Assembly (NCBI GenBank): GCA_010909725.1
Contig: JAACMV010000027.1
Location: 434,001-498,000 of the forward strand
Direction: 5' to 3'
DNA length: 64,000 nt
Source: Picochlorum sp. 'celeri'
Taxonomy: Eukaryota; Chlorophyta; Trebouxiophyceae
Shown: positions 1-64,000 of the stretch, piece by piece
How positions within the stretch are numbered: position 1 is the stretch's first letter
Layout of the letters: every line of letters starts with the position of its first letter
Made by a program: the position numbers and the translations under genes
Notes under the pieces: model-generated
What the model saw: the letters and a program-made list of their open reading frames with translations, nothing else
What the model was told of the DNA's origin: nothing
The model's database searches: none

Positions 1-62
1 ATGTACGTGTACTTGTATTCCTTGATGATCCACCTGGTACTTACCACATTTCTGCATTGCAG

Positions 63-261
63 AGCTACAAAACATCTAGACAAGGCCAAAGAGGACGCTG
101 CACAGCACAGAGCGCTCTTGATGCAAGCTCAAGAGTTTGGCAGATCCCCAGATGTGCTTTTCAAGGCGTCTCATCCGCGTAAAAAGGCACGGGAATCTCG
201 CTCTGGGCTCTCCAAGCTTTTGGGATCCTGCTTCTGCGGAGTCCCAGAACTTGCAAAATAA
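63..261 (+). CDS. 3' terminal exon of an unidentified gene (partial)
   Basis: A reading frame is open from the window edge to a TAA at 259-261. The bases before 63 look like an intron end (pyrimidine-rich stretch, then TTGCAG), so the real exon probably starts at 63. It gives about 65 residues: a charged, probably helical stretch rich in K, E, A and Q, then a basic patch (HPRKKAR) and a C-terminal tail with the motif CFCG. The body of the gene lies outside the window. I do not recognise the family. Confidence 0.45.
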
Positions 262-353
262 GGAATTTTCATTTCAGGTTTTCAAATCGACCTTGCCGTT
301 GTACTACACGTTCAATACTTTTATTACTTTTCACATCCATTTTATTACCAAGT

Positions 354-1703
354 ATGAATGTTCATGTGGGAAGAATTGATCGGTTTGGAGGTCAGCCACG
401 CCTGTCTCCAAGCCAATCCCCGAAACGTTTCTTTTCAAGAACGCACGCATACTACGCAGGCATCGATTATGGCACAAGTGGTGCCCGATGTACTGTAATT
501 AATGAGGATGAGGACATTGTGGAGGAATATCGGACCTCCTATGATGGAGGAGCGTCTTCTCCCTCTGCTTGGGTGAGTGCTCTCAAGACTCTTGTAGGGA
601 GCATTCGTTCGGGCCCTCTGCAGGCGATTGCTGTGGATGGGACATCTAGTACTGCTCTTATTGTTGACGAGGATGGGTTGCCGATTACAGAAGCGAAAAT
701 GTATAATGAGGCACAGGATGCCCGGTACCAGGAGATGGTACGATCCATCTGCCCTGAAGAAGGGCACACAGTAACATCAGCGACAAGTACATTGTGCAAG
801 GCATTTGCGTTTTTGGATGGACTTGAGGACTCAGGAAGGCGTCATACATTGATGCATCAGTCTGACTTTATAGCGTTTCAGCTTCATAGGAAGATTGGAC
901 ACACGGATTATAATAATGCATTGAAGGTGGGCTTTGATCCTGCTGAGGAAGCATATCCTGCATGGCTCATGCATCATGAGGCCATTATGGCGATTCTGCC
1001 TCAGCATGTTCATGCACCCGGGTCTCCAGTTGGTGTGATTGATAAGAGTTCTGCAGAAGAACTCGGTATTTCTCCCGAATGCATTGTTTGTGCAGGGACA
1101 ACAGATAGTATTGCAGCTTTCCTGGCCTCTGGGGTGCATGAGCCTGGTCAAGCTGTCACGTCCTTGGGAAGTACACTTGCGATCAAGCTCATTAGCCGGA
1201 ATCCTGTCAACGATGCACGTTATGGTGTGTATTCGCATCGCCTAGGGAATACGTGGCTTGTTGGTGGAGCTTCAAATACTGGTGGTGCTGTTTTGAGACA
1301 GTTCTTCGATGATACAGAGTTGGCGCGGCTGACTGGCGAGATGGATCCTGATACTCTGACAGGCCTAGAATATGTAGTTTTGCCATCTAAAGGGGAGCGA
1401 TTTCCAGAGAATGATCCGAATCTCATGCCTTGCATGGAGCCGCGCCCAGAGAATGATGCCGTCTTCCTGCAAGGCATTCTGGAATCCATGGCCAAGACTG
1501 AGGGTAGGGCGTACGGACTGTTGGAGCGGTTGGGGGCTGATCCTGTGAAGGAGGTATATACATGTGGTGGTGGGGCGAAGAATCCAGTATGGACAAAGCT
1601 CAGAGAGAAATTCATCGGATCCAGAGTGTATGTGGCTGCTCAGGGTGAAGCGAGCTTTGGAAGTGCGCTGCTGGCGAAAAGAGGGATTGATCGCGATAGC
1701 TAA
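354..1703 (+). CDS. FGGY-family carbohydrate kinase, plastid D-ribulose kinase (XK-1) type
   Basis: Intact 449-residue single-exon gene. After a roughly 30-residue Ser/Arg-rich leader comes the FGGY phosphate-binding motif GIDYGTSGAR, then DGTSS, a central GTTDSIAAF segment, TSLGST and a C-terminal CGGGAKN. These mark the two actin-like lobes of sugar kinases. The short length and the DYGTSGAR/DGTSST pattern fit the plant and cyanobacterial XK-1 group, characterised as D-ribulose kinase, better than true xylulokinase of about 500 residues. The leader is compatible with a plastid transit peptide, which is inference. The product would be ribulose 5-phosphate, rescuing dephosphorylated Calvin-cycle or pentose-phosphate sugar. 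No frameshift is seen, in contrast to the genes that follow. Confidence 0.82.
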   Translation: MNVHVGRIDRFGGQPRLSPSQSPKRFFSRTHAYYAGIDYGTSGARCTVINEDEDIVEEYRTSYDGGASSPSAWVSALKTLVGSIRSGPLQAIAVDGTSSTALIVDEDGLPITEAKMYNEAQDARYQEMVRSICPEEGHTVTSATSTLCKAFAFLDGLEDSGRRHTLMHQSDFIAFQLHRKIGHTDYNNALKVGFDPAEEAYPAWLMHHEAIMAILPQHVHAPGSPVGVIDKSSAEELGISPECIVCAGTTDSIAAFLASGVHEPGQAVTSLGSTLAIKLISRNPVNDARYGVYSHRLGNTWLVGGASNTGGAVLRQFFDDTELARLTGEMDPDTLTGLEYVVLPSKGERFPENDPNLMPCMEPRPENDAVFLQGILESMAKTEGRAYGLLERLGADPVKEVYTCGGGAKNPVWTKLREKFIGSRVYVAAQGEASFGSALLAKRGIDRDS

Positions 1704-2237
1704 TTTCATTAAAGAGTGTGTTAAAAATTCTATGAAAGGTTTTCATGATGGATCGGGCGCAGGTATCGAAAGACACCTGTCCTCGGGACAGAGGTGGCAG
1801 AAAACAAGAACCACCTAGGATGGGCCAACTCTGTTCTCACGTACCCATGTGGGACTTCCAACGTCCAAGGATACTGGCAACAATGTGGATTCTATAAGCT
1901 TGCAAGAATGCCATAGGATGCGGGTAAATTTCTGACATTGGTGCAATACATTATAATATTTGCATAGCAAAGAAATCAGATAGTGTTCACCTTGTGGTTG
2001 ATCTGCTTCTTCTGGAACTTGTGTGAGTCAGCGTCTGAAGCCGCCCAGGGCATTGAAAGGTCTGAATAGAGAAGAAAGATGTTTTGGAGGCTTTGAGTCG
2101 TTCAATTCTTCTATTGACGACGAGATTTTGCGTATCAATTGGGTGATCTGTGGGAAATTTTTGCATCGGTGCAGCAGCAGGTTCAAAAGTGTTAAGAAAG
2201 CCTAGAGAAGACATTTGCACCAGAGACTTTGCTCTTC
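1704..2237. other. Intergenic stretch, no gene recognised
   Basis: This holds the 3' flank of the sugar kinase and the presumed promoter and 5' UTR of the cellulose-synthase-like gene. The only reading frame of note, about 60 codons near 2023-2205, lacks an ATG and resembles nothing known. No tRNA fold or repeat was seen. Confidence 0.5.
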
Positions 2238-5200
2238 ATGAAATCGACTGTGAAGAATATAGTGTCGAAGAGACTTAGTTGGACCAAGAAACAGGGCAAG
2301 GAGGAAAGTGCTGCTGATGTGGAGAATGGAGGAACAGATGATTCTACAACGGAGGCTCCACCAAGTGCAGCTCCAGATGGTCCATCTAGCAGCACTCCAA
2401 AGGCCCCGCCATCCCTCAGTGGATATCCTATCACGCCTGAAAGGAAGCTTGTAGATGCATCAGTAAGTGAATGTGTGGGCCAAGCACCCTCGGAGGACTC
2501 TGATGAGTTGATAGAACACCTCAGCAATGTGAAGGATTCGCTTGATGAAATTTTGTCATCTCCTTATAAAGGTATGTGCACTTTACTATACGCGGGAAAC
2601 ATCAACAAAGAACGATGACAAATGTACGGTGCATGATGCTGTGCAGGAAAGACAAGGCTGTTGCTGGAAAGGACAGCTGGACTCCATCAGTAAATGGCTC
2701 AGACCTCTCAGCACATCAAGGGGTCCCGATTCAGCATGTCCGCAGATTAACCAGCACTGTCGTAGATATGCTTCGAGCAATGTCGAAAAATGATGACACT
2801 ATTGGTTTGGATAAGGTCCACCTTCAGGGAACCTCGGTTGACTTTTCAGGGGCCAGTGAATCTGGTGATGAGAAGGCATCCTTGTCTTGTGGGGGGGCTT
2901 CCTCCATTAAGGATTCCGAGATAACGGCCGACAACAGAACTCTTGAAAGCCCAATTTCTGCCACAGCCTGAATATGTTGGGGACGAAGTTCTTCCATTTT
3001 ATATGGACAGCGACACTATGGAGACAGCAGAGACGTGTCATGGAAGAATCCCCAAGTCACACAAGAAGCAGGTTGCAGTGAATTGGCCTGGGATGATCAT
3101 TTACATTTTCTACATCATGGCATTCATCATCTATGTGTCGATTCGTGCCGCAAAGACTCTTGATTTGGGCTCCTCTTTGTGGTATGGAGTTATAGTACTC
3201 ATGGCTGAGATTTTGGGGGCTTTTGCGTATTGCCATATGGTCTTTGCCTGATATTCAAAGTGACAGATCCTGTACCAGAGGCTGTCACTGCTGCTTTGAA
3301 TGGCCTTCCAGCGCAGACAAATCTGCGGTATCATATACGAGTTCTGATACCATGCTACAAAGAGCCTCTTGATGTCGTCACCAAAACTTTTCTGGCTGCA
3401 ATGTTTGCTGCATTGCCAGTGAATTGCAAAAGGACAGTGTATCTTCTCGATGATGGCAAAGATCCAGAGAAGAAGTCGTTTGTTCGATCGTTGAATATGA
3501 ACAATGCTGTCTACATTAGTGGCAGAAAGAGGGCCAAGGGAGAGATGAATGGAAAATCTAACAATATTAATCATGCCATGAGACTGATCTACCCTGGAGA
3601 GGATTTAGACATTCCATCAAATGAAATTGTGTGTGTTTTCGATGCTGATCAGGTGCCTAATGCCGATTTCTTCAGCAAAACAGTGCCACTTTTGGATGGG
3701 GGTGAAGATGTTGCAATGATCTTGACCCCACAAGCATTTTCAAACCTTAATCACGATGGGGACATTTTCAACCATGCTAATGTGCACTTCTGGGACTATA
3801 CTCAACCAGGATATGATGCTCTTGGTTTGATTTCGTGCACAGGTACAAATTTTTTGCTGAGAGCAAAAGCGTTCCAAGAAGCAGGGTGGTTTCCTGATTG
3901 GACTTTGACTGAGGATTTTGCCCTAGGTATCGAACTCAAGAGACGCAATTGGCAGTGCCGGTACGTCGATGAGTATTTGGCTCTTGGTGAAGCTCCTGAT
4001 GAGGTGAGAAACTGCTTTCAACAGAGATCGAGATGGGCCAAGGGACATTTTCAGTTATTCTACAGCAGGGTGAGAAATCCAACATTTGGGAAGGCGCCCA
4101 AGGCTTATCCCTCCTCATGCGCTTGGCTTTATGGCTCTGTGGCTTTGTCATACTTCTCAGCCTTTATAGGTACACCCTTGCTCATGCTGGTACCTATGGT
4201 TACCGTTTGGTTTGGTGTTTTCCCCATTGTCATCAACATTTGGTGTGCCATAGCAGTCACCGTTTACTACCAGCAACGCTAATGGTCATGTATTACACAA
4301 GATCACTGAGACATCTAAAGGTATGTGATTTATGTATTTCATGCTGTCAGAAATCATCTATATAAGCATTCATCCATCTTGCAGTCGATGTGGTTTGCAT
4401 CTGTAGCAAACAGCATTCTGTGGTGGGCATTCCTGAAAGCTATGTATCGAGCAACAATTGGAAGGTGGTTGGCTGGCACTATTGTGTTCAAGGTGACTGC
4501 AAAAGGTCTGCAGAAGCTCAACAATCTACCAATACGCGATCTCTGGATGGCAAGTATTTGGTTCATTTTCTCAATCGTCACTTTGATTTTTGGTTTGATC
4601 ACCTACGTTAGAGGAGAGGTGACCGACACACCCTTGGCCATTTCAATCATCTTCATTGCGTACACCTGATCCCGCTCTATCTTTTGATCCAGTACGCTAT
4701 TTACAGGTCACCTTTGTTCTTCACCTTGGTTTGCCGTGTGATGATGTTCATCTCAACATTTTTGAGCATCTTTGGTGTTGTTCTAGTGTGGCTCCTGTAT
4801 CCTAGGACATATGACTACAGTGAAGCTCTGAGCAACAGCTTGTACTTTTTTGATACACAACGGGTTGGCCAATTGCCTGGTGACTTCAGGGTCTCTTGGA
4901 GACAAAGTACGTGAATGCAGTTCGGATCATGGTGTATCTGTGCATGTTTAATCTGGTCAGTTTTGTTTACAGGTTCATTTGCTGGTGAACACAATCGGCT
5001 GTTTATCTGGCAGAGAATATAAATGATACGCTTCTCCTTGACAACATAGCTGTACAGCCTTTTGGTTCACCATATAGTCAGCCTTTTGGAAGGAAATTGT
5101 TGCAATCTGGTGATGCCTCTGATGCTTTTGCCTCTGCAGTCGACACCGCTTCGCAGAGCCAGATATTTTTGCTGACCCATTCAGTTCATCTGATTCATCT

Positions 5201-6951
5201 AGCTCATCAGGTTCCTTTGATCCATTCAGCAACCTGGATCCTTTAGGCTCCTCTGATCCGTTTGGTTCGTCTGATCCATTTGGTGGCTCCTCAGATCCGT
5301 TTGGGTCGTCAGATCCGTTTGGCTCATCTGATCCATTTGGTGGCTCCTCAGATCCTTTTGGCTCGTCTGATCCGTTTGGTTCTTCAGATCCATTCGGTGG
5401 CTCATCAGATCCATTTGGCTCGTCTGATCCAATTTGGTGGTTCATCAGATCCGTTTGGCTCGTCTGATCCATTTGGTGGCTCATCTGATCCATTTGGTGG
5501 CTCATCTGATCCGTTTGGTGGCTCCTCTGATCCGTTTGGTGGAATGTCAGATCCATTTGCAGGACTATCAGATCCATTCGCAATGTCTGAGATAGAACTC
5601 AAGCTTGCAACATCCACACCATGGGACCCTCTCAGGGGGTTGGGTCTCAGGTATGAAGGGAGGTAACATCAAAGCCACCACCCCGATTGCCTTTACAACT
5701 AGTGTGCTTGCTTGGGGATTCATGGGATTCCATAATGCATTCGAAAAATCTGGCCAAACAGACTATTTGATGGACTCTGTCAAAACTGGAGCAGATTATC
5801 TCATGAAGGTTCATCGTAAGAATTCCTTTGGAAGATAAATCACTGTTAGTCACAAGGGTTGGTGACGTAGAAACGCGAACCAGAGCTCTGGTATCGCCCA
5901 GAAGATGCCAGAACAAGAGAAGCGTTGCTGTAGACCTCTACTCAAGCGTTGGAGGCTATGGCGCTGACTTGGGTGGATCTGTGTCAGCTGGACTTGCCGC
6001 TGCCTCCACCTTATTCAGAGAATCTGGATATGAGACTCCCGAGTACACAGAAAACTTCTCAACAAAGCCAAAGAAGTTTATGAAGACTCGGTTGGTGCCA
6101 AGTTTAGAGTCGACAGGGGCGACCATAACCTGTCCGAGCTGTACAACTCGTCAAGCATGTATGATGACCTTGCCTGGGCAGCAGGCTGGCTATACAAAGC
6201 AACGAAAGAGCAGCGATATCTGGACGATGTGTATACTCATTACATATCGTATTTAGAAGAAGAATCATCAGCATCTTCTTGGAAGTACGCATTCGATTGG
6301 GACAATGTCTTCTGGCCTCTGAATGTCTTGATGGCTCAAGAAACTGGCAACTCAACCTTTGTCAAGCACAGCGAAGACTTCCTCAGCAACTGGATGTGTG
6401 CAAATAATGCAGCAAACTATACACGACGAGGTCGAGCATATAATGCATTTAGTGCACCCTTGGGGTCGACTGCAAATATTGCCATGTCTGCTTTCATGTA
6501 TGCAGACCTCATTGAGCACAAAGACTCTGCCAAATCACAAGCATACAAGTGCTGGGGACTCTCACAAGTTCGCTACATGATGGGAGATGCAGGTCGAAGC
6601 ATGGTGGTAGGACAAGGACATAATCCACCCAAACGAACTCAAGACAGAGCTGCTGCGTGCCCAGCGCGCCCAGGTGTCTGCAACAGGGTAACAAGCTATC
6701 TATCTCCCGACCCAGACACATATCAACTGACTGGCGCGTTGGTCCATGGTCCTGGCAAAAGCGATTATTATATTGACGAACGAACAAATGACGCATCCAT
6801 GGTGGGAATAGAAAACAATGCTGGTTTCACTGGAGCCCTTGCAGGAGCTGCCATGCTTCCTAGTGGCATGTGGGAAATCTGTTTGCAGCAATTCGGAATT
6901 TACAGAGACGATCCCATCTGCGGATCATTCCTCACTATTAGATACTGTAGA
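2238..6951 (+). CDS. Cellulose-synthase-like GT2 fused to a GH9 (KORRIGAN-like) domain; frame interrupted by many indels
   Basis: The ATG at 2238 opens a Ser/Glu-rich cytosolic N-terminus. Two membrane segments follow (near 3095-3240), then a processive GT2 domain (about 3330-4060) with LLDDG, FDADQ, TEDFAL and the QQRSRW (QxxRW) motif, then further membrane segments (4090-4790). Directly in frame after the last helix comes a GH9 N-terminus (SEALSNSLYFFDTQR), an insert of DPF repeats, and the rest of GH9 (LSGGW, GGYGADLGGS, NPPKR, SPDPDTYQL, NNAGFTGALAG). Likely introns are 2572-2646, 4321-4384 and 4907-4972. Frame changes fall near 2960, 3240, 4270, 4667, 4985, 5170, 5432, 5630, 5830-5940 and 6053. 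Codons are well conserved between them and several lie at homopolymers, so consensus errors are likelier than decay. The C-terminal end near 6951 is approximate. Confidence 0.72.
5160..5585 (+). repeat. In-frame minisatellite coding SSDPFG(G) repeats inside the GH9 region
   Basis: About 19-20 copies of a Ser-Ser-Asp-Pro-Phe-Gly unit, alternating SSDPFG and SSDPFGG (18- and 21-bp units), sit between GH9 strand FRVSWR and the LSGGW core. Third positions vary (GATCCATTT, GATCCGTTT, GATCCTTTT), so the amino-acid repeat appears to be under selection. One copy near 5432 has an extra A that breaks the frame. Tandem copy number may differ between strains. Confidence 0.85.
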
Positions 6952-6998
6952 AAACTGTTACATGTCTGCCTTCATACATATGTAATATCATCAAGCTA

Positions 6999-7579
6999 TC
7001 AAGGCAAAAACAGCACAGGCGCTGGCACAAACTCTGCCAACAGATTCGCATCTACATGCTTCTCATGCACAACATTGGTACTCATCACCACCAAATCAGC
7101 TTCGAAATTATCCGCTGCATCCCCAATAGCCACAGACCCCTTCCAGTCGAATGCTCTATCGACTCCTCAACAACCTCTACATTTTTGAGTCCAATTCCCT
7201 CCAACTCACTCTTCAACTTGGTCATTCGCTCCGGATCCTCCTCCTTCCCTGATCATTGAGGATCAGAACAGTCAATTTTCCTTCCCCCATTGCCAAACGA
7301 GCTCCCTGCTGCAACGCAGTCCGACTTGCAGTCGACAAGGGACGGATTGGCATCAACCAAGGCTACCATCACATGGGACCAGACAGGTGTCGTCGATCCT
7401 CCATCCTCCATCGCGTGCGCAACAAACGCTTTATTAGTGTTCCTAGTAGCCGTGCACACAGGGTTGAATCCCATCTGTCGACCAAACCCGCCCCTTGTCC
7501 GACACGTCACAACATGGTTTCTAGATTTTTCGACATGGACATTCGTGCTACAAACAGCCCTCACCACCGCACTCTGCAT
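6999..7579 (-). CDS. Universal stress protein (USP)-like protein, frame interrupted by indels
   Basis: Read on the minus strand from ATG 7579. A Cys/Arg-containing leader precedes VMVALVDANPS, the first beta strand of a USP/Rossmann-like fold. Then, in other frames, come ALQQGARLAMGEGKLTVLIL, KSELEGIGLKNVEVVEE, and finally ADLVVMST with a terminal PAPVLFLP and TGA at 6999-7001. This order matches a USP domain (strand, alanine-rich helix, LVVMST, C-terminal VP strand). At least three frame changes occur in 580 bases, near 7330, 7245 and 7150. The ATP-binding G-2x-G-9x-G(S/T) loop is not evident. The gene converges with the GT2-GH9 gene. The leader may be a plastid presequence; this is inference. 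Confidence 0.6.
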
Positions 7580-7903
7580 TTTATACGCAGTATATTCTCA
7601 ATATATAGATATTTTAATACTATTTAATGGCCAAATGGGTCTGATACAAACAATCGAAACTGACTTTTGCAATCGATATTTTCTGTGCTGAAACCATATT
7701 AGTAGCCTACTAGTAGTATCGCAGCGTCGATTGTAGTGATCCAGTTCCCATGTATGGGAAGAAGATGCGTCTTCTTTTCCCGCTCTTCCACAGAGTAAAG
7801 TGGATAGTATTTCTTGAAATACTGGTATTGTATCAAGTCGAAGAGATATACGATGGAGGTATCCTGTTTTGGGTATAATTCGTCAGGATTGTCACATTGT
7901 GAC
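7580..7903. other. Divergent intergenic region
   Basis: AT-rich spacer between the divergent USP-like and propeller genes, expected to hold both promoters. No coding potential, RNA or repeat was recognised. Confidence 0.4.
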
Positions 7904-9194
7904 ATGTCATTCCAGAACTCAGATTTTGAATACATGGCACGCTGGTCACCAAAGGCTCTTTAGAAACAAGAATAATACCACACAATACGCATCAGTAAGT
8001 CGCGGAAGGGGTGTATCCAGAAGTTGTGCTGTTGTGGGAACAGAACAACCAGGGTTGCTGTTTTCGACCGGAGAGCCTGCAGCATGGGATGAAGCTGGCG
8101 TTGGCCATCCAATCGTGCGGTACTATCTTGGTGATAATGAGCAGCGATGGTTTATGTGGTACACAGGAAGAGTACGGCATGCCATGATATAGATGGAATC
8201 TTTCCATCATCTGGGTCTATCGGGCTTGCCGTGTCATCAGATGGGTTGCATTGGGAGCGAGGACATGGTCCAATTTCAGGCGCTCGAGGGGAATCGCGGT
8301 CCCAAAGATGTAGGAAAAGTGATTCAGCCCAATGAGGATTGGTGGACGCATGATACGTGCCACGTGTCGGTGTCTGATGTGCAGATTTTGTCAAACAGTG
8401 CTGTGGATTCTCCTGGAGGGGTGTACTGGTGCTTCTATGCTGGAGGGGACTTTGAACAGGTCCAGGTGCCAGAGGGGTTACGAGTGACGGATGCGTCTCC
8501 TACTGAGCGGGAAGGTCTTCGAACGCGACCAGGGCTTGCAATGTCTCAGGATGGTAGGAATTTTGCCAGAATTGAGGGAGATCATCACACTGGTGCTTTG
8601 TTTGATGTTGGAGAGCCTGGTGAATGGGATGCATTATTTATTGGAGCACCGCAAGTTGTGGCAGCTGGTCCACGCGATATGAGAATGTATTATCACAGTT
8701 ATGATGAAAAGAAGAAGCGATATGTGGTTGGTGTCGCAACATCCCCGGATGGATTTAGGTGGGAGAAGCGGGGGCCTGTGTTTGATGGTGCTCCTGAAGG
8801 GGCGCCCGATGATACCTTTGACTCCATGGGAGCAGCATCTCGATGCGTTGTTCGAGACATTGATACAAAGCAGTATTTTATGTTTTATGAGGGAGTGTGC
8901 AGAGCAAAGAAGCGCAGATCTATAGGTCTGGCAGTCTCCAAGGATGGTATATCATCCTGGAAGAGATGCGATGCACCAATTCTGGAGGCATCAGAAGATG
9001 ATGAATGCTGGGATTCTGGGTCTGTTGGAACGCCATGGGCTGTGTCCATGGCCAAAGGTCGATGGAGATTGTACTATTCAGGAAGTGACAAGGCCCATGG
9101 ATCCTCATGGAATGGCATTGGGGTTGCTCTGAGTGATCCAGAGGGTCAGGTGTTCCACGGAGCACCAATAACATTTACAAAGAGAGTGGCATGA
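7904..9194 (+). CDS. Five-bladed beta-propeller glycosidase-like protein (GH43/GH32-fold), frame interrupted
   Basis: Repeated blades carry motifs such as WDEAGVGHP, WFMWYTGR, GLAVSSDGLHWERG, GEWDALFIGAPQV, VGVATSPDGFRWEKRG, QYFMFYEG, IGLAVSKDG, CWDSGSVGTPW and WRLYYSG. The alternating 'Y/F-YxG' and 'SxDGxxW' pattern is that of GH43/GH32/GH68-type and related propellers. Two frame changes, near 8165 and 8290, split it in three, while 8300-9194 is intact. The start is uncertain: ATG 7904 opens a short leader but one more frame change (near 7962) would be needed. Substrate cannot be told, and the acidic catalytic triad was not assigned. Related proteins of plants and algae are uncharacterised. 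Confidence 0.6.
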
Positions 9195-9461
9195 TGCTAT
9201 TTAGAGTATTGAAACGAGTTTTTGTAAAAATTCACGTATACTAATAGTGTCGGTGGCGAATTGTATGAGTATGAATGCGTAGTCTTATCACACGTGGATA
9301 ATGCATCTTCATGCAAGTGTCTGACATTGGGAAATCGAAACGATGGGTGGCGCCTCATCGTGATCTCGATCATTAGAAAGCGACGGTGCTCACGCGGTAA
9401 ATTGTATTGCAATTTTATAAATCGACAATACCTAGACGTACCGTGACGCAAAACGATTAAT

Positions 9462-10556
9462 ATGATTAAGATTGGAATGGTTGCAGCCCTTGGGGCTGGA
9501 ATGTTTGCTTCGGCGAATGCTGCTGCAGGTGGGTGACCAGGCTTCGGATGGACGAGGTCTCTGTTGCTTTCTTGCTTTTTTGGAGTTTGGCGTTGCAAAA
9601 AGTTGCACACGAGTTGAGGAGTGTGCGGGAATCTCTGCTGGAAACGTGTGATTGAGACTCTATCTGATTGTTTGACTGGAGTCATGGTCGTCTTTTGAAG
9701 CGACCGTACACACGGCCAGTGAAAGACTCAGCATCTAGAAGCAAACATGAAAACCAGCAAAAATGTTTACAATGCGAGTAAAGATCATCGTGACTAATTG
9801 TTGATACGTACTACTGTGCAGGACTCTCTCTGTATGTGCCACACAATGTGGAGGCCGATGCCACTGGCGCGACATGGACGGGGACATTTGAGGCTCCAAT
9901 GACCGTCTCATACAATGGAAAACTGGAGTACGCCCGCATTCTGCGTGGAGAATGGAGCATCTTGCTTTGTGGAGCCCTCTTCTGACATTGTGACTGCTGA
10001 ATACACAGACGCCAAGGAGATTATTCCCTTTGAAGTGGGCGGCATGGATCCAGACACCCCATACACTTGCTACATTGCAACAATTCTTCCAAAAAGCATG
10101 GTCTGCAGTGACCCAGTCGCTTTCAGAACTGGTGCAAACGCAGGAGCAGTTCAGAATGCAGCAGCGCAAGCTGTTGTTCCAGAGCTGCCAGTTGTCACAG
10201 AGCCTGTTTTTGTTGCTGATAATGTGGTGGATGTACCAGCCCCAGCAGTTGATGTACAGGCTGCAGCACTCGATGCCCCAGCCCCAACAGTTGACGCCCC
10301 AGCTCCAGCAGTCGATGCCCCAGCCCCAACAGTCGACGCCCCAGCTCCAACAGTGGATGCTCCAGCTCCAGCAGTGGATGCACCAGCTCCAGCAGTGGAT
10401 GCACCAGCTCCAACAGTGGATGCTCCAGCACCAACAGTCGATGCTCCAGCCCCTGAAGCTATTGTTGAGACCTTGGATGCCAGAGAGACTCCATCTGATG
10501 TTCCAGAGGAGGGATCTGTTACACAAGGAGTTGCCACATTCACCCCACTTGAGTAA
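9462..10556 (+). CDS. Secreted Ala-Pro-rich repeat protein, probably extracellular matrix
   Basis: Exon 1 (9462-9528) encodes a signal peptide (MIKIGMVAALGAGMFASANA). A GT..AG intron (9529-9821) joins in frame to GLSLYVPHNVEADATG. A folded part with four to five Cys and an FxVGGMDPDTPYTCY segment resembles a fibronectin-III-like module. It is followed by a low-complexity tail of VDAPAP(A/T) repeats and an acidic C-terminus ending at TAA 10554-10556. One frame break lies at an A run near 9912; removing one A restores the frame. Ala-Pro and Val-Asp-Ala-Pro arrays are typical substrates for prolyl hydroxylation and arabinogalactan-type glycosylation in green cells, so a wall or scale glycoprotein is plausible (inference). 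Confidence 0.6.
10240..10455 (+). repeat. 21-bp coding minisatellite, VDAPAPA/VDAPAPT units
   Basis: About ten tandem 21-bp units of the form GTnGAtGCnCCAGCnCCAnCA encode Val-Asp-Ala-Pro-Ala-Pro-(Ala/Thr). Units differ mostly at synonymous positions. The array makes up most of the C-terminal third of the secreted protein. Confidence 0.85.
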
Positions 10557-10647
10557 ACTACTATTGAACAAGAATAACATTCATTTCATCATATTTTATG
10601 AAGACATTTTGTAAATCACAATTTGATTAAATACCACAACAATTCAT

Positions 10648-11591
10648 CATTGTATCCAGTCAAACATGCCCTGCTTAGTGCAAGCAGCCTGCACTCCCCA
10701 CACAAGCCAAACAACCATGGCCAACCTTCCATGCTTCATCTCCCCGCACCTTCATAATCTCAAACCTTGCGGATCTTTACTCAGCTGACATGGGTCGAAA
10801 AGCCATCCGCCTGGGTAGTTTTTATCACCTGGTAAGAAGATGCCGAGGGGCTCCAAAGCCTCTCTGCCTCTGCTTCGTGCATACTCTGGCCCAAACATGA
10901 GCAGAATCTGACACAGGAAAATAACCAGCACGCCCTGATTTCCAGCTATTCGGAGACCTTCGATACCAAAATAATTTAAATCTTCGTTGCTCTGAAGCTT
11001 GTATGCCCCAACATTCCACCAACGAGGCTCTGGAAAATCTATTGATGTGAATCGATCCAGAAATTCAGGAACCATAGCTCCCAATGCACCAAGCATGGCC
11101 CATCTTGCATGCAGTATTTCCAACTCAAAATATCGCTCCAAGTCATCCCTGTTTGCCCCCAGCTTGAGGGGATCAAATCCGTAATCCCCTGGGTAGGTTG
11201 TCCCATCCAACCAAGGAGGTGTCTGGTTTCCCACGACCCACAAGGGACGATCGGCACCATACCAAGGAAATGTCATTCTCACACGAGCCCGCTCCTTCTC
11301 CACGTCCATTCGTTGCCTCTCCAGCATGGGCTTTTCATTCTTCAACCGTTCAAATATCTGCTTCCCAGCCTCAGAGTCTGCAAATGCCTGAACCAAGACA
11401 AATGGAGCGGCTGAAAAGATGCACAATCCAATTACATCTTTTGATATAGGTATAGAGTCCAAGGAAAACCCGTGCGGGATGATCCGAGCCCGAGGAGAAG
11501 GTTGTTTTTTGAATCCTCGGTTGACACCCGTCACATAGCCACGGTCCACAGGTAATGCCCTGTGTCGTCCAGAGATAGTGCACAATGTCAT
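10648..11591 (-). CDS. Chlorophyll a/b-binding protein, LHCB7-like
   Basis: The LHC body has WYGADRPLW, YPGDYGFDPL, helix 1 [18 protein letters not shown], a second helix (VLVIFLCQILLMFGPEYARS), then ALEPLGIFLPGD and NYPGGWLFDP. The ALEPLGI.LPGD.NYPGG signature is the LHCB7 pattern as I know it from plants. A premature stop at 10752 is bypassed by two homopolymer corrections (one T added near 10768, one G removed near 10750). This recovers helix 3 (MKHGRLAMVVWLVWGVQAA) and a stop at 10648-10650. The N-terminal 90 residues hold a transit peptide with a hydrophobic segment. It would bind pigment in the thylakoid. Confidence 0.75.
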
Positions 11592-11813
11592 CCAGAATAT
11601 GAAATAGAATTTCCCCTCTAGGAAAAAAAAAGCCAGCTGGCTGTATCAAAAACCGTGCATGGAATTCAAATCCACCAACTGAAATAAAAAGATAGTAACC
11701 GGTCAACAACCATTTGTGACCGGAACATGTCACAAATCTCACATGCCCCACACATGCCTCAAAGAAAGAGCACAACATTCCTCAACCATACCGCATTTCT
11801 GATATTTGTAACC

Positions 11814-13497
11814 ATGGAAATAAAATTCAGACACCTGGGGTGCGCATTGCTGCTTGCCACAATGGCAACAGCTGCACAGGCGTCCCGAGCAAGTTTACGA
11901 CGTGTCGAGACTGACCTCGTCTCTTCATCTCAAACATCCATGGGAACCCTCTTGGATGGTTTCAATTCCATACTTGATATAGCTGAAGACATATATACTA
12001 GGGTGCATGGGTATATAGATGGCCAGGGGCGTCGTCAGGAGGAGGGCAGGAAGAACCCACCCAACAAGGGACACCTTTGGGCGTTATTGATTGCTGGCAG
12101 TGCAGGTTTTGGTAATTATCGTCACCAGGCAGACGTTGCACATGTACGTAGTATGATGCATTGCTGTATTGTCGCAAACCCTATCGCAAATACCCCGAAT
12201 GCTACACGTGAAGAGAATTGCCTTGAACTATCTTTACCATTCTTGTCTGCAGTCATACCATGTGTTGCATAATGGTAGAGTTCCTGATGAACACATTATT
12301 GTTATGGTCTACGATGATATCGCCCACAATCCAGCGAATCCGCATCCAGGCAAGATCATCAACCATCCCAAGGGGAAGGATTTGTATGCTGGGCTGCCTA
12401 AAGATTACACCAGAGACCAAGTGAATGTGAAAAATTTCCTTGCTGTTCTGAAAGGAGATGCTCAGAGTATCCAGAAAGGTCCGCATGCATCGGGGCGGGT
12501 GATTGAAGCTGGAAAGGATGATCGGATATTCTTGTTCTACTCGGATCACGGGGCTCCTGGGCTGCTGGGCATGCCAACAGGGGAGTTTCTGTTTGCCGAT
12601 CAATTGCATGATGCTATTCGCCACAGGCATGAGACACATGGTTTCAAAGAAATGGTTTTATATATCGAGGCGTGTGAATCCGGAAGTATGTTTGAGGGTA
12701 TGTTGGAGGATAACATCAACGTGTATGCAACAACTGCGTCAAATGGTCAAGAGAGCTCTTGGGGAGTATATTGCCCTGGCATGCATCCCTCTCCTCCACC
12801 AGAATACATGACGTGTCTTGGAGATTTATATTCTGTATCTTGGATGGAGGATGCGGATTCGAATGATATCTCTCTGGAGTCTCTGCAAGAACAGTTTGAG
12901 CGCGTGAGGAAGAGAACATCCAATAATTATACATTTGTTCAAGGAAGCCATGCCATGGAGTTTGGAGAAATGGAAATAGACCAAGAACCTGTGTCATGGT
13001 ACTTGGGTGACTCGGGATATACTAATCATGCGTCGTTACAAGGTGAGACTGAGATTCCACATGCTTTGCATGAGAAGAATATGCTGCATGGAGCTGTGGA
13101 GCAGCGCGATGCAGATCTGATGCCATTGATCATGGCAGCTCGGGATACGAAGAATCCTTCTTCGCAGTCCATGGCACAAGAAACCTTGGAAAGAGAACGA
13201 TATGTCAGAAAGAATCTAGATTCGAATATCGAAGAGACGATGAGGAGAGTGGTGAGCCGGATCCGGAACACAACCAATGGCATCTTGGAACATGATGTGG
13301 TTGTGAACCATCACATTGCACCACCTCAAGGACGAGCCCTTGTATCAGATTGGGACTGTCTTCGAAACATGATGTATATGTGGGAATCAAAATGCGGTCC
13401 TTTGGGTCAATACGGGATGAAACATTCCCGAGCATTTGCCAATATCTGCAACCTCGGCCTCTCACACCTTGACATTCAGGATGTACTTTCGTGTTGA
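11814..13497 (+). CDS. Legumain / vacuolar processing enzyme (C13 asparaginyl endopeptidase)
   Basis: Two exons: 11814-12143 and 12253-13497, with an intron of 109 nt (GTACGT..CTGCAG) that joins codons in phase 0 as ADVAH|SYHVLHNG. A signal peptide (MEIKFRHLGCALLLATMATAAQA) and a propeptide of about 75 residues precede WALLIAGSAGFGNYRHQAD. The catalytic His is in YSDHGAPG (about residue 206) and the catalytic Cys in EACESGSM (about residue 250). NINVYATTASNGQESSW forms the substrate-pocket region. The C-terminal prodomain of about 200 residues is present, giving about 524 residues in all. Legumains mature by acid autoprocessing and cleave after Asn in vacuoles. GPI8 is excluded by the prodomain and the absence of a C-terminal membrane helix. 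Confidence 0.9.
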
Positions 13498-13513
13498 TAT
13501 GTTTCATTATGTA

Positions 13514-14424
13514 TTATAATTCGTCTTCATCTGAGAAAAATTCCTCATCAAATGGAGGATAGGCCCCCATGGAGACGGCACTCGGTCTCACAAAACCACC
13601 CCTCTTTGGGAGGCACGTAAAATACCTGGTGCCCTTGACCTGACCATCATTCTTCCCCACAGGCTCATCATACTCTACCCCAACCCAATATCCTTTCGGC
13701 AACCCATCACACCGCCCAACATATCGAATAACACCTCGCTTTGACCCTTCCTGCGTCATCACTTCACATCGCTCGCCCTCTACAATATGCGATGCCTCCT
13801 CAGCCTGGTACTCATCATCAAACTCTTCCCCTCCAGTCTTTTCAGTATACGGCACTCCCCTCCGTTTCGCAATTTCCTTCTCCAGTGTCCACGTAGGATC
13901 ATCTTTCAACTTTTCCTTCTTAAACTGTCTATATGTATTCTCTCGAGCATCGTAATCCGCATCACTCATGACATACTTTTCCACCTTGCTCACATCTTCC
14001 AGCCACCCCTGGGCTGCAAGAGACATGGGATCTGTATCTTCAACATGCAATATACACCCATCCTCTGGAGAATAATATCCTAGCTTTCTATCATCAGGCA
14101 TCATATTCTTCGCCAACACCACTGACCCAGTAGCATCCTTCAACGTTAATACCATGGACCCAGCAGACGTCCCACAGTGTGTCTGTAGCTTTGTTTTTAC
14201 AGCACCAAGAGTCATCTGCATGGCCATCATCGCACGCATCAGCCATTGCCAGATGACTATAAATAAATAACACGTACATGCTTGTCCAACCGAATCTCCA
14301 TAAACCGAGCCTTCAAGTTGCTATGCGTGACCAACAACCGAACAGTCGACGCTGCCTGCTGTTGACTGCCAGGGGCCGTCACATACGCTTTAAGCGCCTC
14401 TAAACTATTCTTATCCATATCCAT
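13514..14424 (-). CDS. Tubulin-folding cofactor B (UBL + CAP-Gly)
   Basis: Exon 1 runs 14424 down to 14278 and exon 2 from 14215 to 13514. The 62-nt intron (14216-14277, GTACGT..TGCAG) joins LDKH|MTLGAVKTKL in phase 0 and completes an N-terminal ubiquitin-like domain (about residues 18-100). A central charged linker follows (RQFKKEKL, EIAKRRGVPY). The C-terminal CAP-Gly domain has RGVIRYVGRCDG, KGYWVGVEYDEP, GKNDG (for GKNDGS) and TRYFTC. The chain ends EDEL, the acidic tail of TBCB that mimics the tubulin C-terminus. TBCB captures alpha-tubulin from the chaperonin and passes it to TBCE. It is convergent with the legumain gene, only about 16 nt apart. Confidence 0.9.
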
Positions 14425-14647
14425 GATGAAACAGTATTCCTTTCAGTTGATAATACTGAGGAAAATTTGAACCTGAGCCATCTCGTCAGGGTTGCTCACC
14501 TTGTTCAAGAAGACGCAAGAATTCCTAGATTAGATATATAATGAAATCGTACACTGTCCGTTTTAAAAACAGTGCCATCGGTAATGCGCGTTTTAATCAA
14601 ATACAGAATACGTGATAGTAGATAGATACAACCAGTGTATTTTTACC

Positions 14648-17362
14648 ATGTCTGAACATCAGCAGCATTATGTACCGCCAGCATTTGTCTCAGTGGGCGA
14701 ATCACCGTCGTCGCAGCGGCAAACTCTTGGTGGAGTTGGAGGTGCGTGTTGATCCGATGGATGGGATTTTAACTACGTGATATAAATGGTTCTATTAATG
14801 CGTTGAAACGTTGATACGAATGGATCGCTGAACAAGATGTCTTTGGCAAATGTGTCTCGATGGAAGGACTTGTAGCTGCGATACTTGCACTGTTACTCAT
14901 TGGATCTGCGGTAATGGTTAATATTTGTATCTTTTATGCAGAATACCAGCATCATGGAGAAGGTGATGGCGGCATTGGGCTTGGATGGATGAAGTTTTCT
15001 GGGTTGAGGACCTCTTCCAGTCTCGTGGTATGTTTCGGTATGAGAATGGTGTGTCATCTTTGGTATGATGACGTGGTATCAATGTATGTAGATGGATCCT
15101 CATGGGTCCGGGCCTGATATGCTGGTGAGTGAGCAGCACCAAACAGCAATGGGAGCTGTAGGATGGGGTTCTAGTCATGGGGGAGTATCAACTGGGTGGG
15201 GAGGTCAAGAGGATCTGCATCGGTATCAACACCGTCCGCAAGGGGGTGCTGATCGATGGGGTGGTGGATTTGGGGATAGAAGGGGCCGTTTCACTGGGGG
15301 AAGTAAGGTTGGGTCTGGGGCTGACTCTGATTCGTGGAGGTCTCCAGCTTCTTCTGGGCAGTCGAAATGGCAGGAGGAACCTTCTTGGAGGGCTCACCCG
15401 CAGCAGCACACTTCTTTTGGTAATACTCGAGGAGGTTGGAGAAGTCACCATCGGGAAGAGAATGGTGGGTTGGAGTCTGATTTGAGGAATTTATCCATCC
15501 ATCAGCAATCGCCATTGGTCTTTGGTACAGGAGGGGGGAGAAATGGCAATCTTCCTTTTGGCCCATCGAAAGCTCGGTATAGATATTCGACAGAAACGCT
15601 TGCGAAAATTTACAGGCAACTGCTGTATACTGGTCGCTTGGGGTTGCCTGAAGACATAGCAAGGGATGATCCAGATCTCTTTACTCGTGTGGGTGAGTTT
15701 GTTGATGTGGTGGAGCAGTTACATGGAGGTCCTCCTAGATCTGCAAATTCCTATATTAATCTCGTCAAATCAGATATTGGCGCTGAGATGAAGGAACCTT
15801 CAATTGGCTCCTTCTTGCCTGACACAGTAGATGCTGATCCAATGGTTTCTCATGTTACAATGCCAGTAGTGGAGGAGCCAAAACCTGTTCCGGTTGAAGA
15901 CACGTATTTATACATAGACCCGCAAGGTCAATGGCAAGGGCCATTTAATAGGTCGAATATTCTGGAGTGGCATGCTGCTGGATTTTTCCCTCTTGATCTG
16001 GTCATCCAATGTACGTCAGGTTCACGGCAAGTGTGTACTCTGAGAGATTGGCTGTTGATTTGGAGCAGTGCAGAGCAAACGCTTGTACCTCCAAGTCCCA
16101 TACAGACTGCACCAGCTGTTCAGGTTGGTGTCATGGGCGCAGTTGAGGCATCTGCAGCAGAGGCCCCTGTAGCAAATGCATATGTTAACAGCCAATCCCC
16201 ATTGGCTATGCCGCACGAAGACACTCAGCAACAGGATCCAGTGAACGTGGTTTTGGAAGAGCACCACTCGGTGCAAGTACAGCCTGATGAGTTTGTGGAC
16301 GAGCCGGTGAAATCTCCCATTGCACCAGTGAGACCAGAGACAAAGCCAGCACCGTGGGTAGCTGCTCAGCAGCCTGATTCCACAGCAATATCGCTGCTTG
16401 ATATTCAGTTGGAGGAAGATGCAAGAAGGAGAGAAGTGGAAAAAGAAGCAGCACAGCAGATAGCAAAGAGCATGTCTGGTAAGAGTGGTTGGGCATCTGT
16501 AGCAAAGCCAGCTGGAGCAGGAATGGTATCACTTACTGATATACAAAATGAGGAACTGCAGTCCAGAGTGCATTCTGAGCAGAGTGGTGGAGCGTTTTGG
16601 AAGTACGATGAGCCAAAGAGCCCGCTGCATGGCAACAAGTCTCCCGTGGCAATGCCTGCCAAGGCTGCAGGAGGCTGGGCCGCTGCTTTATCTTCTGGGA
16701 CGATGAATCGTACACATGTGCAGCCAAGTCCAACAGTTACTGCACGAAGACCACCGGTGACATCAGGAGCCCCACCGCCTCCTCCTCCACCTCCTCCACC
16801 TGCTACTTCTGCTGATCAAACAAGCCAAACTGCAGTCATGAAGAACTCTGATACAGAAGCAATACCATCTCTATCTCTCTCAGATGTACCAACCGTAGGA
16901 GATGGCCATCCTTTGACTGGAGAATTCAGAACGTGGTGCATGGAGCAGATGAAGACATTAACAGGCTCTGAAGATGTCACTCTGTGTGAATTCTTGATGA
17001 CTGTAGAATCCAACTCTGAAGTTGCAGATTACGTAGCAGCATATCTAGGAGCTACAGCAGCTGCTGCCACGTTTTCCTCAGAGTTCTTGCGAAGAAAACT
17101 TGCGGAACTTGCTGCTGGAACTGGTAAGAAATCCAGGAAAGCAAGGGCAAAAGCAAGGGCCAAGGCTGCAGCAGCTGCTGCGGCAACAGCATCACCAAAT
17201 AGTGCAAGGCACGATGAAACACCTGCCAATGATATTGAAGACTCGTCATGGGAAAAGGTTGAAACATCAAAGAAGAAGGGCAAGGGTTCCGCTCTCCAGT
17301 CTGAGAGGCGAGGCGCTGTGGGACATTATTCCTCTGCATTTGCAGTTCTCGGTGGCCGTTAA
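14648..17362 (+). CDS. GYF-domain protein (GIGYF/EXA1-like); 5' exons not fully resolved
   Basis: The main exon, about 15092-17362, is open for over 750 codons. It starts with a Gly/Trp/Arg-rich region, then YSTETLAKIYRQL, which fits a YxxxxL-phi eIF4E-binding motif. A GYF domain follows (YIDPQGQWQGPFNRSNILEWHAAGFF, cited in part) with the key W..GPF residues. Further on are coiled EE/RR stretches with two 'LxDIQxEE' motifs, a polyproline run of ten Pro, and a Lys/Ala-rich C-terminal region. ATG 14648 begins a first exon (to 14741, donor GTGCGT), and another exon lies near 14940-15020. Their frames could not be joined with certainty; a small indel is possible. GIGYF proteins repress translation through eIF4E-family proteins; plant EXA1 is related. 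Confidence 0.7.
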
Positions 17363-17419
17363 GGCAACATAAAGTACATCTAGTAATCTGTTAGAAATAT
17401 ACACATTTCGCAACTATAC

Positions 17420-19354
17420 TCATAATGAATTATTTATCAACGATGCTAAATTGCTCAGCTCAACTTTGGCCTGCTTATTCTGTGGCTCTAGCACCAGAAC
17501 TCTCTCAAAATCACTCTTTGCCTCTGCAAACCTGGCTGTCGCAGCCCTCGCAGCACCCCGGCGAAGAAACACTTTCACCAAACAAGGATCCATCTCCAAT
17601 GCCTTTGTGCAATCTTCTTCAGCTTCCACGTATGCACCCAGTTTCAAATATGCCATGGCCCTATTGGAGAGATATACTGGATTTTTTGCATCCAACTGAA
17701 CAGCACGACTGTAATGCTGAATGGCCTGCTCAAACTTTTGCATTTTAAAACATGCATTTCCGAGATTCTTCTCCTCCTCAGCCATGGTTACTTCATTCTC
17801 AACCTTTTTCTTTGCATCTGGCTTTGTTGCCTGTACTGGTTTTGTTTGCTTTTTTCTTTCCTCCTGAATATATTGGGAGATCTTTCCTACTGCTCGCAAC
17901 AACACCGAATCCTTCCTCTGCATTGCAAGAATACCAATCCCCAGGTACGATCCATCGTCTAGATTCATAGGAATAACCACCTCTGGAATTCCTGCCAAGG
18001 CAGATATACTGGCAAATCTCTTGCAATCACGTTCCCAGTTTATCATGTCCTCGGCCTGTACACTGTGGCCACATGGTGGTTTGGATGAACAAACAGGTAT
18101 AACAAAAACCAATCCCTCCTGCATTGCATTCCTGCATGCAATCGACAAATCTTCCGCGATTTGAATCGCATCTACATATGCACTACTCTCATACATGTCA
18201 ACCTCAGTACTATGAATAGTATCCACAACAGCAGCCAGAGCATCCAAGATTGCCTTTGTGGAAGGATTTTCTCTTTCCTTTTCGGGCAGTAATTTACGAA
18301 TCGTTGGAATTTTGTGATAAATCCATTGGCAAAGAGATAATGCCTGGGCTTGGTCAGGCCCAGCCCATCTTTTAACGCCCTGAATGACTGATGGCAAAAT
18401 TGCCTTGACATCTGCAGAACATACAGAAAACGCATCTTCTGCGACAAGATATCGCTCCACGTCATCCTGGAATTGTGTCTTTGGCACATCCAATGCAGCA
18501 GAAACTTTCATGAAAACACTTGGATCACGTGTAGCAATGCACAGGGAACTCAATGTAGGGCTGCATCGAGCACACCCATCCACACTCACCAGTCCCGACG
18601 TTGGCCTGTAGCCGAACAAACCACCACCAATTATCGAACTAATGGCATTTCCACCATCATCAACGCAGAGCGCAAATGTACAAATACCCTTTCTCAAGGC
18701 CACACGGGCACCAACATCTGCTACTCCACAAAATGTCTCATGCACCTTGGCCAGATATTCTTTCACACGGCATGCATCACTCATAGTCGGTACTATTCCA
18801 ACACATTTTGCTCCTTTCTCAATAAGCACATCAACTGCATGAGCTGACACTGTGCATACGACACTATCTGGATTGTTCCCATCCATGCAACCAGGATTCG
18901 TGGCAAATCCAGCAATATTCACCCGATCCGAGACTACAAAGTTATATTCATCCTCCCCGAGCATATGCCTACATGGATTACTCTTTGATACAACAGATCG
19001 ATCCCTGTCACATACGGAAGGCTCTGTCAAATCCACCACATGACAACATACAAGCTCCCTCATGGCACCCCTTTTCCTTCTCCTCCTCCTCCTCCATACA
19101 TGCGACAGTGCCAGAAGCGCCACCCCACATACACCCGCACCAATAGCAAAAGGAATACCATATGTATCAGACAATGCTCTGCGCGTCTCGGGTGCTGCCG
19201 TGAGAACCACCTCGTCACTCTCAATCTCTTTAACAACGTGGTTTTCTTCCTGATCACCTAGTTCATCAGCAAGATCTTCCACATTGTCATGAATAGTCTC
19301 TATACTATCTTGTTGGACTCTATCATCGTCATCCACAGGAACCTGACTCTCCAT
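17420..19354 (-). CDS. OM64/TOC64-type organelle outer-membrane preprotein receptor (pseudo-amidase + TPR)
   Basis: Intact 644 residues. An acidic N-terminus is followed by one membrane helix (about residues 66-86) and an Arg-rich stop-transfer patch (RRRRRRKR). Then comes an amidase-signature-like domain (about 110-500) with NPxCMDG, GIVPTMS, GGGLFGYRPTSG and IPEVVIPMN. The C-terminal TPR domain (about 535-640) starts EEKNLGNACFKMQKFEQAI. The amidase Ser of the GGSIR motif is replaced here by GGNAI, matching the inactivated amidase fold of plant TOC64/OM64. The clamp-type TPRs of this family dock cytosolic Hsp90/Hsp70. Mitochondrial versus plastid outer membrane cannot be decided from sequence. 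Confidence 0.85.
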   Translation of the reverse strand: MESQVPVDDDDRVQQDSIETIHDNVEDLADELGDQEENHVVKEIESDEVVLTAAPETRRALSDTYGIPFAIGAGVCGVALLALSHVWRRRRRRKRGAMRELVCCHVVDLTEPSVCDRDRSVVSKSNPCRHMLGEDEYNFVVSDRVNIAGFATNPGCMDGNNPDSVVCTVSAHAVDVLIEKGAKCVGIVPTMSDACRVKEYLAKVHETFCGVADVGARVALRKGICTFALCVDDGGNAISSIIGGGLFGYRPTSGLVSVDGCARCSPTLSSLCIATRDPSVFMKVSAALDVPKTQFQDDVERYLVAEDAFSVCSADVKAILPSVIQGVKRWAGPDQAQALSLCQWIYHKIPTIRKLLPEKERENPSTKAILDALAAVVDTIHSTEVDMYESSAYVDAIQIAEDLSIACRNAMQEGLVFVIPVCSSKPPCGHSVQAEDMINWERDCKRFASISALAGIPEVVIPMNLDDGSYLGIGILAMQRKDSVLLRAVGKISQYIQEERKKQTKPVQATKPDAKKKVENEVTMAEEEKNLGNACFKMQKFEQAIQHYSRAVQLDAKNPVYLSNRAMAYLKLGAYVEAEEDCTKALEMDPCLVKVFLRRGAARAATARFAEAKSDFERVLVLEPQNKQAKVELSNLASLINNSL

Positions 19355-19647
19355 CTTGACTGGCGTTTGCGAGTATTGCCTTTCTATGCACTAAAACACC
19401 GAATAGTTTGAATATCTAAGCATCTATGGATATTTTATTCATATATTGTTTGACTTAATGCCCATCGATGCGATAGCAATACAAGAATCGCAGTTGATGG
19501 GTTGTGGTTGACTGTCATAATGTTTTTATCAAGGAGTTTCGCCTGATTTGAAATTCGCTTTTAAGATTCTTGCCAAGTATACGCCCAACAAGACTCCAAA
19601 AATCTCCTAATTTATGTGAAATACTGTTATACCGTCCTGAACCAGGG

Positions 19648-22600
19648 ATGACTGTCAATACGCAGCCAATGCTGCAACGGCAGCAAATTGAGTCGAGCCT
19701 TGGCCTCATTTTATGTCCTGATGCTGAAAGTAGACGGAAAGGAGAGGAGTACTTGGAATCATGTTTTTCTTGCTCTGGATTTGGGAGCTCATTGATGGCT
19801 ATTGGGCTGGATAGTATGGTGGACGTTGGGAAACGACAGCTGGCGTTTGTTGTTTTGAAAAAGTTGGTCAAGCATCAATGGTTGTCAGAGACTATTTCTG
19901 CGGAGGAAAAATCGCATATACGCTCCCTGATTCCAAGTGGATTGAAAGAGAATTCATCGCCGATACAGACGGCCACTGGATTGGTGATTGCTGAGATTGC
20001 TCGTTCTGAGTCATTTGCAGACTGGCCAGAGCTCATGCCTGGGCTGGTGTCAGTGATCCAGGGGAACGAGGACCATGTATTCGTTCGCGGAGCGTTGCGT
20101 GCTTTATGCTTGATGATTGAGGATTTAGACCAGGGGCATGTTATTGAGGTGGCAAAGGTGGTGATGCCAAATATCATGCAGTTGTGCCAATCTCAGACAA
20201 CGTTGCCAGCAGAGAAGCGGCAAGGATTGACAATTCTTCACACGACGATTGATTCAGTTGAATATATGTATAGATCGTCTTCTGATGCGAAAGATTTGAT
20301 GCGACATCAGATTGGGTCGTGGTTTCAGACGTGTGCCTTGGTGCTTGATTGCCCAGTCGATGTGCATAATGGGGATGTCCTGGGGACTGCTTTTATGGCA
20401 TTGCAGTGTGCCACGAGACTCATTCCTCTCAGTTCAAAAGTATCTGATCAGTCATGTGTGCTACATCTCATACGCTCCGTGTGGAATTTCAATGGCCAGG
20501 TGAGAGTTCTGTTCCAACAGTATGTGATTGGGGATGGCATTGTGGAGTCATCATCGGCTGATCAGGGCCCGATGATGGAACCCGTTACATTGGTGGATGT
20601 TGTGTCCCAGCTGCTGGAATTTTTAACTGCTGCATTGACGAGCAAGAGTCTTAAGAAGGTGTGCCAGTCTTCTCTTCCAGATGTTGTCAATGTCACACTG
20701 CACTACATGACTATAGCATACGATGACATTGATGACTGGGTTGAGGATTGCAACGAATATTTGAGCAGTGGGGATGACTTTTGGGGATGTAGAAGTTCGG
20801 GAGGGCTTTTGCTGGATTCAATTGTGGAATCATATGGTGGGGTTGGTATGGAGGCTGTTGAACAGGGAATTCAGGATAGGATTGAAGCTGGAAAGGCTGC
20901 AGCTTCCTCTCAAGATCCAATATATTGGAGATTGGTAGAATCTGCTCTCATAGCGCTTAGCGATTTGGCTGATGTGATTCTCGAACGTCCATCAGTTGTT
21001 AGAAAGGAAGCCTCATGTACCAATCCAAACTACATGTTGCAATGGCTCTTGAAAAGCCCAGAGTATAATTCCCCCACGAGCGCTTTATTGTTGGCTAGGA
21101 TTTTGAGTTATGCAAGTAGATTTTCCCCGGCGTTGTCAAAGGAGACGAGGGAATTAGTTCTGCAGAATATAGGCCAGTACATTGCCATACCTGGCCTCAA
21201 GCCTGCCGTGTATGGAGGTATTTTTCAAGCTTTAGAGGCATTGGTCAAGACCAGTACGAGCGCTGAAATATCTCCTGTAAGCAATCATTTCATGGGATAT
21301 CTTTGCAGTATGCTTCCTTCTGCCACGGATGAAACAATGCACTTGATTTTTGAAAATATTGAGCAGGTTGTGAAGAAGGATCCGTCATGTGTGCATTCGT
21401 GGGCAGATCGAATCATTCCAGTGGCCATGAGGGCTTGGATTGATAATTATAATGACCCTCTATTGGGGGAGGATGCATTCACATTGCTGCAGAATCTGGC
21501 TCAGTGTCCAGGAGGATTCCAGCACATGGTGACGACAGCGGTGCCAACCCTCAAAGCTATGGTCGAATCGAATACAGCGCCACCCATGCTGGAAAGTGGT
21601 GCATTTGATCTTGTCGTAGAAATCACGTCTCCAGCAAGTGCACAGGATGCCAAGCCGATATTCATCGACTTTATGCCTTTGGCACTCCAGAGGCTTCAGT
21701 CAACTGCTGATGAGGATGTCATGGCTTCAATCTCGGCCTTCTTCCGGACAATCCTGCAGATTGGGCAAGCCGATGCCCTCACATGGTTTTCTTCTTCGCG
21801 TGACGAGAGCATTGGAACATTCATTCAACTCATTCAATTTCTGCTCAGACCAGAAACACCAGACAGAGCAGCTCGATATGTTGGTGGGGTTATACTCTCG
21901 CTCTTTAGTGCCGTGTCCTTGGATACTATTGTACGATATCTGCATTTCTTACGATTTCTCTGTACATTACTGATGTTGTATTTGTTTGTAGGGTCAGGAG
22001 CACCTCACATCGATTTTGTCAATGGTGGCTCAAAAGCTGCACACAGCTGAAGATCCTTCCACAGTCCAATCACTCTTGAGTGTGTTGGCCACCTTATCAC
22101 GAATAGACACGGACGCTCTCATCAATATTCTATCAAGTATAGGAGGAAGTCCAGCAGTGCTACAATCCGTCATGGATAAATGGATTGAAAGGCACATTGA
22201 GATTCGCACCCCATATGATATCAAGCTATCAATCGTTGCCCTTTCAGCAATTCTGACAAGCAACCTTTCCATATTGGACCAAATATCGGTCAGAGGACAG
22301 AGAATAGATACGTCATCATCCATTAGAACACGGTCTCGAGCAGCAACACGAAAGGAAGAATGGAGCATGGTTCCACTGAGGACTAAAATAGCCCTTGTGC
22401 TCCTTGATTCATACATCGAGTCAGTGACGCAAGGAAATGCTCCAGGCGTGGACGATGAAGATGAATGGATTGAGGATGACGAGGACGACGAAGATGACTA
22501 TGAAGGTATTGAGCAGGAGGACGACTTTGGAATCGACAGTGCCATCGGACAGTATTCAATGTATGGTGAGCTCCTGGAAGACCTGGATACGACTGTCCTA

Positions 22601-22783
22601 GCAGACGTCGACCAACTGGAACTGAAACGGAGAGCATCAGACCCACTTCTATCCTTGAACGTTGTGGAGTACCTCCCTGGCATCATCAAGTCATTTCAGC
22701 AGGCACATCCTCAGGCATATGATGGATTTTGCCATCTCTGTTCACCCATCCAGAGAACCTACATTCCCAAATTAGCAGAGTGA
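19648..22783 (+). CDS. Importin-9 / Kap114-type karyopherin-beta
   Basis: Two exons, 19648-21930 and 21992-22783. The 61-nt intron joins SLDTI|GQEHLTSIL in phase 0, giving 1024 residues of HEAT-like helical repeats. The N-terminal importin-beta-like segment has ESCFSCSG, a KRQLAFVVLKKLVKHQW stretch and IRSLIPSGL. A long C-terminal acidic loop (DDEDEWIEDDEDDEDDYEG) is typical of IPO9, which carries core histones and other basic cargo into the nucleus. I favour IPO9 over importin-11 or -7 because of the acidic loop and the closing PGIIKSFQQAHPQ region, but this is recognition without alignment. No frameshift. Confidence 0.75.
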
Positions 22784-22817
22784 CCATTAATGGCAATATT
22801 GCTGTAACCCACACTAA

Positions 22818-23172
22818 TTAAAAATTGCCACACGGATGCGCCCATGCGTGTTTAAAATAATAAATTACTTTATTATGTTCATCTGAAATCGAATATTGGA
22901 GCAGATCGGACGTCTTGAAGGCCATTTCTGACATGCCGTCACGTTGACAGTAGTAGATGGGGAATCCGTGACAGCATAGCAGCATTCTTTTCTGGTACAT
23001 TGTTTAGGCATGGCATCTGTGACGTATAAAACACCTGTGGAGCCTCATTTGAGCTGCTCCATACGTTCTTGTACACGTAACCGACGGGTACGTTCTTTTC
23101 TCCGATGAATGCCCAGGTCTCTGTAGGATAATCAACGATCATTTGACTATATGCAGCAAAAGAGACGGTCAT
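22818..23172 (-). CDS. Small protein of unknown function, two exons
   Basis: ATG 23172 opens MTVSFAAYSQMIVDYPTETW. A possible 43-nt intron (22992-23034, GTGTTT..ACCAG) removes a stop and joins SSSNEAPQ|KRMLLCCHGFPIYY in phase 0. The frame then continues through MAFKTSDLLQYSISDEHNK to a stop at 22818, 103 residues in all. Without splicing the frame would end after 77 residues. The sequence looks protein-like (mixed hydrophobic and aromatic, no low complexity), but I recognise no family. Its start overlaps the first 22 bases of the divergent riboflavin gene. Short intron and GTGTTT donor make the model tentative. Confidence 0.4.
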
Positions 23173-25031
23173 GTCGTGACTTAATGACCCATATGGTCAG
23201 ATCTCAACTCACTGAGAGAGATGTCGACGTTCTCGTCCAAACAGCAGAGCTGTCCCTCGACTCTGTGACGAAGACACAACCCCATCCAAACGCTGGATGT
23301 ATACTAACAGATACACAGGGATCGATCGTGGGGCAGGGATCTCTGTGGGCCCAAGGTGCAGAGGCTCCGGAAGTTATTGCTGTGAAACAGGCACAGGGAG
23401 CTGCTGCAGGTGGGACAGCCTACCTTAATTTGGAGGCTGGCGACTGCCACGGTGATACTGCTGCTATACAAGCACTCATTCATTCTGGCGTGAAGCGTTG
23501 CGTTGTTGGAATGCTGCATCCCTTGGAGCATTCCAGGGGGAAAGCAGTGGATGCTCTTCTCTCTGCTGGAATACACGTGGACATTCTCCAAAACACATTG
23601 TCATTATCTGGTCTCAGTCAGGAGAGCATTGATAGGCTTGATATCATATATTCTAGCAATGAAGCACTTTTGCATAGAGCTGCACTAGGGAAACCCATGG
23701 GGATCATCAAGTATGCCATGACATTGGATGGGAAGATTGCAGCATCGTCTGGACATAGTGCGTGGGTGAGCAGTCAAGATTCTCGAGGTATTGTTTTTCG
23801 AACGAGAGCATCCTGCGATGCTGTCATCATTGGTGGTCAGACTGTTCGTAGAGATAATCCTCGGCTAACGACGAGGATGGAGGGTGGTCATCAGCCTGTC
23901 CGCATTGTCATGTCCAGGCGCCTGGACCTTCCAATGGAAGCAGACATGTGGGATACACAGGTTGCTCCCACCATAGTCGCCACACAAAAAGGCGCTAAAA
24001 AAGACATGCAACAAAAGTTAGTGAGCAAAGGGGTAGAGGTTGTCGAATTCGACTTTTTGACCCCAGAGGCTGTATCAGAGTATTGTTATCAGCGAGGCTT
24101 CCTTTCATGTTTATGGGAATGCGGCGGTGTCTTGGCTGCTCCAGCAGTGGCCGACAACACCATTCATAAAGTCATAGCTTTCATAGCCCCTAAAATAATC
24201 GGCGGCAAAGGAGCGCCAACGCCAATGGGAGAACTCGGCTTTGTAGAGATGACGCAGGCTATTGATATTTTGCATCCTCAATGGTCTACAGTTGGCCCGG
24301 ACGTGATGATCTCCGGCTATTTACCAATTTCAGGCGGCCCAAAAGCATTAGCAGAATCACTAGGAATCATTCAGTCACAATCATCCGCGCGATACCAACC
24401 CATTGAATCATCCAAGAGTGCAACAAACCAACAGTGGCTCTCTCCTCAGACAACACCATCACAGGTCCAGCAGCAACAACAACTCGAGTTTTACAAATGT
24501 TGGGATAATTTGGGCTGTCTCAGTAATTTTAGTCCACATCCAATAGATATGCCGGATGTCACAATGGATGAACCTACACTGGAAGCAGTACGGCATGCAT
24601 TAACAACCTCGGATGCACCAATACCTCATGGGAGACTATGGCCATCATCTGAACACTACTATCAGGCACAGAAATTCCACGGAGTCGATCACAAAGCATC
24701 CAGAGACACTATAGAAGACATCATGAGAGCACCAAGCCCAGAGGAAGCTGCCAAAATAGGCCGAACTGCAGAAGCCAGCACACCAGAACTGCTGCACCCA
24801 GACTGGGAAGCACGCAAGCTTGCTGTCATGCATGCCGCCTTGCTCCGCAAATTCTCATGCCATAAAGGCCCTCGAGACACGCTTTTAGGAACATTAAAAA
24901 CACCGCATGCAGCTCTCGTGGAATCGTCACCCCATGACTTTTTCTGGGGCAGAGGTATTGATGGTACAGGCAGCAACCATCTAGGAAAGCTCCTCATGAC
25001 CATACGTGATGAACTCTCATCACAAACATAA
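23151..25031 (+). CDS. Plant-type riboflavin pathway reductase PYRR with inactive deaminase domain and C-terminal NADAR (COG3236) domain
   Basis: 626 residues. The N-terminal part (about 20-175) is a RibD deaminase fold in which the zinc ligands are gone: the HAE motif reads APE and the PCxHxGxTPPC motif reads AGDCHGDTAA. Residues about 180-400 form the reductase (MGIIKYAMTLDGKIA, VIIGGQTVRRDNPRLTTR, WECGGVLAA). Residues about 445-626 are a YbiA/NADAR domain (FYKCWDNLGCLSNFSPHPI, WPSSEHYYQAQKF, FFWGRGIDGTGSNHLGKLL). This three-part design matches plant PYRR, where the NADAR domain hydrolyses the reactive early pathway intermediate. A plastid role is expected, but the start is uncertain; ATG 23151, 23184 or 23193 could be used. 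Confidence 0.88.
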   Translation: MQQKRRSCRDLMTHMVRSQLTERDVDVLVQTAELSLDSVTKTQPHPNAGCILTDTQGSIVGQGSLWAQGAEAPEVIAVKQAQGAAAGGTAYLNLEAGDCHGDTAAIQALIHSGVKRCVVGMLHPLEHSRGKAVDALLSAGIHVDILQNTLSLSGLSQESIDRLDIIYSSNEALLHRAALGKPMGIIKYAMTLDGKIAASSGHSAWVSSQDSRGIVFRTRASCDAVIIGGQTVRRDNPRLTTRMEGGHQPVRIVMSRRLDLPMEADMWDTQVAPTIVATQKGAKKDMQQKLVSKGVEVVEFDFLTPEAVSEYCYQRGFLSCLWECGGVLAAPAVADNTIHKVIAFIAPKIIGGKGAPTPMGELGFVEMTQAIDILHPQWSTVGPDVMISGYLPISGGPKALAESLGIIQSQSSARYQPIESSKSATNQQWLSPQTTPSQVQQQQQLEFYKCWDNLGCLSNFSPHPIDMPDVTMDEPTLEAVRHALTTSDAPIPHGRLWPSSEHYYQAQKFHGVDHKASRDTIEDIMRAPSPEEAAKIGRTAEASTPELLHPDWEARKLAVMHAALLRKFSCHKGPRDTLLGTLKTPHAALVESSPHDFFWGRGIDGTGSNHLGKLLMTIRDELSSQT

Positions 25032-25108
25032 ATATGTAATATGCTCGTCTTACATAACAAACCAAACAGCAATCAAATCAAATCAAATTCACTCGGGTGT
25101 CATTGCAT

Positions 25109-25684
25109 CTACAATGCACCAGCCTGTGCCAACATCTCCTTCAACTTGCCCTCCTTCTCCAACGTCATAATCCCTGGACCATCATTGCACCCACCAATCC
25201 CTTGACCCCCAATCCAAATATTAGGCATCGATGTTCTCCCTGTTTTCTCAGCAAGCTCTGCACGAATTGCCATACCATTCTCCATTTCGTTCAACTCAAT
25301 AGCAGTGTATGTGGCACCCATATCATCCAACAACCGTTTCGCATTCTTGCAGAAAGGGCATGTACTGAAGCTGAAAATCATGACTGGATTATCAGCAATA
25401 TAAGACTCCATCATGGACTGGACAGCCTTTTTATCATAGTCTCCAGCTTGAAGAACTGCCAAACGCTTCTTTCCCTCGGCCAAAGGGGACGACTGAATGG
25501 CCACCGTCAACCCATTAATCATGTTTTCAACAAACGAGGATCCTTCATCTTGCTTGGATGCCGATACAATGACCTTGGCAGACCTCGTGGCTCTCCCACG
25601 CTGAAGGTTATGGTTTACCAGAGATCTCTGGCCTGTTGTGTGGGACAATGCATGTCCACTGCGCATCATTGACATCATCGTCAT
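25109..25684 (-). CDS. Monocysteine/dicysteine glutaredoxin, CPFC type, probably plastid
   Basis: The frame is open from upstream, but the first ATG is at 25684. About 65 residues form a Ser/Arg-rich leader (RATRSAKVIVSASKQ looks like a transit cleavage area) and a helical spacer. The thioredoxin fold follows: NPVMIFSFSTCPFCKNAK with a CPFC active site, TSMPNIWIGGQGIGGCNDG with the cis-Pro (TSMP) and GG glutathione-binding motifs, then the C-terminal helix. It would catalyse glutathione-dependent disulfide reduction or deglutathionylation. The CPFC rather than CPYC motif does not define a subclass with certainty. Confidence 0.85.
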   Translation of the reverse strand: MTMMSMMRSGHALSHTTGQRSLVNHNLQRGRATRSAKVIVSASKQDEGSSFVENMINGLTVAIQSSPLAEGKKRLAVLQAGDYDKKAVQSMMESYIADNPVMIFSFSTCPFCKNAKRLLDDMGATYTAIELNEMENGMAIRAELAEKTGRTSMPNIWIGGQGIGGCNDGPGIMTLEKEGKLKEMLAQAGAL

Positions 25685-26063
25685 GATCAAAAGTAACAAC
25701 GAATTGGTATAACAACCACGTGTCTGTGGTAGATGAAAGAAGGTTGTACATGGGACTCGTCAAAGGAGAAAGAAGCATCCCATCAAAGGGATGATTACAC
25801 CGGAGACATACGATACCATCAGCCACTGGGGATCACCAGCACCTTCTGGAAGCCTTCCATGGAAGACCAATGGGAACCGCATTGGGATCAAATCCCCTCG
25901 CAAACTACTTTTGAGTGAAAATCTAATACTTGTATTTCATTTTCAATGCCGTTGAGTGGCTATCGTCGTTGCATGTATCCTCATTTGTAGACATTTCTCA
26001 TCTTCTTTTTCTTTCGGCGTCGTTGTAGAAGACACACTATTTAAGGCTATTGGTTGGATCAAA

Positions 26064-27092
26064 ATGGCCAAGTGGGGAGAAGGAGATGAGCGTTGGAAGG
26101 TGACTGATCTGGGTGAACAGGGGAGGAATGTGAATAGCTGGCACTGGGAGGAGAGCAATGTGTTGCCTTGGTGTCAGAGTCGATTGAAGGAGTTGTTCAA
26201 GGATGTGACGTTAGTGGATGATGGGAAGGTACGGGTGGTGACGAATGGAAAGGTCAAGGTGACTGGGGATGCGATTATTAATAGAAGGAAAGGCAAGGTG
26301 ATTCCTGCCTATGAGTTGGATGTGACGGTGGACTGGAAAGGTACAACGTTGGAGGATGGGGAGCCATGGAGTGGAGAATTGCAAGCACCGTATATATCAG
26401 AGGAGAATCATGATGAGGATCCAGAGGTGCAGATACGGGTGAAGGAGTCTGGAGCGGAGGCAGAAAAGGTGAGGAGTGCTGTGGTGCAGCATGGGAGGAA
26501 GGTTGCGTATGGTATTTTCAGGGATTTTGTGGATGAATTGAGAAAGGGTGGACCTGGTCTGAGTGGGGATCGTTCCGAAGAAAGTGTATCCAAGGGTATG
26601 GAGAAGAAGAACTCGGAGGATTGGTCGGAGAAGACGAAAAAGGCAGCCTTGGAGAAGAGTAAAAGCAGGGTGGAGAAGAAGAGCGTTGAGATCGTTGAGC
26701 ATTATTATGCGTCTGCGAAGGATATTTATGAGTGTTTTACAAATGAGGATAAAGTGAAGGCGTTTACTGGGAGCTCAGCGAGTATCAATGCGACACCAGG
26801 GGGATCTCTGGTCATGTTTGGAGGGTCTATTGAGGGAACATTCACGGCGCTCAAGCCTCACTCGGAACTGGAGATGGACTGGCGATTTAGCTCATGGCCG
26901 GATGGTAGTTTGAGCAAAGTCAAAATCACGCTGGATGAGGCGGAGAAGGGATCTGTCACGCTGACGCTGAAGCAGACTGGTATTCCAGATACTGATCGAT
27001 TTGGAAATCATGATGTGGTGAATATGACTCAAGCTGGTTGGAAACAGCAAGTGTTGAGCAGAATGAAACAGGTGTTTGGGTACGGTATGTAA
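26064..27092 (+). CDS. AHA1, activator of Hsp90 ATPase
   Basis: The ATG at 26064 starts MAKWGEGDERWKV, the canonical AHA1 N-terminus, followed by NVNSWHWEE. This N-terminal domain binds the middle domain of Hsp90. A Lys/Glu-rich linker (about residues 175-215) leads to the C-terminal SRPBCC/AHSA1 domain: HYYASAKDIYECFTNEDKVKAFT, WRFSSWPDGSLSKVKITLDE, and a last helix NMTQAGWKQQVLSRMKQVFG. 342 residues, intact. It is a cytosolic co-chaperone. The upstream open frame to 25956 is 5' UTR or spurious. Confidence 0.92.
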   Translation: MAKWGEGDERWKVTDLGEQGRNVNSWHWEESNVLPWCQSRLKELFKDVTLVDDGKVRVVTNGKVKVTGDAIINRRKGKVIPAYELDVTVDWKGTTLEDGEPWSGELQAPYISEENHDEDPEVQIRVKESGAEAEKVRSAVVQHGRKVAYGIFRDFVDELRKGGPGLSGDRSEESVSKGMEKKNSEDWSEKTKKAALEKSKSRVEKKSVEIVEHYYASAKDIYECFTNEDKVKAFTGSSASINATPGGSLVMFGGSIEGTFTALKPHSELEMDWRFSSWPDGSLSKVKITLDEAEKGSVTLTLKQTGIPDTDRFGNHDVVNMTQAGWKQQVLSRMKQVFGYGM

Positions 27093-27154
27093 TTCAATTC
27101 ATTCTAGCGTTTAATTTAATCAAATATTACTATTGCTGCTGAGATGTACATGTG

Positions 27155-28291
27155 TTACGACGTTGCAACTCCCTGTTGGCAGACAACATCCACCTGTGGG
27201 GCATCCACTGGAAACAACCCCACTGCATCCATAAACCCTTGCCATGCGAGAATAGCTGGTATCACAAGCAACTTACCAGACAAAACTGTCGATACTGCTT
27301 CCGCAAGGCCCACCTGATAATGGCCTGCAAGCGCAAAACTTGGTGGACTGATTGGAAGTGTTGCAATTAACACAGCCCCACGAGCATATACGTTATCTAA
27401 ATGTAACGCAAAGCTACATCCAATCATCAAAATTGGTACAAGGATGAATTTGATGAGTGTATACCCAACAATATTCCATATCCCACAGGTCAAGGGATTA
27501 TTCTTGGAAAGAACAATACCTACAGAAAACAATGCAAGTGGCTCGAGACAGCCCGCCAGGTAACTGAAAAACAAGTAAATGAAACCTGTATATTCTACAT
27601 AATCACAGTTTGGCGCATACGTTGTGCCAGGATAGAGATATCGAGGGCCAAGGGTTGTCACTGATAGAATAACCGAGCCCAGAATAGCCCAAACTAGGGG
27701 CATTTTGATGAGCCTCCAACCAATATCTCGGGCATTCTCTCGAGTCAACCGCGTCTTATAGAAAGGAACCACAGATCTATGTTTTCCGTCTTCCTCTCCG
27801 TCCTCGAGAGTATCCTGCCGTCGCACCGAATCAATTTCAAAAAAACACAGAGTCAACGGTAGCTGAAACAAAATTGAGCTGACATCAGACCAGGGCCCCA
27901 GCACTTGGAACTCTTTGCCCAAAACAGATTCCATCAACGGGGGTGCCAGAATAGAGCTACTCACCCAACACGTCACCAACCAATTCACGGCAATATCCTC
28001 AAACTTTCTCTTCCGCAGAGACCCCCAGCAAATATGGAGAACCAACATGAGCGCTCGCATCATAAAAAAGGCACCACAAAACCTCCAAATCGACCCATCT
28101 CGTAAATTTGAAATAAAACCAACATTCAAAACCGCAGCGCACGGAAGTAATACGTTAAAGACGAGAATCTTCAGCGTAGACAGATTTTTGTTCAGAGAAA
28201 ATGGACCAAAAAGCGTCGCAGATAAGCCCACAGCAATCTCCATGAGAATTTGAATATCCTGATTTAGGACATTGGTGTATTTCCACACCAT
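27155..28291 (-). CDS. Auxin-efflux-carrier (AEC) family membrane transporter, copy 1
   Basis: 378 residues with about ten hydrophobic helices and a short charged central loop (SVRRQDTLEDGEEDGKH). Start MVWKYTNVLNQDIQ; motifs FGPFSLNKNLSTLKILVFNVLLPCA, NWLVTCWVSS, LSVTTLGPRYLYPG, IVLSKNNPLTCG, RGAVLIATLPISPPSFALA. The pattern of two five-helix halves with N/P-rich discontinuous helices fits the AEC superfamily, which includes PIN and PILS as well as many non-auxin carriers. Substrate is unknown. It is a tandem paralogue of the next gene, both on the minus strand with 231 nt between them. Confidence 0.8.
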   Translation of the reverse strand: MVWKYTNVLNQDIQILMEIAVGLSATLFGPFSLNKNLSTLKILVFNVLLPCAAVLNVGFISNLRDGSIWRFCGAFFMMRALMLVLHICWGSLRKRKFEDIAVNWLVTCWVSSSILAPPLMESVLGKEFQVLGPWSDVSSILFQLPLTLCFFEIDSVRRQDTLEDGEEDGKHRSVVPFYKTRLTRENARDIGWRLIKMPLVWAILGSVILSVTTLGPRYLYPGTTYAPNCDYVEYTGFIYLFFSYLAGCLEPLALFSVGIVLSKNNPLTCGIWNIVGYTLIKFILVPILMIGCSFALHLDNVYARGAVLIATLPISPPSFALAGHYQVGLAEAVSTVLSGKLLVIPAILAWQGFMDAVGLFPVDAPQVDVVCQQGVATS

Positions 28292-28522
28292 ACTGTCGAT
28301 GCTAGTATCGGTTTTGATGCGGGTTTAAAAGGCTAGGCGTATTGCGTTGGTGTACTACTTGTCCATGCTTCACATCTTCTTGCCTGAAAAGACTCTACAA
28401 ATACCATTATGGTCATTATTACATGAAAAAAGAAAACATGAACATGTATATATTTTTAACAATCATGGACATCGGATCCATCTGGTGATACCTCACAATC
28501 AAATGAGAACAAAAGAAAACAG

Positions 28523-29761
28523 TTAGCATCCAGATGTCACGCTGGGAGGGGCAGGTGCCATAAACAATGAGATGGAATCCATAAACGCATTCCATGCTAT
28601 TGTTGTTGGTAGCACGAGCAAATTTCCAAAGAAGATGTTGGATTCTGCGATATCAAGTCCCACGCCGTATTTATCTGCCACCGTGTATGCAGTTGGGCTG
28701 ACTGGGAGACTTGCCAACAAGACGGCAGCTCGTCCTTCAGCACCCTGCAACCCCACAGCGAATGCGCAACCAACCATGAGGCCTGGAACAAGAATCAATT
28801 TGATAATCATGTATACAATTGATTGGATGATACCGCATGCGATGGGGTTTTTCCCCACGAGGAAAATACCCACGGCAAGTAAAGCAATGGGCTGAGTGCA
28901 CCGAGCAAAGTATGAAAGTGTCAACTGGATGAATCCAGCCCCCACGGCATAGGAGCAATTGGGAGAATTTGGCGACCCTGTCGCCAAATATTTTGGCCCA
29001 AGACTCGATACAGATAGGATAATACCGATGACGATTGCCCATAGGATTGGGTTTCTAAGGATTTTGACTGCAATATATTGTGCCTGGGCTTTTGTCAGCC
29101 TCACATGATACCAATGGTTGCTGTTGTCGCATGCGTCTCCTCTGGCTACGACGTCTGCTGCGCTCTGATCTGTCTTCTCCTCTCCTTCAACGTCTCGTTC
29201 TCTCGGTAGGTCACTAAGCTGTTTTGTTTCTATATTCTTCTCAGAGCCATTCTCCTCAGACCCCTTTTGCTGCCTTTCATGAACGCCTCTGGTCCCTGAT
29301 GAACCTTCAAAGAAGATGAGCATCAAAGGAAGCTGGAAGATGAAACTGCTAATGCCTGCAACTGCTCCTAAACTGCCGTATTGAGGACCAAGCGTTGCAA
29401 TCAATAAAGGAATACCCAGCACGACAGTTGATACCCAACAGGTCACCATCCAATTGATGGTCACATACGCAATGGATCTTTTACGAATACACCCATAGTA
29501 TCCGAAATTTAAGACCAAACAAAAGGCTCGGAGTAAAAGAAACCCGCCAATAAATCTCCACAAGTCCCCATTGCGTAAATCTGAATTGACCCCTAGGGCA
29601 AGAAGGACAGAACTTGGCAGGAGGATGTTGAATACAACTTTTACCAAGGTTGGCAGGTCCTTCTTCACACTAAACGGTCCAAGCCATGTGACGAGTGCAC
29701 CTAATCCTATTGTTATTAGAATTTGCAAGTTTTGATTCAGTAGCTCTTGATATTTCCACAT
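28523..29761 (-). CDS. Auxin-efflux-carrier (AEC) family membrane transporter, copy 2
   Basis: The first ATG is at 29761 (MWKYQELLNQNLQI), which aligns with the start of copy 1. Shared landmarks are GPFSVKKDLPTLVKVVFNILLP, NWMVTCWVST, LSVSSLGPKYLATGSPNSPNCSY, FLVGKNPIACG and RAAVLLASLPVSPTAYTVADKYGVGL (cited in part). The hydrophilic loop between the halves is much longer here (about 70 residues, Glu/Asn-rich) than in copy 1 and is the main difference. Expected in the plasma membrane or ER; substrate unknown. Confidence 0.8.
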   Translation of the reverse strand: MWKYQELLNQNLQILITIGLGALVTWLGPFSVKKDLPTLVKVVFNILLPSSVLLALGVNSDLRNGDLWRFIGGFLLLRAFCLVLNFGYYGCIRKRSIAYVTINWMVTCWVSTVVLGIPLLIATLGPQYGSLGAVAGISSFIFQLPLMLIFFEGSSGTRGVHERQQKGSEENGSEKNIETKQLSDLPRERDVEGEEKTDQSAADVVARGDACDNSNHWYHVRLTKAQAQYIAVKILRNPILWAIVIGIILSVSSLGPKYLATGSPNSPNCSYAVGAGFIQLTLSYFARCTQPIALLAVGIFLVGKNPIACGIIQSIVYMIIKLILVPGLMVGCAFAVGLQGAEGRAAVLLASLPVSPTAYTVADKYGVGLDIAESNIFFGNLLVLPTTIAWNAFMDSISLFMAPAPPSVTSGC

Positions 29762-30051
29762 TCTATACACGAGCAAAAAGAGAATGTTTTCCAAACATGC
29801 GACTGCCAGAGATGAATTTTAGTACTCGGTGCTTCGATGCTGCAATATAGGCATTATTTAATATCTATAAATCATAATTAATGCCATGGAATGTCATAGA
29901 AGGAACGAATACAGCATCAATCCATGATTTGCATCTGATGACGTGGCACTTTTTTGTTGTTCCAGTAATAATAGCGCCATCTCAGAAGCACAAGTATCAA
30001 TTCTGTTGAGAACCCAATATGTATTTTCAATTTTTTTATTGAAAGAATAAT

Positions 30052-31980
30052 ATGAATGTGCTACGGCGACGCAGTCTTGAAGGTCTGTACACCGCAAAAC
30101 ACAACTTGTCCAAAGTTGTGTTTTCGAAGCGAGCCAGTACGTCACATGCTGCAGAACAATACGCAGCAGAAGTGAAGAAAATTTCATGTCGTATCAATGG
30201 ACATGATATTACTGTGCCAGAAGGGACAACAATTCTAGGTGCAGCGATGAATCTGGGTCAATATTTGAGTCCTTTTCGGAAAGACTTGGTAGATCAACAG
30301 ATTTTCATTCCAACGTTGTGTACGGATCCTCGCTTACCCACGCATCCAGGAACATGTCGTTTATGTTTGGTGGAGGTGAATGGGAGATTAGTTCCAGCCT
30401 GTGCGACGCCATTGACAGAACACATGGATGTTGTGACTGATACAGATCAGGTCCAAAAGTCAGTGAGGGATATGCTAGGGTTGTTGAAATCGACGCACAA
30501 GTACGATTGTATGAATTGTGAAGTGAGTGGAAACTGCGAGTTTCAGGATTTGATTAAACGGTACAATGTATCCGATGGATTTGTACGAAGGAGGCAGCGC
30601 AGGCATGAATGGGATGATGAGGAGATGCATGACTCGAGCTCTGCATCATTGGAGATTGATTTAGACAAATGCATTAAATGCGGTAGATGCATTACTGCAT
30701 GCAATATGATTCAGCATATGAATGTGCTTGGATGGGAGGGCAGAGCGGGTGGCAGTGTACATCCAGCAGTGATGACGGATTCTTTGAATTCAAGTCAGTG
30801 TATTGCATGTGGACAGTGTTCTGCTGTGTGTCCTGTTGGAGCCATCATAGAGAGATCAGAGTGGAGAGATGTTTTAGATGTATTAGATTCGAAAAGAAAA
30901 GTGACAGTGTGTATTACAGCTCCGGCAGTCCGCGTATCAATCGGCGAGGAGGTTGGGTTTGGACCAGGTGCAATTACTCAAGGCCAAATGGTTGCTGCCC
31001 AGAGAAAGTTGGGATTCGACTATGTTTTTGATGTCAACTTTGCTGCGGATTTGACCATCATGGAAGAGGGTTCTGAATTCATTCAAAGGATGAAAGAAGA
31101 TTCAAATTTACCAATGTTCACATCATGCTGTCCTGCGTGGATTACATTGGTCGAAAAGAGCTATCCAGAGCTCATTCCACATATATCTACCTGTAAATCC
31201 CCACAACAGATGTTGGGAGCAATTGCAAAGCGATACTTTGCATCCTTGCTGAACCTCAAGGCAGAAGATATCTGTTTAGTATCAATCATGCCATGTACAG
31301 CAAAGAAGTTTGAGGCAGAGCGTGAGGAAAATAAAGTTGATGGCATAACTGATGTTGATTATGTTCTTACGACAAGGGAATTGGGAAAGATGCTGCGTCA
31401 TAGAAGAATACCATTGGCATCATTACCAGAGTCATCATTTGATTCTCCCCTTGGTATGTCCTCAGGTGGTGCTGTTTTATTTGGCGCGTCAGGAGGAGTC
31501 ATGGAGTCGGCTTTGAGAACATCGTATGAACTGATAACAAAGCAGCCGTTCCCAAAGATGGAGCTGGATGATGTACGAGGGGTTAAGGGTGTGAAATCTA
31601 GTACTGTGCACTTCCCAGAGGAGTCGCCACTATTCCCTGGAAAAGATGTTCGAGTTGCTGTTGTGTCTGGAATAGGCAACGTACGTCACGTCATAGACGA
31701 TATGTATGATCCTCAGGGACAGAGAAAGTACGATTTTATAGAAGTCATGGCTTGTATTGGAGGCTGTATTGGAGGTGGTGGGCAACCCAAATCAAAAGAC
31801 CCACAGGCAGTATTGAAACGCATGGGATCAATCTATGCCCTTGATAAGATGTCCAAGATACGACGAGCACATGAGAACCCAGAAGTTGCAGAACTGTATG
31901 AGAAATTTTTGGGACAACCTGGTGGACACACAGCGCATACACTGCTCCATACGTCATACACAGATCGCACAGTCAAATAA
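30052..31980 (+). CDS. [FeFe]-hydrogenase with full N-terminal Fe-S relay
   Basis: 642 residues, intact. A basic, hydroxylated presequence (about 1-38; RRRSLEGL, KRAST) is followed by a [2Fe-2S] domain (Cys in PTLCTDP, TCRLCLV, VPACATP, about 91-120). Next come a His-Cys3 cluster (HKYDCMNCEVSGNC, about 150-163) and two [4Fe-4S] clusters (CIKCGRCITAC and CIACGQCSAVCPVG). The H-cluster motifs are TSCCPAW (about 356), MPCTAKKFE (about 412) and ACIGGCIGGGGQP (about 566). The conserved Pro of motif L3 (ACPGGC) is Ile here. The small-subunit-like C-terminus is present. It should make or oxidise H2 with ferredoxin or NADH partners; the presequence suggests mitochondrion or plastid. No HydE/F/G maturase is in the window. 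Confidence 0.93.
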   Translation: MNVLRRRSLEGLYTAKHNLSKVVFSKRASTSHAAEQYAAEVKKISCRINGHDITVPEGTTILGAAMNLGQYLSPFRKDLVDQQIFIPTLCTDPRLPTHPGTCRLCLVEVNGRLVPACATPLTEHMDVVTDTDQVQKSVRDMLGLLKSTHKYDCMNCEVSGNCEFQDLIKRYNVSDGFVRRRQRRHEWDDEEMHDSSSASLEIDLDKCIKCGRCITACNMIQHMNVLGWEGRAGGSVHPAVMTDSLNSSQCIACGQCSAVCPVGAIIERSEWRDVLDVLDSKRKVTVCITAPAVRVSIGEEVGFGPGAITQGQMVAAQRKLGFDYVFDVNFAADLTIMEEGSEFIQRMKEDSNLPMFTSCCPAWITLVEKSYPELIPHISTCKSPQQMLGAIAKRYFASLLNLKAEDICLVSIMPCTAKKFEAEREENKVDGITDVDYVLTTRELGKMLRHRRIPLASLPESSFDSPLGMSSGGAVLFGASGGVMESALRTSYELITKQPFPKMELDDVRGVKGVKSSTVHFPEESPLFPGKDVRVAVVSGIGNVRHVIDDMYDPQGQRKYDFIEVMACIGGCIGGGGQPKSKDPQAVLKRMGSIYALDKMSKIRRAHENPEVAELYEKFLGQPGGHTAHTLLHTSYTDRTVK

Positions 31981-32076
31981 TATGTATAAATTTGTTTTAC
32001 ATTTAATCTATAACATGAGCGAGATGCATCTATTATCCCCCCATTATATCGCTGTCAACATGAGCAGTATGGCAGC

Positions 32077-33276
32077 TTAGAGGACTGGTGCACGGTCATC
32101 ACTGGCCAAGATGGTCAACAAGTTGTAACCGAATGGATCAGCAACGTGCTGGCTCCAGTTAGCATATGGTCCCTCCTTGGTGACGAGAGCCTGGATGAAG
32201 AATCCGAGAGCAGCAACCATGGCAAGACGTCCATTCTTGATCTCCTTCACCTTGAGCTCAGCAAAGACCTCTGGGTCGTCAGCAAGACCCAATGGATCGA
32301 ATGGTCCTCCTGGGTGGAGTGGATCGACTCCGTCAAAGGCAGACTCGTCGAACTTTCCAACACCTGGAGAGTATCCAGCTGGTCCAGTTCCGTTACGGCG
32401 GAAGTACTCGGCTCCTCCGAGAAGGGCAACCTGGATGGCAACAATTGCTGGGAGTGGGAGTGGGTTTGGAATGTTGGCGAATGGAACGACAAAGTAGTTC
32501 AAGGTGTTTCCGTCGAGCATAGCAGCACCAGTCTCGAACCAGGTGGCTCCCTTGATGTCAGCTCCGTTGGCAGCCAATCCCTCTGGGATGATGGCTCCGG
32601 CAGTGAACAACATAGCCCAACGAGCATGGAGCAATTCTGGCTCACGGTACTTCTCAACACCACCGTCCTTTCCGAGTCCGAGTGGATCATATCCGTAATC
32701 TCCAGCATATGTTCCGTTCAAGTACTCTGGGACGTCAGCGCGGTCCAAGAGACCGGATGGCAGGAACAACTTACGATCTGGTCCATACCTACACAGAAAT
32801 ATATATTTATGAGATATCTGGCCATCCATCAGAGCGTACCCTGCCACCATACTTCAGAACAACGTGGAATCTGACAGATGGTTGGGCATGTCCGGCGCGA
32901 CGTGATACAAGCCCCGATCAAGCATGTATCCACCAATATTTCATCAAAACTAGAGAATATTTCCCAGAACAGAAAGACAAGCCCATCAGATGGCTCATTA
33001 TCGCCGACCCAACCGCCTCTATCTCCACCTTATCCTATCAAAAACACCGCATTCCAGCTCCCGTATCACCCCTCCCTCCCTTGCAGTGCGCTCATCAATA
33101 CATGTTACATACCATTTGTCGAGATCAATGCTGCTAGAGGCACTTCCCAACCATCCTCCGGAGGTCTTTCCAGAAGATGGCTTTGCTGGAGCAGGAGACT
33201 TCTTGGTGGTCTTCTTTGCTCCGGCAGTCTTTGCTGGGGCGCTTCCGGCCTTCTTGAACAGAGCTTGAACCTTCAT
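32077..33276 (-). CDS. Chlorophyll a/b-binding protein CP26 (LHCB5)
   Basis: Two exons on the minus strand: 33276-33113 and 32788-32077. The 324-nt intron (GTATGT..TACACAG) joins [18 protein letters not shown], giving 291 residues. The Lys/Ala/Pro-rich N-terminus ([12 protein letters not shown]) is the transit and early mature region. Then [28 protein letters not shown], helix 1 [45 protein letters not shown], helix 3 [20 protein letters not shown], and a C-terminus SDPFG-like ([13 protein letters not shown]). These are CP26 hallmarks, a monomeric photosystem II antenna. Its 3' end lies about 100 nt from that of the hydrogenase, so the transcripts converge. Confidence 0.93.
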
Positions 33277-33541
33277 CTTGATGGATGTTATTATATCTGG
33301 TGTAAAGTGATATACAGTATGCGGAGATTGCTGTCTATGACATGATATCAAATCCAATCGCCGACCCTGTTCCATCTGGATGCGATCGGCAGAGCACATC
33401 CCATTGCACGGGGCCTTGGATGGGGTACGAGGGAGGGTGGTTTTCTTGTCCCATCAGAGAGCGCCCGTCATGGTACCATGAGAGCATGAGAGAAATCATC
33501 TCTTCTTATTACATCAATACGAGTGTGTTAAAAGACAGTAT

Positions 33542-35197
33542 CTATTCATGTAGCTCTACTTCGGGCTTCTGTGCGTCCATCTTATCAAGAGGGACGATTT
33601 GAATAGGCCCATACGGTGAGGACTGCTCCAAGTCCAAGAATCCCTTGTTCCGCAGAACCAGGGATTCAAAAAACCATCTGCACGCCTCGAGTCGAGATTT
33701 TCCACTGACAAGAGAGTCCAGGGAGACTTTTCTAGTTGATGATGACTCTTCATGAGGGCGTTTCTCCCCGGGGGATGGTTCCAACCTGTGACGGATGTGC
33801 TTCATGACTGACTGCGTGCGAGCAGTGAATCCATCATGTGTCAAGATGGCTTTTTCAACGTCTGCGTCTGACACTGGCGTTTGCATCACATCCATATCAT
33901 CCATATCGTCGTATCCACCACCAAAATCATCATCACCATAGTCGCCACCGTAGTCATCCATTCCACCACCATCTCCATGGTCAATTTCAAATGGATTCAT
34001 GTCATCTGCAGGTGCATTGTCAGTCTCATTCTTGTCTCGTTTCGCCGCCCGTTCTCTCACTGGCTTTGGCGGATGAATGATTGGATTGATAATCTTCGCA
34101 ATGTCTGGAGCGACGTACGTGATGGATGCCAATGTGTATGATTCTTCAGCAGTGGAGGCATCATCAGCAACAATGCCCCTCTTCTTCATCAAAGGAGCAC
34201 GGTTGCGAAGCAACTTCTTCGTTTCACTATCGTCTAAAAATGTACAAGGATCTCCATCCGCATCAAGATCTAAATGGAATGTCTTCTTCTTTCGAGCTTT
34301 CGGTGCCACTGGGGTGCTTGGAGGCAATGGACCATCATCATAATAGTCATCACCACCACCGCCATAATCATCCATGTCGAAATCATCCGGTACGTTCATT
34401 CCTGGACTCATACCACCGCTTGGAGACGCTTTCAGCATCTCTGAGAAATGTCCGACAGACCCTGGCGTCTTGCTCGGATCAACAAGCACAGAAGGTGCCT
34501 CAAAAAGCTCTGCTCCAGGAGCCTCCATGATATCATCCATTGGCCCAAAATCATCACCACCATCATAAAACAATCCAGTATCTCCAGGAGCAGTGTCAAC
34601 ATCAACTGCCGATCGAAGACGCTCCAGTTCCGTGCTAAACTGCTTGTCCAAAGAACCATCCAACTCAAACCTATCTTCACTCGCCGTCCATCTTGTGCTA
34701 CCAAACACATCCGAAATATCATCAGCCATTGTTAAATCCGTCCCACCACTCAACCGAGCCAGAGATCCAGATCCGCCGGTGCCTAGGCCCGGCGTAGACG
34801 ATATATGAAATGAGGGAAACAAGTCTCCATTCGTCCCTTTAAACACAGTAGGGTCAGACCCAGGAAGCGTGATGGCATTCTCTGGCGCAGTACCACCATC
34901 AGGAAGATCCACATTTTGAGAAGTACCTTCCTTCCTCTGAAGCCCATCTATAGCATTCTTTGCGTCAGCCTCCAAGAAGGTCAACTTACGTTGGTAGATT
35001 CTCACGACGCCCAACAACAATTGCCCAGACAACCGAAGCGCAAGAGGCGCTTCTGGGTTTATAATGCTATCACATGATTGTGAAATACTAAATTCAAACA
35101 CTTGCGTGCGCTTTAACCGTTTACTTTCGCTATGAGACGCAATCCAACAAATCCCGAGCGGAGTCTTCCGGGACAACAACTGTGAACTATAAAACAT
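33542..35197 (-). CDS. Cohesin kleisin RAD21/SCC1
   Basis: 551 residues. The N-terminal SMC3-binding domain starts MFYSSQLLSRKTPLGICWIA, with LALRLSGQLLLGVVRIYQRK. The long acidic middle (many D/G runs, DDYGGGGDDYYDDG) is where separase sites and STAG binding usually lie. The C-terminal winged-helix domain that closes on SMC1 contains VSLDSLVSGKSRLEACRWFFESLVLRNKGFLDL (cited in part). The fused N- and C-domain order and length fit mitotic RAD21 rather than REC8, although REC8 cannot be excluded without alignment. No introns or frame breaks. Confidence 0.88.
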   Translation of the reverse strand: MFYSSQLLSRKTPLGICWIASHSESKRLKRTQVFEFSISQSCDSIINPEAPLALRLSGQLLLGVVRIYQRKLTFLEADAKNAIDGLQRKEGTSQNVDLPDGGTAPENAITLPGSDPTVFKGTNGDLFPSFHISSTPGLGTGGSGSLARLSGGTDLTMADDISDVFGSTRWTASEDRFELDGSLDKQFSTELERLRSAVDVDTAPGDTGLFYDGGDDFGPMDDIMEAPGAELFEAPSVLVDPSKTPGSVGHFSEMLKASPSGGMSPGMNVPDDFDMDDYGGGGDDYYDDGPLPPSTPVAPKARKKKTFHLDLDADGDPCTFLDDSETKKLLRNRAPLMKKRGIVADDASTAEESYTLASITYVAPDIAKIINPIIHPPKPVRERAAKRDKNETDNAPADDMNPFEIDHGDGGGMDDYGGDYGDDDFGGGYDDMDDMDVMQTPVSDADVEKAILTHDGFTARTQSVMKHIRHRLEPSPGEKRPHEESSSTRKVSLDSLVSGKSRLEACRWFFESLVLRNKGFLDLEQSSPYGPIQIVPLDKMDAQKPEVELHE

Positions 35198-35682
35198 GTC
35201 CGCAACGATTCGTATTTACTATAACAACTTCAACAACAACAATGCTCCCACTCTAGAGCCTGCTCAAGGTCAACTGGAGGGCGTTCCAAATTGTCAACAA
35301 CAATACCACCAGGAACGGAGGCAACAACGGTCAACAGCGTGTCATATCTCTTTTATTATGGTTTTTTAGATATACTTTAGCAATAAAAATTGTTGTATTT
35401 GTTTGTGGAGAGGTATGGGACGATTGTTTCGCCGACGATTGTTTGAAAATTCAAAACATGAAATCGAGCGCGACTCAAAAGTCAAGATGGACTGGATCTG
35501 CAGCCCATGATCTGAAAATGTTCATGCTCGAGGATTCTGACACACGAATGGAAATACATTTAAAATTTTATCCATCAACAGAGGACAGCATGGATGCTGA
35601 TATATACACCCACTATCTCACGGATGGTAGACCTTCCATATCCATTGGGGAGACCAATCTCCAACATCATCGCTAGACAGTG
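35198..35682. other. Intergenic stretch between RAD21 and the secreted-protein cluster
   Basis: Contains the RAD21 promoter side and a CAACAACAA-rich low-complexity patch (about 35225-35330). A 73-codon frame on the plus strand (ATG 35458) touches the 3' end of the neighbouring secreted gene. It has no recognisable features and I do not call it. Confidence 0.4.
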
Positions 35683-36370
35683 TCAGGCCGTACATTCTAT
35701 TGTGGCCTTTCCTTCGAAGGTAAAGCCCACGGATCGCTCTCGAGCCTGACCATTGCAGGAGTATGAAACAACGACGCTGTACTTTCCAAATACCTTGTCT
35801 GTGCCACTCCCATCCCTATCAATTTCAATAGTAGAGGTGTAGGTTTTGCCATTCACATTGGCCTCTTTTCCCTGTTGGAGGTAGCAAACTTGATAATCAG
35901 AAACGATGAGAGAATTAACACCTGTCTCACATTTGACGATGCTCTCATTCTTTCCTGAATTGATGTAGGGAAGGACATGGTTTAGAAATGCCACTTCCAC
36001 AACTTGGGACAGCTGCTGTCGGTCCGAAAAGGAGTTGATGGGATGGTATTCATAGCGCCTCGTATCCCATAGATTCGGGAGTTCGCGTTTCTCTTCCACA
36101 TAGTACTTGTTGGGGTCGCACTGCAGTCATGCAAAGGTTGTCCTTTTTTGGGTTACAACTTACTCATACAAGAGAAAAACAGCATTGCCTGGATACAAAG
36201 CTATCGAGACGACCCACCGTTCTCTTTTTAAGTGTGATTGGCTCTTTGCTGCTCCATCTATAGATATCTGTTTTGCCTGCTTCCGCGAAATAGGTCACCC
36301 CGTCTACGCAGTCCCTTCGTGCTGATACCAAGGAGGCCAGCAGAACCAGTGCAACCAGTCGATGCATCAT
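35683..36370 (-). CDS. Secreted cysteine-containing protein A (outer left member of the mirror cluster)
   Basis: Two exons, 36370-36170 and 36120-35683. The 49-nt intron (GTATGA..CTGCAG) joins CCFSL|CDPNKYYV in phase 0, giving 212 residues. A signal peptide (MMHRLVALVLLASLVSARR) precedes a secreted chain with no membrane helix. The C-terminal half (SLIVSDYQVCYLQQGK, FGKYSVVVSYSCNGQ, FTFEGKATIEC) matches protein A' at 39345-39968 in order, spacing and Cys positions, although identity is low. I recognise no named family. Function unknown; its position in a mirror-symmetric locus suggests an ancient inverted duplication. Confidence 0.65.
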
Positions 36371-37045
36371 GCTTGAACAGTCTTGCGTCTGTTTCAACGT
36401 GAAAACAGAGAATATTGGTTGAAATTTTATACCTTGGTCACGACTGAAACCCTTGGGTTTCATGATTGCCATTTCATGCGATACATATCGCGATACATAT
36501 TGCGGTATCGGAATCCGATAATCGGATACCGATCGGTCCACGCGTTCCGGAACGATCCGGATCCGGAACGAACGTTACTCTTCTGCAAGCACATTTCAAT
36601 GGGTTAAATGATTTGCATGCCACTGCTGCCACCACACCGCGGGCAAGTTTACCCTAAATTATAGGTTTGCTTAAAGCAAACCAAATGGTTGTTGGACCAT
36701 TACTGCTGCTACTAGTATCTTGTGGATATTTAAACAAAGATAGTCGGTTACAGAGACACATTGTGGGTGTATATCGAATCGATTTAACAAAGAAATTATT
36801 GCTACAAAGACTATACCGTGGTTGGGCGTCTGTAAGACCTTGACAGAGACCAAAATTTTGCTGCCACTCTTCTACATGGGTCTTGTTCCCACAAAACAAA
36901 GGACTTGGACCGGTCTTGCGGGTTAACAGATCACATGCTGGCTTTATTATTACGTGTGTCTAACCCTCTCGGGAATTTTTAGTTCAACATGAATTTCCAT
37001 GTTCAGCAGACCTGTTTGGTAATCAACCAGGAGGGGTGAGCATGG
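36371..37045. other. Gene-free stretch with a cluster of perfect palindromes at 36490-36570
   Basis: AT-rich spacer between A and B. Around 36488-36570 lie TATCGCGATA, an imperfect 29-bp dyad at 36503-36531 (outer CGGTATC/GATACCG, inner ATCCGAT/ATCGGAT), CGTTCCGGAACG (36543-36554) and TCCGGATCCGGA (about 36556-36567). No gene is recognised. Confidence 0.55.
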
Positions 37046-37450
37046 TTACTGTTGTTCAACGATCGGATCACAATTGCCTCTGTCAAGGTTGTACTGGTAG
37101 CCTTTTGCGCATATCACACAATCGTTGAATTCATAAGAGCAGGATTTGCAGTTTGGATCAGTGCATTTTGTGCAGGTGCCATTTTTTTGAAAGTTAGGTC
37201 CATATCCGTCCAGACAAGCAGTTGGAATATCAGGAATGCATTGGTTCTTGGATGGGCTCACTTTATAACCTGGATCACAACGTTCACAATTGTAATTTAT
37301 TTTTGTTCCTTTCTTATATAGTTTGACGTCGATTCTCTCACAGCAGCTAATGATTCGGCCGCTATTCCGGCATCGCGCTTCAGTTGCTGTGAAGAAAGAG
37401 AGCTCCAACAGGGCCAGGCCGATCAGGCTGAGAATCAGGGTGAATCGCAT
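37046..37450 (-). CDS. Secreted cysteine-rich protein B (inner left member)
   Basis: 134 residues. ATG 37450 is chosen because it is the first ATG in frame and starts the signal peptide MRFTLILSLIGLALLELS, identical to B'. The mature chain has 14 cysteines in a C-CC-CxxC-C-C-CxxC-CxxC-CxxC-C type order, with CERCDPGYKVSPSKNQC and CKSCSYEFNDCVIC. This resembles the growth-factor-receptor/furin-like cysteine-rich repeats used in many protist surface proteins. No membrane anchor is seen. The first 54 coding bases and the 5' flank lie inside the left palindrome arm. The rest differs from B' almost everywhere except the cysteines and a few Gly/Tyr. Confidence 0.7.
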   Translation of the reverse strand: MRFTLILSLIGLALLELSFFTATEARCRNSGRIISCCERIDVKLYKKGTKINYNCERCDPGYKVSPSKNQCIPDIPTACLDGYGPNFQKNGTCTKCTDPNCKSCSYEFNDCVICAKGYQYNLDRGNCDPIVEQQ

Positions 37451-37734
37451 CTCCTCTGCATCCAACAGACCACAATCAGAAGTAAACAGGAGTAACCATA
37501 TGTCGGGATGAGGCGCAGCACGAATTCATGCGCAAACACGGTCCGACCACAGCGGAAGGAGGTGTGCCACCCCGAAGCACGGCGCGTACCTTGATGTTTG
37601 CTACAAAGATTGATCCTTTCTTCTCACAAGTTTTTCTTTGAAACTATTGAGTATTACGACTTTAACTCATTTAATAAATGTTTCGCATTTAAAACAGGTC
37701 GACCGGGAAGACTACCACGATCGTGGTAGAGGTG
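37397..37734. repeat. Left arm of 338-bp inverted repeat (palindrome)
   Basis: Reverse-complements 37894-38231 base for base without gaps; the only mismatch I found is 37461 versus 38167, in the 5' UTR. The arm spans codons 1-18 of gene B, its 5' UTR and presumed promoter, and ends with an 18-bp perfect palindrome (37712-37729) next to GGTCGACC. Near identity of both arms, against strong divergence just outside, points to recent duplication or ongoing arm-to-arm gene conversion. Confidence 0.95.
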
Positions 37735-37893
37735 GCTCATTTGCAAATATTTGTCCATCAATGGGCCAATCTGTTGCACCGGTGCAGGGTACCCCGCAGT
37801 AGAACCCCGGGGTTGGGCCATGGGCATGAATGGGTTCCCGCGGCCGGCAATGTGGTTGCATCGCGATGAGCCAATTGGCCGCCCATTTGCAAA
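37735..37893. repeat. 159-bp palindrome spacer dense in short perfect palindromes
   Basis: The unique centre of the inverted repeat. It contains ATTTGCAAAT, TGCACCGGTGCA (37775-37786), GGGTACCC, ACCCCGGGGT (37804-37813, at the symmetry centre), CCGCGG/GCCGGC, CATCGCGATG (37859-37868) and GCCAATTGGC (37870-37879). It should hold the start of both divergent promoters, and possibly a shared regulatory element. Confidence 0.8.
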
Positions 37894-38231
37894 CACCTCT
37901 ACCACGATCGTGGTAGTCTTCCCGGTCGACCTGTTTTAAATGCGAAACATTTATTAAATGAGTTAAAGTCGTAATACTCAATAGTTTCAAAGAAAAACTT
38001 GTGAGAAGAAAGGATCAATCTTTGTAGCAAACATCAAGGTACGCGCCGTGCTTCGGGGTGGCACACCTCCTTCCGCTGTGGTCGGACCGTGTTTGCGCAT
38101 GAATTCGTGCTGCGCCTCATCCCGACATATGGTTACTCCTGTTTACTTCTGATTGTGGTCTGTTGGTTGCAGAGGAGATGCGATTCACCCTGATTCTCAG
38201 CCTGATCGGCCTGGCCCTGTTGGAGCTCTCT
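37894..38231. repeat. Right arm of 338-bp inverted repeat (palindrome)
   Basis: Mirror partner of 37397-37734 about a centre at 37814. It ends at 38231, exactly after codon 18 of gene B' (ATG 38178), where similarity to the other arm stops abruptly. Confidence 0.95.
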
Positions 38232-38573
38232 GCAGCAGCAGAATATTCAATATGTCCTAACGCGGGGCCACCCATTTCCTGCTGCAAAAGCCCTCGCGAA
38301 ATACCACCGGATGGATTCCCTGGGATTGTCACGTACAAATGTGACGAATGCGACCCAGGGTTTGCCCTCTCTGCGAGCAAGGAGCAGTGTAGACCAGTCA
38401 ATGTGTGCAAAGATGGCGAGGGATTGGTTCGATACGATTCGACATCATGTCGGCCATGCGATGTCAAGAACTGCAAATCTTGCCACGAATCGTTCCTAAC
38501 CTGTACACAATGCAGAGGTGGTTATTATTTCTTTTACGACAAGTGTCGGAGGAATATTCCACTCTTTGCTTAA
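38178..38573 (+). CDS. Secreted cysteine-rich protein B' (inner right member)
   Basis: 131 residues from ATG 38178. Its signal peptide is identical to that of B (18 residues, then SAAAEYSIC here). The mature part has the same 14-cysteine framework as B: SCCKSPRE, CDECDPGFALSASKEQC, CRPCDVKNCKSCHESFLTCTQC, terminal DKC. Shared non-Cys landmarks are DPG(Y/F), the SxSK(N/E)QC turn and the NCKSC box. The 5' flank is the right palindrome arm. Likely secreted or loosely wall-bound; function unknown. A TTGCAG just before the start resembles a splice acceptor but is changed to ATGCAG in the other arm, so a 5' UTR intron is not supported. Confidence 0.7.
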   Translation: MRFTLILSLIGLALLELSAAAEYSICPNAGPPISCCKSPREIPPDGFPGIVTYKCDECDPGFALSASKEQCRPVNVCKDGEGLVRYDSTSCRPCDVKNCKSCHESFLTCTQCRGGYYFFYDKCRRNIPLFA

Positions 38574-39344
38574 GGTCACGATACATTTTGGCTAATGGCT
38601 GAGGCTGGTGTAGATGTTTCAGTCATGTATATGTGCTATCAAGCCATCTCTTGTTTTGCAACAATTGTCTTAATTGCTTTCCGGAATCTGTCGTAGGCTC
38701 TCAGCCAGTTGTAATATGTCAGGCACAGTTGGATTTTGTGGGTCTGTTGCTGCTTTTGCGAGGTAGATATCAACCTTCCTTTGTCGGTACTATCATGTCC
38801 AGACTGTTCTTTGAACCCGTCACTTCTTATTGATTTTCTTCTTTATTCATTCCTGAGTGCATTTAAATCCATTGCGACACGATTGAGAGCTGATGAACAA
38901 GACAATTACTGTGGGTTACTGCAGATATGTCCATCCCAAATCTGACCTGGTAAAACATACCTGTCCATCAGCCTCTGCTCTGATGCCTTCCGTGGCATTT
39001 TTTCGATACAACTTATACACTGTAACGCCGCCAAATAATGTAATATTCGAATCAATAAGGAATTTAAATGCCGAACTCACGCAAACTTTGGAGGATAAGT
39101 GAAAATAACAGTATCAATCCTGGGGGCACGTATTCACATTGTGTCGACAAGAGCGTGACCCGATTTGCGCAAAGCACGAATCAATTGATCTCGGTTTGGC
39201 AGTATTTCTCTATATTTATAGAAAGTTTGGAAATTTGGTGTCGGAAGATCGAATCGACAATATCTCTCCGACAATAGCAGTAGTAAGTCGAGCCGAGCAT
39301 AGACGGCTTTCAAACCCTTGCCTTTCTCTGCACAAAACACTGCG
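38574..39344. other. Gene-free stretch between B' and A'
   Basis: 771 bases with only short frames on either strand and no recognisable protein, RNA or repeat. It corresponds by mirror position to the A-B spacer on the left but shows no obvious sequence similarity to it by eye. Confidence 0.4.
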
Positions 39345-39968
39345 ATGAAGGGGATATTGAATTTAGCCTGCATTTCGCTGATTTTATGCACCATCGTGAA
39401 AGCACAACAGCCAAACTGCTTAAATCAGATCACAAAATTCGACACGTTGACTTTCAAGCTCCTGGAGGAATCGACGGGAATCGTTCAATTCAAGAACAGA
39501 TCTTGCCCATCAAGTACATGGACCGAAACATTTTACAAAGGTGAAGTGTATGGTGAGGACTGGTCTGTGAGCGGGGCAGAGGGAGTGACATTAGTTGGGG
39601 TCCTTCGAGACCAGGCTACCAGCCTCGGAGTTGATGTTTACAACATGCTCAATGATGTTGTGACAAAAAAATTTATACCAGCGCTCAAGTATACAGATTG
39701 TGGCGGAATTTCTTCTTATAATGTTGAGCAGCTCCAGTGGTGCACACTAAAGCCAGGCAAGGCCCACAAGGTTGACAAAACATTATACAAGGCCAACAAT
39801 GGTAACATTGGTGATGGAGAGAGGGTGACGTCCTACGAAAACATGAGTGTGAAGATTTCGTTCTTTTGCTATGGAGTTAGGCATGGGCACCATGCGACGT
39901 TTCAGTTTGGAGGACCATCTGTTCAAAAATGCCGCAATAAGGTGGTTTTCAACGGGAATACAAAGTAA
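39345..39968 (+). CDS. Secreted cysteine-containing protein A' (outer right member)
   Basis: 207 residues, single exon, from ATG 39345. A signal peptide (MKGILNLACISLILCTIVKA) precedes QQPNCLNQITKF. The C-terminal half (DCGGISSYNVEQLQWCTLKPGK, ENMSVKISFFCYG, FQFGGPSVQKC; cited in part) is collinear with protein A: Cys, 13-14 residues, Cys, a GK turn, then a S-V-x-(V/I)-S-(Y/F)-x-C strand and a final F-x-F-x-G-x6-C. No known family is recognised. Unlike A it has no intron. Distance from the palindrome centre to its stop is 2154 bases, against 2131 for A. Confidence 0.65.
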   Translation: MKGILNLACISLILCTIVKAQQPNCLNQITKFDTLTFKLLEESTGIVQFKNRSCPSSTWTETFYKGEVYGEDWSVSGAEGVTLVGVLRDQATSLGVDVYNMLNDVVTKKFIPALKYTDCGGISSYNVEQLQWCTLKPGKAHKVDKTLYKANNGNIGDGERVTSYENMSVKISFFCYGVRHGHHATFQFGGPSVQKCRNKVVFNGNTK

Positions 39969-40363
39969 TATCGGTTGTTAACTGTTGGATATTCTTCCCT
40001 TGAAAATGTGATTGCATCCGCGTTCTTTGTCCCAAGAGGCCGTACCTGCCTCGCCTCCCTGTCGAGTGATCTTTACTTGTGGGGCGCAAGTGCAGAGAAA
40101 AGGTGGCCTGTTCAGCTCTCTCGGTGGGATTATGCATCTGATGGCACCATTGTCTGTACAGAATTTTACACCTTTCAGGCATGCTAGGCCCTGTGACATT
40201 AACTTTGATACATCTGTAATGATGCTTTTAAAATATGACACAAATCGCATAGGACTGTCATGTGTCCTACTCAGTTCACACATGTCAGACAAAGAGATTC
40301 AGGACCCAGAGATTAATCATATGATTGCCCATGTATGGGAAACTTCGCTACATGCTTACATAG
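39969..40363. other. Convergent 3' spacer
   Basis: Spacer between the stop of A' and the stop of POLD2. A plus-strand open frame across 40012-40560 overlaps POLD2 antisense and shows no protein-like features, so it is not called. Confidence 0.45.
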
Positions 40364-41930
40364 TTACTCCAATGATGTATCGAAATACACAGGATGAACA
40401 TCGAGTGTATGTATGTTCACGAGCACCATCATTGGCTGCCGAGAGAATTCTGGAACACTCACAACTCGGGTTACCTGACCGTCAGGCCCTTGCACCTTTG
40501 TGGTACCATACGCCGCTTGTCCTCCTGCAAACAACACATGCGGCGTTTCTTCGAGAATAAATGGATCCTCATCGCTGTACGGATATGTCGCGAGGCTATC
40601 CGGAGCAGTCGGAATGATGTGCCTCCATGACAGCATGTTTTGCAGAATATCTGTGGGGGATTCATATGTAGAATACCTCATGACATCGTCAACGTTTTGC
40701 CCTGACGTTCCTAGAAATTGTACGCCATCTATTTCAAAAGCGTGTGGATTTGTGCATCGTACGAGCGATGATACGGAACATGCTCGCGGGAGGAGGCACC
40801 GATGGAGTGGCTGCTGTGGAAGAGAGTAATTCACTGGGTCTGTCACACCTGGCATCACATCCACGTCCACGGCCTCACAGAGATTCGCTAGAAGAGCATC
40901 TGCTTCCTGTATTGGCTCCAACGCTGTTGCTTGTTCTCGCACTGAAGCATACGACGTTGGCTGTGACAAACTCGAGCTGCCCTTGAGAATGCCCCCTGCA
41001 AACACAACTCTGACAATATTGGATGCCTGTTTCTGCTCTGGCTCCGATCCTAATATCCCAGCGCAATAATCGAGCATCATTTCAACTTTTAGCATATCTG
41101 TTTCCGAATCCATACCGAACGAAAATCCGCTCATGAGAGCCACATATGCCGGCCTTTTGTCCTGACCATCATCAGCAGAGAAAGAGATGGCACCTGACTG
41201 TGGGGCATGCCCCGCATAGCACACATCCACCACCCGGAAATCCCCTTCCTCAGAAACAGTCCCTTTAACAGCCACAATAACTCCGGTCACCATCGTACCA
41301 ACATCCAGCGCATCCCCCACCAGAGACACTCGCCCACCTTCATCCTCCAGCACCAAGACATCTCCAGCCTGCGTAAACCTATTCCCACCCAACTGAGCAC
41401 CCACATCCTTTGTATATTCATCCAGAATACTCGGCTTCAACGACATTTCTTTATACAGGGTACCGACGATACACACTTCCTTGTCCTCTGGAACATCCAG
41501 CACGCGAACACATGGCACATTGGGCCAAGCCGCATTGGCAGCCTTGACAACGTGAGGCCTCAGCTTGACCAGTCTGGAAAAGTACAATTGAGCAAACTGA
41601 CGCTCATAATCCCTCTTTTGTATCTTAAATCGACCATCGTGGTTCACATACGATGATTCTTTACGCTGTATCGTTGTTCCATTGTCTTTATCGAGTTGAA
41701 GATTTGAAATCTCACCCGTGTCAGTTCTGACGAATTCGTCAAAATTGACCGATCTGCATGGCAAAACACGACCACATCAAGACTTTATATTCTTTGGAAA
41801 ATACCAAGGTGTACTGTGATACCCGAGGGGCACAAGAGAAGTCAAAACTTGAAGGATTTGATTCAGAACATTTTTGAAAAATACAACAGCACATCTTTAC
41901 GGATTGCAATAAAGCCACGTACGTCTCCAT
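40364..41930 (-). CDS. DNA polymerase delta subunit 2 (POLD2, p50 type)
   Basis: A tiny first exon (41930-41923, ATGGAGAC) is joined across a 169-nt intron (41754-41922, GTACGT..ATGCAG) to 41753-40364, giving M-E-T-SVNFDEFVRTD and 465 residues. The OB-fold region has RFKIQKRDYERQFAQLYFSRL, IVGTLYKEMSLKPSIL and GNRFTQAGDVLVLEDEGGR. The calcineurin-like phosphoesterase domain, inactive in this family, includes VALMSGFSFG and FAGGILKG. The C-terminal part has DVMPGVTDPVNYSLPQQPLH and NPHAFEIDGVQFLGTSGQN. These are POLD2 hallmarks. The subunit holds the catalytic subunit and the accessory subunits of Pol delta, and of Pol zeta (REV3 is encoded at the end of this window). Confidence 0.92.
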
Positions 41931-42208
41931 GCTCTTGAATATATACTATAGTTCAATATATTTTATGAGGATAAATTTATGCACACAGGGCATGTGTTTT
42001 CATGGCCAACTCCATCTTCCTTGTTTTTATTACAATGTTTTATATACGGAGTTTCGTCAGATCTCCAGATCTGCTGATATCTGGGTGTCCAGTTTTGAGC
42101 ATGGCGTGCTTGACGGCAGAGGTCTATATATTGAAGTATTCTTTCTTTTGAGGCATTAAATACATACAAATGAGCTATATAAGCAGTACTAGTACCCATT
42201 GAGTTGAT

Positions 42209-43075
42209 ATGGAAGATTTTGAGAGGCGAACTCGTGCCTCATTTGACTCCTTGGGTGTGACTGGAACAGACCCTGAAGGTACAGAGAAGCAATGGATGCC
42301 TACGTCTTCTCCAATATATAGAAATGGTTATAGGGATGTGTCGAGTGATGATGAAGAGGAGGAGAGGCGCCGGAGGACGTCTGTGGGTGGGATTCACATG
42401 GATTTGGGGGATGACGAATTCGACACAGCGTTAGGGGTTCGTCCGAGTATAGCATTTAGTTCTCAAATTGACAGAGAAGAGGAGAGTGATATAATGGATA
42501 TACAGTCGCTTCAGTTTGATGATGCGGAGGGGGTGTCGCCTGTCGTACCAAGAGCGGGGGGGCAGGAGGAGTGGCGCCAGTCGTCTGGGGAGAAGCGGCC
42601 TGTTCGTTCTGCGTTGAAGAAGAAGGATTCTTATGGAGAGGATGTTCCAGTGATGGGGAAGAAGAAGGTGTCGTTTACGGGGATTCCAGAGCCGAAGAAG
42701 CCCTATGTTCCCCCTCATAAGCGGGCAGCAGCTCCGGAGTCTGAAGATGCGGGGAGTACGGTGCCGGATTATGTGAAGAATCCGGATAGGTATACAATGT
42801 ACGAGTTTGATGAGCCTGTGATTGTGGGAGGTGGTGTGCAGCAGTTTGAGATGACATCGAGAGCGACGACCACTGGGAAGGGGGATGAGGATGGTCACGT
42901 GACAAAAACTGACGAGAATAATAATGGTGACGATAGTTGTCCTGAGAAGGACGAGATGAGAGAAAAACCTGTGTATAATCCAGGTAGGGATTCGAAGAAG
43001 AAGGGTTGTAAGGAAACGAATGGGGCAAAGAGTGAACAGCACAGTCATGTGATGAGTTTTGACGCCAATGATTGA
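42209..43075 (+). CDS. TSSC4-like protein (possible U5 snRNP assembly factor)
   Basis: 288 residues, mostly low complexity and charged (DDEEEERRRR, KKKDSYGED). The most family-like segment is PYVPPHKRAAAPESEDAG followed by VPDYVKNPDRYTMYEFDEP, which recalls the VPDYVxxPxRYTxY motif of TSSC4 and related plant proteins. TSSC4 chaperones U5/tri-snRNP assembly in animals. The rest is predicted disordered, with acidic blocks and KKVSF/KKK patches. The assignment rests on one motif; if wrong, it is an uncharacterised nuclear protein. It is convergent with the kinase gene, 39 nt apart. Confidence 0.5.
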   Translation: MEDFERRTRASFDSLGVTGTDPEGTEKQWMPTSSPIYRNGYRDVSSDDEEEERRRRTSVGGIHMDLGDDEFDTALGVRPSIAFSSQIDREEESDIMDIQSLQFDDAEGVSPVVPRAGGQEEWRQSSGEKRPVRSALKKKDSYGEDVPVMGKKKVSFTGIPEPKKPYVPPHKRAAAPESEDAGSTVPDYVKNPDRYTMYEFDEPVIVGGGVQQFEMTSRATTTGKGDEDGHVTKTDENNNGDDSCPEKDEMREKPVYNPGRDSKKKGCKETNGAKSEQHSHVMSFDAND

Positions 43076-43114
43076 TACTGTTTTTATTCTATATCTTGAC
43101 GTGTTACACCATCT

Positions 43115-46100
43115 TTATTTTTTTCTTGGAGTGCTGAATGTTGATACACTTCTAATATGTTTGACAGGACTCGAAGCTGCTGATCTGGACCGAATGCTGT
43201 TCACGTCTGGCGGGTTATCAAACTCTGCCCAGACTGCCTCAGCCTCTGTGGCCTTATCAGTCGACGTGTCCCTATCACTCAAATATTCTGTATGAATTTT
43301 TTTCAGTTTTTCCAAGGCTTCCAAATTCTGCTCGGTGAGCATCGCATTTCCTGATGCTGTTATTGCCAAATCCTCCCAATATTGTGCTTCATAGACCTGG
43401 TTATCCATGGACCCTTGCTCGCTCTCTGCATAGATGTCCGAGTATTTTACGGAACCATCTTCGTAGCTTTCTAGAGCTTGAGCTGCGCCCTTGATGATTG
43501 CATCTGCTGCACTGAGTGGTTGGCCTGCAGATCCATCAAAACTCATGTCTCTGTTGCTCAATGGCTGGCTGCATGACGATCCTTGTCGTCGATGGCTTCC
43601 CAGTCGAGTTTCTATGAGTGATCGTATGCTTCGGGATGACGCTAGTGGACTTGGCGCTGCTGAGGGTCGCTGTGAATTGCTCACAGAAGACTTGACGCTT
43701 TCCAAATCCAACGTGAGAGACATTTTTGACACATCCTTGTTGCCCACAAAATATGACGTATCTGCGTCGCATGAGGTCTGAGGAACAAAGGCAGCCTTTT
43801 CCCTTGCTAGGTCGGACCAGTCGATCCCATCAAACCATGGGTGAACTTTGACATCCATGGCACCTTTGCTTCCAAGCCGGCAATACTGGTCCAAACAGAG
43901 AAGGCTTTCCAATAGGTCTTTCAATTCAGGAGAAAGCATTCCATCTGCCGGCCAATGTATGTTCCTCTCCAAAATATTTTCAAATATTTCTTCGGGCGAT
44001 GCTGCGGAAAATGGAGGCACGCCGACTGTCATTTCAAAGAGGATGACACCCAGACTCCACCAGTCAGCCTCTGGACCATGGCCAATACCCAACAAGAGCT
44101 CTGGAGCCAAATAATCAGGGGTTCCGACGGCTTTTTTATTCTGGTCAGCAATACTAAATCTAGCACTTAGTGGTGCACGTGGTTCTTGTATTTCAGCTTT
44201 GCCGACAGGGCTTGGAGCTGCTCCATCAAAAGGGCCCACCACAGAGACACTACGCGCATGACCACCATGGCGTTTCACAGGGGAGGATGGCAAAGAGCCA
44301 CTGTTGTGAGCTTCATACTCTTGCTCTATCATGGGATCAGTTCTATCAATAACTCCAAAGCAGGAAAGACCGAAATCTGTAAGTTTGATATGCCCATCTG
44401 ATGAAATTAAAATGTTGTCTGGTTTCAAGTCCCTATGAATAATGCCCTGAGCATGACAATATTCCAGAGCTAAAATAACCTCGCACATGTACTTTCGAGC
44501 AATGTCTTCTTCGAGAGCACCAAGAGATCGAAGTAAAGATGCCAGATCTCCCCCCGGTGCGTATTCCATGACAATATACAAGTTTTCCCTCGATGTGAAT
44601 GAAAAGTAAAATCTAATGACAAAAGGGTTGTTTGCCATCGCTAGAATATTGCGTTCATTTCTCGCTGATTCAACCATATTTTTTCTCACCAAATCAGCTT
44701 TTCTCATCACCTTGACCGCATACAAGTCTTGTGACTCCTTTTTCCGAGCCAGGTATACCCGCCCAAATGCTCCCTTGCTGATTGGCTTCAAAATCTCAAA
44801 ATCGTCCATGCATACAGATCCCCACGCCGATATTGAATCGAGAAGGGGGTCATCATCTTCTTCAGTACTATTCAATGCCAAATTTTCAGCTTTAAGAACA
44901 ATCAACTTTGCCAAATTTGACCCAAGTGCGCGTGCTTGAATGGCATTGTCATCACTTTCAATAGCCATCACAACAGCATTGGATACAACTGCATTCAGCA
45001 TGCGTGCAACTTCTCGGCATCGCTTCACTGGTACAATTGAATGATCTGGCTGCAGTGCAACAGCTTGCCTGGAGGCAGAGACAATATCAACCATGACACT
45101 CTCCATGGCAAGGCTACATTTCATGCTGTTCAATTTCTCCTCTGCCACTGCTCCCAATTTATTTATCATCATATCTATATTCTTTGCATCCGCCTTTTGA
45201 AAATATTCTTCATCCAAAGATGAACAAATCGCAGAATGCTGTTCAAACTCGCTATCGAGTAATCCCAAATGACATGTCAAGCATCCTTTCAAGTCCAATT
45301 CAACAGATGGTCTTCCTGCGGGACTGGATGTGCAAGGCGTCGATACCGTATTCCCTGATGGCGTATTCGTACTATCACTATCATTTAAAGAAACTTGAGA
45401 GGCACTCCTTTTGACCTTACTCTGAAGCATCTGCCGGGGTGTTAAATGCACAAACTGATCAACTTCTCGAGCTGGTCGAGGCGTCACAGTCCCACTCCCA
45501 CCGGACAATTCATCCTGCCCATCAAATTGCTGCTCCAACGTGGCAACAACAGAATCCCTACCCAAAGGAGATGGTGAGCATGTTGCCGCCGCACTGCTTG
45601 GAGGAGTGGAGGGCATGGATTGATGAACACTCTGCCGAGGAGACCCCCCTGAACTACCTTCATCTAAATGTAGACCCTGTAGCATCCTCACTGATTCTTT
45701 CACAGACGACGTTGAAGATAGACATTTACTTGTTTGAGACCCTAGACGCGACCTAGGCGACGAGCATGCCTTTTTAAACTCTTGAAAACTCTTACTCCTC
45801 CCAGGCGACCGCAGTGATGGCTTCATTCCTCCCTGATGCTTCACATCAGCCTTTGATATACTTCCAACCCCAAGATGACCTTTCTTCTTCCCCTGTGAAC
45901 TTCTATTCCCCCCACTACTGTGCCGCTTATTCCGCGCAGCTCGAAAGCACGCTGGGGTACCTGCTGCACCTGGACTATTCTCCACACCCAGCACAAGCCT
46001 GCTACAATGTGCCAACATGAACAACAACTTGGTATAACATGTCTTCCCGACAGTCGACTCACACACTTTCCTCCACTCTTCAATTTGATCCACTTCATCC

Positions 46101-46624
46101 TTGACAGACTCTTTAAACCTCTCCACAGGCTCTTGAATACACCGCTGTGCAACACCAAGCGCCCGCTCCAAATGCACAGCATCCTCCTTATCTGCATGCC
46201 TCAAGATTGCAGTCGTCTCTGTCAGAAACGAAACCAACTCTCTATTCACATGATTTTTCGCCTGCCAGAAATTCTTATCCAACTTTGACTTCCTCGCCGA
46301 TGCAGGGGACATGAGCATATTCCCTGGCACAGACACACCCCCCATCTGATGCTGCGCATTCAGCGCACTCGTCGCAATAGGTGGCAGTATATTCGCGGCA
46401 TAATGCTTTGGTCTATAACGTCCACTGAGAGACGATGCCGACGAAGAACCACTCTGAACGTCCTCATCAATCACTGGAGGTATCACCAAGGGTGACATCC
46501 TCGGTGACCCATGCTTTTTCGTCGGAGACGCAAACGGTGACAGCAGCACCTCTTTCCCACTACCCAACCCAACTCCATCATGTTTCGTACTTGCTCTTGG
46601 CGACTGCCTCGTCTCCCCATCCAT
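43115..46624 (-). CDS. AGC kinase of the Greatwall/Rim15/IREH1 (MAST-like) group
   Basis: 1169 residues. The long Ser-rich N-terminus contains a zinc-knuckle-like C-x2-C..H-x4-C motif (CLTCHLGLLDSEFEQHSAIC, about residue 450), as in plant IRE proteins. The kinase domain spans about 605-930: SKGAFGRVYLA, AVKVMRKADL, IHRDLKPDNI, LTDFGLS, then an insert of about 80 residues rich in Ser/Pro before VGTPDYLAPELLLG, and DWWSLGVILFEM. A long activation-segment insert is typical of Greatwall, Rim15 and IREH1. An AGC C-tail follows (FDGIDW, TSYFVGN). Fission yeast Cek1, yeast Rim15 and animal Greatwall phosphorylate endosulfines to inhibit PP2A-B55; an endosulfine gene lies 0.7 kb away. No frameshift. 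Confidence 0.85.
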   Translation of the reverse strand: MDGETRQSPRASTKHDGVGLGSGKEVLLSPFASPTKKHGSPRMSPLVIPPVIDEDVQSGSSSASSLSGRYRPKHYAANILPPIATSALNAQHQMGGVSVPGNMLMSPASARKSKLDKNFWQAKNHVNRELVSFLTETTAILRHADKEDAVHLERALGVAQRCIQEPVERFKESVKDEVDQIEEWRKVCESTVGKTCYTKLLFMLAHCSRLVLGVENSPGAAGTPACFRAARNKRHSSGGNRSSQGKKKGHLGVGSISKADVKHQGGMKPSLRSPGRSKSFQEFKKACSSPRSRLGSQTSKCLSSTSSVKESVRMLQGLHLDEGSSGGSPRQSVHQSMPSTPPSSAAATCSPSPLGRDSVVATLEQQFDGQDELSGGSGTVTPRPAREVDQFVHLTPRQMLQSKVKRSASQVSLNDSDSTNTPSGNTVSTPCTSSPAGRPSVELDLKGCLTCHLGLLDSEFEQHSAICSSLDEEYFQKADAKNIDMMINKLGAVAEEKLNSMKCSLAMESVMVDIVSASRQAVALQPDHSIVPVKRCREVARMLNAVVSNAVVMAIESDDNAIQARALGSNLAKLIVLKAENLALNSTEEDDDPLLDSISAWGSVCMDDFEILKPISKGAFGRVYLARKKESQDLYAVKVMRKADLVRKNMVESARNERNILAMANNPFVIRFYFSFTSRENLYIVMEYAPGGDLASLLRSLGALEEDIARKYMCEVILALEYCHAQGIIHRDLKPDNILISSDGHIKLTDFGLSCFGVIDRTDPMIEQEYEAHNSGSLPSSPVKRHGGHARSVSVVGPFDGAAPSPVGKAEIQEPRAPLSARFSIADQNKKAVGTPDYLAPELLLGIGHGPEADWWSLGVILFEMTVGVPPFSAASPEEIFENILERNIHWPADGMLSPELKDLLESLLCLDQYCRLGSKGAMDVKVHPWFDGIDWSDLAREKAAFVPQTSCDADTSYFVGNKDVSKMSLTLDLESVKSSVSNSQRPSAAPSPLASSRSIRSLIETRLGSHRRQGSSCSQPLSNRDMSFDGSAGQPLSAADAIIKGAAQALESYEDGSVKYSDIYAESEQGSMDNQVYEAQYWEDLAITASGNAMLTEQNLEALEKLKKIHTEYLSDRDTSTDKATEAEAVWAEFDNPPDVNSIRSRSAASSPVKHIRSVSTFSTPRKK

Positions 46625-46665
46625 GCTTGTCGCTCACAGCCTGCCCAACTATATAAATACTTGTG

Positions 46666-47000
46666 TCAACTCTTGTGAACCGCTCTCAACTGCATCCACG
46701 CACGGTCTCGCTCTTCAACTCTGCTAGATTGAATCTTTATCATAGTAGATCCACCATCAATACAGAGATACGCGTTTGGATGCAGGCGTGCAATGATTCC
46801 AATTCGGAGTTCCTTGGTCCAACTTGACCTCCAAAAATGCGTCAATACCTTCCAATTTGAGACATCTAGGTATCAATATAGCATATGAAGTAAACAATAG
46901 GCTGCCAATTGGGACGAGGGTTTACGAAGCAATCCATGGGACACGCCAGAAGGTGGGTACCTGTCGTGTTAATAAGAACATTAAATATGATTTTGATCAT
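46666..47000 (-). CDS. Possible small two-exon gene, unknown function
   Basis: Splicing 47000-46961 to 46865-46666 (95-nt intron, GTACCC..CCTAG) gives an in-frame 79-residue protein: MIKIIFNVLINTTD, then NWKVLTHFWRSSWTKELRIG and IARLHPNAYLCIDGG and a charged end VEERDRAWMQLRAVHKS. The second exon is open and protein-like but has no ATG of its own, which is why I propose the upstream exon. It ends 42 bases before the kinase start codon on the same strand, so it could also be part of that gene's 5' region. No family recognised. Confidence 0.3.
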
Positions 47001-47355
47001 GCAGAATTGACACGAACAGAGTCCTAGAATGCCAATATTGTACAAATTTTATGAATTTTTCTTAGATATATAGTTGTACCAAGGTGCGTATCAGCCTATA
47101 TGAAAGATATACTCAGATCGATTGGGTCGTTGTGTCGAGGTGATCGCATACGAACACAGATACGTACCAGAGACTGATAATACTACTAAATAGGGTTACA
47201 GTTGTAGTTTTAATTTGTTGGAAGTATCCGAGAGTGCACTCGGAACGCGAGAGTGGAGTCGACGTTGAGGGTGGTGTTGCTTGACGAGGTGTGGGGCACG
47301 AAAACGAGAGGGACGTTGTTGTTTTCAGGTGCCCGTGTTGTTGTATTGGGTGAGG

Positions 47356-47691
47356 ATGCATGGGGATGAAATGATTGAAAAGGTAGTAGTAGGTGAGAAG
47401 AATGAGGAACAAGCGCAGGAGACGGGAGGGCAAGGGAAATATGGTGGGTTGATGCCCAAGAAGAAGATGGTGCTTGCAACACAGCAAAAGGATGGGGGGC
47501 AGTATTTTGATTCTGCGGACTGGCAAATGAATGTTGCAAAGTTGAATAGAGTAGGGAAGGAAAGTCAGGATGGGAAAGATGCGGGGAGATTGAAACCCGT
47601 GTATATGATGGAGAGGCCACCAGGGATGCCGAGTCCTCAAAAGAAGGGGCTGCCTGTGAAACAGAAGAGTAATTTGGGTGGTTCTCGGTAA
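47356..47691 (+). CDS. Endosulfine/ARPP19/Igo-family PP2A-B55 inhibitor
   Basis: 111 residues from ATG 47356 (MHGDEMIEK). An upstream in-frame extension exists but lacks an ATG. The family core is KYGGLMPKKKMVLAT followed by GQYFDSADWQM; the plant form of the phospho-motif is FDSADW, the animal form FDSGDY. The Ser is the Greatwall/Rim15 target, and once phosphorylated it inhibits PP2A-B55, controlling mitotic entry or quiescence. The C-terminal tail carries PSPQKKG, a possible proline-directed site. The short length and disordered character are normal for the family. The candidate kinase gene lies just upstream on the other strand, so the two are transcribed divergently. Confidence 0.85.
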   Translation: MHGDEMIEKVVVGEKNEEQAQETGGQGKYGGLMPKKKMVLATQQKDGGQYFDSADWQMNVAKLNRVGKESQDGKDAGRLKPVYMMERPPGMPSPQKKGLPVKQKSNLGGSR

Positions 47692-47787
47692 ATGTTACAT
47701 GTATTGTAAAGAAAATATATAGACCATAGTGTAATAGAGTAGTACAGTGAGTTCGCGAGGCGTTGTAGAATAGAAGCAGGTGGCTTT

Positions 47788-49596
47788 CTATGCACAGATG
47801 CATGCATCTGCATTGAATGGTCCATTGCTCAAGCAGCAGGTGTCCATGATGGAACTGAGCTCTGCTGTTGGACCATTTGGAGATGTTTTGGCGTAGAATT
47901 CCCAAAATGTGTCGTTCATGCTGGAGAATTTTCTGGTGGGATCGAGCTGATGGACAGCGCAGCCAAAGGAGCACCAATTGTTTCCATACTTTTCTACGAC
48001 ATTGTAATCTGTGGAATCCACGGCTTCTTGGAATCCGGCCTTGCCCCAGTGTAAACGAGCATCGCATTCTTCAACAAATAATCGGATCACCTTGAAGAAT
48101 TTCTCATTTGGCGTGTGATTCGGGTCAGAGAAAGTGACATAGTCTTCAAGATTGATCCACATGTGTGGTCCCTTGTCGCCCTGTGCATTTGACAAGTAGA
48201 AGGATTCTCCTGGTGTGAATCTCACCAGACCTGGAGTTCGGAATCCTTCATACAGTTTCTCGTCACCGTACACGACATCGAGCACGCGAGGGAGACATTC
48301 GGCAACATTTGTCAATGGTATGGCCACTTCAAACTGATTGTATGGGGAGAAGCCAGCATGTATGGACATTCCCTGGTCAATCATGGATAGATATGCTTTT
48401 CTGGATTCGAATGTTCCTTCAGTTGCATAGGTCTCGAGGGCATTTCGGAAAAATCTGGACCACATTTTGCTGTCTCCGGCTGCCATGGCTGGAACTCCTT
48501 CTAATGGCTGATACCGTTCATTTTGAGGGAAGACAAACATATCTGGGTTGGCGTCAAATGCCTCGACCTGAGGAATCTCCTCTGGTGCAATATTTTCTTT
48601 CACAAACCAAGGCTGTCGTTTCAAATGGCTGAACCGGACCACCCAAGCAATGTTTTCTGGAACAAACCAAAATGCTTCTGTTTCATCGAGTTCAAACAGG
48701 ATTTCCTTGATCAAATCGACATCACCAATCTCAAGTGCTTCCTTGTAGTCACTGGACACCTTTTGTACGTAGTCGGAGAATTCACCCTGGAAGTCACCCT
48801 CGTACACAGTCTTTTCCACAGATTGTTGTGGAACAATTCTCATGAGCAAACTTGTGATGATTCCAAGCTGACCGACGTGAACTCCGGCAGCATTCCAGAG
48901 GTGCTTGTTTTCTGGAGTAATGGTGATGATTGTTCCGTTTGCAAGCATCATATCCATGGCAAGGATTTGAGAGGAGAGAGATCCATATCTCATAGAGCTC
49001 CCGTGGGTACCTGTTGCCACAGCCCCTGCCATGGTTTGGTCAATGAACCAACTGAAGGCAGGCAAGGTCCATCCTTTTGGCTCATCCCAATGCACATAAT
49101 CAGATAAATAATCGAGCAGAATACGTTGCGTAATACCAGCACTGACATTAACAGTCATTGCTTGCTCATCAACCTGAATTGGAAAGTCATCAGGAATCTC
49201 CATGTCAAGCCAAAGATCTGGCGACGGTGGTGCCAAGATATATTTTCGTGTATCATCAAGCTCTGTCATGACGATATTGATAGAATCCGTTCCATTCCCA
49301 GCGCAAAGGAATTCCTTGTTGAAAGAGTGTCCGTTTCCCACTGCTTTGACCTTGTCAAACTCGCTGAGAATCTCACCCAACTGCTGCAGATTGTGTGGTT
49401 TCCCAACACGAACATCCATAGGGCATTCAAAGTTACCCTGAAAGTTGCTCAAACGATATGGCATTCCACAGTTACCGTGCTGCGCTGATGGCGACACGCG
49501 GCAGTGTGAAGCCTCGTCGGCAGCAGCAGCACCTGAGAGTACCACACACCCAAGTGCTAGCAACAGCACATGAGAGCACAATGGTGAGTATTGCAT
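47788..49596 (-). CDS. Secreted FAD-dependent aldonolactone oxidase-like protein (GULLO/ALO family)
   Basis: 602 residues. Signal peptide MQYSPLCSHVLLLALGCVVLSG, then a PCMH-type FAD-binding domain: PHNLQQLGEIL, VKAVGNGHSFNKEF, TVNVSAGITQRILLDYL, TMAGAVATGTHGSSMRYGSL, VGQLGIITSLLMRIVP. The ALO C-terminal domain shows RYQPLEG, HWGKAGF and LDPTRKF. This family oxidises L-gulono-, L-galactono- or D-arabinono-1,4-lactone, the last step to ascorbate or analogues. Plant ascorbate synthesis uses a mitochondrial enzyme, so a secretory signal points to a GULLO-like extracellular enzyme producing H2O2. A Cys-rich tail (DTCCLSNGPFNADACIC) is unusual. Substrate is not predictable. Confidence 0.78.
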   Translation of the reverse strand: MQYSPLCSHVLLLALGCVVLSGAAAADEASHCRVSPSAQHGNCGMPYRLSNFQGNFECPMDVRVGKPHNLQQLGEILSEFDKVKAVGNGHSFNKEFLCAGNGTDSINIVMTELDDTRKYILAPPSPDLWLDMEIPDDFPIQVDEQAMTVNVSAGITQRILLDYLSDYVHWDEPKGWTLPAFSWFIDQTMAGAVATGTHGSSMRYGSLSSQILAMDMMLANGTIITITPENKHLWNAAGVHVGQLGIITSLLMRIVPQQSVEKTVYEGDFQGEFSDYVQKVSSDYKEALEIGDVDLIKEILFELDETEAFWFVPENIAWVVRFSHLKRQPWFVKENIAPEEIPQVEAFDANPDMFVFPQNERYQPLEGVPAMAAGDSKMWSRFFRNALETYATEGTFESRKAYLSMIDQGMSIHAGFSPYNQFEVAIPLTNVAECLPRVLDVVYGDEKLYEGFRTPGLVRFTPGESFYLSNAQGDKGPHMWINLEDYVTFSDPNHTPNEKFFKVIRLFVEECDARLHWGKAGFQEAVDSTDYNVVEKYGNNWCSFGCAVHQLDPTRKFSSMNDTFWEFYAKTSPNGPTAELSSIMDTCCLSNGPFNADACICA

Positions 49597-50046
49597 GATC
49601 GCGTCGTGTTTCAGATAATATAAACATTCATTAATGAGGATCTGAGGGTATCAACCTACGCATATATGCATCGCGCATGTCGATCAAACAAGAGGAGACG
49701 TGACCCCTCACTGCAGTTGAACGATCCTAGACAAACAACTGCCAGCGGCCCAGGACGGAACAGGATTTGACTATTGTTCACCCATTGCTCACAATAGCAT
49801 TTGATTATCGTATATAATACTCTGAATATGTATTTTAGGAATTACAAGGGGCCGATCACCTCGATACCGAGCCACAGGGCAACCACCCACACCTGTACGT
49901 GGGAGAGGACGTACCATCTTCCCACGGTCACGTGACTTTATTTTTCAGTTGGCAAATCTGCAGACGCGTCAGTCAATCATCGTATCATGACATCATGCAT
50001 GATGATGCATGCCATTCAACATATTACACATCTTAAATAGTCATCA
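49597..50046. other. Intergenic stretch, nothing recognised
   Basis: 450 bases between the oxidase start and the RWDD1 stop. It includes the oxidase promoter and a short direct/inverted ATGCATGATGATGCAT-type patch near 49995-50010. No gene, tRNA or longer repeat was seen. Confidence 0.4.
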
Positions 50047-50920
50047 TCATTCATTATCATCCACCTGCAGCTGATCCTCCAATTGATCCAACAAATCATC
50101 GTCATCATCGTCGTCAAAGATATCCTCCTCTTCGTCGATTATTGAAAAGTCTTCATCATCCTCAGACCTTGGCGCCTCATCCACATCCTCACCCTTTGCC
50201 TGCTGTTGCAAGAACCACTGCTTCCCCGTCACCTCACCATACGTACCCTTCTTCTCCCTCTTGAAGCCATCAGCCTTCTCCCGCATCTCATCTTCAAATG
50301 CTTTTTTCCACGACGCAAAGGCTTCTGGAGTAACCTGATGCCCATGCGCCCGGAGAGCAGCAATCCTAGCCTCTTCCTCCTCCCTTCTCTTCTTTTCCAG
50401 CACCGCTGGATCATCAGCCAATGACGCCTCCTGCTTCTCCATATCAAGCCCATTCAACCACTCTTGGACCACAGATACCAATGTATACATCATCGACATG
50501 CCCATATTCTCCTCGATAGCATCACACACCTGCCTCGCACACTCCTCCATATGTTGCTTACTCAACCCACGAATACTACTAACATGAACCAAGGGTGCTT
50601 CGTCCGGATACGACGGCGTATGAGCAAAGATAAACTCAACCCCAAACTCTGCATTCTCATCCTTCATCCCATCATCAGACTGAGGCCATACCTCCACAGC
50701 ATATACGTCACTGCTGGCCTGTGAAGCACTCGACGCAGAGCAGCAGTTCCAAGTCCCTGGTCGAGATCCCTCAGAGACAACTGCATGCATTGAGTAATCA
50801 ATCATTTCATATCCACAGATATTCAGATGATCAGATTGGCGTACCCCTCAAATCATCCATAAAAATGGACTGGAGAGCCTCAATCTCCATGCTTTGTTCA
50901 TCCTCATACTGTTGCTCCAT
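50047..50920 (-). CDS. RWD-domain protein, RWDD1/Gir2 (DFRP2) type
   Basis: Exon 1 (50920-50845, MEQQYEDEQSMEIEALQSIF) is spliced across a 64-nt intron (50781-50844, GTACGC..TGCAG) to 50780-50047, giving 269 residues. The RWD domain covers about residues 8-130, with the typical EIEALQSIF start and YPDEAPLVHV turn. Then come a coiled Glu/Arg-rich stretch (KKRREEEEARIAAL), TPEAFASWKKAFEDEM, LTGKQWFLQQ-like VTGKQWFLQQQ and a very acidic tail. Family members bind DRG2-type GTPases and polysomes, and in yeast compete for Gcn1. Confidence 0.88.
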
Positions 50921-51165
50921 TTTTTGTCCCTATCTACTCTATTATAAAGTCACATATATATAAATGTAGTACATTGTGCTACTGAAGCTGCCCATATCAG
51001 CGTTATATTCATTTAATCCTGTTCAAAAACTAATTCTGATTCTCCTTAATATGACACATATGTGTCAAAATGCATTTTGCAACGATACAATAATACCAAT
51101 ACAAAAGCATGCGCGACTACATTATGAAGAGTAGTAATTAAATAATAAAAGATATTAAGTAGACC

Positions 51166-52275
51166 ATGTCGTCCTACCCAAATGATAGTAGTAGTAAGGG
51201 ACCACAGGGTGGAGACAAACAGCAGCAACATGGTTCAGCATTCAATGTGGCACTTCGTTTAAAATATGAGCAGCGCTGTGAGGACTGTGGAGAATCTGAT
51301 TTTGTAGAAGACCATGCATGTGGTGATTTAATATGCCGTAGCTGTGGGAGAGTGGCCGAGTCCCACGTGATCGATGAACGTTCTGAATGGAGGACATTTT
51401 CTGACAAAGATAAGGAAGGAGCGGATCCCAATCGTGTCGGTGGTCCTACGAATGCATTATTAAAAGATGGAGGATTAAGTACGATGATTTCCGGAGGGAA
51501 GGGTGTCGACAAAGGTCTTGCAAATAATTTGCAACGGATGCAAGCTAGGACCGACACGAGTGGGGATGACAAGACTCTTGTCATGGCATTTAGAGATATA
51601 TCTAGAGTATGCAGTTCAATGAAGCTTCCAGATGTGGTTCGACATCAGGCGAATGAGTATTATCGTGATGGGTTGGAGAAATCAAAGGCTGTGAAAACCA
51701 GGGCACAGAGTGCCGTGGTTGCTGCTGTTGTGTTTTTGGCCTGCCGCCAGATGGGGTATCCGCGGACGTTTAAAGAGATTCGAGCGTATGTTCCACAAGC
51801 ACGAGTGAAAGATATTGGGAGGATTTACAAGGCGATTGTTGCAGACTTGAAGCTCAAGGAGCAAGGTGAATTTCGATCTGAAGTGGTGTCTATTCATCCA
51901 GAGAACTTCCTTCGACGTTTCATGTCCACTGTTGGATTTAGTAACGCTGATATGATGGCAGCCATTGCGCTCGCTAATGTCATCAAGCCTCAAGGAGAAG
52001 GCCAGGTGGACCAGAAGTGGCATGGGAAGAGTCCCATCACTATTGCCGGCACAATCATGTGGGTCATGTCCATGTTGAACAAGGCATCTGCAGACAAAAA
52101 GAGTCCAACCCTGCAAGATATTTGTGCGGTATGCGGTGTCGCAGAACAAACCGTACTTAATTTATTGAAAGAAATCAAGCCATTTTTGCCCTCAATGATA
52201 CAAGAAGCTGGTGGCTTTGCCACCACGGAAGACATCAGCAAGGCACTGGGGGCTGATGACGTCACAAAAACCTAA
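51166..52275 (+). CDS. Transcription factor IIB
   Basis: 369 residues, single exon, ATG 51166. N-terminal zinc ribbon CEDCGES..DLICRSCGRV (about 39-62), then the B-reader/linker region SEWRTFSDKD (reader core), NRVGGP and two cyclin folds: KAVKTRAQSAVVAAVVFLACRQ with RTFKEI, and SPITIAGTIMWVMSML with AEQTVLNLLKEI. The SEWR..N..RVG pattern is TFIIB rather than BRF or TFIIB-like Pol I factors. It recruits RNA polymerase II to TBP-bound promoters. Confidence 0.93.
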   Translation: MSSYPNDSSSKGPQGGDKQQQHGSAFNVALRLKYEQRCEDCGESDFVEDHACGDLICRSCGRVAESHVIDERSEWRTFSDKDKEGADPNRVGGPTNALLKDGGLSTMISGGKGVDKGLANNLQRMQARTDTSGDDKTLVMAFRDISRVCSSMKLPDVVRHQANEYYRDGLEKSKAVKTRAQSAVVAAVVFLACRQMGYPRTFKEIRAYVPQARVKDIGRIYKAIVADLKLKEQGEFRSEVVSIHPENFLRRFMSTVGFSNADMMAAIALANVIKPQGEGQVDQKWHGKSPITIAGTIMWVMSMLNKASADKKSPTLQDICAVCGVAEQTVLNLLKEIKPFLPSMIQEAGGFATTEDISKALGADDVTKT

Positions 52276-52307
52276 CCAAAACATATATTTATATACAGAG
52301 TGTATTA

Positions 52308-53435
52308 TTAACAGCTAAATTGTAAGATTGTAACAGTGATATCATCAGTTCTCCTCTCATTCTGCAACCACAATCTATATGATTCAGACGCAAGCTCCTG
52401 CGCAGCTTCATGCATGGAGGTATGCTTCGCCACAATATCAACAGCCCTCTGTGATGTTATAAACTCCCACACACCATCCGTCGCGAGAATAATAAATGCA
52501 TCCTTCTGACCCTGTATCTCATGTGTCGTGTGCTCTGCTTCTGCCGACACACCAATCTTCTCTGCTAAACTATCACCAAGACTCCTGGTAAACGCTGTCC
52601 CAGGGTAAAACCCATTCTTCACCCACAACCTCGGCGGATCCCCATCACACTCACTCTCCACCGTCCAGCACTTTTTCGTGGGATCCTTCAACCCATCCAT
52701 CTGATCCAGGGTCAACACCCTCGCCCCACATGCTTTGACCCTCTCCACCTCATCATCTCGAAACGGCGTCTGATCAGACGACAAATCCACCGCAATCAAT
52801 TTTCCATTCTCATCCTTGGTCGCAAGCACGGCCCTCGAATCCCCCACATTCGACACGACCAACCTCTTCCCATCCAACAGCAACACACATGCTGTTGTCC
52901 CACTCAAACTATCATCAAACAAACTTTTATGCAGCTCTTCATTCACCTGTAACAACGCCTGATGAACACTCTTCTCTGGATCGCTCTCCAACGCCCCCTC
53001 CCCCTGTGACAGGATCATCCCAGGCAGCTTTGACTTGCAGAAAAAAGCACACTCTGCCCCAGTCTCTCCATGACCATCAAATACAGCAAACAAATGCCTG
53101 TCAGGCTTCTTCCCAAATTCCGTCCGCACCATAACAGCATCTTGATTCGCTTTATTCGGCTGATCAGGATAATGCCCTCGTTGTGTCAAATAGGCATACG
53201 TTACTGTAATATTCCCAGCCATGACAGTTCCGTGCCCCTGCGTATCATCCTTCTTCGCCTCTGACATACTCTCATACTGATTAAATGAACCCTGGATGGA
53301 CAATCGACCCAACCGAATCGGCATACCACCCAGAACCCCTCCATGTTTTAGGTTGTCAGAAGAAGGGTCGGAAACCTTACTGACACCCCCGCCCTCTCCG
53401 GGAGTCGATTTCAACGACGATGATCCACACCCCAT
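52308..53435 (-). CDS. PP2C-family Ser/Thr phosphatase with N-myristoylation signal
   Basis: 375 residues. MGCGSSSLKS fits the N-myristoylation consensus and adds a Cys for palmitoylation, so membrane attachment is likely. PP2C motifs: QRGHYPDQPNKANQDAV, FAVFDGHGETGAECA (metal-binding DGHG), SGTTACVLLLDG, VSNVGDSRAVLA, DQTPFRDDE, AFTRSLGD, FIILATDGVWEF (DG), and DDITVTILQF at the end (metal-binding D). All core metal ligands appear present. Plant and algal relatives with this N-terminus are poorly characterised. Divergent from the SDHA gene. Confidence 0.88.
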   Translation of the reverse strand: MGCGSSSLKSTPGEGGGVSKVSDPSSDNLKHGGVLGGMPIRLGRLSIQGSFNQYESMSEAKKDDTQGHGTVMAGNITVTYAYLTQRGHYPDQPNKANQDAVMVRTEFGKKPDRHLFAVFDGHGETGAECAFFCKSKLPGMILSQGEGALESDPEKSVHQALLQVNEELHKSLFDDSLSGTTACVLLLDGKRLVVSNVGDSRAVLATKDENGKLIAVDLSSDQTPFRDDEVERVKACGARVLTLDQMDGLKDPTKKCWTVESECDGDPPRLWVKNGFYPGTAFTRSLGDSLAEKIGVSAEAEHTTHEIQGQKDAFIILATDGVWEFITSQRAVDIVAKHTSMHEAAQELASESYRLWLQNERRTDDITVTILQFSC

Positions 53436-53769
53436 GGTATCTATCTATCTATCGTATATATTAATTCTTAATTAATGGGGTAGCAAGCGCTATTATTATT
53501 ATATGCCGCAGAGAGTACCGACGACCAGACATCAAGAAACGAAGAAGCCCCCTCCTTCCGACCACCATCTCGGAATTTTAAATAGCCACGTACGGAATTA
53601 GAATATTCTTTTTTCCCTCTCTCTCTGCCAGATCTCAACACAATTGCATGGGATCAAGGCAGTACTGCCATAATAATAATAACAACAAGTAATTGTTCAA
53701 TCAATGTCTGTTATAGCCTCGGTGGGAGTGGTATACCGTTAAGTAAATACTAAAGATTCGTCCACGAGT
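53436..53769. other. Divergent promoter region of PP2C and SDHA
   Basis: 334 bases with short simple repeats (TCTATCTATCTATC near 53440, ATTATTATTAT near 53490, AATAATAATAAC near 53672). It separates two divergent start codons and should hold both promoters. No gene recognised. Confidence 0.4.
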
Positions 53770-55692
53770 ATGGCAACATTGGCAGGAATTCTTGCGCGTA
53801 GGCGTGTGCTTGGAGATGCTGTGAAGCAGCTGAGAAGTCGACAGTCGTGGTATCTGAATGATACGCAGCGCTTCTTGTCGACCAATACCAAAGGGTCCTA
53901 TACTGTGGTGGATCACGAATTCGATGCGCTCGTGGTGGGGGCCGGTGGAGCAGGGTTGAGGGCTTCTGTAGGGTTATCAGAGCTAGGGTTTAAGACAGCA
54001 TGCATAACAAAATTATTTCCTACTCGATCTCATACGGTTGCTGCGCAAGGAGGGATTAATGCGGCTTTGGGGAATATGACCGAGGACGACTGGAGGTGGC
54101 ACGCCTATGATACCGTCAAGGGAAGTGATTGGTTGGGGGATCAGGATGCGATTGAATATATGTGTCGAGAGGCACCCAAGGCGGTGATAGAGTTGGAGAA
54201 TTATGGACTACCATTTTCGAGGACGGAGGAGGGGAAGATTTATCAGCGTGCATTTGGAGGACAGAGTTTGGATTTTGGCAAGGGTGGGCAGGCATATAGG
54301 TGTGCTGCAGCCGCGGATAGGACTGGGCATGCGATGCTTCATACACTGTATGGGGCTGCTATGAAGCATGATGTGCAGTTTTTTGTGGAATATTTTGCAT
54401 TAGATTTGCTCATGGATGAGCAGAATGTGTGCCGAGGGGTGATTGCCATGTGCATGGAGGATGGGACGTTGCATAGGTTCAAGGCGCATAATACTGTGTT
54501 GGCGACTGGTGGGTATGGAAGGGCGTATTTCTCTGCGACGTCGGCGCATACGTGTACGGGGGATGGTGGGGCCATGGTTGCCAGGGCTGGGTTGCCCCTT
54601 CAGGATTTGGAATTTGTGCAGTTCCATCCCACGGGGATTTATGGAGCCGGGTGTCTTATTACAGAAGGATCTCGTGGTGAGGGAGGTGTGTTGAGGAATT
54701 CAGAAGGGGAGAGGTTCATGGAGCGATATGCTCCAACTGCCAAGGATTTGGCATCAAGGGATGTGGTGTCTCGTTCCATGACCATGGAGATTCGAGAGGG
54801 GCGTGGGGTTGGACCAGAAAAGGACCATATTTATTTGCATTTGAACCATCTCCCACCAGAACTGTTGGCAGAGAGGCTGCCAGGTATTTCTGAGACGGCT
54901 GCTATTTTTGCTGGCGTGGATGTGACCAAGGAGCCCATTCCAGTGATTCCAACAGTCCATTATAATATGGGTGGTATTCCAACAAACTACCATGGGGAGG
55001 TCATTAATCCTACAGCAAGCGATCCAGATGCTATTGTTCCGGGTCTTTTGGCCGCAGGAGAAGCCGCAAGTGCCTCAGTGCATGGTGCCAACCGCCTTGG
55101 TGCAAATTCATTGCTTGATATTGTTGTCTTTGGTAGAGCATGTGCCAATAGAATCGGTGAGATTGCTAAACCAGGCCAGCCACATAAACCGCTTCCAGAA
55201 TCTGCTGGGGAGGAAGCTATTGCTCGCATTGATGGGCTTCTTCATGCACAAGGATCTTCAAAGACATCAACTGTGCGAGGATCCATGCAAAAGATTATGC
55301 AGACTGATGCAGCTGTGTTCCGCACACAGGAAACATTGGCGGCAGGAAAGAAGAATATTGATGAATGCGTCGAGTCCTACAAGGACGTATCGCTCAAAGA
55401 TAAGGGCTTGGTGTGGAACACGGATTTGATTGAAGCCATGGAGTTGGAAAATCTGTTGATTAATGCTGCAGTAACCATGCACTCTGCTGAGGCACGGAAG
55501 GAATCCCGAGGAGCCCATGCAAGGGAAGACTTCCCAGATAGAGACGATGAAAATTGGATCAAGCATTCCCTGGGATGGTTTGAGTGGAACAAGGCCAAGG
55601 ACAGTCGTGTTACAATTGACTATAGGCCCGTCCACATGCAACCCATGGATGATGAGATGCCATATGTTCCTCCAAAACCTCGCGTCTACTAA
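53770..55692 (+). CDS. Succinate dehydrogenase flavoprotein subunit (SDHA)
   Basis: 640 residues, single exon. An Arg-rich mitochondrial presequence ([20 protein letters not shown]) precedes the dinucleotide motif [11 protein letters not shown] and [14 protein letters not shown], whose His carries covalent FAD. Further motifs are [57 protein letters not shown] and [20 protein letters not shown] (capping and active-site Arg/His). The C-terminal part [18 protein letters not shown] matches eukaryotic SDHA. It acts in complex II and the TCA cycle in the mitochondrial inner membrane. Confidence 0.97.
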
Positions 55693-55968
55693 TTGATTCA
55701 TGTAGATATCAATGAGTATCCTTTTGTTTCTTGTACCGTCATGACATGTGTAATGTATGTAAGTGTCCACATTGCATTGTTGTTGTTTTATTGTTTTATT
55801 CAAGGATGAGAACACGGACTCTTTGGGACATGCACACAGAGCGCGCAGGGAGTGTGTTTTTAATTTGATATACTCCTCTGAAAGTAAGTACTTTAATCTT
55901 GCCATATATGGAGGACAGATAGATAGTCCACTGATACAAGAAGAAGAAAACAAGAGCACTTCAGGGCC

Positions 55969-56672
55969 ATGTTGAAGAGTTGGTTTCCATTTCTTCAAAA
56001 GGACCCGAAGGAAATTGTGAGGAAATGGAGGGGAGAGATTCGACGTCAGAAATTAGAGATTGATAGGGATATTCGAAGCCTGACGGTGGAGCAGAAAAAG
56101 GTAGAGCGTTCGATTAAAGAAGCTGTGGGTCGTAACGACATGGCTTCTGCCAAGGTGGGTATCTTGATGCGGTTTGGGGTTTGTTATAGCTATGTACATG
56201 ACATACTGGTGTGCAGATCTTGGCAAAAGAGTTGGTTCGGTCGAGAAAGGCTGTGGCTCGGTTGGCAGAAAATAAAGCTACCCTGGATGCCTTGAATATT
56301 CAAATGGGAGAGGCCTTGCAGAATTATAGACTTGCAAAGACGGTCAAGGCGTCTACTAAGATGATGGCGTCAATGAATAAGCTCGTGAAACTTCCTCAGT
56401 TGGAGAAGACGATGAAGGATATGTCAAGGGAGATGGCGTATGCTGGGTTTTTGTCAGAGACATTGAATGAGGGGGTTAGTGGGGCTGTTGATGTGGATGA
56501 TACGGAGGAACTTGCGGATGAGGCAGTAGATAAAGTGTTATTAGAGATTACAGGGGAGACGATGGCGCAGGCGGCGTCGGTGCCAATGGCACGTGTGCGT
56601 GGCAAAGAGAGGGAGGTTGATGATGCCGAGTTGAATGATCTTCTGAGGCGGGTCATGGAGGAGCAAGGGTAA
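55969..56672 (+). CDS. ESCRT-III subunit VPS24/CHMP3
   Basis: Exons 55969-56154 and 56217-56672; the 62-nt intron (GTGGGT..GTGCAG) joins NDMASAK|ILAKELVRSR in phase 0, giving 213 residues. KDPKEIVRKWRGEIRRQ at the N-terminus and the basic alpha1 are the VPS24 pattern. The Snf7 core follows with NKATLDAL, LVKLPQLEKTMKDMSREM, then an acidic C-terminal region (DTEELADEAVDKVLLEI) and a terminal MIM-like helix (DDAELNDLLRRVMEEQG) for the VPS4 MIT domain. VPS2/CHMP2 is the alternative but lacks the KDPKE start. Confidence 0.9.
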
Positions 56673-56709
56673 TTGTATGTTTATATTGTAAAACTCTTAC
56701 ATGGAATTG

Positions 56710-59700
56710 TTATGTATCATCAGCGTCTGATTTAGTATCTTTCAAATGCTTCTCTCCCCTTCCAGACGATCCAGTTTCTTGTGCGCTTGATGTCCCCCGT
56801 ACTTTCTCTGTACCAAGAGGGGGTGGTGGAGCACCAAATAGTGGGAGTGGTGCAGCTGGCATCGCAGATGAAGATGCTTGGCCCTTTGCTGCGGCTCCGA
56901 CCATAAGTTCAAACTTTGCAGCAGTTGGCGAGGCACCTTCAAGGATTGACAAGTAGTCTGATGAATTTGGATTATTTGCTGCAGCTCCTAATTTCATCAT
57001 ATCTCCCGCTGGATTGGAATGAAATGCATGCGGAGATGATCCGTCCAGGTCATCTTTCAAGCCCATGTTTGGCACATTGGCAATGGCAGCTGATGGAGAG
57101 CATGGGATGGGAAGATTGCCCTGACCACCTTGGTCCCCCTGTCTCTGTCTACCTTGGATGGATGGCCGCAGTGGAGACCGGAGCTGAGGCGGGTATTGAG
57201 GTGTGGAATCCTGTGCCATCACAAAAATTGGTGGAATGCCAGGCCCTAGCTCTGGCGGTGGTGGCAGCGGATATTTTGGAAGTTGTGGCCCCCGCGATGA
57301 GCTCTGCTCCTTTTGATGAGGTTTGTCGTGCAATCCTTCCAAATAGCCCTCATCATACTCATTCTCGGGTTTTGCTTGAGCAAAGTATTCGTATGCTGAA
57401 TTGGGAAACCGTGGCGTGAGCACGCCACCTCTGCGGAAAATGTCATCCTCTCCAGAATCATGTCTACCCATCCTTGCAGATCCCGGCTGCTCAGAGTCCG
57501 GTGCACTGTCGCCAGACTTCCGATCATCATCATCATCGTCTGACTCTTCCGGGGGGAAATGATATGGATTGCGCGACAGCGGTAATTTTTTACCCCTGCC
57601 TCGACCTCTTCCCCTTCCTCGGGGCAAGGTTTGTTTCTTTCCACGAGCTGAGGCAGGAGTCCTCATACAAAATCCTGGATGTCCGGCTGGTTTGTTGCAG
57701 TGAATACTTCTTGTGCATCTGCCCGAGTTCTGCTGGATTAACGGGTTGATCGATCCAGGCATTATTGCTGGAAGTGCTGTGTTGACAGCTGGTGTTTGCC
57801 CACCTGCTCTTGCAGCCTGCTGGGACTCTGCTGCAGAGCATACTTCGACAGTATTGAATTCAATCATAAACTCCCCTTCCTCTGTCGTTGAGATTCCAAT
57901 CACATCCTCTATTTTCAATTGGTGGTATCGAATGTAATCACCTGCGTGCTCTAATACGAAAACCCTGCGTGTCTCTATGCCATTGGCCCACGACTGTAAT
58001 GTAAATTCCCAAGAGTTGCCTTCGTGGTCTTTGGCAACGAGAGAATGCGCTCTGCCTACAGCAAATGAAAGATTAGCCTCCACTGCCGCACGAGGCAAGA
58101 GGATTCGCCCCTTTGTGACATCACTGTTTGTCAATCTTTTTGCAACAAGAATGGTTCTGGCTGGTAGCCCAGATGATGGAGGAGTTGGTCCAGATCCCTT
58201 TGATGCCGATTTGGACTTCGAAGACCTCTTTTCATCCGGTTTTGTTCTAGACATTTGTGCGATTATTGTTGCTGCTTCCATTCCAGGACTCATCGGACTT
58301 TGCTTTGGTCCAGCACGAGGTCTCTCTCTTGCTGGCGAAGATGCATCCCCTCGAGATTTGGGCTGCTGCATGGCCTCCATGTCTTGCTCAAAGTCGGTAC
58401 CGAAAATTTTCTTCTGACGTTTACGACCTCTTGAGCTGACAGAAACAGCCTCTTGCTCTCCAATACCATTACCATGGAGGCTCCCCGCAGTTTGTTCAGC
58501 CCCTGGATTCTCTACAGGTTCGGTAATCTGGGCAGGGGGCATGGCCGTGAGGCTATCCAATGCTTCTGCCAGTTGCCTCTTGGTAGCGAGTACTTCCGAG
58601 TCACGGAGGCTTGCGGATATATTTTGCCACCACGCTGATAACGCATCATACATCTCTATGGCCAACGACACCTGAGGAGATTCCAAAAGTGAGTCTGACA
58701 ATGCACTGGTAGTGCCCAGGTCAATCAAGAGATGCAGATGCTCGATCGCCTCCCTATTTCCAGATCTCAGAAAACGATCAAACGATTCTATTACTTGTTG
58801 TGGCTTTGCACAATCGAAACAATCATCAGGTTGCTGCAAAGTTCTCTTTCTCCTCTTTGTTGCCCTCTCCTCCACCCAGCGATACTCGTGGTCTCTCAAA
58901 TGTATGCTCTCAACAAACCCATCATCGTATGCAATTGTACTGAGCCCTGAAGCAGGTTCATACTTTGAGACCTTCCCGGCATAGTAGCATGCGTCACCAT
59001 CCCACCATATCTCAACCCGACGCCCCACATCAGTTGAGCTTTGACGTTGGTTGGTATCTATAGAACCCCGACAATTTGCAGCTCCACATTGACATGTGTA
59101 CTTCTTTGAGCCCCCTTCCAAAATATGCTCAAAGTTATAATCGTATACTAGCTCCTCACCCTTTTGAACATCTCTTTTCGCAAATATGCCCACCCGGATC
59201 TCCCCTGTGGATGCATCTCGCCATTTCTGCGTGATGCAATTTGGATCACAAGAAGAATTAAGCAAGCGAGCAATATTCCCTTTCTTCCGCGCATCTATAA
59301 CCATTCCAGGAGCCATTTCCATCATGTAAAAGTGAGGGAAATTTTCCACCCGTGATTCCTCCATGCGCCGAGTCATTTCCATGGTATCAATAACTTCCCC
59401 TGTATACTCCACAATAAAGGTACCACAAGGTATTGTCTCGGCAGCTTTCACACCCCACCCTTTCGATGATGTTAGAAACACTTCCATCTTTGGCATTTCA
59501 AGTTGATGGAAGGGCTTGTTTGCGCACAAAATTCCACACGGACAGGTCTTTTGATCGCAGTGGATATATGATAGTCTGTTCAAACACTCATGCCCACATC
59601 CAGACAACACAGACCCGACTGCAACATTCCCCGAGCAATTTTCAATACCAGGAGAGCAGCAACAAACCGAAGAATCCTCTTTCGATAACCTCTTGGGTCT

Positions 59701-60327
59701 TGGAACATTCCAAAAGTTTTGCCTCAGGTGCGTATACTCTGGAAATGCATTTTTGCCTCGAAACACCTCATCACCAAGCTGTGACATCATCTTCTGTTTG
59801 AATCTATCAGTCATCTTTATCTTTCCTTCCACAATTGGGATACAACACACATCGTTGGATTCCTGTTGCTGCGCAGGTTGCTCTACACACGGCCAAGGGC
59901 ACAGGACAGGCACAGGACTAGGACACCACCAGTGCTCCATAAACCCTGCCACCTTTCCCTTCTTTCCCTGTCCCACCTCCAAAAACATCTTCACCTGCTC
60001 TATTCCTTGCCGTATAGTCGCACTTTTACGCCGCATGAAACCTTTCTCAACCCCCTCTGACCAGGTCAAAACCCCCTTTGGCTTTATCCATGAATATGTA
60101 AGCTCCCCAAAAAACATGACGGGAACCGTCGCATCCTTTGCCCGCGCACACCTATTCAGAACATGATCCGAGTCTAAAGCATCGTCACGGACAATCTGAG
60201 CAGGCCAGTGGGGGTAACTTCCAACCTTTGCCCATACCACCTGACACCTGTACGCACGGTCAACAACATCCGCACGACTCAGGAACGCCACAACCTTGGC
60301 TTCATACTCATCTCCAGCGCGGCCCAT
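56710..60327 (-). CDS. H3K36-type histone methyltransferase with PWWP, AWS-SET-postSET, Tudor-like and B3 domains
   Basis: 1205 residues, intact. PWWP about 25-110 (VVWAKVGSYPHWPAQIV). AWS Cys cluster about 228-275 (CGHECLNR, CDQKTCPCG). SET about 280-400 (SSKGWGVKAAE, FIVEYTGEV, LNSSCDPNC, GEELVYDYNFE). Post-SET CQCGAANCRG. Tudor/Agenet-like about 439-490 (VEIWWDGDACYYAGKV, IAYDDG). A plant B3-like domain about 722-815 (KRLTNSDVTKGRILLPRAA, SWEFTLQSWANG, VFVLEHAGDYIRYHQLKIED). Then a C-x6-C..GHPGFC zinc-like motif (about 874-889) and a Pro-rich disordered tail. AWS-SET-postSET defines the ASH1/SETD2/NSD/SDG8 group. The B3 assignment is by motif and should be tested, but the fit to ABI3/VAL-type B3 is good. 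Confidence 0.82.
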   Translation of the reverse strand: MGRAGDEYEAKVVAFLSRADVVDRAYRCQVVWAKVGSYPHWPAQIVRDDALDSDHVLNRCARAKDATVPVMFFGELTYSWIKPKGVLTWSEGVEKGFMRRKSATIRQGIEQVKMFLEVGQGKKGKVAGFMEHWWCPSPVPVLCPWPCVEQPAQQQESNDVCCIPIVEGKIKMTDRFKQKMMSQLGDEVFRGKNAFPEYTHLRQNFWNVPRPKRLSKEDSSVCCCSPGIENCSGNVAVGSVLSGCGHECLNRLSYIHCDQKTCPCGILCANKPFHQLEMPKMEVFLTSSKGWGVKAAETIPCGTFIVEYTGEVIDTMEMTRRMEESRVENFPHFYMMEMAPGMVIDARKKGNIARLLNSSCDPNCITQKWRDASTGEIRVGIFAKRDVQKGEELVYDYNFEHILEGGSKKYTCQCGAANCRGSIDTNQRQSSTDVGRRVEIWWDGDACYYAGKVSKYEPASGLSTIAYDDGFVESIHLRDHEYRWVEERATKRRKRTLQQPDDCFDCAKPQQVIESFDRFLRSGNREAIEHLHLLIDLGTTSALSDSLLESPQVSLAIEMYDALSAWWQNISASLRDSEVLATKRQLAEALDSLTAMPPAQITEPVENPGAEQTAGSLHGNGIGEQEAVSVSSRGRKRQKKIFGTDFEQDMEAMQQPKSRGDASSPARERPRAGPKQSPMSPGMEAATIIAQMSRTKPDEKRSSKSKSASKGSGPTPPSSGLPARTILVAKRLTNSDVTKGRILLPRAAVEANLSFAVGRAHSLVAKDHEGNSWEFTLQSWANGIETRRVFVLEHAGDYIRYHQLKIEDVIGISTTEEGEFMIEFNTVEVCSAAESQQAARAGGQTPAVNTALPAIMPGSINPLIQQNSGRCTRSIHCNKPAGHPGFCMRTPASARGKKQTLPRGRGRGRGRGKKLPLSRNPYHFPPEESDDDDDDRKSGDSAPDSEQPGSARMGRHDSGEDDIFRRGGVLTPRFPNSAYEYFAQAKPENEYDEGYLEGLHDKPHQKEQSSSRGPQLPKYPLPPPPELGPGIPPIFVMAQDSTPQYPPQLRSPLRPSIQGRQRQGDQGGQGNLPIPCSPSAAIANVPNMGLKDDLDGSSPHAFHSNPAGDMMKLGAAANNPNSSDYLSILEGASPTAAKFELMVGAAAKGQASSSAMPAAPLPLFGAPPPPLGTEKVRGTSSAQETGSSGRGEKHLKDTKSDADDT

Positions 60328-61216
60328 ACTTTTACCCAGCCCTTTTACACGTCAATCGAGTGTCCAGGTATCATGTTCTCGCTGTCATATCTCCAAGCAT
60401 GAAAAAGAAGAAGAAGAAGAAGAAGGAAAAAAAAATCAGAATGTCTTCCTGTACTCACTAGAACTCTCTAGCCCCAATGACTGCAAAATCATGGTAAAAA
60501 AGATGATTACACAAATGCAATCCAACTCAGCCACCGAATTCCCAATGCTAACCACAATTCCCAACCACGGTTGGGAAATGGCTGACATTCTCCAACCATG
60601 AACACCAACACCACTCAGACAGGAGAACCAAATACTCTAACAATTCCATAATAAAACTAGAAGCAATAATTCGCATATAAATGCATCCGAAAACCAAAAC
60701 AAGCCACACCCGGTCGGACAGAAATGGAACCATCCTCCGTGCTCATCCGCATCCAAGCGTATATCAAACTATTCGCATTCTAACCCATACCAATTGCGTA
60801 CCTATTATTATTCTGAATTATTAATTGTGATTAATGGTATACCTGCATGAATGTCGCATGTGGCATGTGTCGTCCTCTGACACGAAGGCTCGTCTCGTCG
60901 GGGGCGCTCTTTTTTATGTATCGATTTACAGAGTTTCTTAATAATAATAATAAAATGTACCATCAGGTTTTGGACTTCTTCTGCTCTCTTTGTTGTACTC
61001 AACCAAGACGTATTCAGTTCTATTCGTAGTATAATTTTCCAAATACTCTGCCAGAGGGTATATATGTAGTGGTAGTATGGGGATACTGTTGCTCTCCTGA
61101 CCATATGGTCGAGAACTCTGCAAGAGTCTCAGCAACTCACTAGTCTTGTGTTGACCTGTTTCTCACGATTGCCCCAATTGTGCGGACAATAGATCTCACT
61201 CTCTATTGTATCCAAG
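60328..61216. other. Long divergent intergenic region with microsatellites
   Basis: 889 bases between the methyltransferase and REV3 starts. It contains an A/AAG microsatellite at 60402-60435 and an AATAATAATAAT patch near 60941-60955. No protein-like frame, tRNA or mobile-element feature was recognised. Confidence 0.45.
60402..60435 (+). repeat. AAG/poly-A microsatellite
   Basis: Simple (AAG)n tract followed by an A-rich run in the 5' flank of the SET-domain gene. Confidence 0.85.
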
Positions 61217-64000
61217 ATGGTAGATATTCAGAATCCAAATTCTATGCATGTTGAGAAACAGCAGGAATCAGAGCAGGAGGAAGAATTTGTTGTGCTCAAG
61301 TTGGTTCAGCTTGACTATTACAGGGAATACCATCATGTGACTGCTGCTGGAGGAATGTATCACCACCAACAAAGAGACGCTGGAACATCTTTGGATGATT
61401 ATCGGTTGATGTGGTCCTCGTTGGAAGGGCGTGTGATGGATGATGTCAAGGTTCCTGTTGTTCGAATGTTTGGAGTGACACCGCAGGGTTGTTCAATGTG
61501 TGTGCATGTGCATGGGGCATTTCCATACTTTTATGTGGCTGTAAAGGAGGAGGATGTATGTGATGGCCAAGGAGGTGGGTTTACCATGTGATTGGTGTTC
61601 GTATGTGGTTGTGTTCACCAAATAAAATGTATCCGAGGGATGTTTGTGTGTGCAGTGAAATCGCACATGCATAGATTTGCCAGGGCATTAAATACCGCGT
61701 TGCACGTACAACATGCCGTCAGGACGGGTGATGCTGTGGATGATACGGCGAAAGTGGTGAAGAGTAGGGTCTTTGATATTGTCTTGGTTCGAGGGAAGCC
61801 TTTTTATGGATACCACCATGAGGATTGTTTGTGGATGAAGGTCATCATGATTGATCCTTCGGATGTGAAGCGGGCGTCAACACTGTTGAGTTCTGGTGCC
61901 GTTTTGGGGAAGAAATTTCAGCCGCACGAGTCTCATATTCCATTCATGTTGCAGCTGAAGATTGATTATAACTTGCATGGGATGGGGTGGGTGTGGTTCC
62001 GACGAGCTGCGTTTCGGAAAATTTCAGACGCAGCGTATGGGCAAAAATTATGGCGATTAAATTCTTCGAGGAAAGAACAGACTCGATGTGACATGGAGGC
62101 TGATGCTTTGGTGGTTGATATATTGAATATTCAGGGGAAGACAATGGTGAATATCAATGATGCTCCAGAAGATGTTCGGTTGGTTGATTCGTTGGCACCA
62201 ATATGGGCGGATGAACGGAGGAGACAGGGAACCTGTAGCATTGATGCAACTCCTGTTACTGTAGAGAGAGACGTTAGAGGATTCGATACCGATACTATCG
62301 AGGTTTGGAGAGGAAAATTTAAGGAAGCTGATGATCGGAGACAGGAGGAGGAGGGGATGAGGATGCAGAGGGGATCAGATGTTCAAGATGCGAATCAGTC
62401 GCCCCAGAAAGATGATATTTCGTCATTGGTTGACGTGGGTATTATTGAACATACCCAGAGAGAAATGGACAATGTTGATGAGGCGACTGGGTGGGGTGAG
62501 AGGCAGCGGGAGTATGGGGCCATGAGGGGTGTGCCAGGTGGTGATGAAGAGGATGCGCTCGCTATGCTGGTTCAATACATCCCTGAATCTCACAGTCTCA
62601 CACTTGATGAGGATGCGAAAGGAAGTGCTGATGGTTTGAACAGGATGTGGAGTCAAGATGATGCCCCAAGCCAGAAGCAGATGGGGCAGCATATTCGACA
62701 AGCTTTGGTTCAGGACATTTTAAGCGCCGAGACCGAATGTCGCGACATCATAGAAGCTTCTCAAATGTATGAAAGGCAGATGAATGAGCATAATGGCTAT
62801 AGGATCCCTCAAGTAGATGGCGGTAATGATTGTTCGGATGAAGAGGGTACCTCAGGAGGTCGAGAACCTGACAGGCCTGGGGTGAGTTCTGATCGTGCGG
62901 AGGCGTACGCATCGCGGGACGAGGTGAAAAATTCGATACTCAGAATATCTCAGATTCGTGAGATGTTTTTCGGGAGGAGCGATTACTTTGATATCGTTGA
63001 TGAGGCAGAAAATACACCGCAGCCACAGGTTGCCTCAGCTTCTCAGGAAAAGTTGAACTTCTGGAGGGAGCCTGCTTCTCAGGTGAATTTTGAAGACGAG
63101 ATTGAATTGAATGATGAGGATAGATTTGGCGAAACGCGGGTTGAATCGGATAATGCTACTGCTGACAAGGTGCTCACCCTCTGTAGGCCACCTCCATCCA
63201 TTTCTGACATTGAAGACAGTTGGGATCGCTTTGGGTTGCTACCTATTGTACACCAAGGGCCGCATTATAGCAATTCAAGTGATATTGTGAAAAAAGTTGA
63301 AGTGTTTGCGGGCAAAGCGTTTCATGCCAAAAGCACTGCTGTCGATGCCTTGCCAACATTTGGCCCAACAGTAGCCATGGAAGGCAAACTACAGTCTTTG
63401 GGTGCCGTTCCACAGCATAATATGAATTTTGCGTTATCTTGGGACCCACCAACGTATTTCACAGTAGAAAAATGGGCGAAAGAGCTTGCGCAACATAGAG
63501 AAGGTGTTTCCTTGCCGTCTGGCTCCTCTGCTCCAAGAATGGACCCCAACACAGGGAGGCTTCTCCCCACAACAGCAGCGTCCCATACCTCCCAGAGCTC
63601 TCTGATGGGAACTCCAATGATATCAAGCTATAAGCAGAATATGAATAATTTTGACACGACACCAGAAGAATTGTACCAGCCTCAATCTGATGGACACTTG
63701 CCCAACGAGACTGATGATTTGATACGGCCAGCTTCCCCCAAGTATGACGAAGTTGATGCCTTCTATAACAATCCAAGAGTCCAAGAATCGCCCACTGTAA
63801 TTAGAGGTGCAAAGAAGACAACATCGCCAATGTGCGCAAAGAGGCAGAAGCGTAAGCAGTCAATCAGCCAAATATCTCCACCGTCTGGATTCTATCAAGG
63901 TCGCACTGCAGAGTCACAAATGGGGTTCCAGTATGACACTTCAGATGGCAAAGGTGAGGGTTTGACCATTGCCTGCATTGAAGTACATGCAGAAACACGT
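61217..64000 (+). CDS. DNA polymerase zeta catalytic subunit REV3, N-terminal part (runs off the window)
   Basis: Exon 1 61217-61574; the intron of 81 nt (61575-61655, GTGGGT..GTGCAG) joins in phase 1 to an exon that stays open from 61656 to the window end (over 780 codons). The N-terminal B-family polymerase domain shows EEFVVLKLVQLDYYREY, VPVVRMFGVTPQGCSMCVHVHG with FPYF, KSRVFDIVLVRGKPFYGYH, FQPHESHIPFMLQ and IDYNLHGMGW. These mark REV3, as does the very long acidic, poorly conserved linker that follows. The last residues, LTIACIEVHAETR, begin the exonuclease-like domain motif of REV3. The catalytic palm and C-terminal Fe-S region lie beyond the window. It performs translesion synthesis; POLD2 at 40.4 kb is a shared subunit of Pol zeta. 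Confidence 0.9.

Follow-up and report, generated by a model that had tools for sequence, protein, structure and literature searches.

A small, probably recombining palindrome between head-to-head genes for putatively secreted, cysteine-rich proteins in the diploid green alga Picochlorum celeri

In Caenorhabditis, intergenic regions in the form of inverted repeats have been described between divergent paralogues, where they are kept alike within each species, and at the pair F44E5.4/F44E5.5 the arms have 160 bp and the spacer 126 bp (PMC1803023). Homogenisation of such repeats is already known from that report, which describes the nearest case found for the Picochlorum locus described here, which is similar in having head-to-head paralogues, near-identical intergenic arms and a small spacer (PMC1803023). 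No published account of the Picochlorum locus was found among the matches listed from the open-licence literature. The sequence appears to belong to the phased diploid assembly of Picochlorum celeri, which totals 27.43 Mb with 15 scaffolds in each of its two sets, has a G+C content of 46%, and was built with FALCON-Unzip and FALCON-Phase from PacBio reads that are public as PRJNA598876 (PMC7225527). The genome searched comprises 27,412,692 bases in 30 contigs, and the window is the whole stretch of 64,000 nucleotides that was analysed, lying on the contig called C27 below; positions without a contig name are those of the window.

The palindrome is formed by two arms, 37397-37734 and 37894-38231, which are reverse complements at 337 of 338 positions, gapless, and flank a spacer of 159 nt (37735-37893), a recount having confirmed the near-perfect 338-bp arms with one mismatch of the earlier note. 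The left arm covers codons 1-18 of gene B (37397-37450) and the 284 nt 5' of its ATG, and the right arm covers the 284 nt 5' of the ATG of gene B' and its codons 1-18. Gene B (37046-37450, minus strand, ATG at 37450) encodes 134 amino acids and gene B' (38178-38573, plus strand, ATG at 38178) 131 amino acids of the same family, each having a leader and 14 cysteines. The sole mismatch, a T at 37461 (minus strand) facing 38167, gives B an upstream ATG in the haplotype of the window, where the other three arms have TTG. This ATG opens a frame of eight codons (MQRRCDSP, then a stop) overlapping the start of B, in C27 only, and might lower the translation of B from the C27 homologue. The identity between the two genes ends as had been claimed, the last matching base being the end of codon 18 in both of them, and over the 60 nt past this codon the ungapped DNA identity is 27%, approximately the chance level. 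Searching the 64-kb window for repeats with an exact seed of 16 revealed no second inverted repeat of at least 40 nt, and elsewhere in the genome the arm sequence has one match, which covers 62 nt at 81% and falls on the leader end of the paralogue D (on C23 and C3). A mobile element was considered as well and ruled out, as the spacer and an 18-nt palindrome of the arms are found solely here, on two homologues. The RNA gene search of the window returned none.

The homologue of C27 is C15, with 98.8% identity across 50,069 aligned columns. The C15 palindrome (468710-469544) has arms without any mismatch over their 338 positions, and 37461 is the only difference between the arms of the two contigs (one and zero differences between haplotypes). 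The spacer is present once per haplotype, and as assembled C15 carries it (469048-469206) solely as the reverse complement of the C27 spacer, within flanking DNA that is collinear and identical. An inverted spacer is the outcome expected from a crossover between the arms. The occurrence of the two orientations, on C27 and C15 as taken from one FALCON-Unzip assembly of PacBio reads and not from the reads, suggests that both are present in the sequenced DNA, their fixation on each homologue being a separate matter.

Assemblers have difficulty with long inverted repeats, and a segment of 159 nt would keep its orientation through polishing, which speaks for an origin of the inverted spacer, and even of the palindrome, from fold-back or mis-oriented PacBio reads. 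Such an artefact is nevertheless highly improbable. A folded-back palindrome is unlikely, judging from the unlike flanks on both sides, the presence of the arms on both homologous contigs, and proteins of other sources, in which the leader is joined to B (P0001) or the spacer plus arm to B' (P0006). Regarding the orientation, the gene model of P0006, with the source label Picre1, which we take to be P. renovo, reads through the spacer and arm region. Its peptides PLSGQIFANGPPLP (11 of 14 residues, E 1e-6) and IVVVFPVDL (9 of 9) match the spacer in the C15 orientation and then the arm, on one strand and in order, whereas with the C27 orientation the PLSGQIFANGPPLP piece falls on the opposite strand and a weaker continuous match is obtained (33% over 51 columns, E 2e-4). 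Thus, P0006 appears to fit the C15 orientation best, which argues against an orientation produced by the assembly.

Around the palindrome, the homologues are equal from 36297 to 40576 save for 37461 and the inverted spacer. This run of 4,280 nt is the longest difference-free one in the 50 kb compared, which have 470 differing positions, and at the mean rate 40 differences would be expected in it, a figure that overstates the case because the differences are clustered and another difference-free run, which has 3,038 nt and is truncated where the data end, occurs elsewhere. In the diploid trebouxiophyte Auxenochlorella, loss of heterozygosity is pervasive (PMC12633428), and by analogy the run is possibly a loss-of-heterozygosity tract. 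If so, the spacer would have flipped simultaneously with this event or later.

We consider it probable that, in this diploid green alga, the two head-to-head genes for secreted cysteine-rich proteins are separated by a small palindrome that recombines. The arms would pair on one chromatid, between sisters or between homologues; this pairing would lead to gene conversion that keeps them identical, and an occasional crossover between them would invert the 159-nt spacer. As B and B' are unmatched outside the arms, conversion would end there, leaving the mature chains to diverge. In this manner, B and B' likely keep a single control region and export leader for different products. We infer gene conversion as the cause of the arm identity. 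The position of the arms suggests promoter activity, and B and B' may be co-expressed.

The products of B and B' resemble secreted proteins that contain furin-like repeats, a likeness that comes from profile and structure predictions, and secretion is presumed for both of them. A genome search with either protein retrieves the other, as divergent paralogues. From the first mature cysteine on, 38 of 100 aligned residues are identical, 14 of which are cysteines, and 24 of 86 after removing the shared cysteines; the 14 cysteines had been correctly described as common to both proteins beyond the border, whereas the "few residues" said to accompany them was too low. Against Pfam, B matched DUF7630 alone and under the cut-off, and B' had no match, so that neither was assigned there to a furin-like family, and Furin-like_2 matched two of 19 family members with E up to 0.01, B not being one of them. 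When the profile of the B/B' family was compared to the PDB, all five matches to E 0.1 were R-spondin chains (best E 0.0015). The predicted structure of B is of low confidence (mean pLDDT 65.6, pTM 0.41), and its top Foldseek matches were R-spondin Fu1-Fu2 entries (best E 8.5e-4, TM-score 0.33). Peptide-pattern searches of bacterial, archaeal and viral contigs (one and six patterns) yielded no confirmed relatives.

The arms had been said to hold exactly the codons of the signal peptide. Cleavage sites were placed by eye through the (-3,-1) rule, no predictor being used, and cleavage would presumably occur at about ATEA/RC in B and AAA/EYS in B', a few codons after codon 18. The two proteins would thus have in common the beginning and the core of the signal peptide, and the statement holds for these, but not for the likely cleavage region, which lies past the border.

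The B/B' family has at least six loci per haplotype, namely B, B', D (C3:169663), E (C23:1145896), F (C2:902269) and G (C1:222607), and some of its protein relatives are listed under Picochlorum names. For the mature part, a tree of 23 rows was built, leaving out P0006 because its model leaves the family sequence partway. In this tree the B' group joins the D group (99/98), D being the nearest paralogue of B', and B joins P0001 (99/97). A clade of B, B' and their close orthologues was rejected, with AU p values of 0.0025 (LG+G4) and 0.0039 (mixture model), although an earlier tree of 11 rows had not rejected a B+B' clade (AU p 0.073). A wider clade, formed by the B group and the B' group with D, was not rejected with 23 rows (p 0.40 and 0.27). 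Mature B and B' do not appear to be sister sequences. The view of B and B' as otherwise diverged copies with a common leader was therefore adjusted: the leader is common, all 18 residues being the same, but the two are not merely drifting copies, as the mature chains are placed in separate sub-groups of the 23-row tree.

The nearest relative of B, P0001 from another source, is identical to it at 104 of 108 mature residues (96%) and differs at two of 18 leader residues, 6 and 18. The next mature relatives, P0002 and P0003 (56 and 55%), have leaders that share six and nine of 18 residues with that of B. On the other side, a gene-anchored alignment of the DNA of B' and D runs from approximately 110 nt upstream, across codon 18, and into the mature part; it uses laxer scores and no null, and is the only setting showing similarity 5' of the ATG. 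By strict local alignment, the 284 upstream nucleotides of the arm scored 20 against the 560 nt upstream of D, similar to shuffled sequences (mean 18.7, maximum of 300 shuffles 29). The D locus has no inverted repeat of at least 30 nt. Separately, D (L022) is without an internal stretch, including one cysteine, that is kept in its relative P0011. As B' and D are continuous over codon 18, where the similarity of B and B' ends, the break at the border is on the side of B. This pattern favours a direction in which the upstream region and leader of B' were transferred onto B. Since the wider clade is not rejected, an old mirror duplication would fit equally well, the inverted duplication being followed by continued conversion of its inner part.

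The same border could have arisen through a recent transfer, in which a single copying event placed 338 nt of B' in inverted orientation before B, the arms being identical mainly through recency. The discordance of leader and mature parts, the collinearity of B' and D over the border and the sharp break on the side of B all agree with it. We regard it as unlikely, because P0001 already has the leader on a B-type chain and the two have since diverged at two of 18 leader and four of 108 mature residues, while the arms differ here at zero (C15) or one (C27) of 338 positions. The sharing of the leader is thus older than the split of B and P0001. Arms diverged by 4%, a value borrowed from the protein difference between B and P0001, would be expected to show 13.5 differences, and the Poisson probability of finding at most one is 2e-5; it becomes 0.009 at 2% and 0.15 at 1%.

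Moreover, at leader residue 6, B and B' of this genome both have isoleucine, whereas P0001, P0004, P0005, P0006 and D have valine, which points to homogenisation after any such transfer, as concerted evolution would predict. The simplest reading of these sequences is that a single change was carried to the two genes by conversion, though it could be two parallel changes. A greater likeness of the arms within than between species is seen here as far as the 18 leader residues of protein relatives can show it. Homogenisation between the arms, which the earlier note had put forward, finds support in Ile6 and in the spacer inverted between the assembled homologues. Its other suggestion, an arms race with diversifying selection on the cargo, is unsupported, given how closely the mature chain of B agrees with P0001.

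Besides the arms, the locus is rich in short palindromes. The 18-nt perfect palindrome CTACCACGATCGTGGTAG lies in the left arm close to its inner end (37712-37729), with a second copy in the right arm (37899-37916), and when up to two mismatches are allowed it occurs across the whole genome in the four arms only (C27 and C15). Perfect palindromes within the spacer are ATTTGCAAAT and CAAATATTTG, overlapping (37739-37753), TGCACCGGTGCA, GGGTACCC and AACCCCGGGGTT (37775-37814), and CATCGCGATG, GCCAATTGGC and TTTGCAAA (37859-37893). Six of at least 10 nt, two of them overlapping, are present in the spacer, compared to 0.43 expected in dinucleotide shuffles, none of 500 shuffles reaching six. Outside the palindrome, no 159-nt stretch of the window, taken in 10-nt steps, has six, the next best having five, at 36481. 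This second-densest cluster (36481-36640), which contains CGTTCCGGAACG and TCCGGATCCGGA, is presumed to be non-coding and lies upstream of gene A. For palindromes of at least 12 nt, the spacer does not stand out, its count of two being reached at five other places in the window. Those of at least 10 nt are three times as dense outside open reading frames of at least 200 codons (2.6/kb) as inside them (0.87/kb), and the richness of the spacer is thus in part a general trait of the non-coding DNA here. The spacer palindromes may represent dimeric protein-binding sites working both ways.

These sites bear on the possibility that, in addition to recombining, the locus acts as an invertible promoter switch, where a spacer with a directional element would select B or B' by its flip, as in bacterial phase variation. 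It would agree with the fact that within 4.28 kb the homologues differ by the spacer orientation and one base alone, and since the arms are identical, any asymmetry of control has to stem from the spacer, from base 37461 or from outside. Yet the spacer is rich in self-symmetric sites, which read alike both ways, and no recombinase was found among the 19 open reading frames of the window scanned with Pfam, so that a switch seems very doubtful. A genome-wide search for one recombinase family, the tyrosine recombinases of PF00589, returned a single gene barely over the cut-off (27.4 vs 27.1 bits), on C30 and C4. This gene (L044, C30:564978; L045, C4:554673) has a reading frame of about 600 codons. 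Among the matches listed from the open-licence literature, no invertible promoters were found for algae, the papers concerning bacteria as far as their titles and abstracts tell. Were the switch true, a clone would contain mixed cell types, heterozygotes with one homologue set each way would arise, and a flip that alters expression would be a nuclear counterpart to bacterial phase variation.

Regarding the neighbouring genes, gene A (35683-36370, minus strand) is next outward from B and gene A' (39345-39968, plus strand) next outward from B'. Both have leader-like starts, and A has an intron at 36121-36169 as inferred by eye. The second exon of A matches A' at 21 of 77 residues (E 7e-5 in a single comparison), so that A' can be taken as a distant homologue of A. 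Their position outward of B and B' gives a mirror-like order of A, B, palindrome, B' and A'. An A-type gene is also located approximately 3 kb from D (C3:166304), and likewise on C23; the A and B families thus adjoin twice. Elsewhere in the window, tandem arrays at 5237-5578 and 10227-10453 have units of 18/21 nt and 21 nt, multiples of three, and may be coding, and 30052-31977 corresponds by Pfam to an iron-only hydrogenase with an N-terminal ferredoxin and a region of NADH-dehydrogenase-G type.

With its flipping marker of 159 nt and arms of 338 nt, the probable recombining palindrome would offer a compact natural case for watching arm-to-arm recombination in a diploid alga, and gene editing has been reported for the host species. 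It also suggests that an upstream region and export leader can remain common while the products diverge, which bears on the diversification of secreted-protein families.

Several described systems share part of these features. Arm-to-arm gene conversion with rarer inversion is known from the human Y palindrome P6; however, the chromosome is haploid there and each P6 arm measures about 100 kb, compared to 338 bp on a diploid pair here (PMC3723533). The Picochlorum locus probably works in the manner of P6 and of the Caenorhabditis repeats. The ves pairs of Babesia bovis are similar in being divergent genes with one bidirectional promoter and variation through gene conversion, but in ves silent donors supply the sequence to which the expressed cargo is converted, whereas in Picochlorum homogenisation affects the upstream region and leader and spares the cargo (PMC6630957). 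The MSG expression site of Pneumocystis, with its UCS and CRJE, likewise joins one upstream element to various cargo genes, although it is a single site with about 80 donors, in contrast to two fixed genes with two leader copies (PMC2743713). Relative to Caenorhabditis, where the paired genes of the main examples are near-identical throughout, the identity ends here inside the leader and the cargo belongs to different sub-groups; in addition, the spacer is inverted between homologues, of which the available text of the Caenorhabditis report makes no mention (PMC1803023). What is new at the Picochlorum locus is therefore an identity confined to the upstream region and leader, with cargo from different sub-groups and a spacer inverted between homologues.
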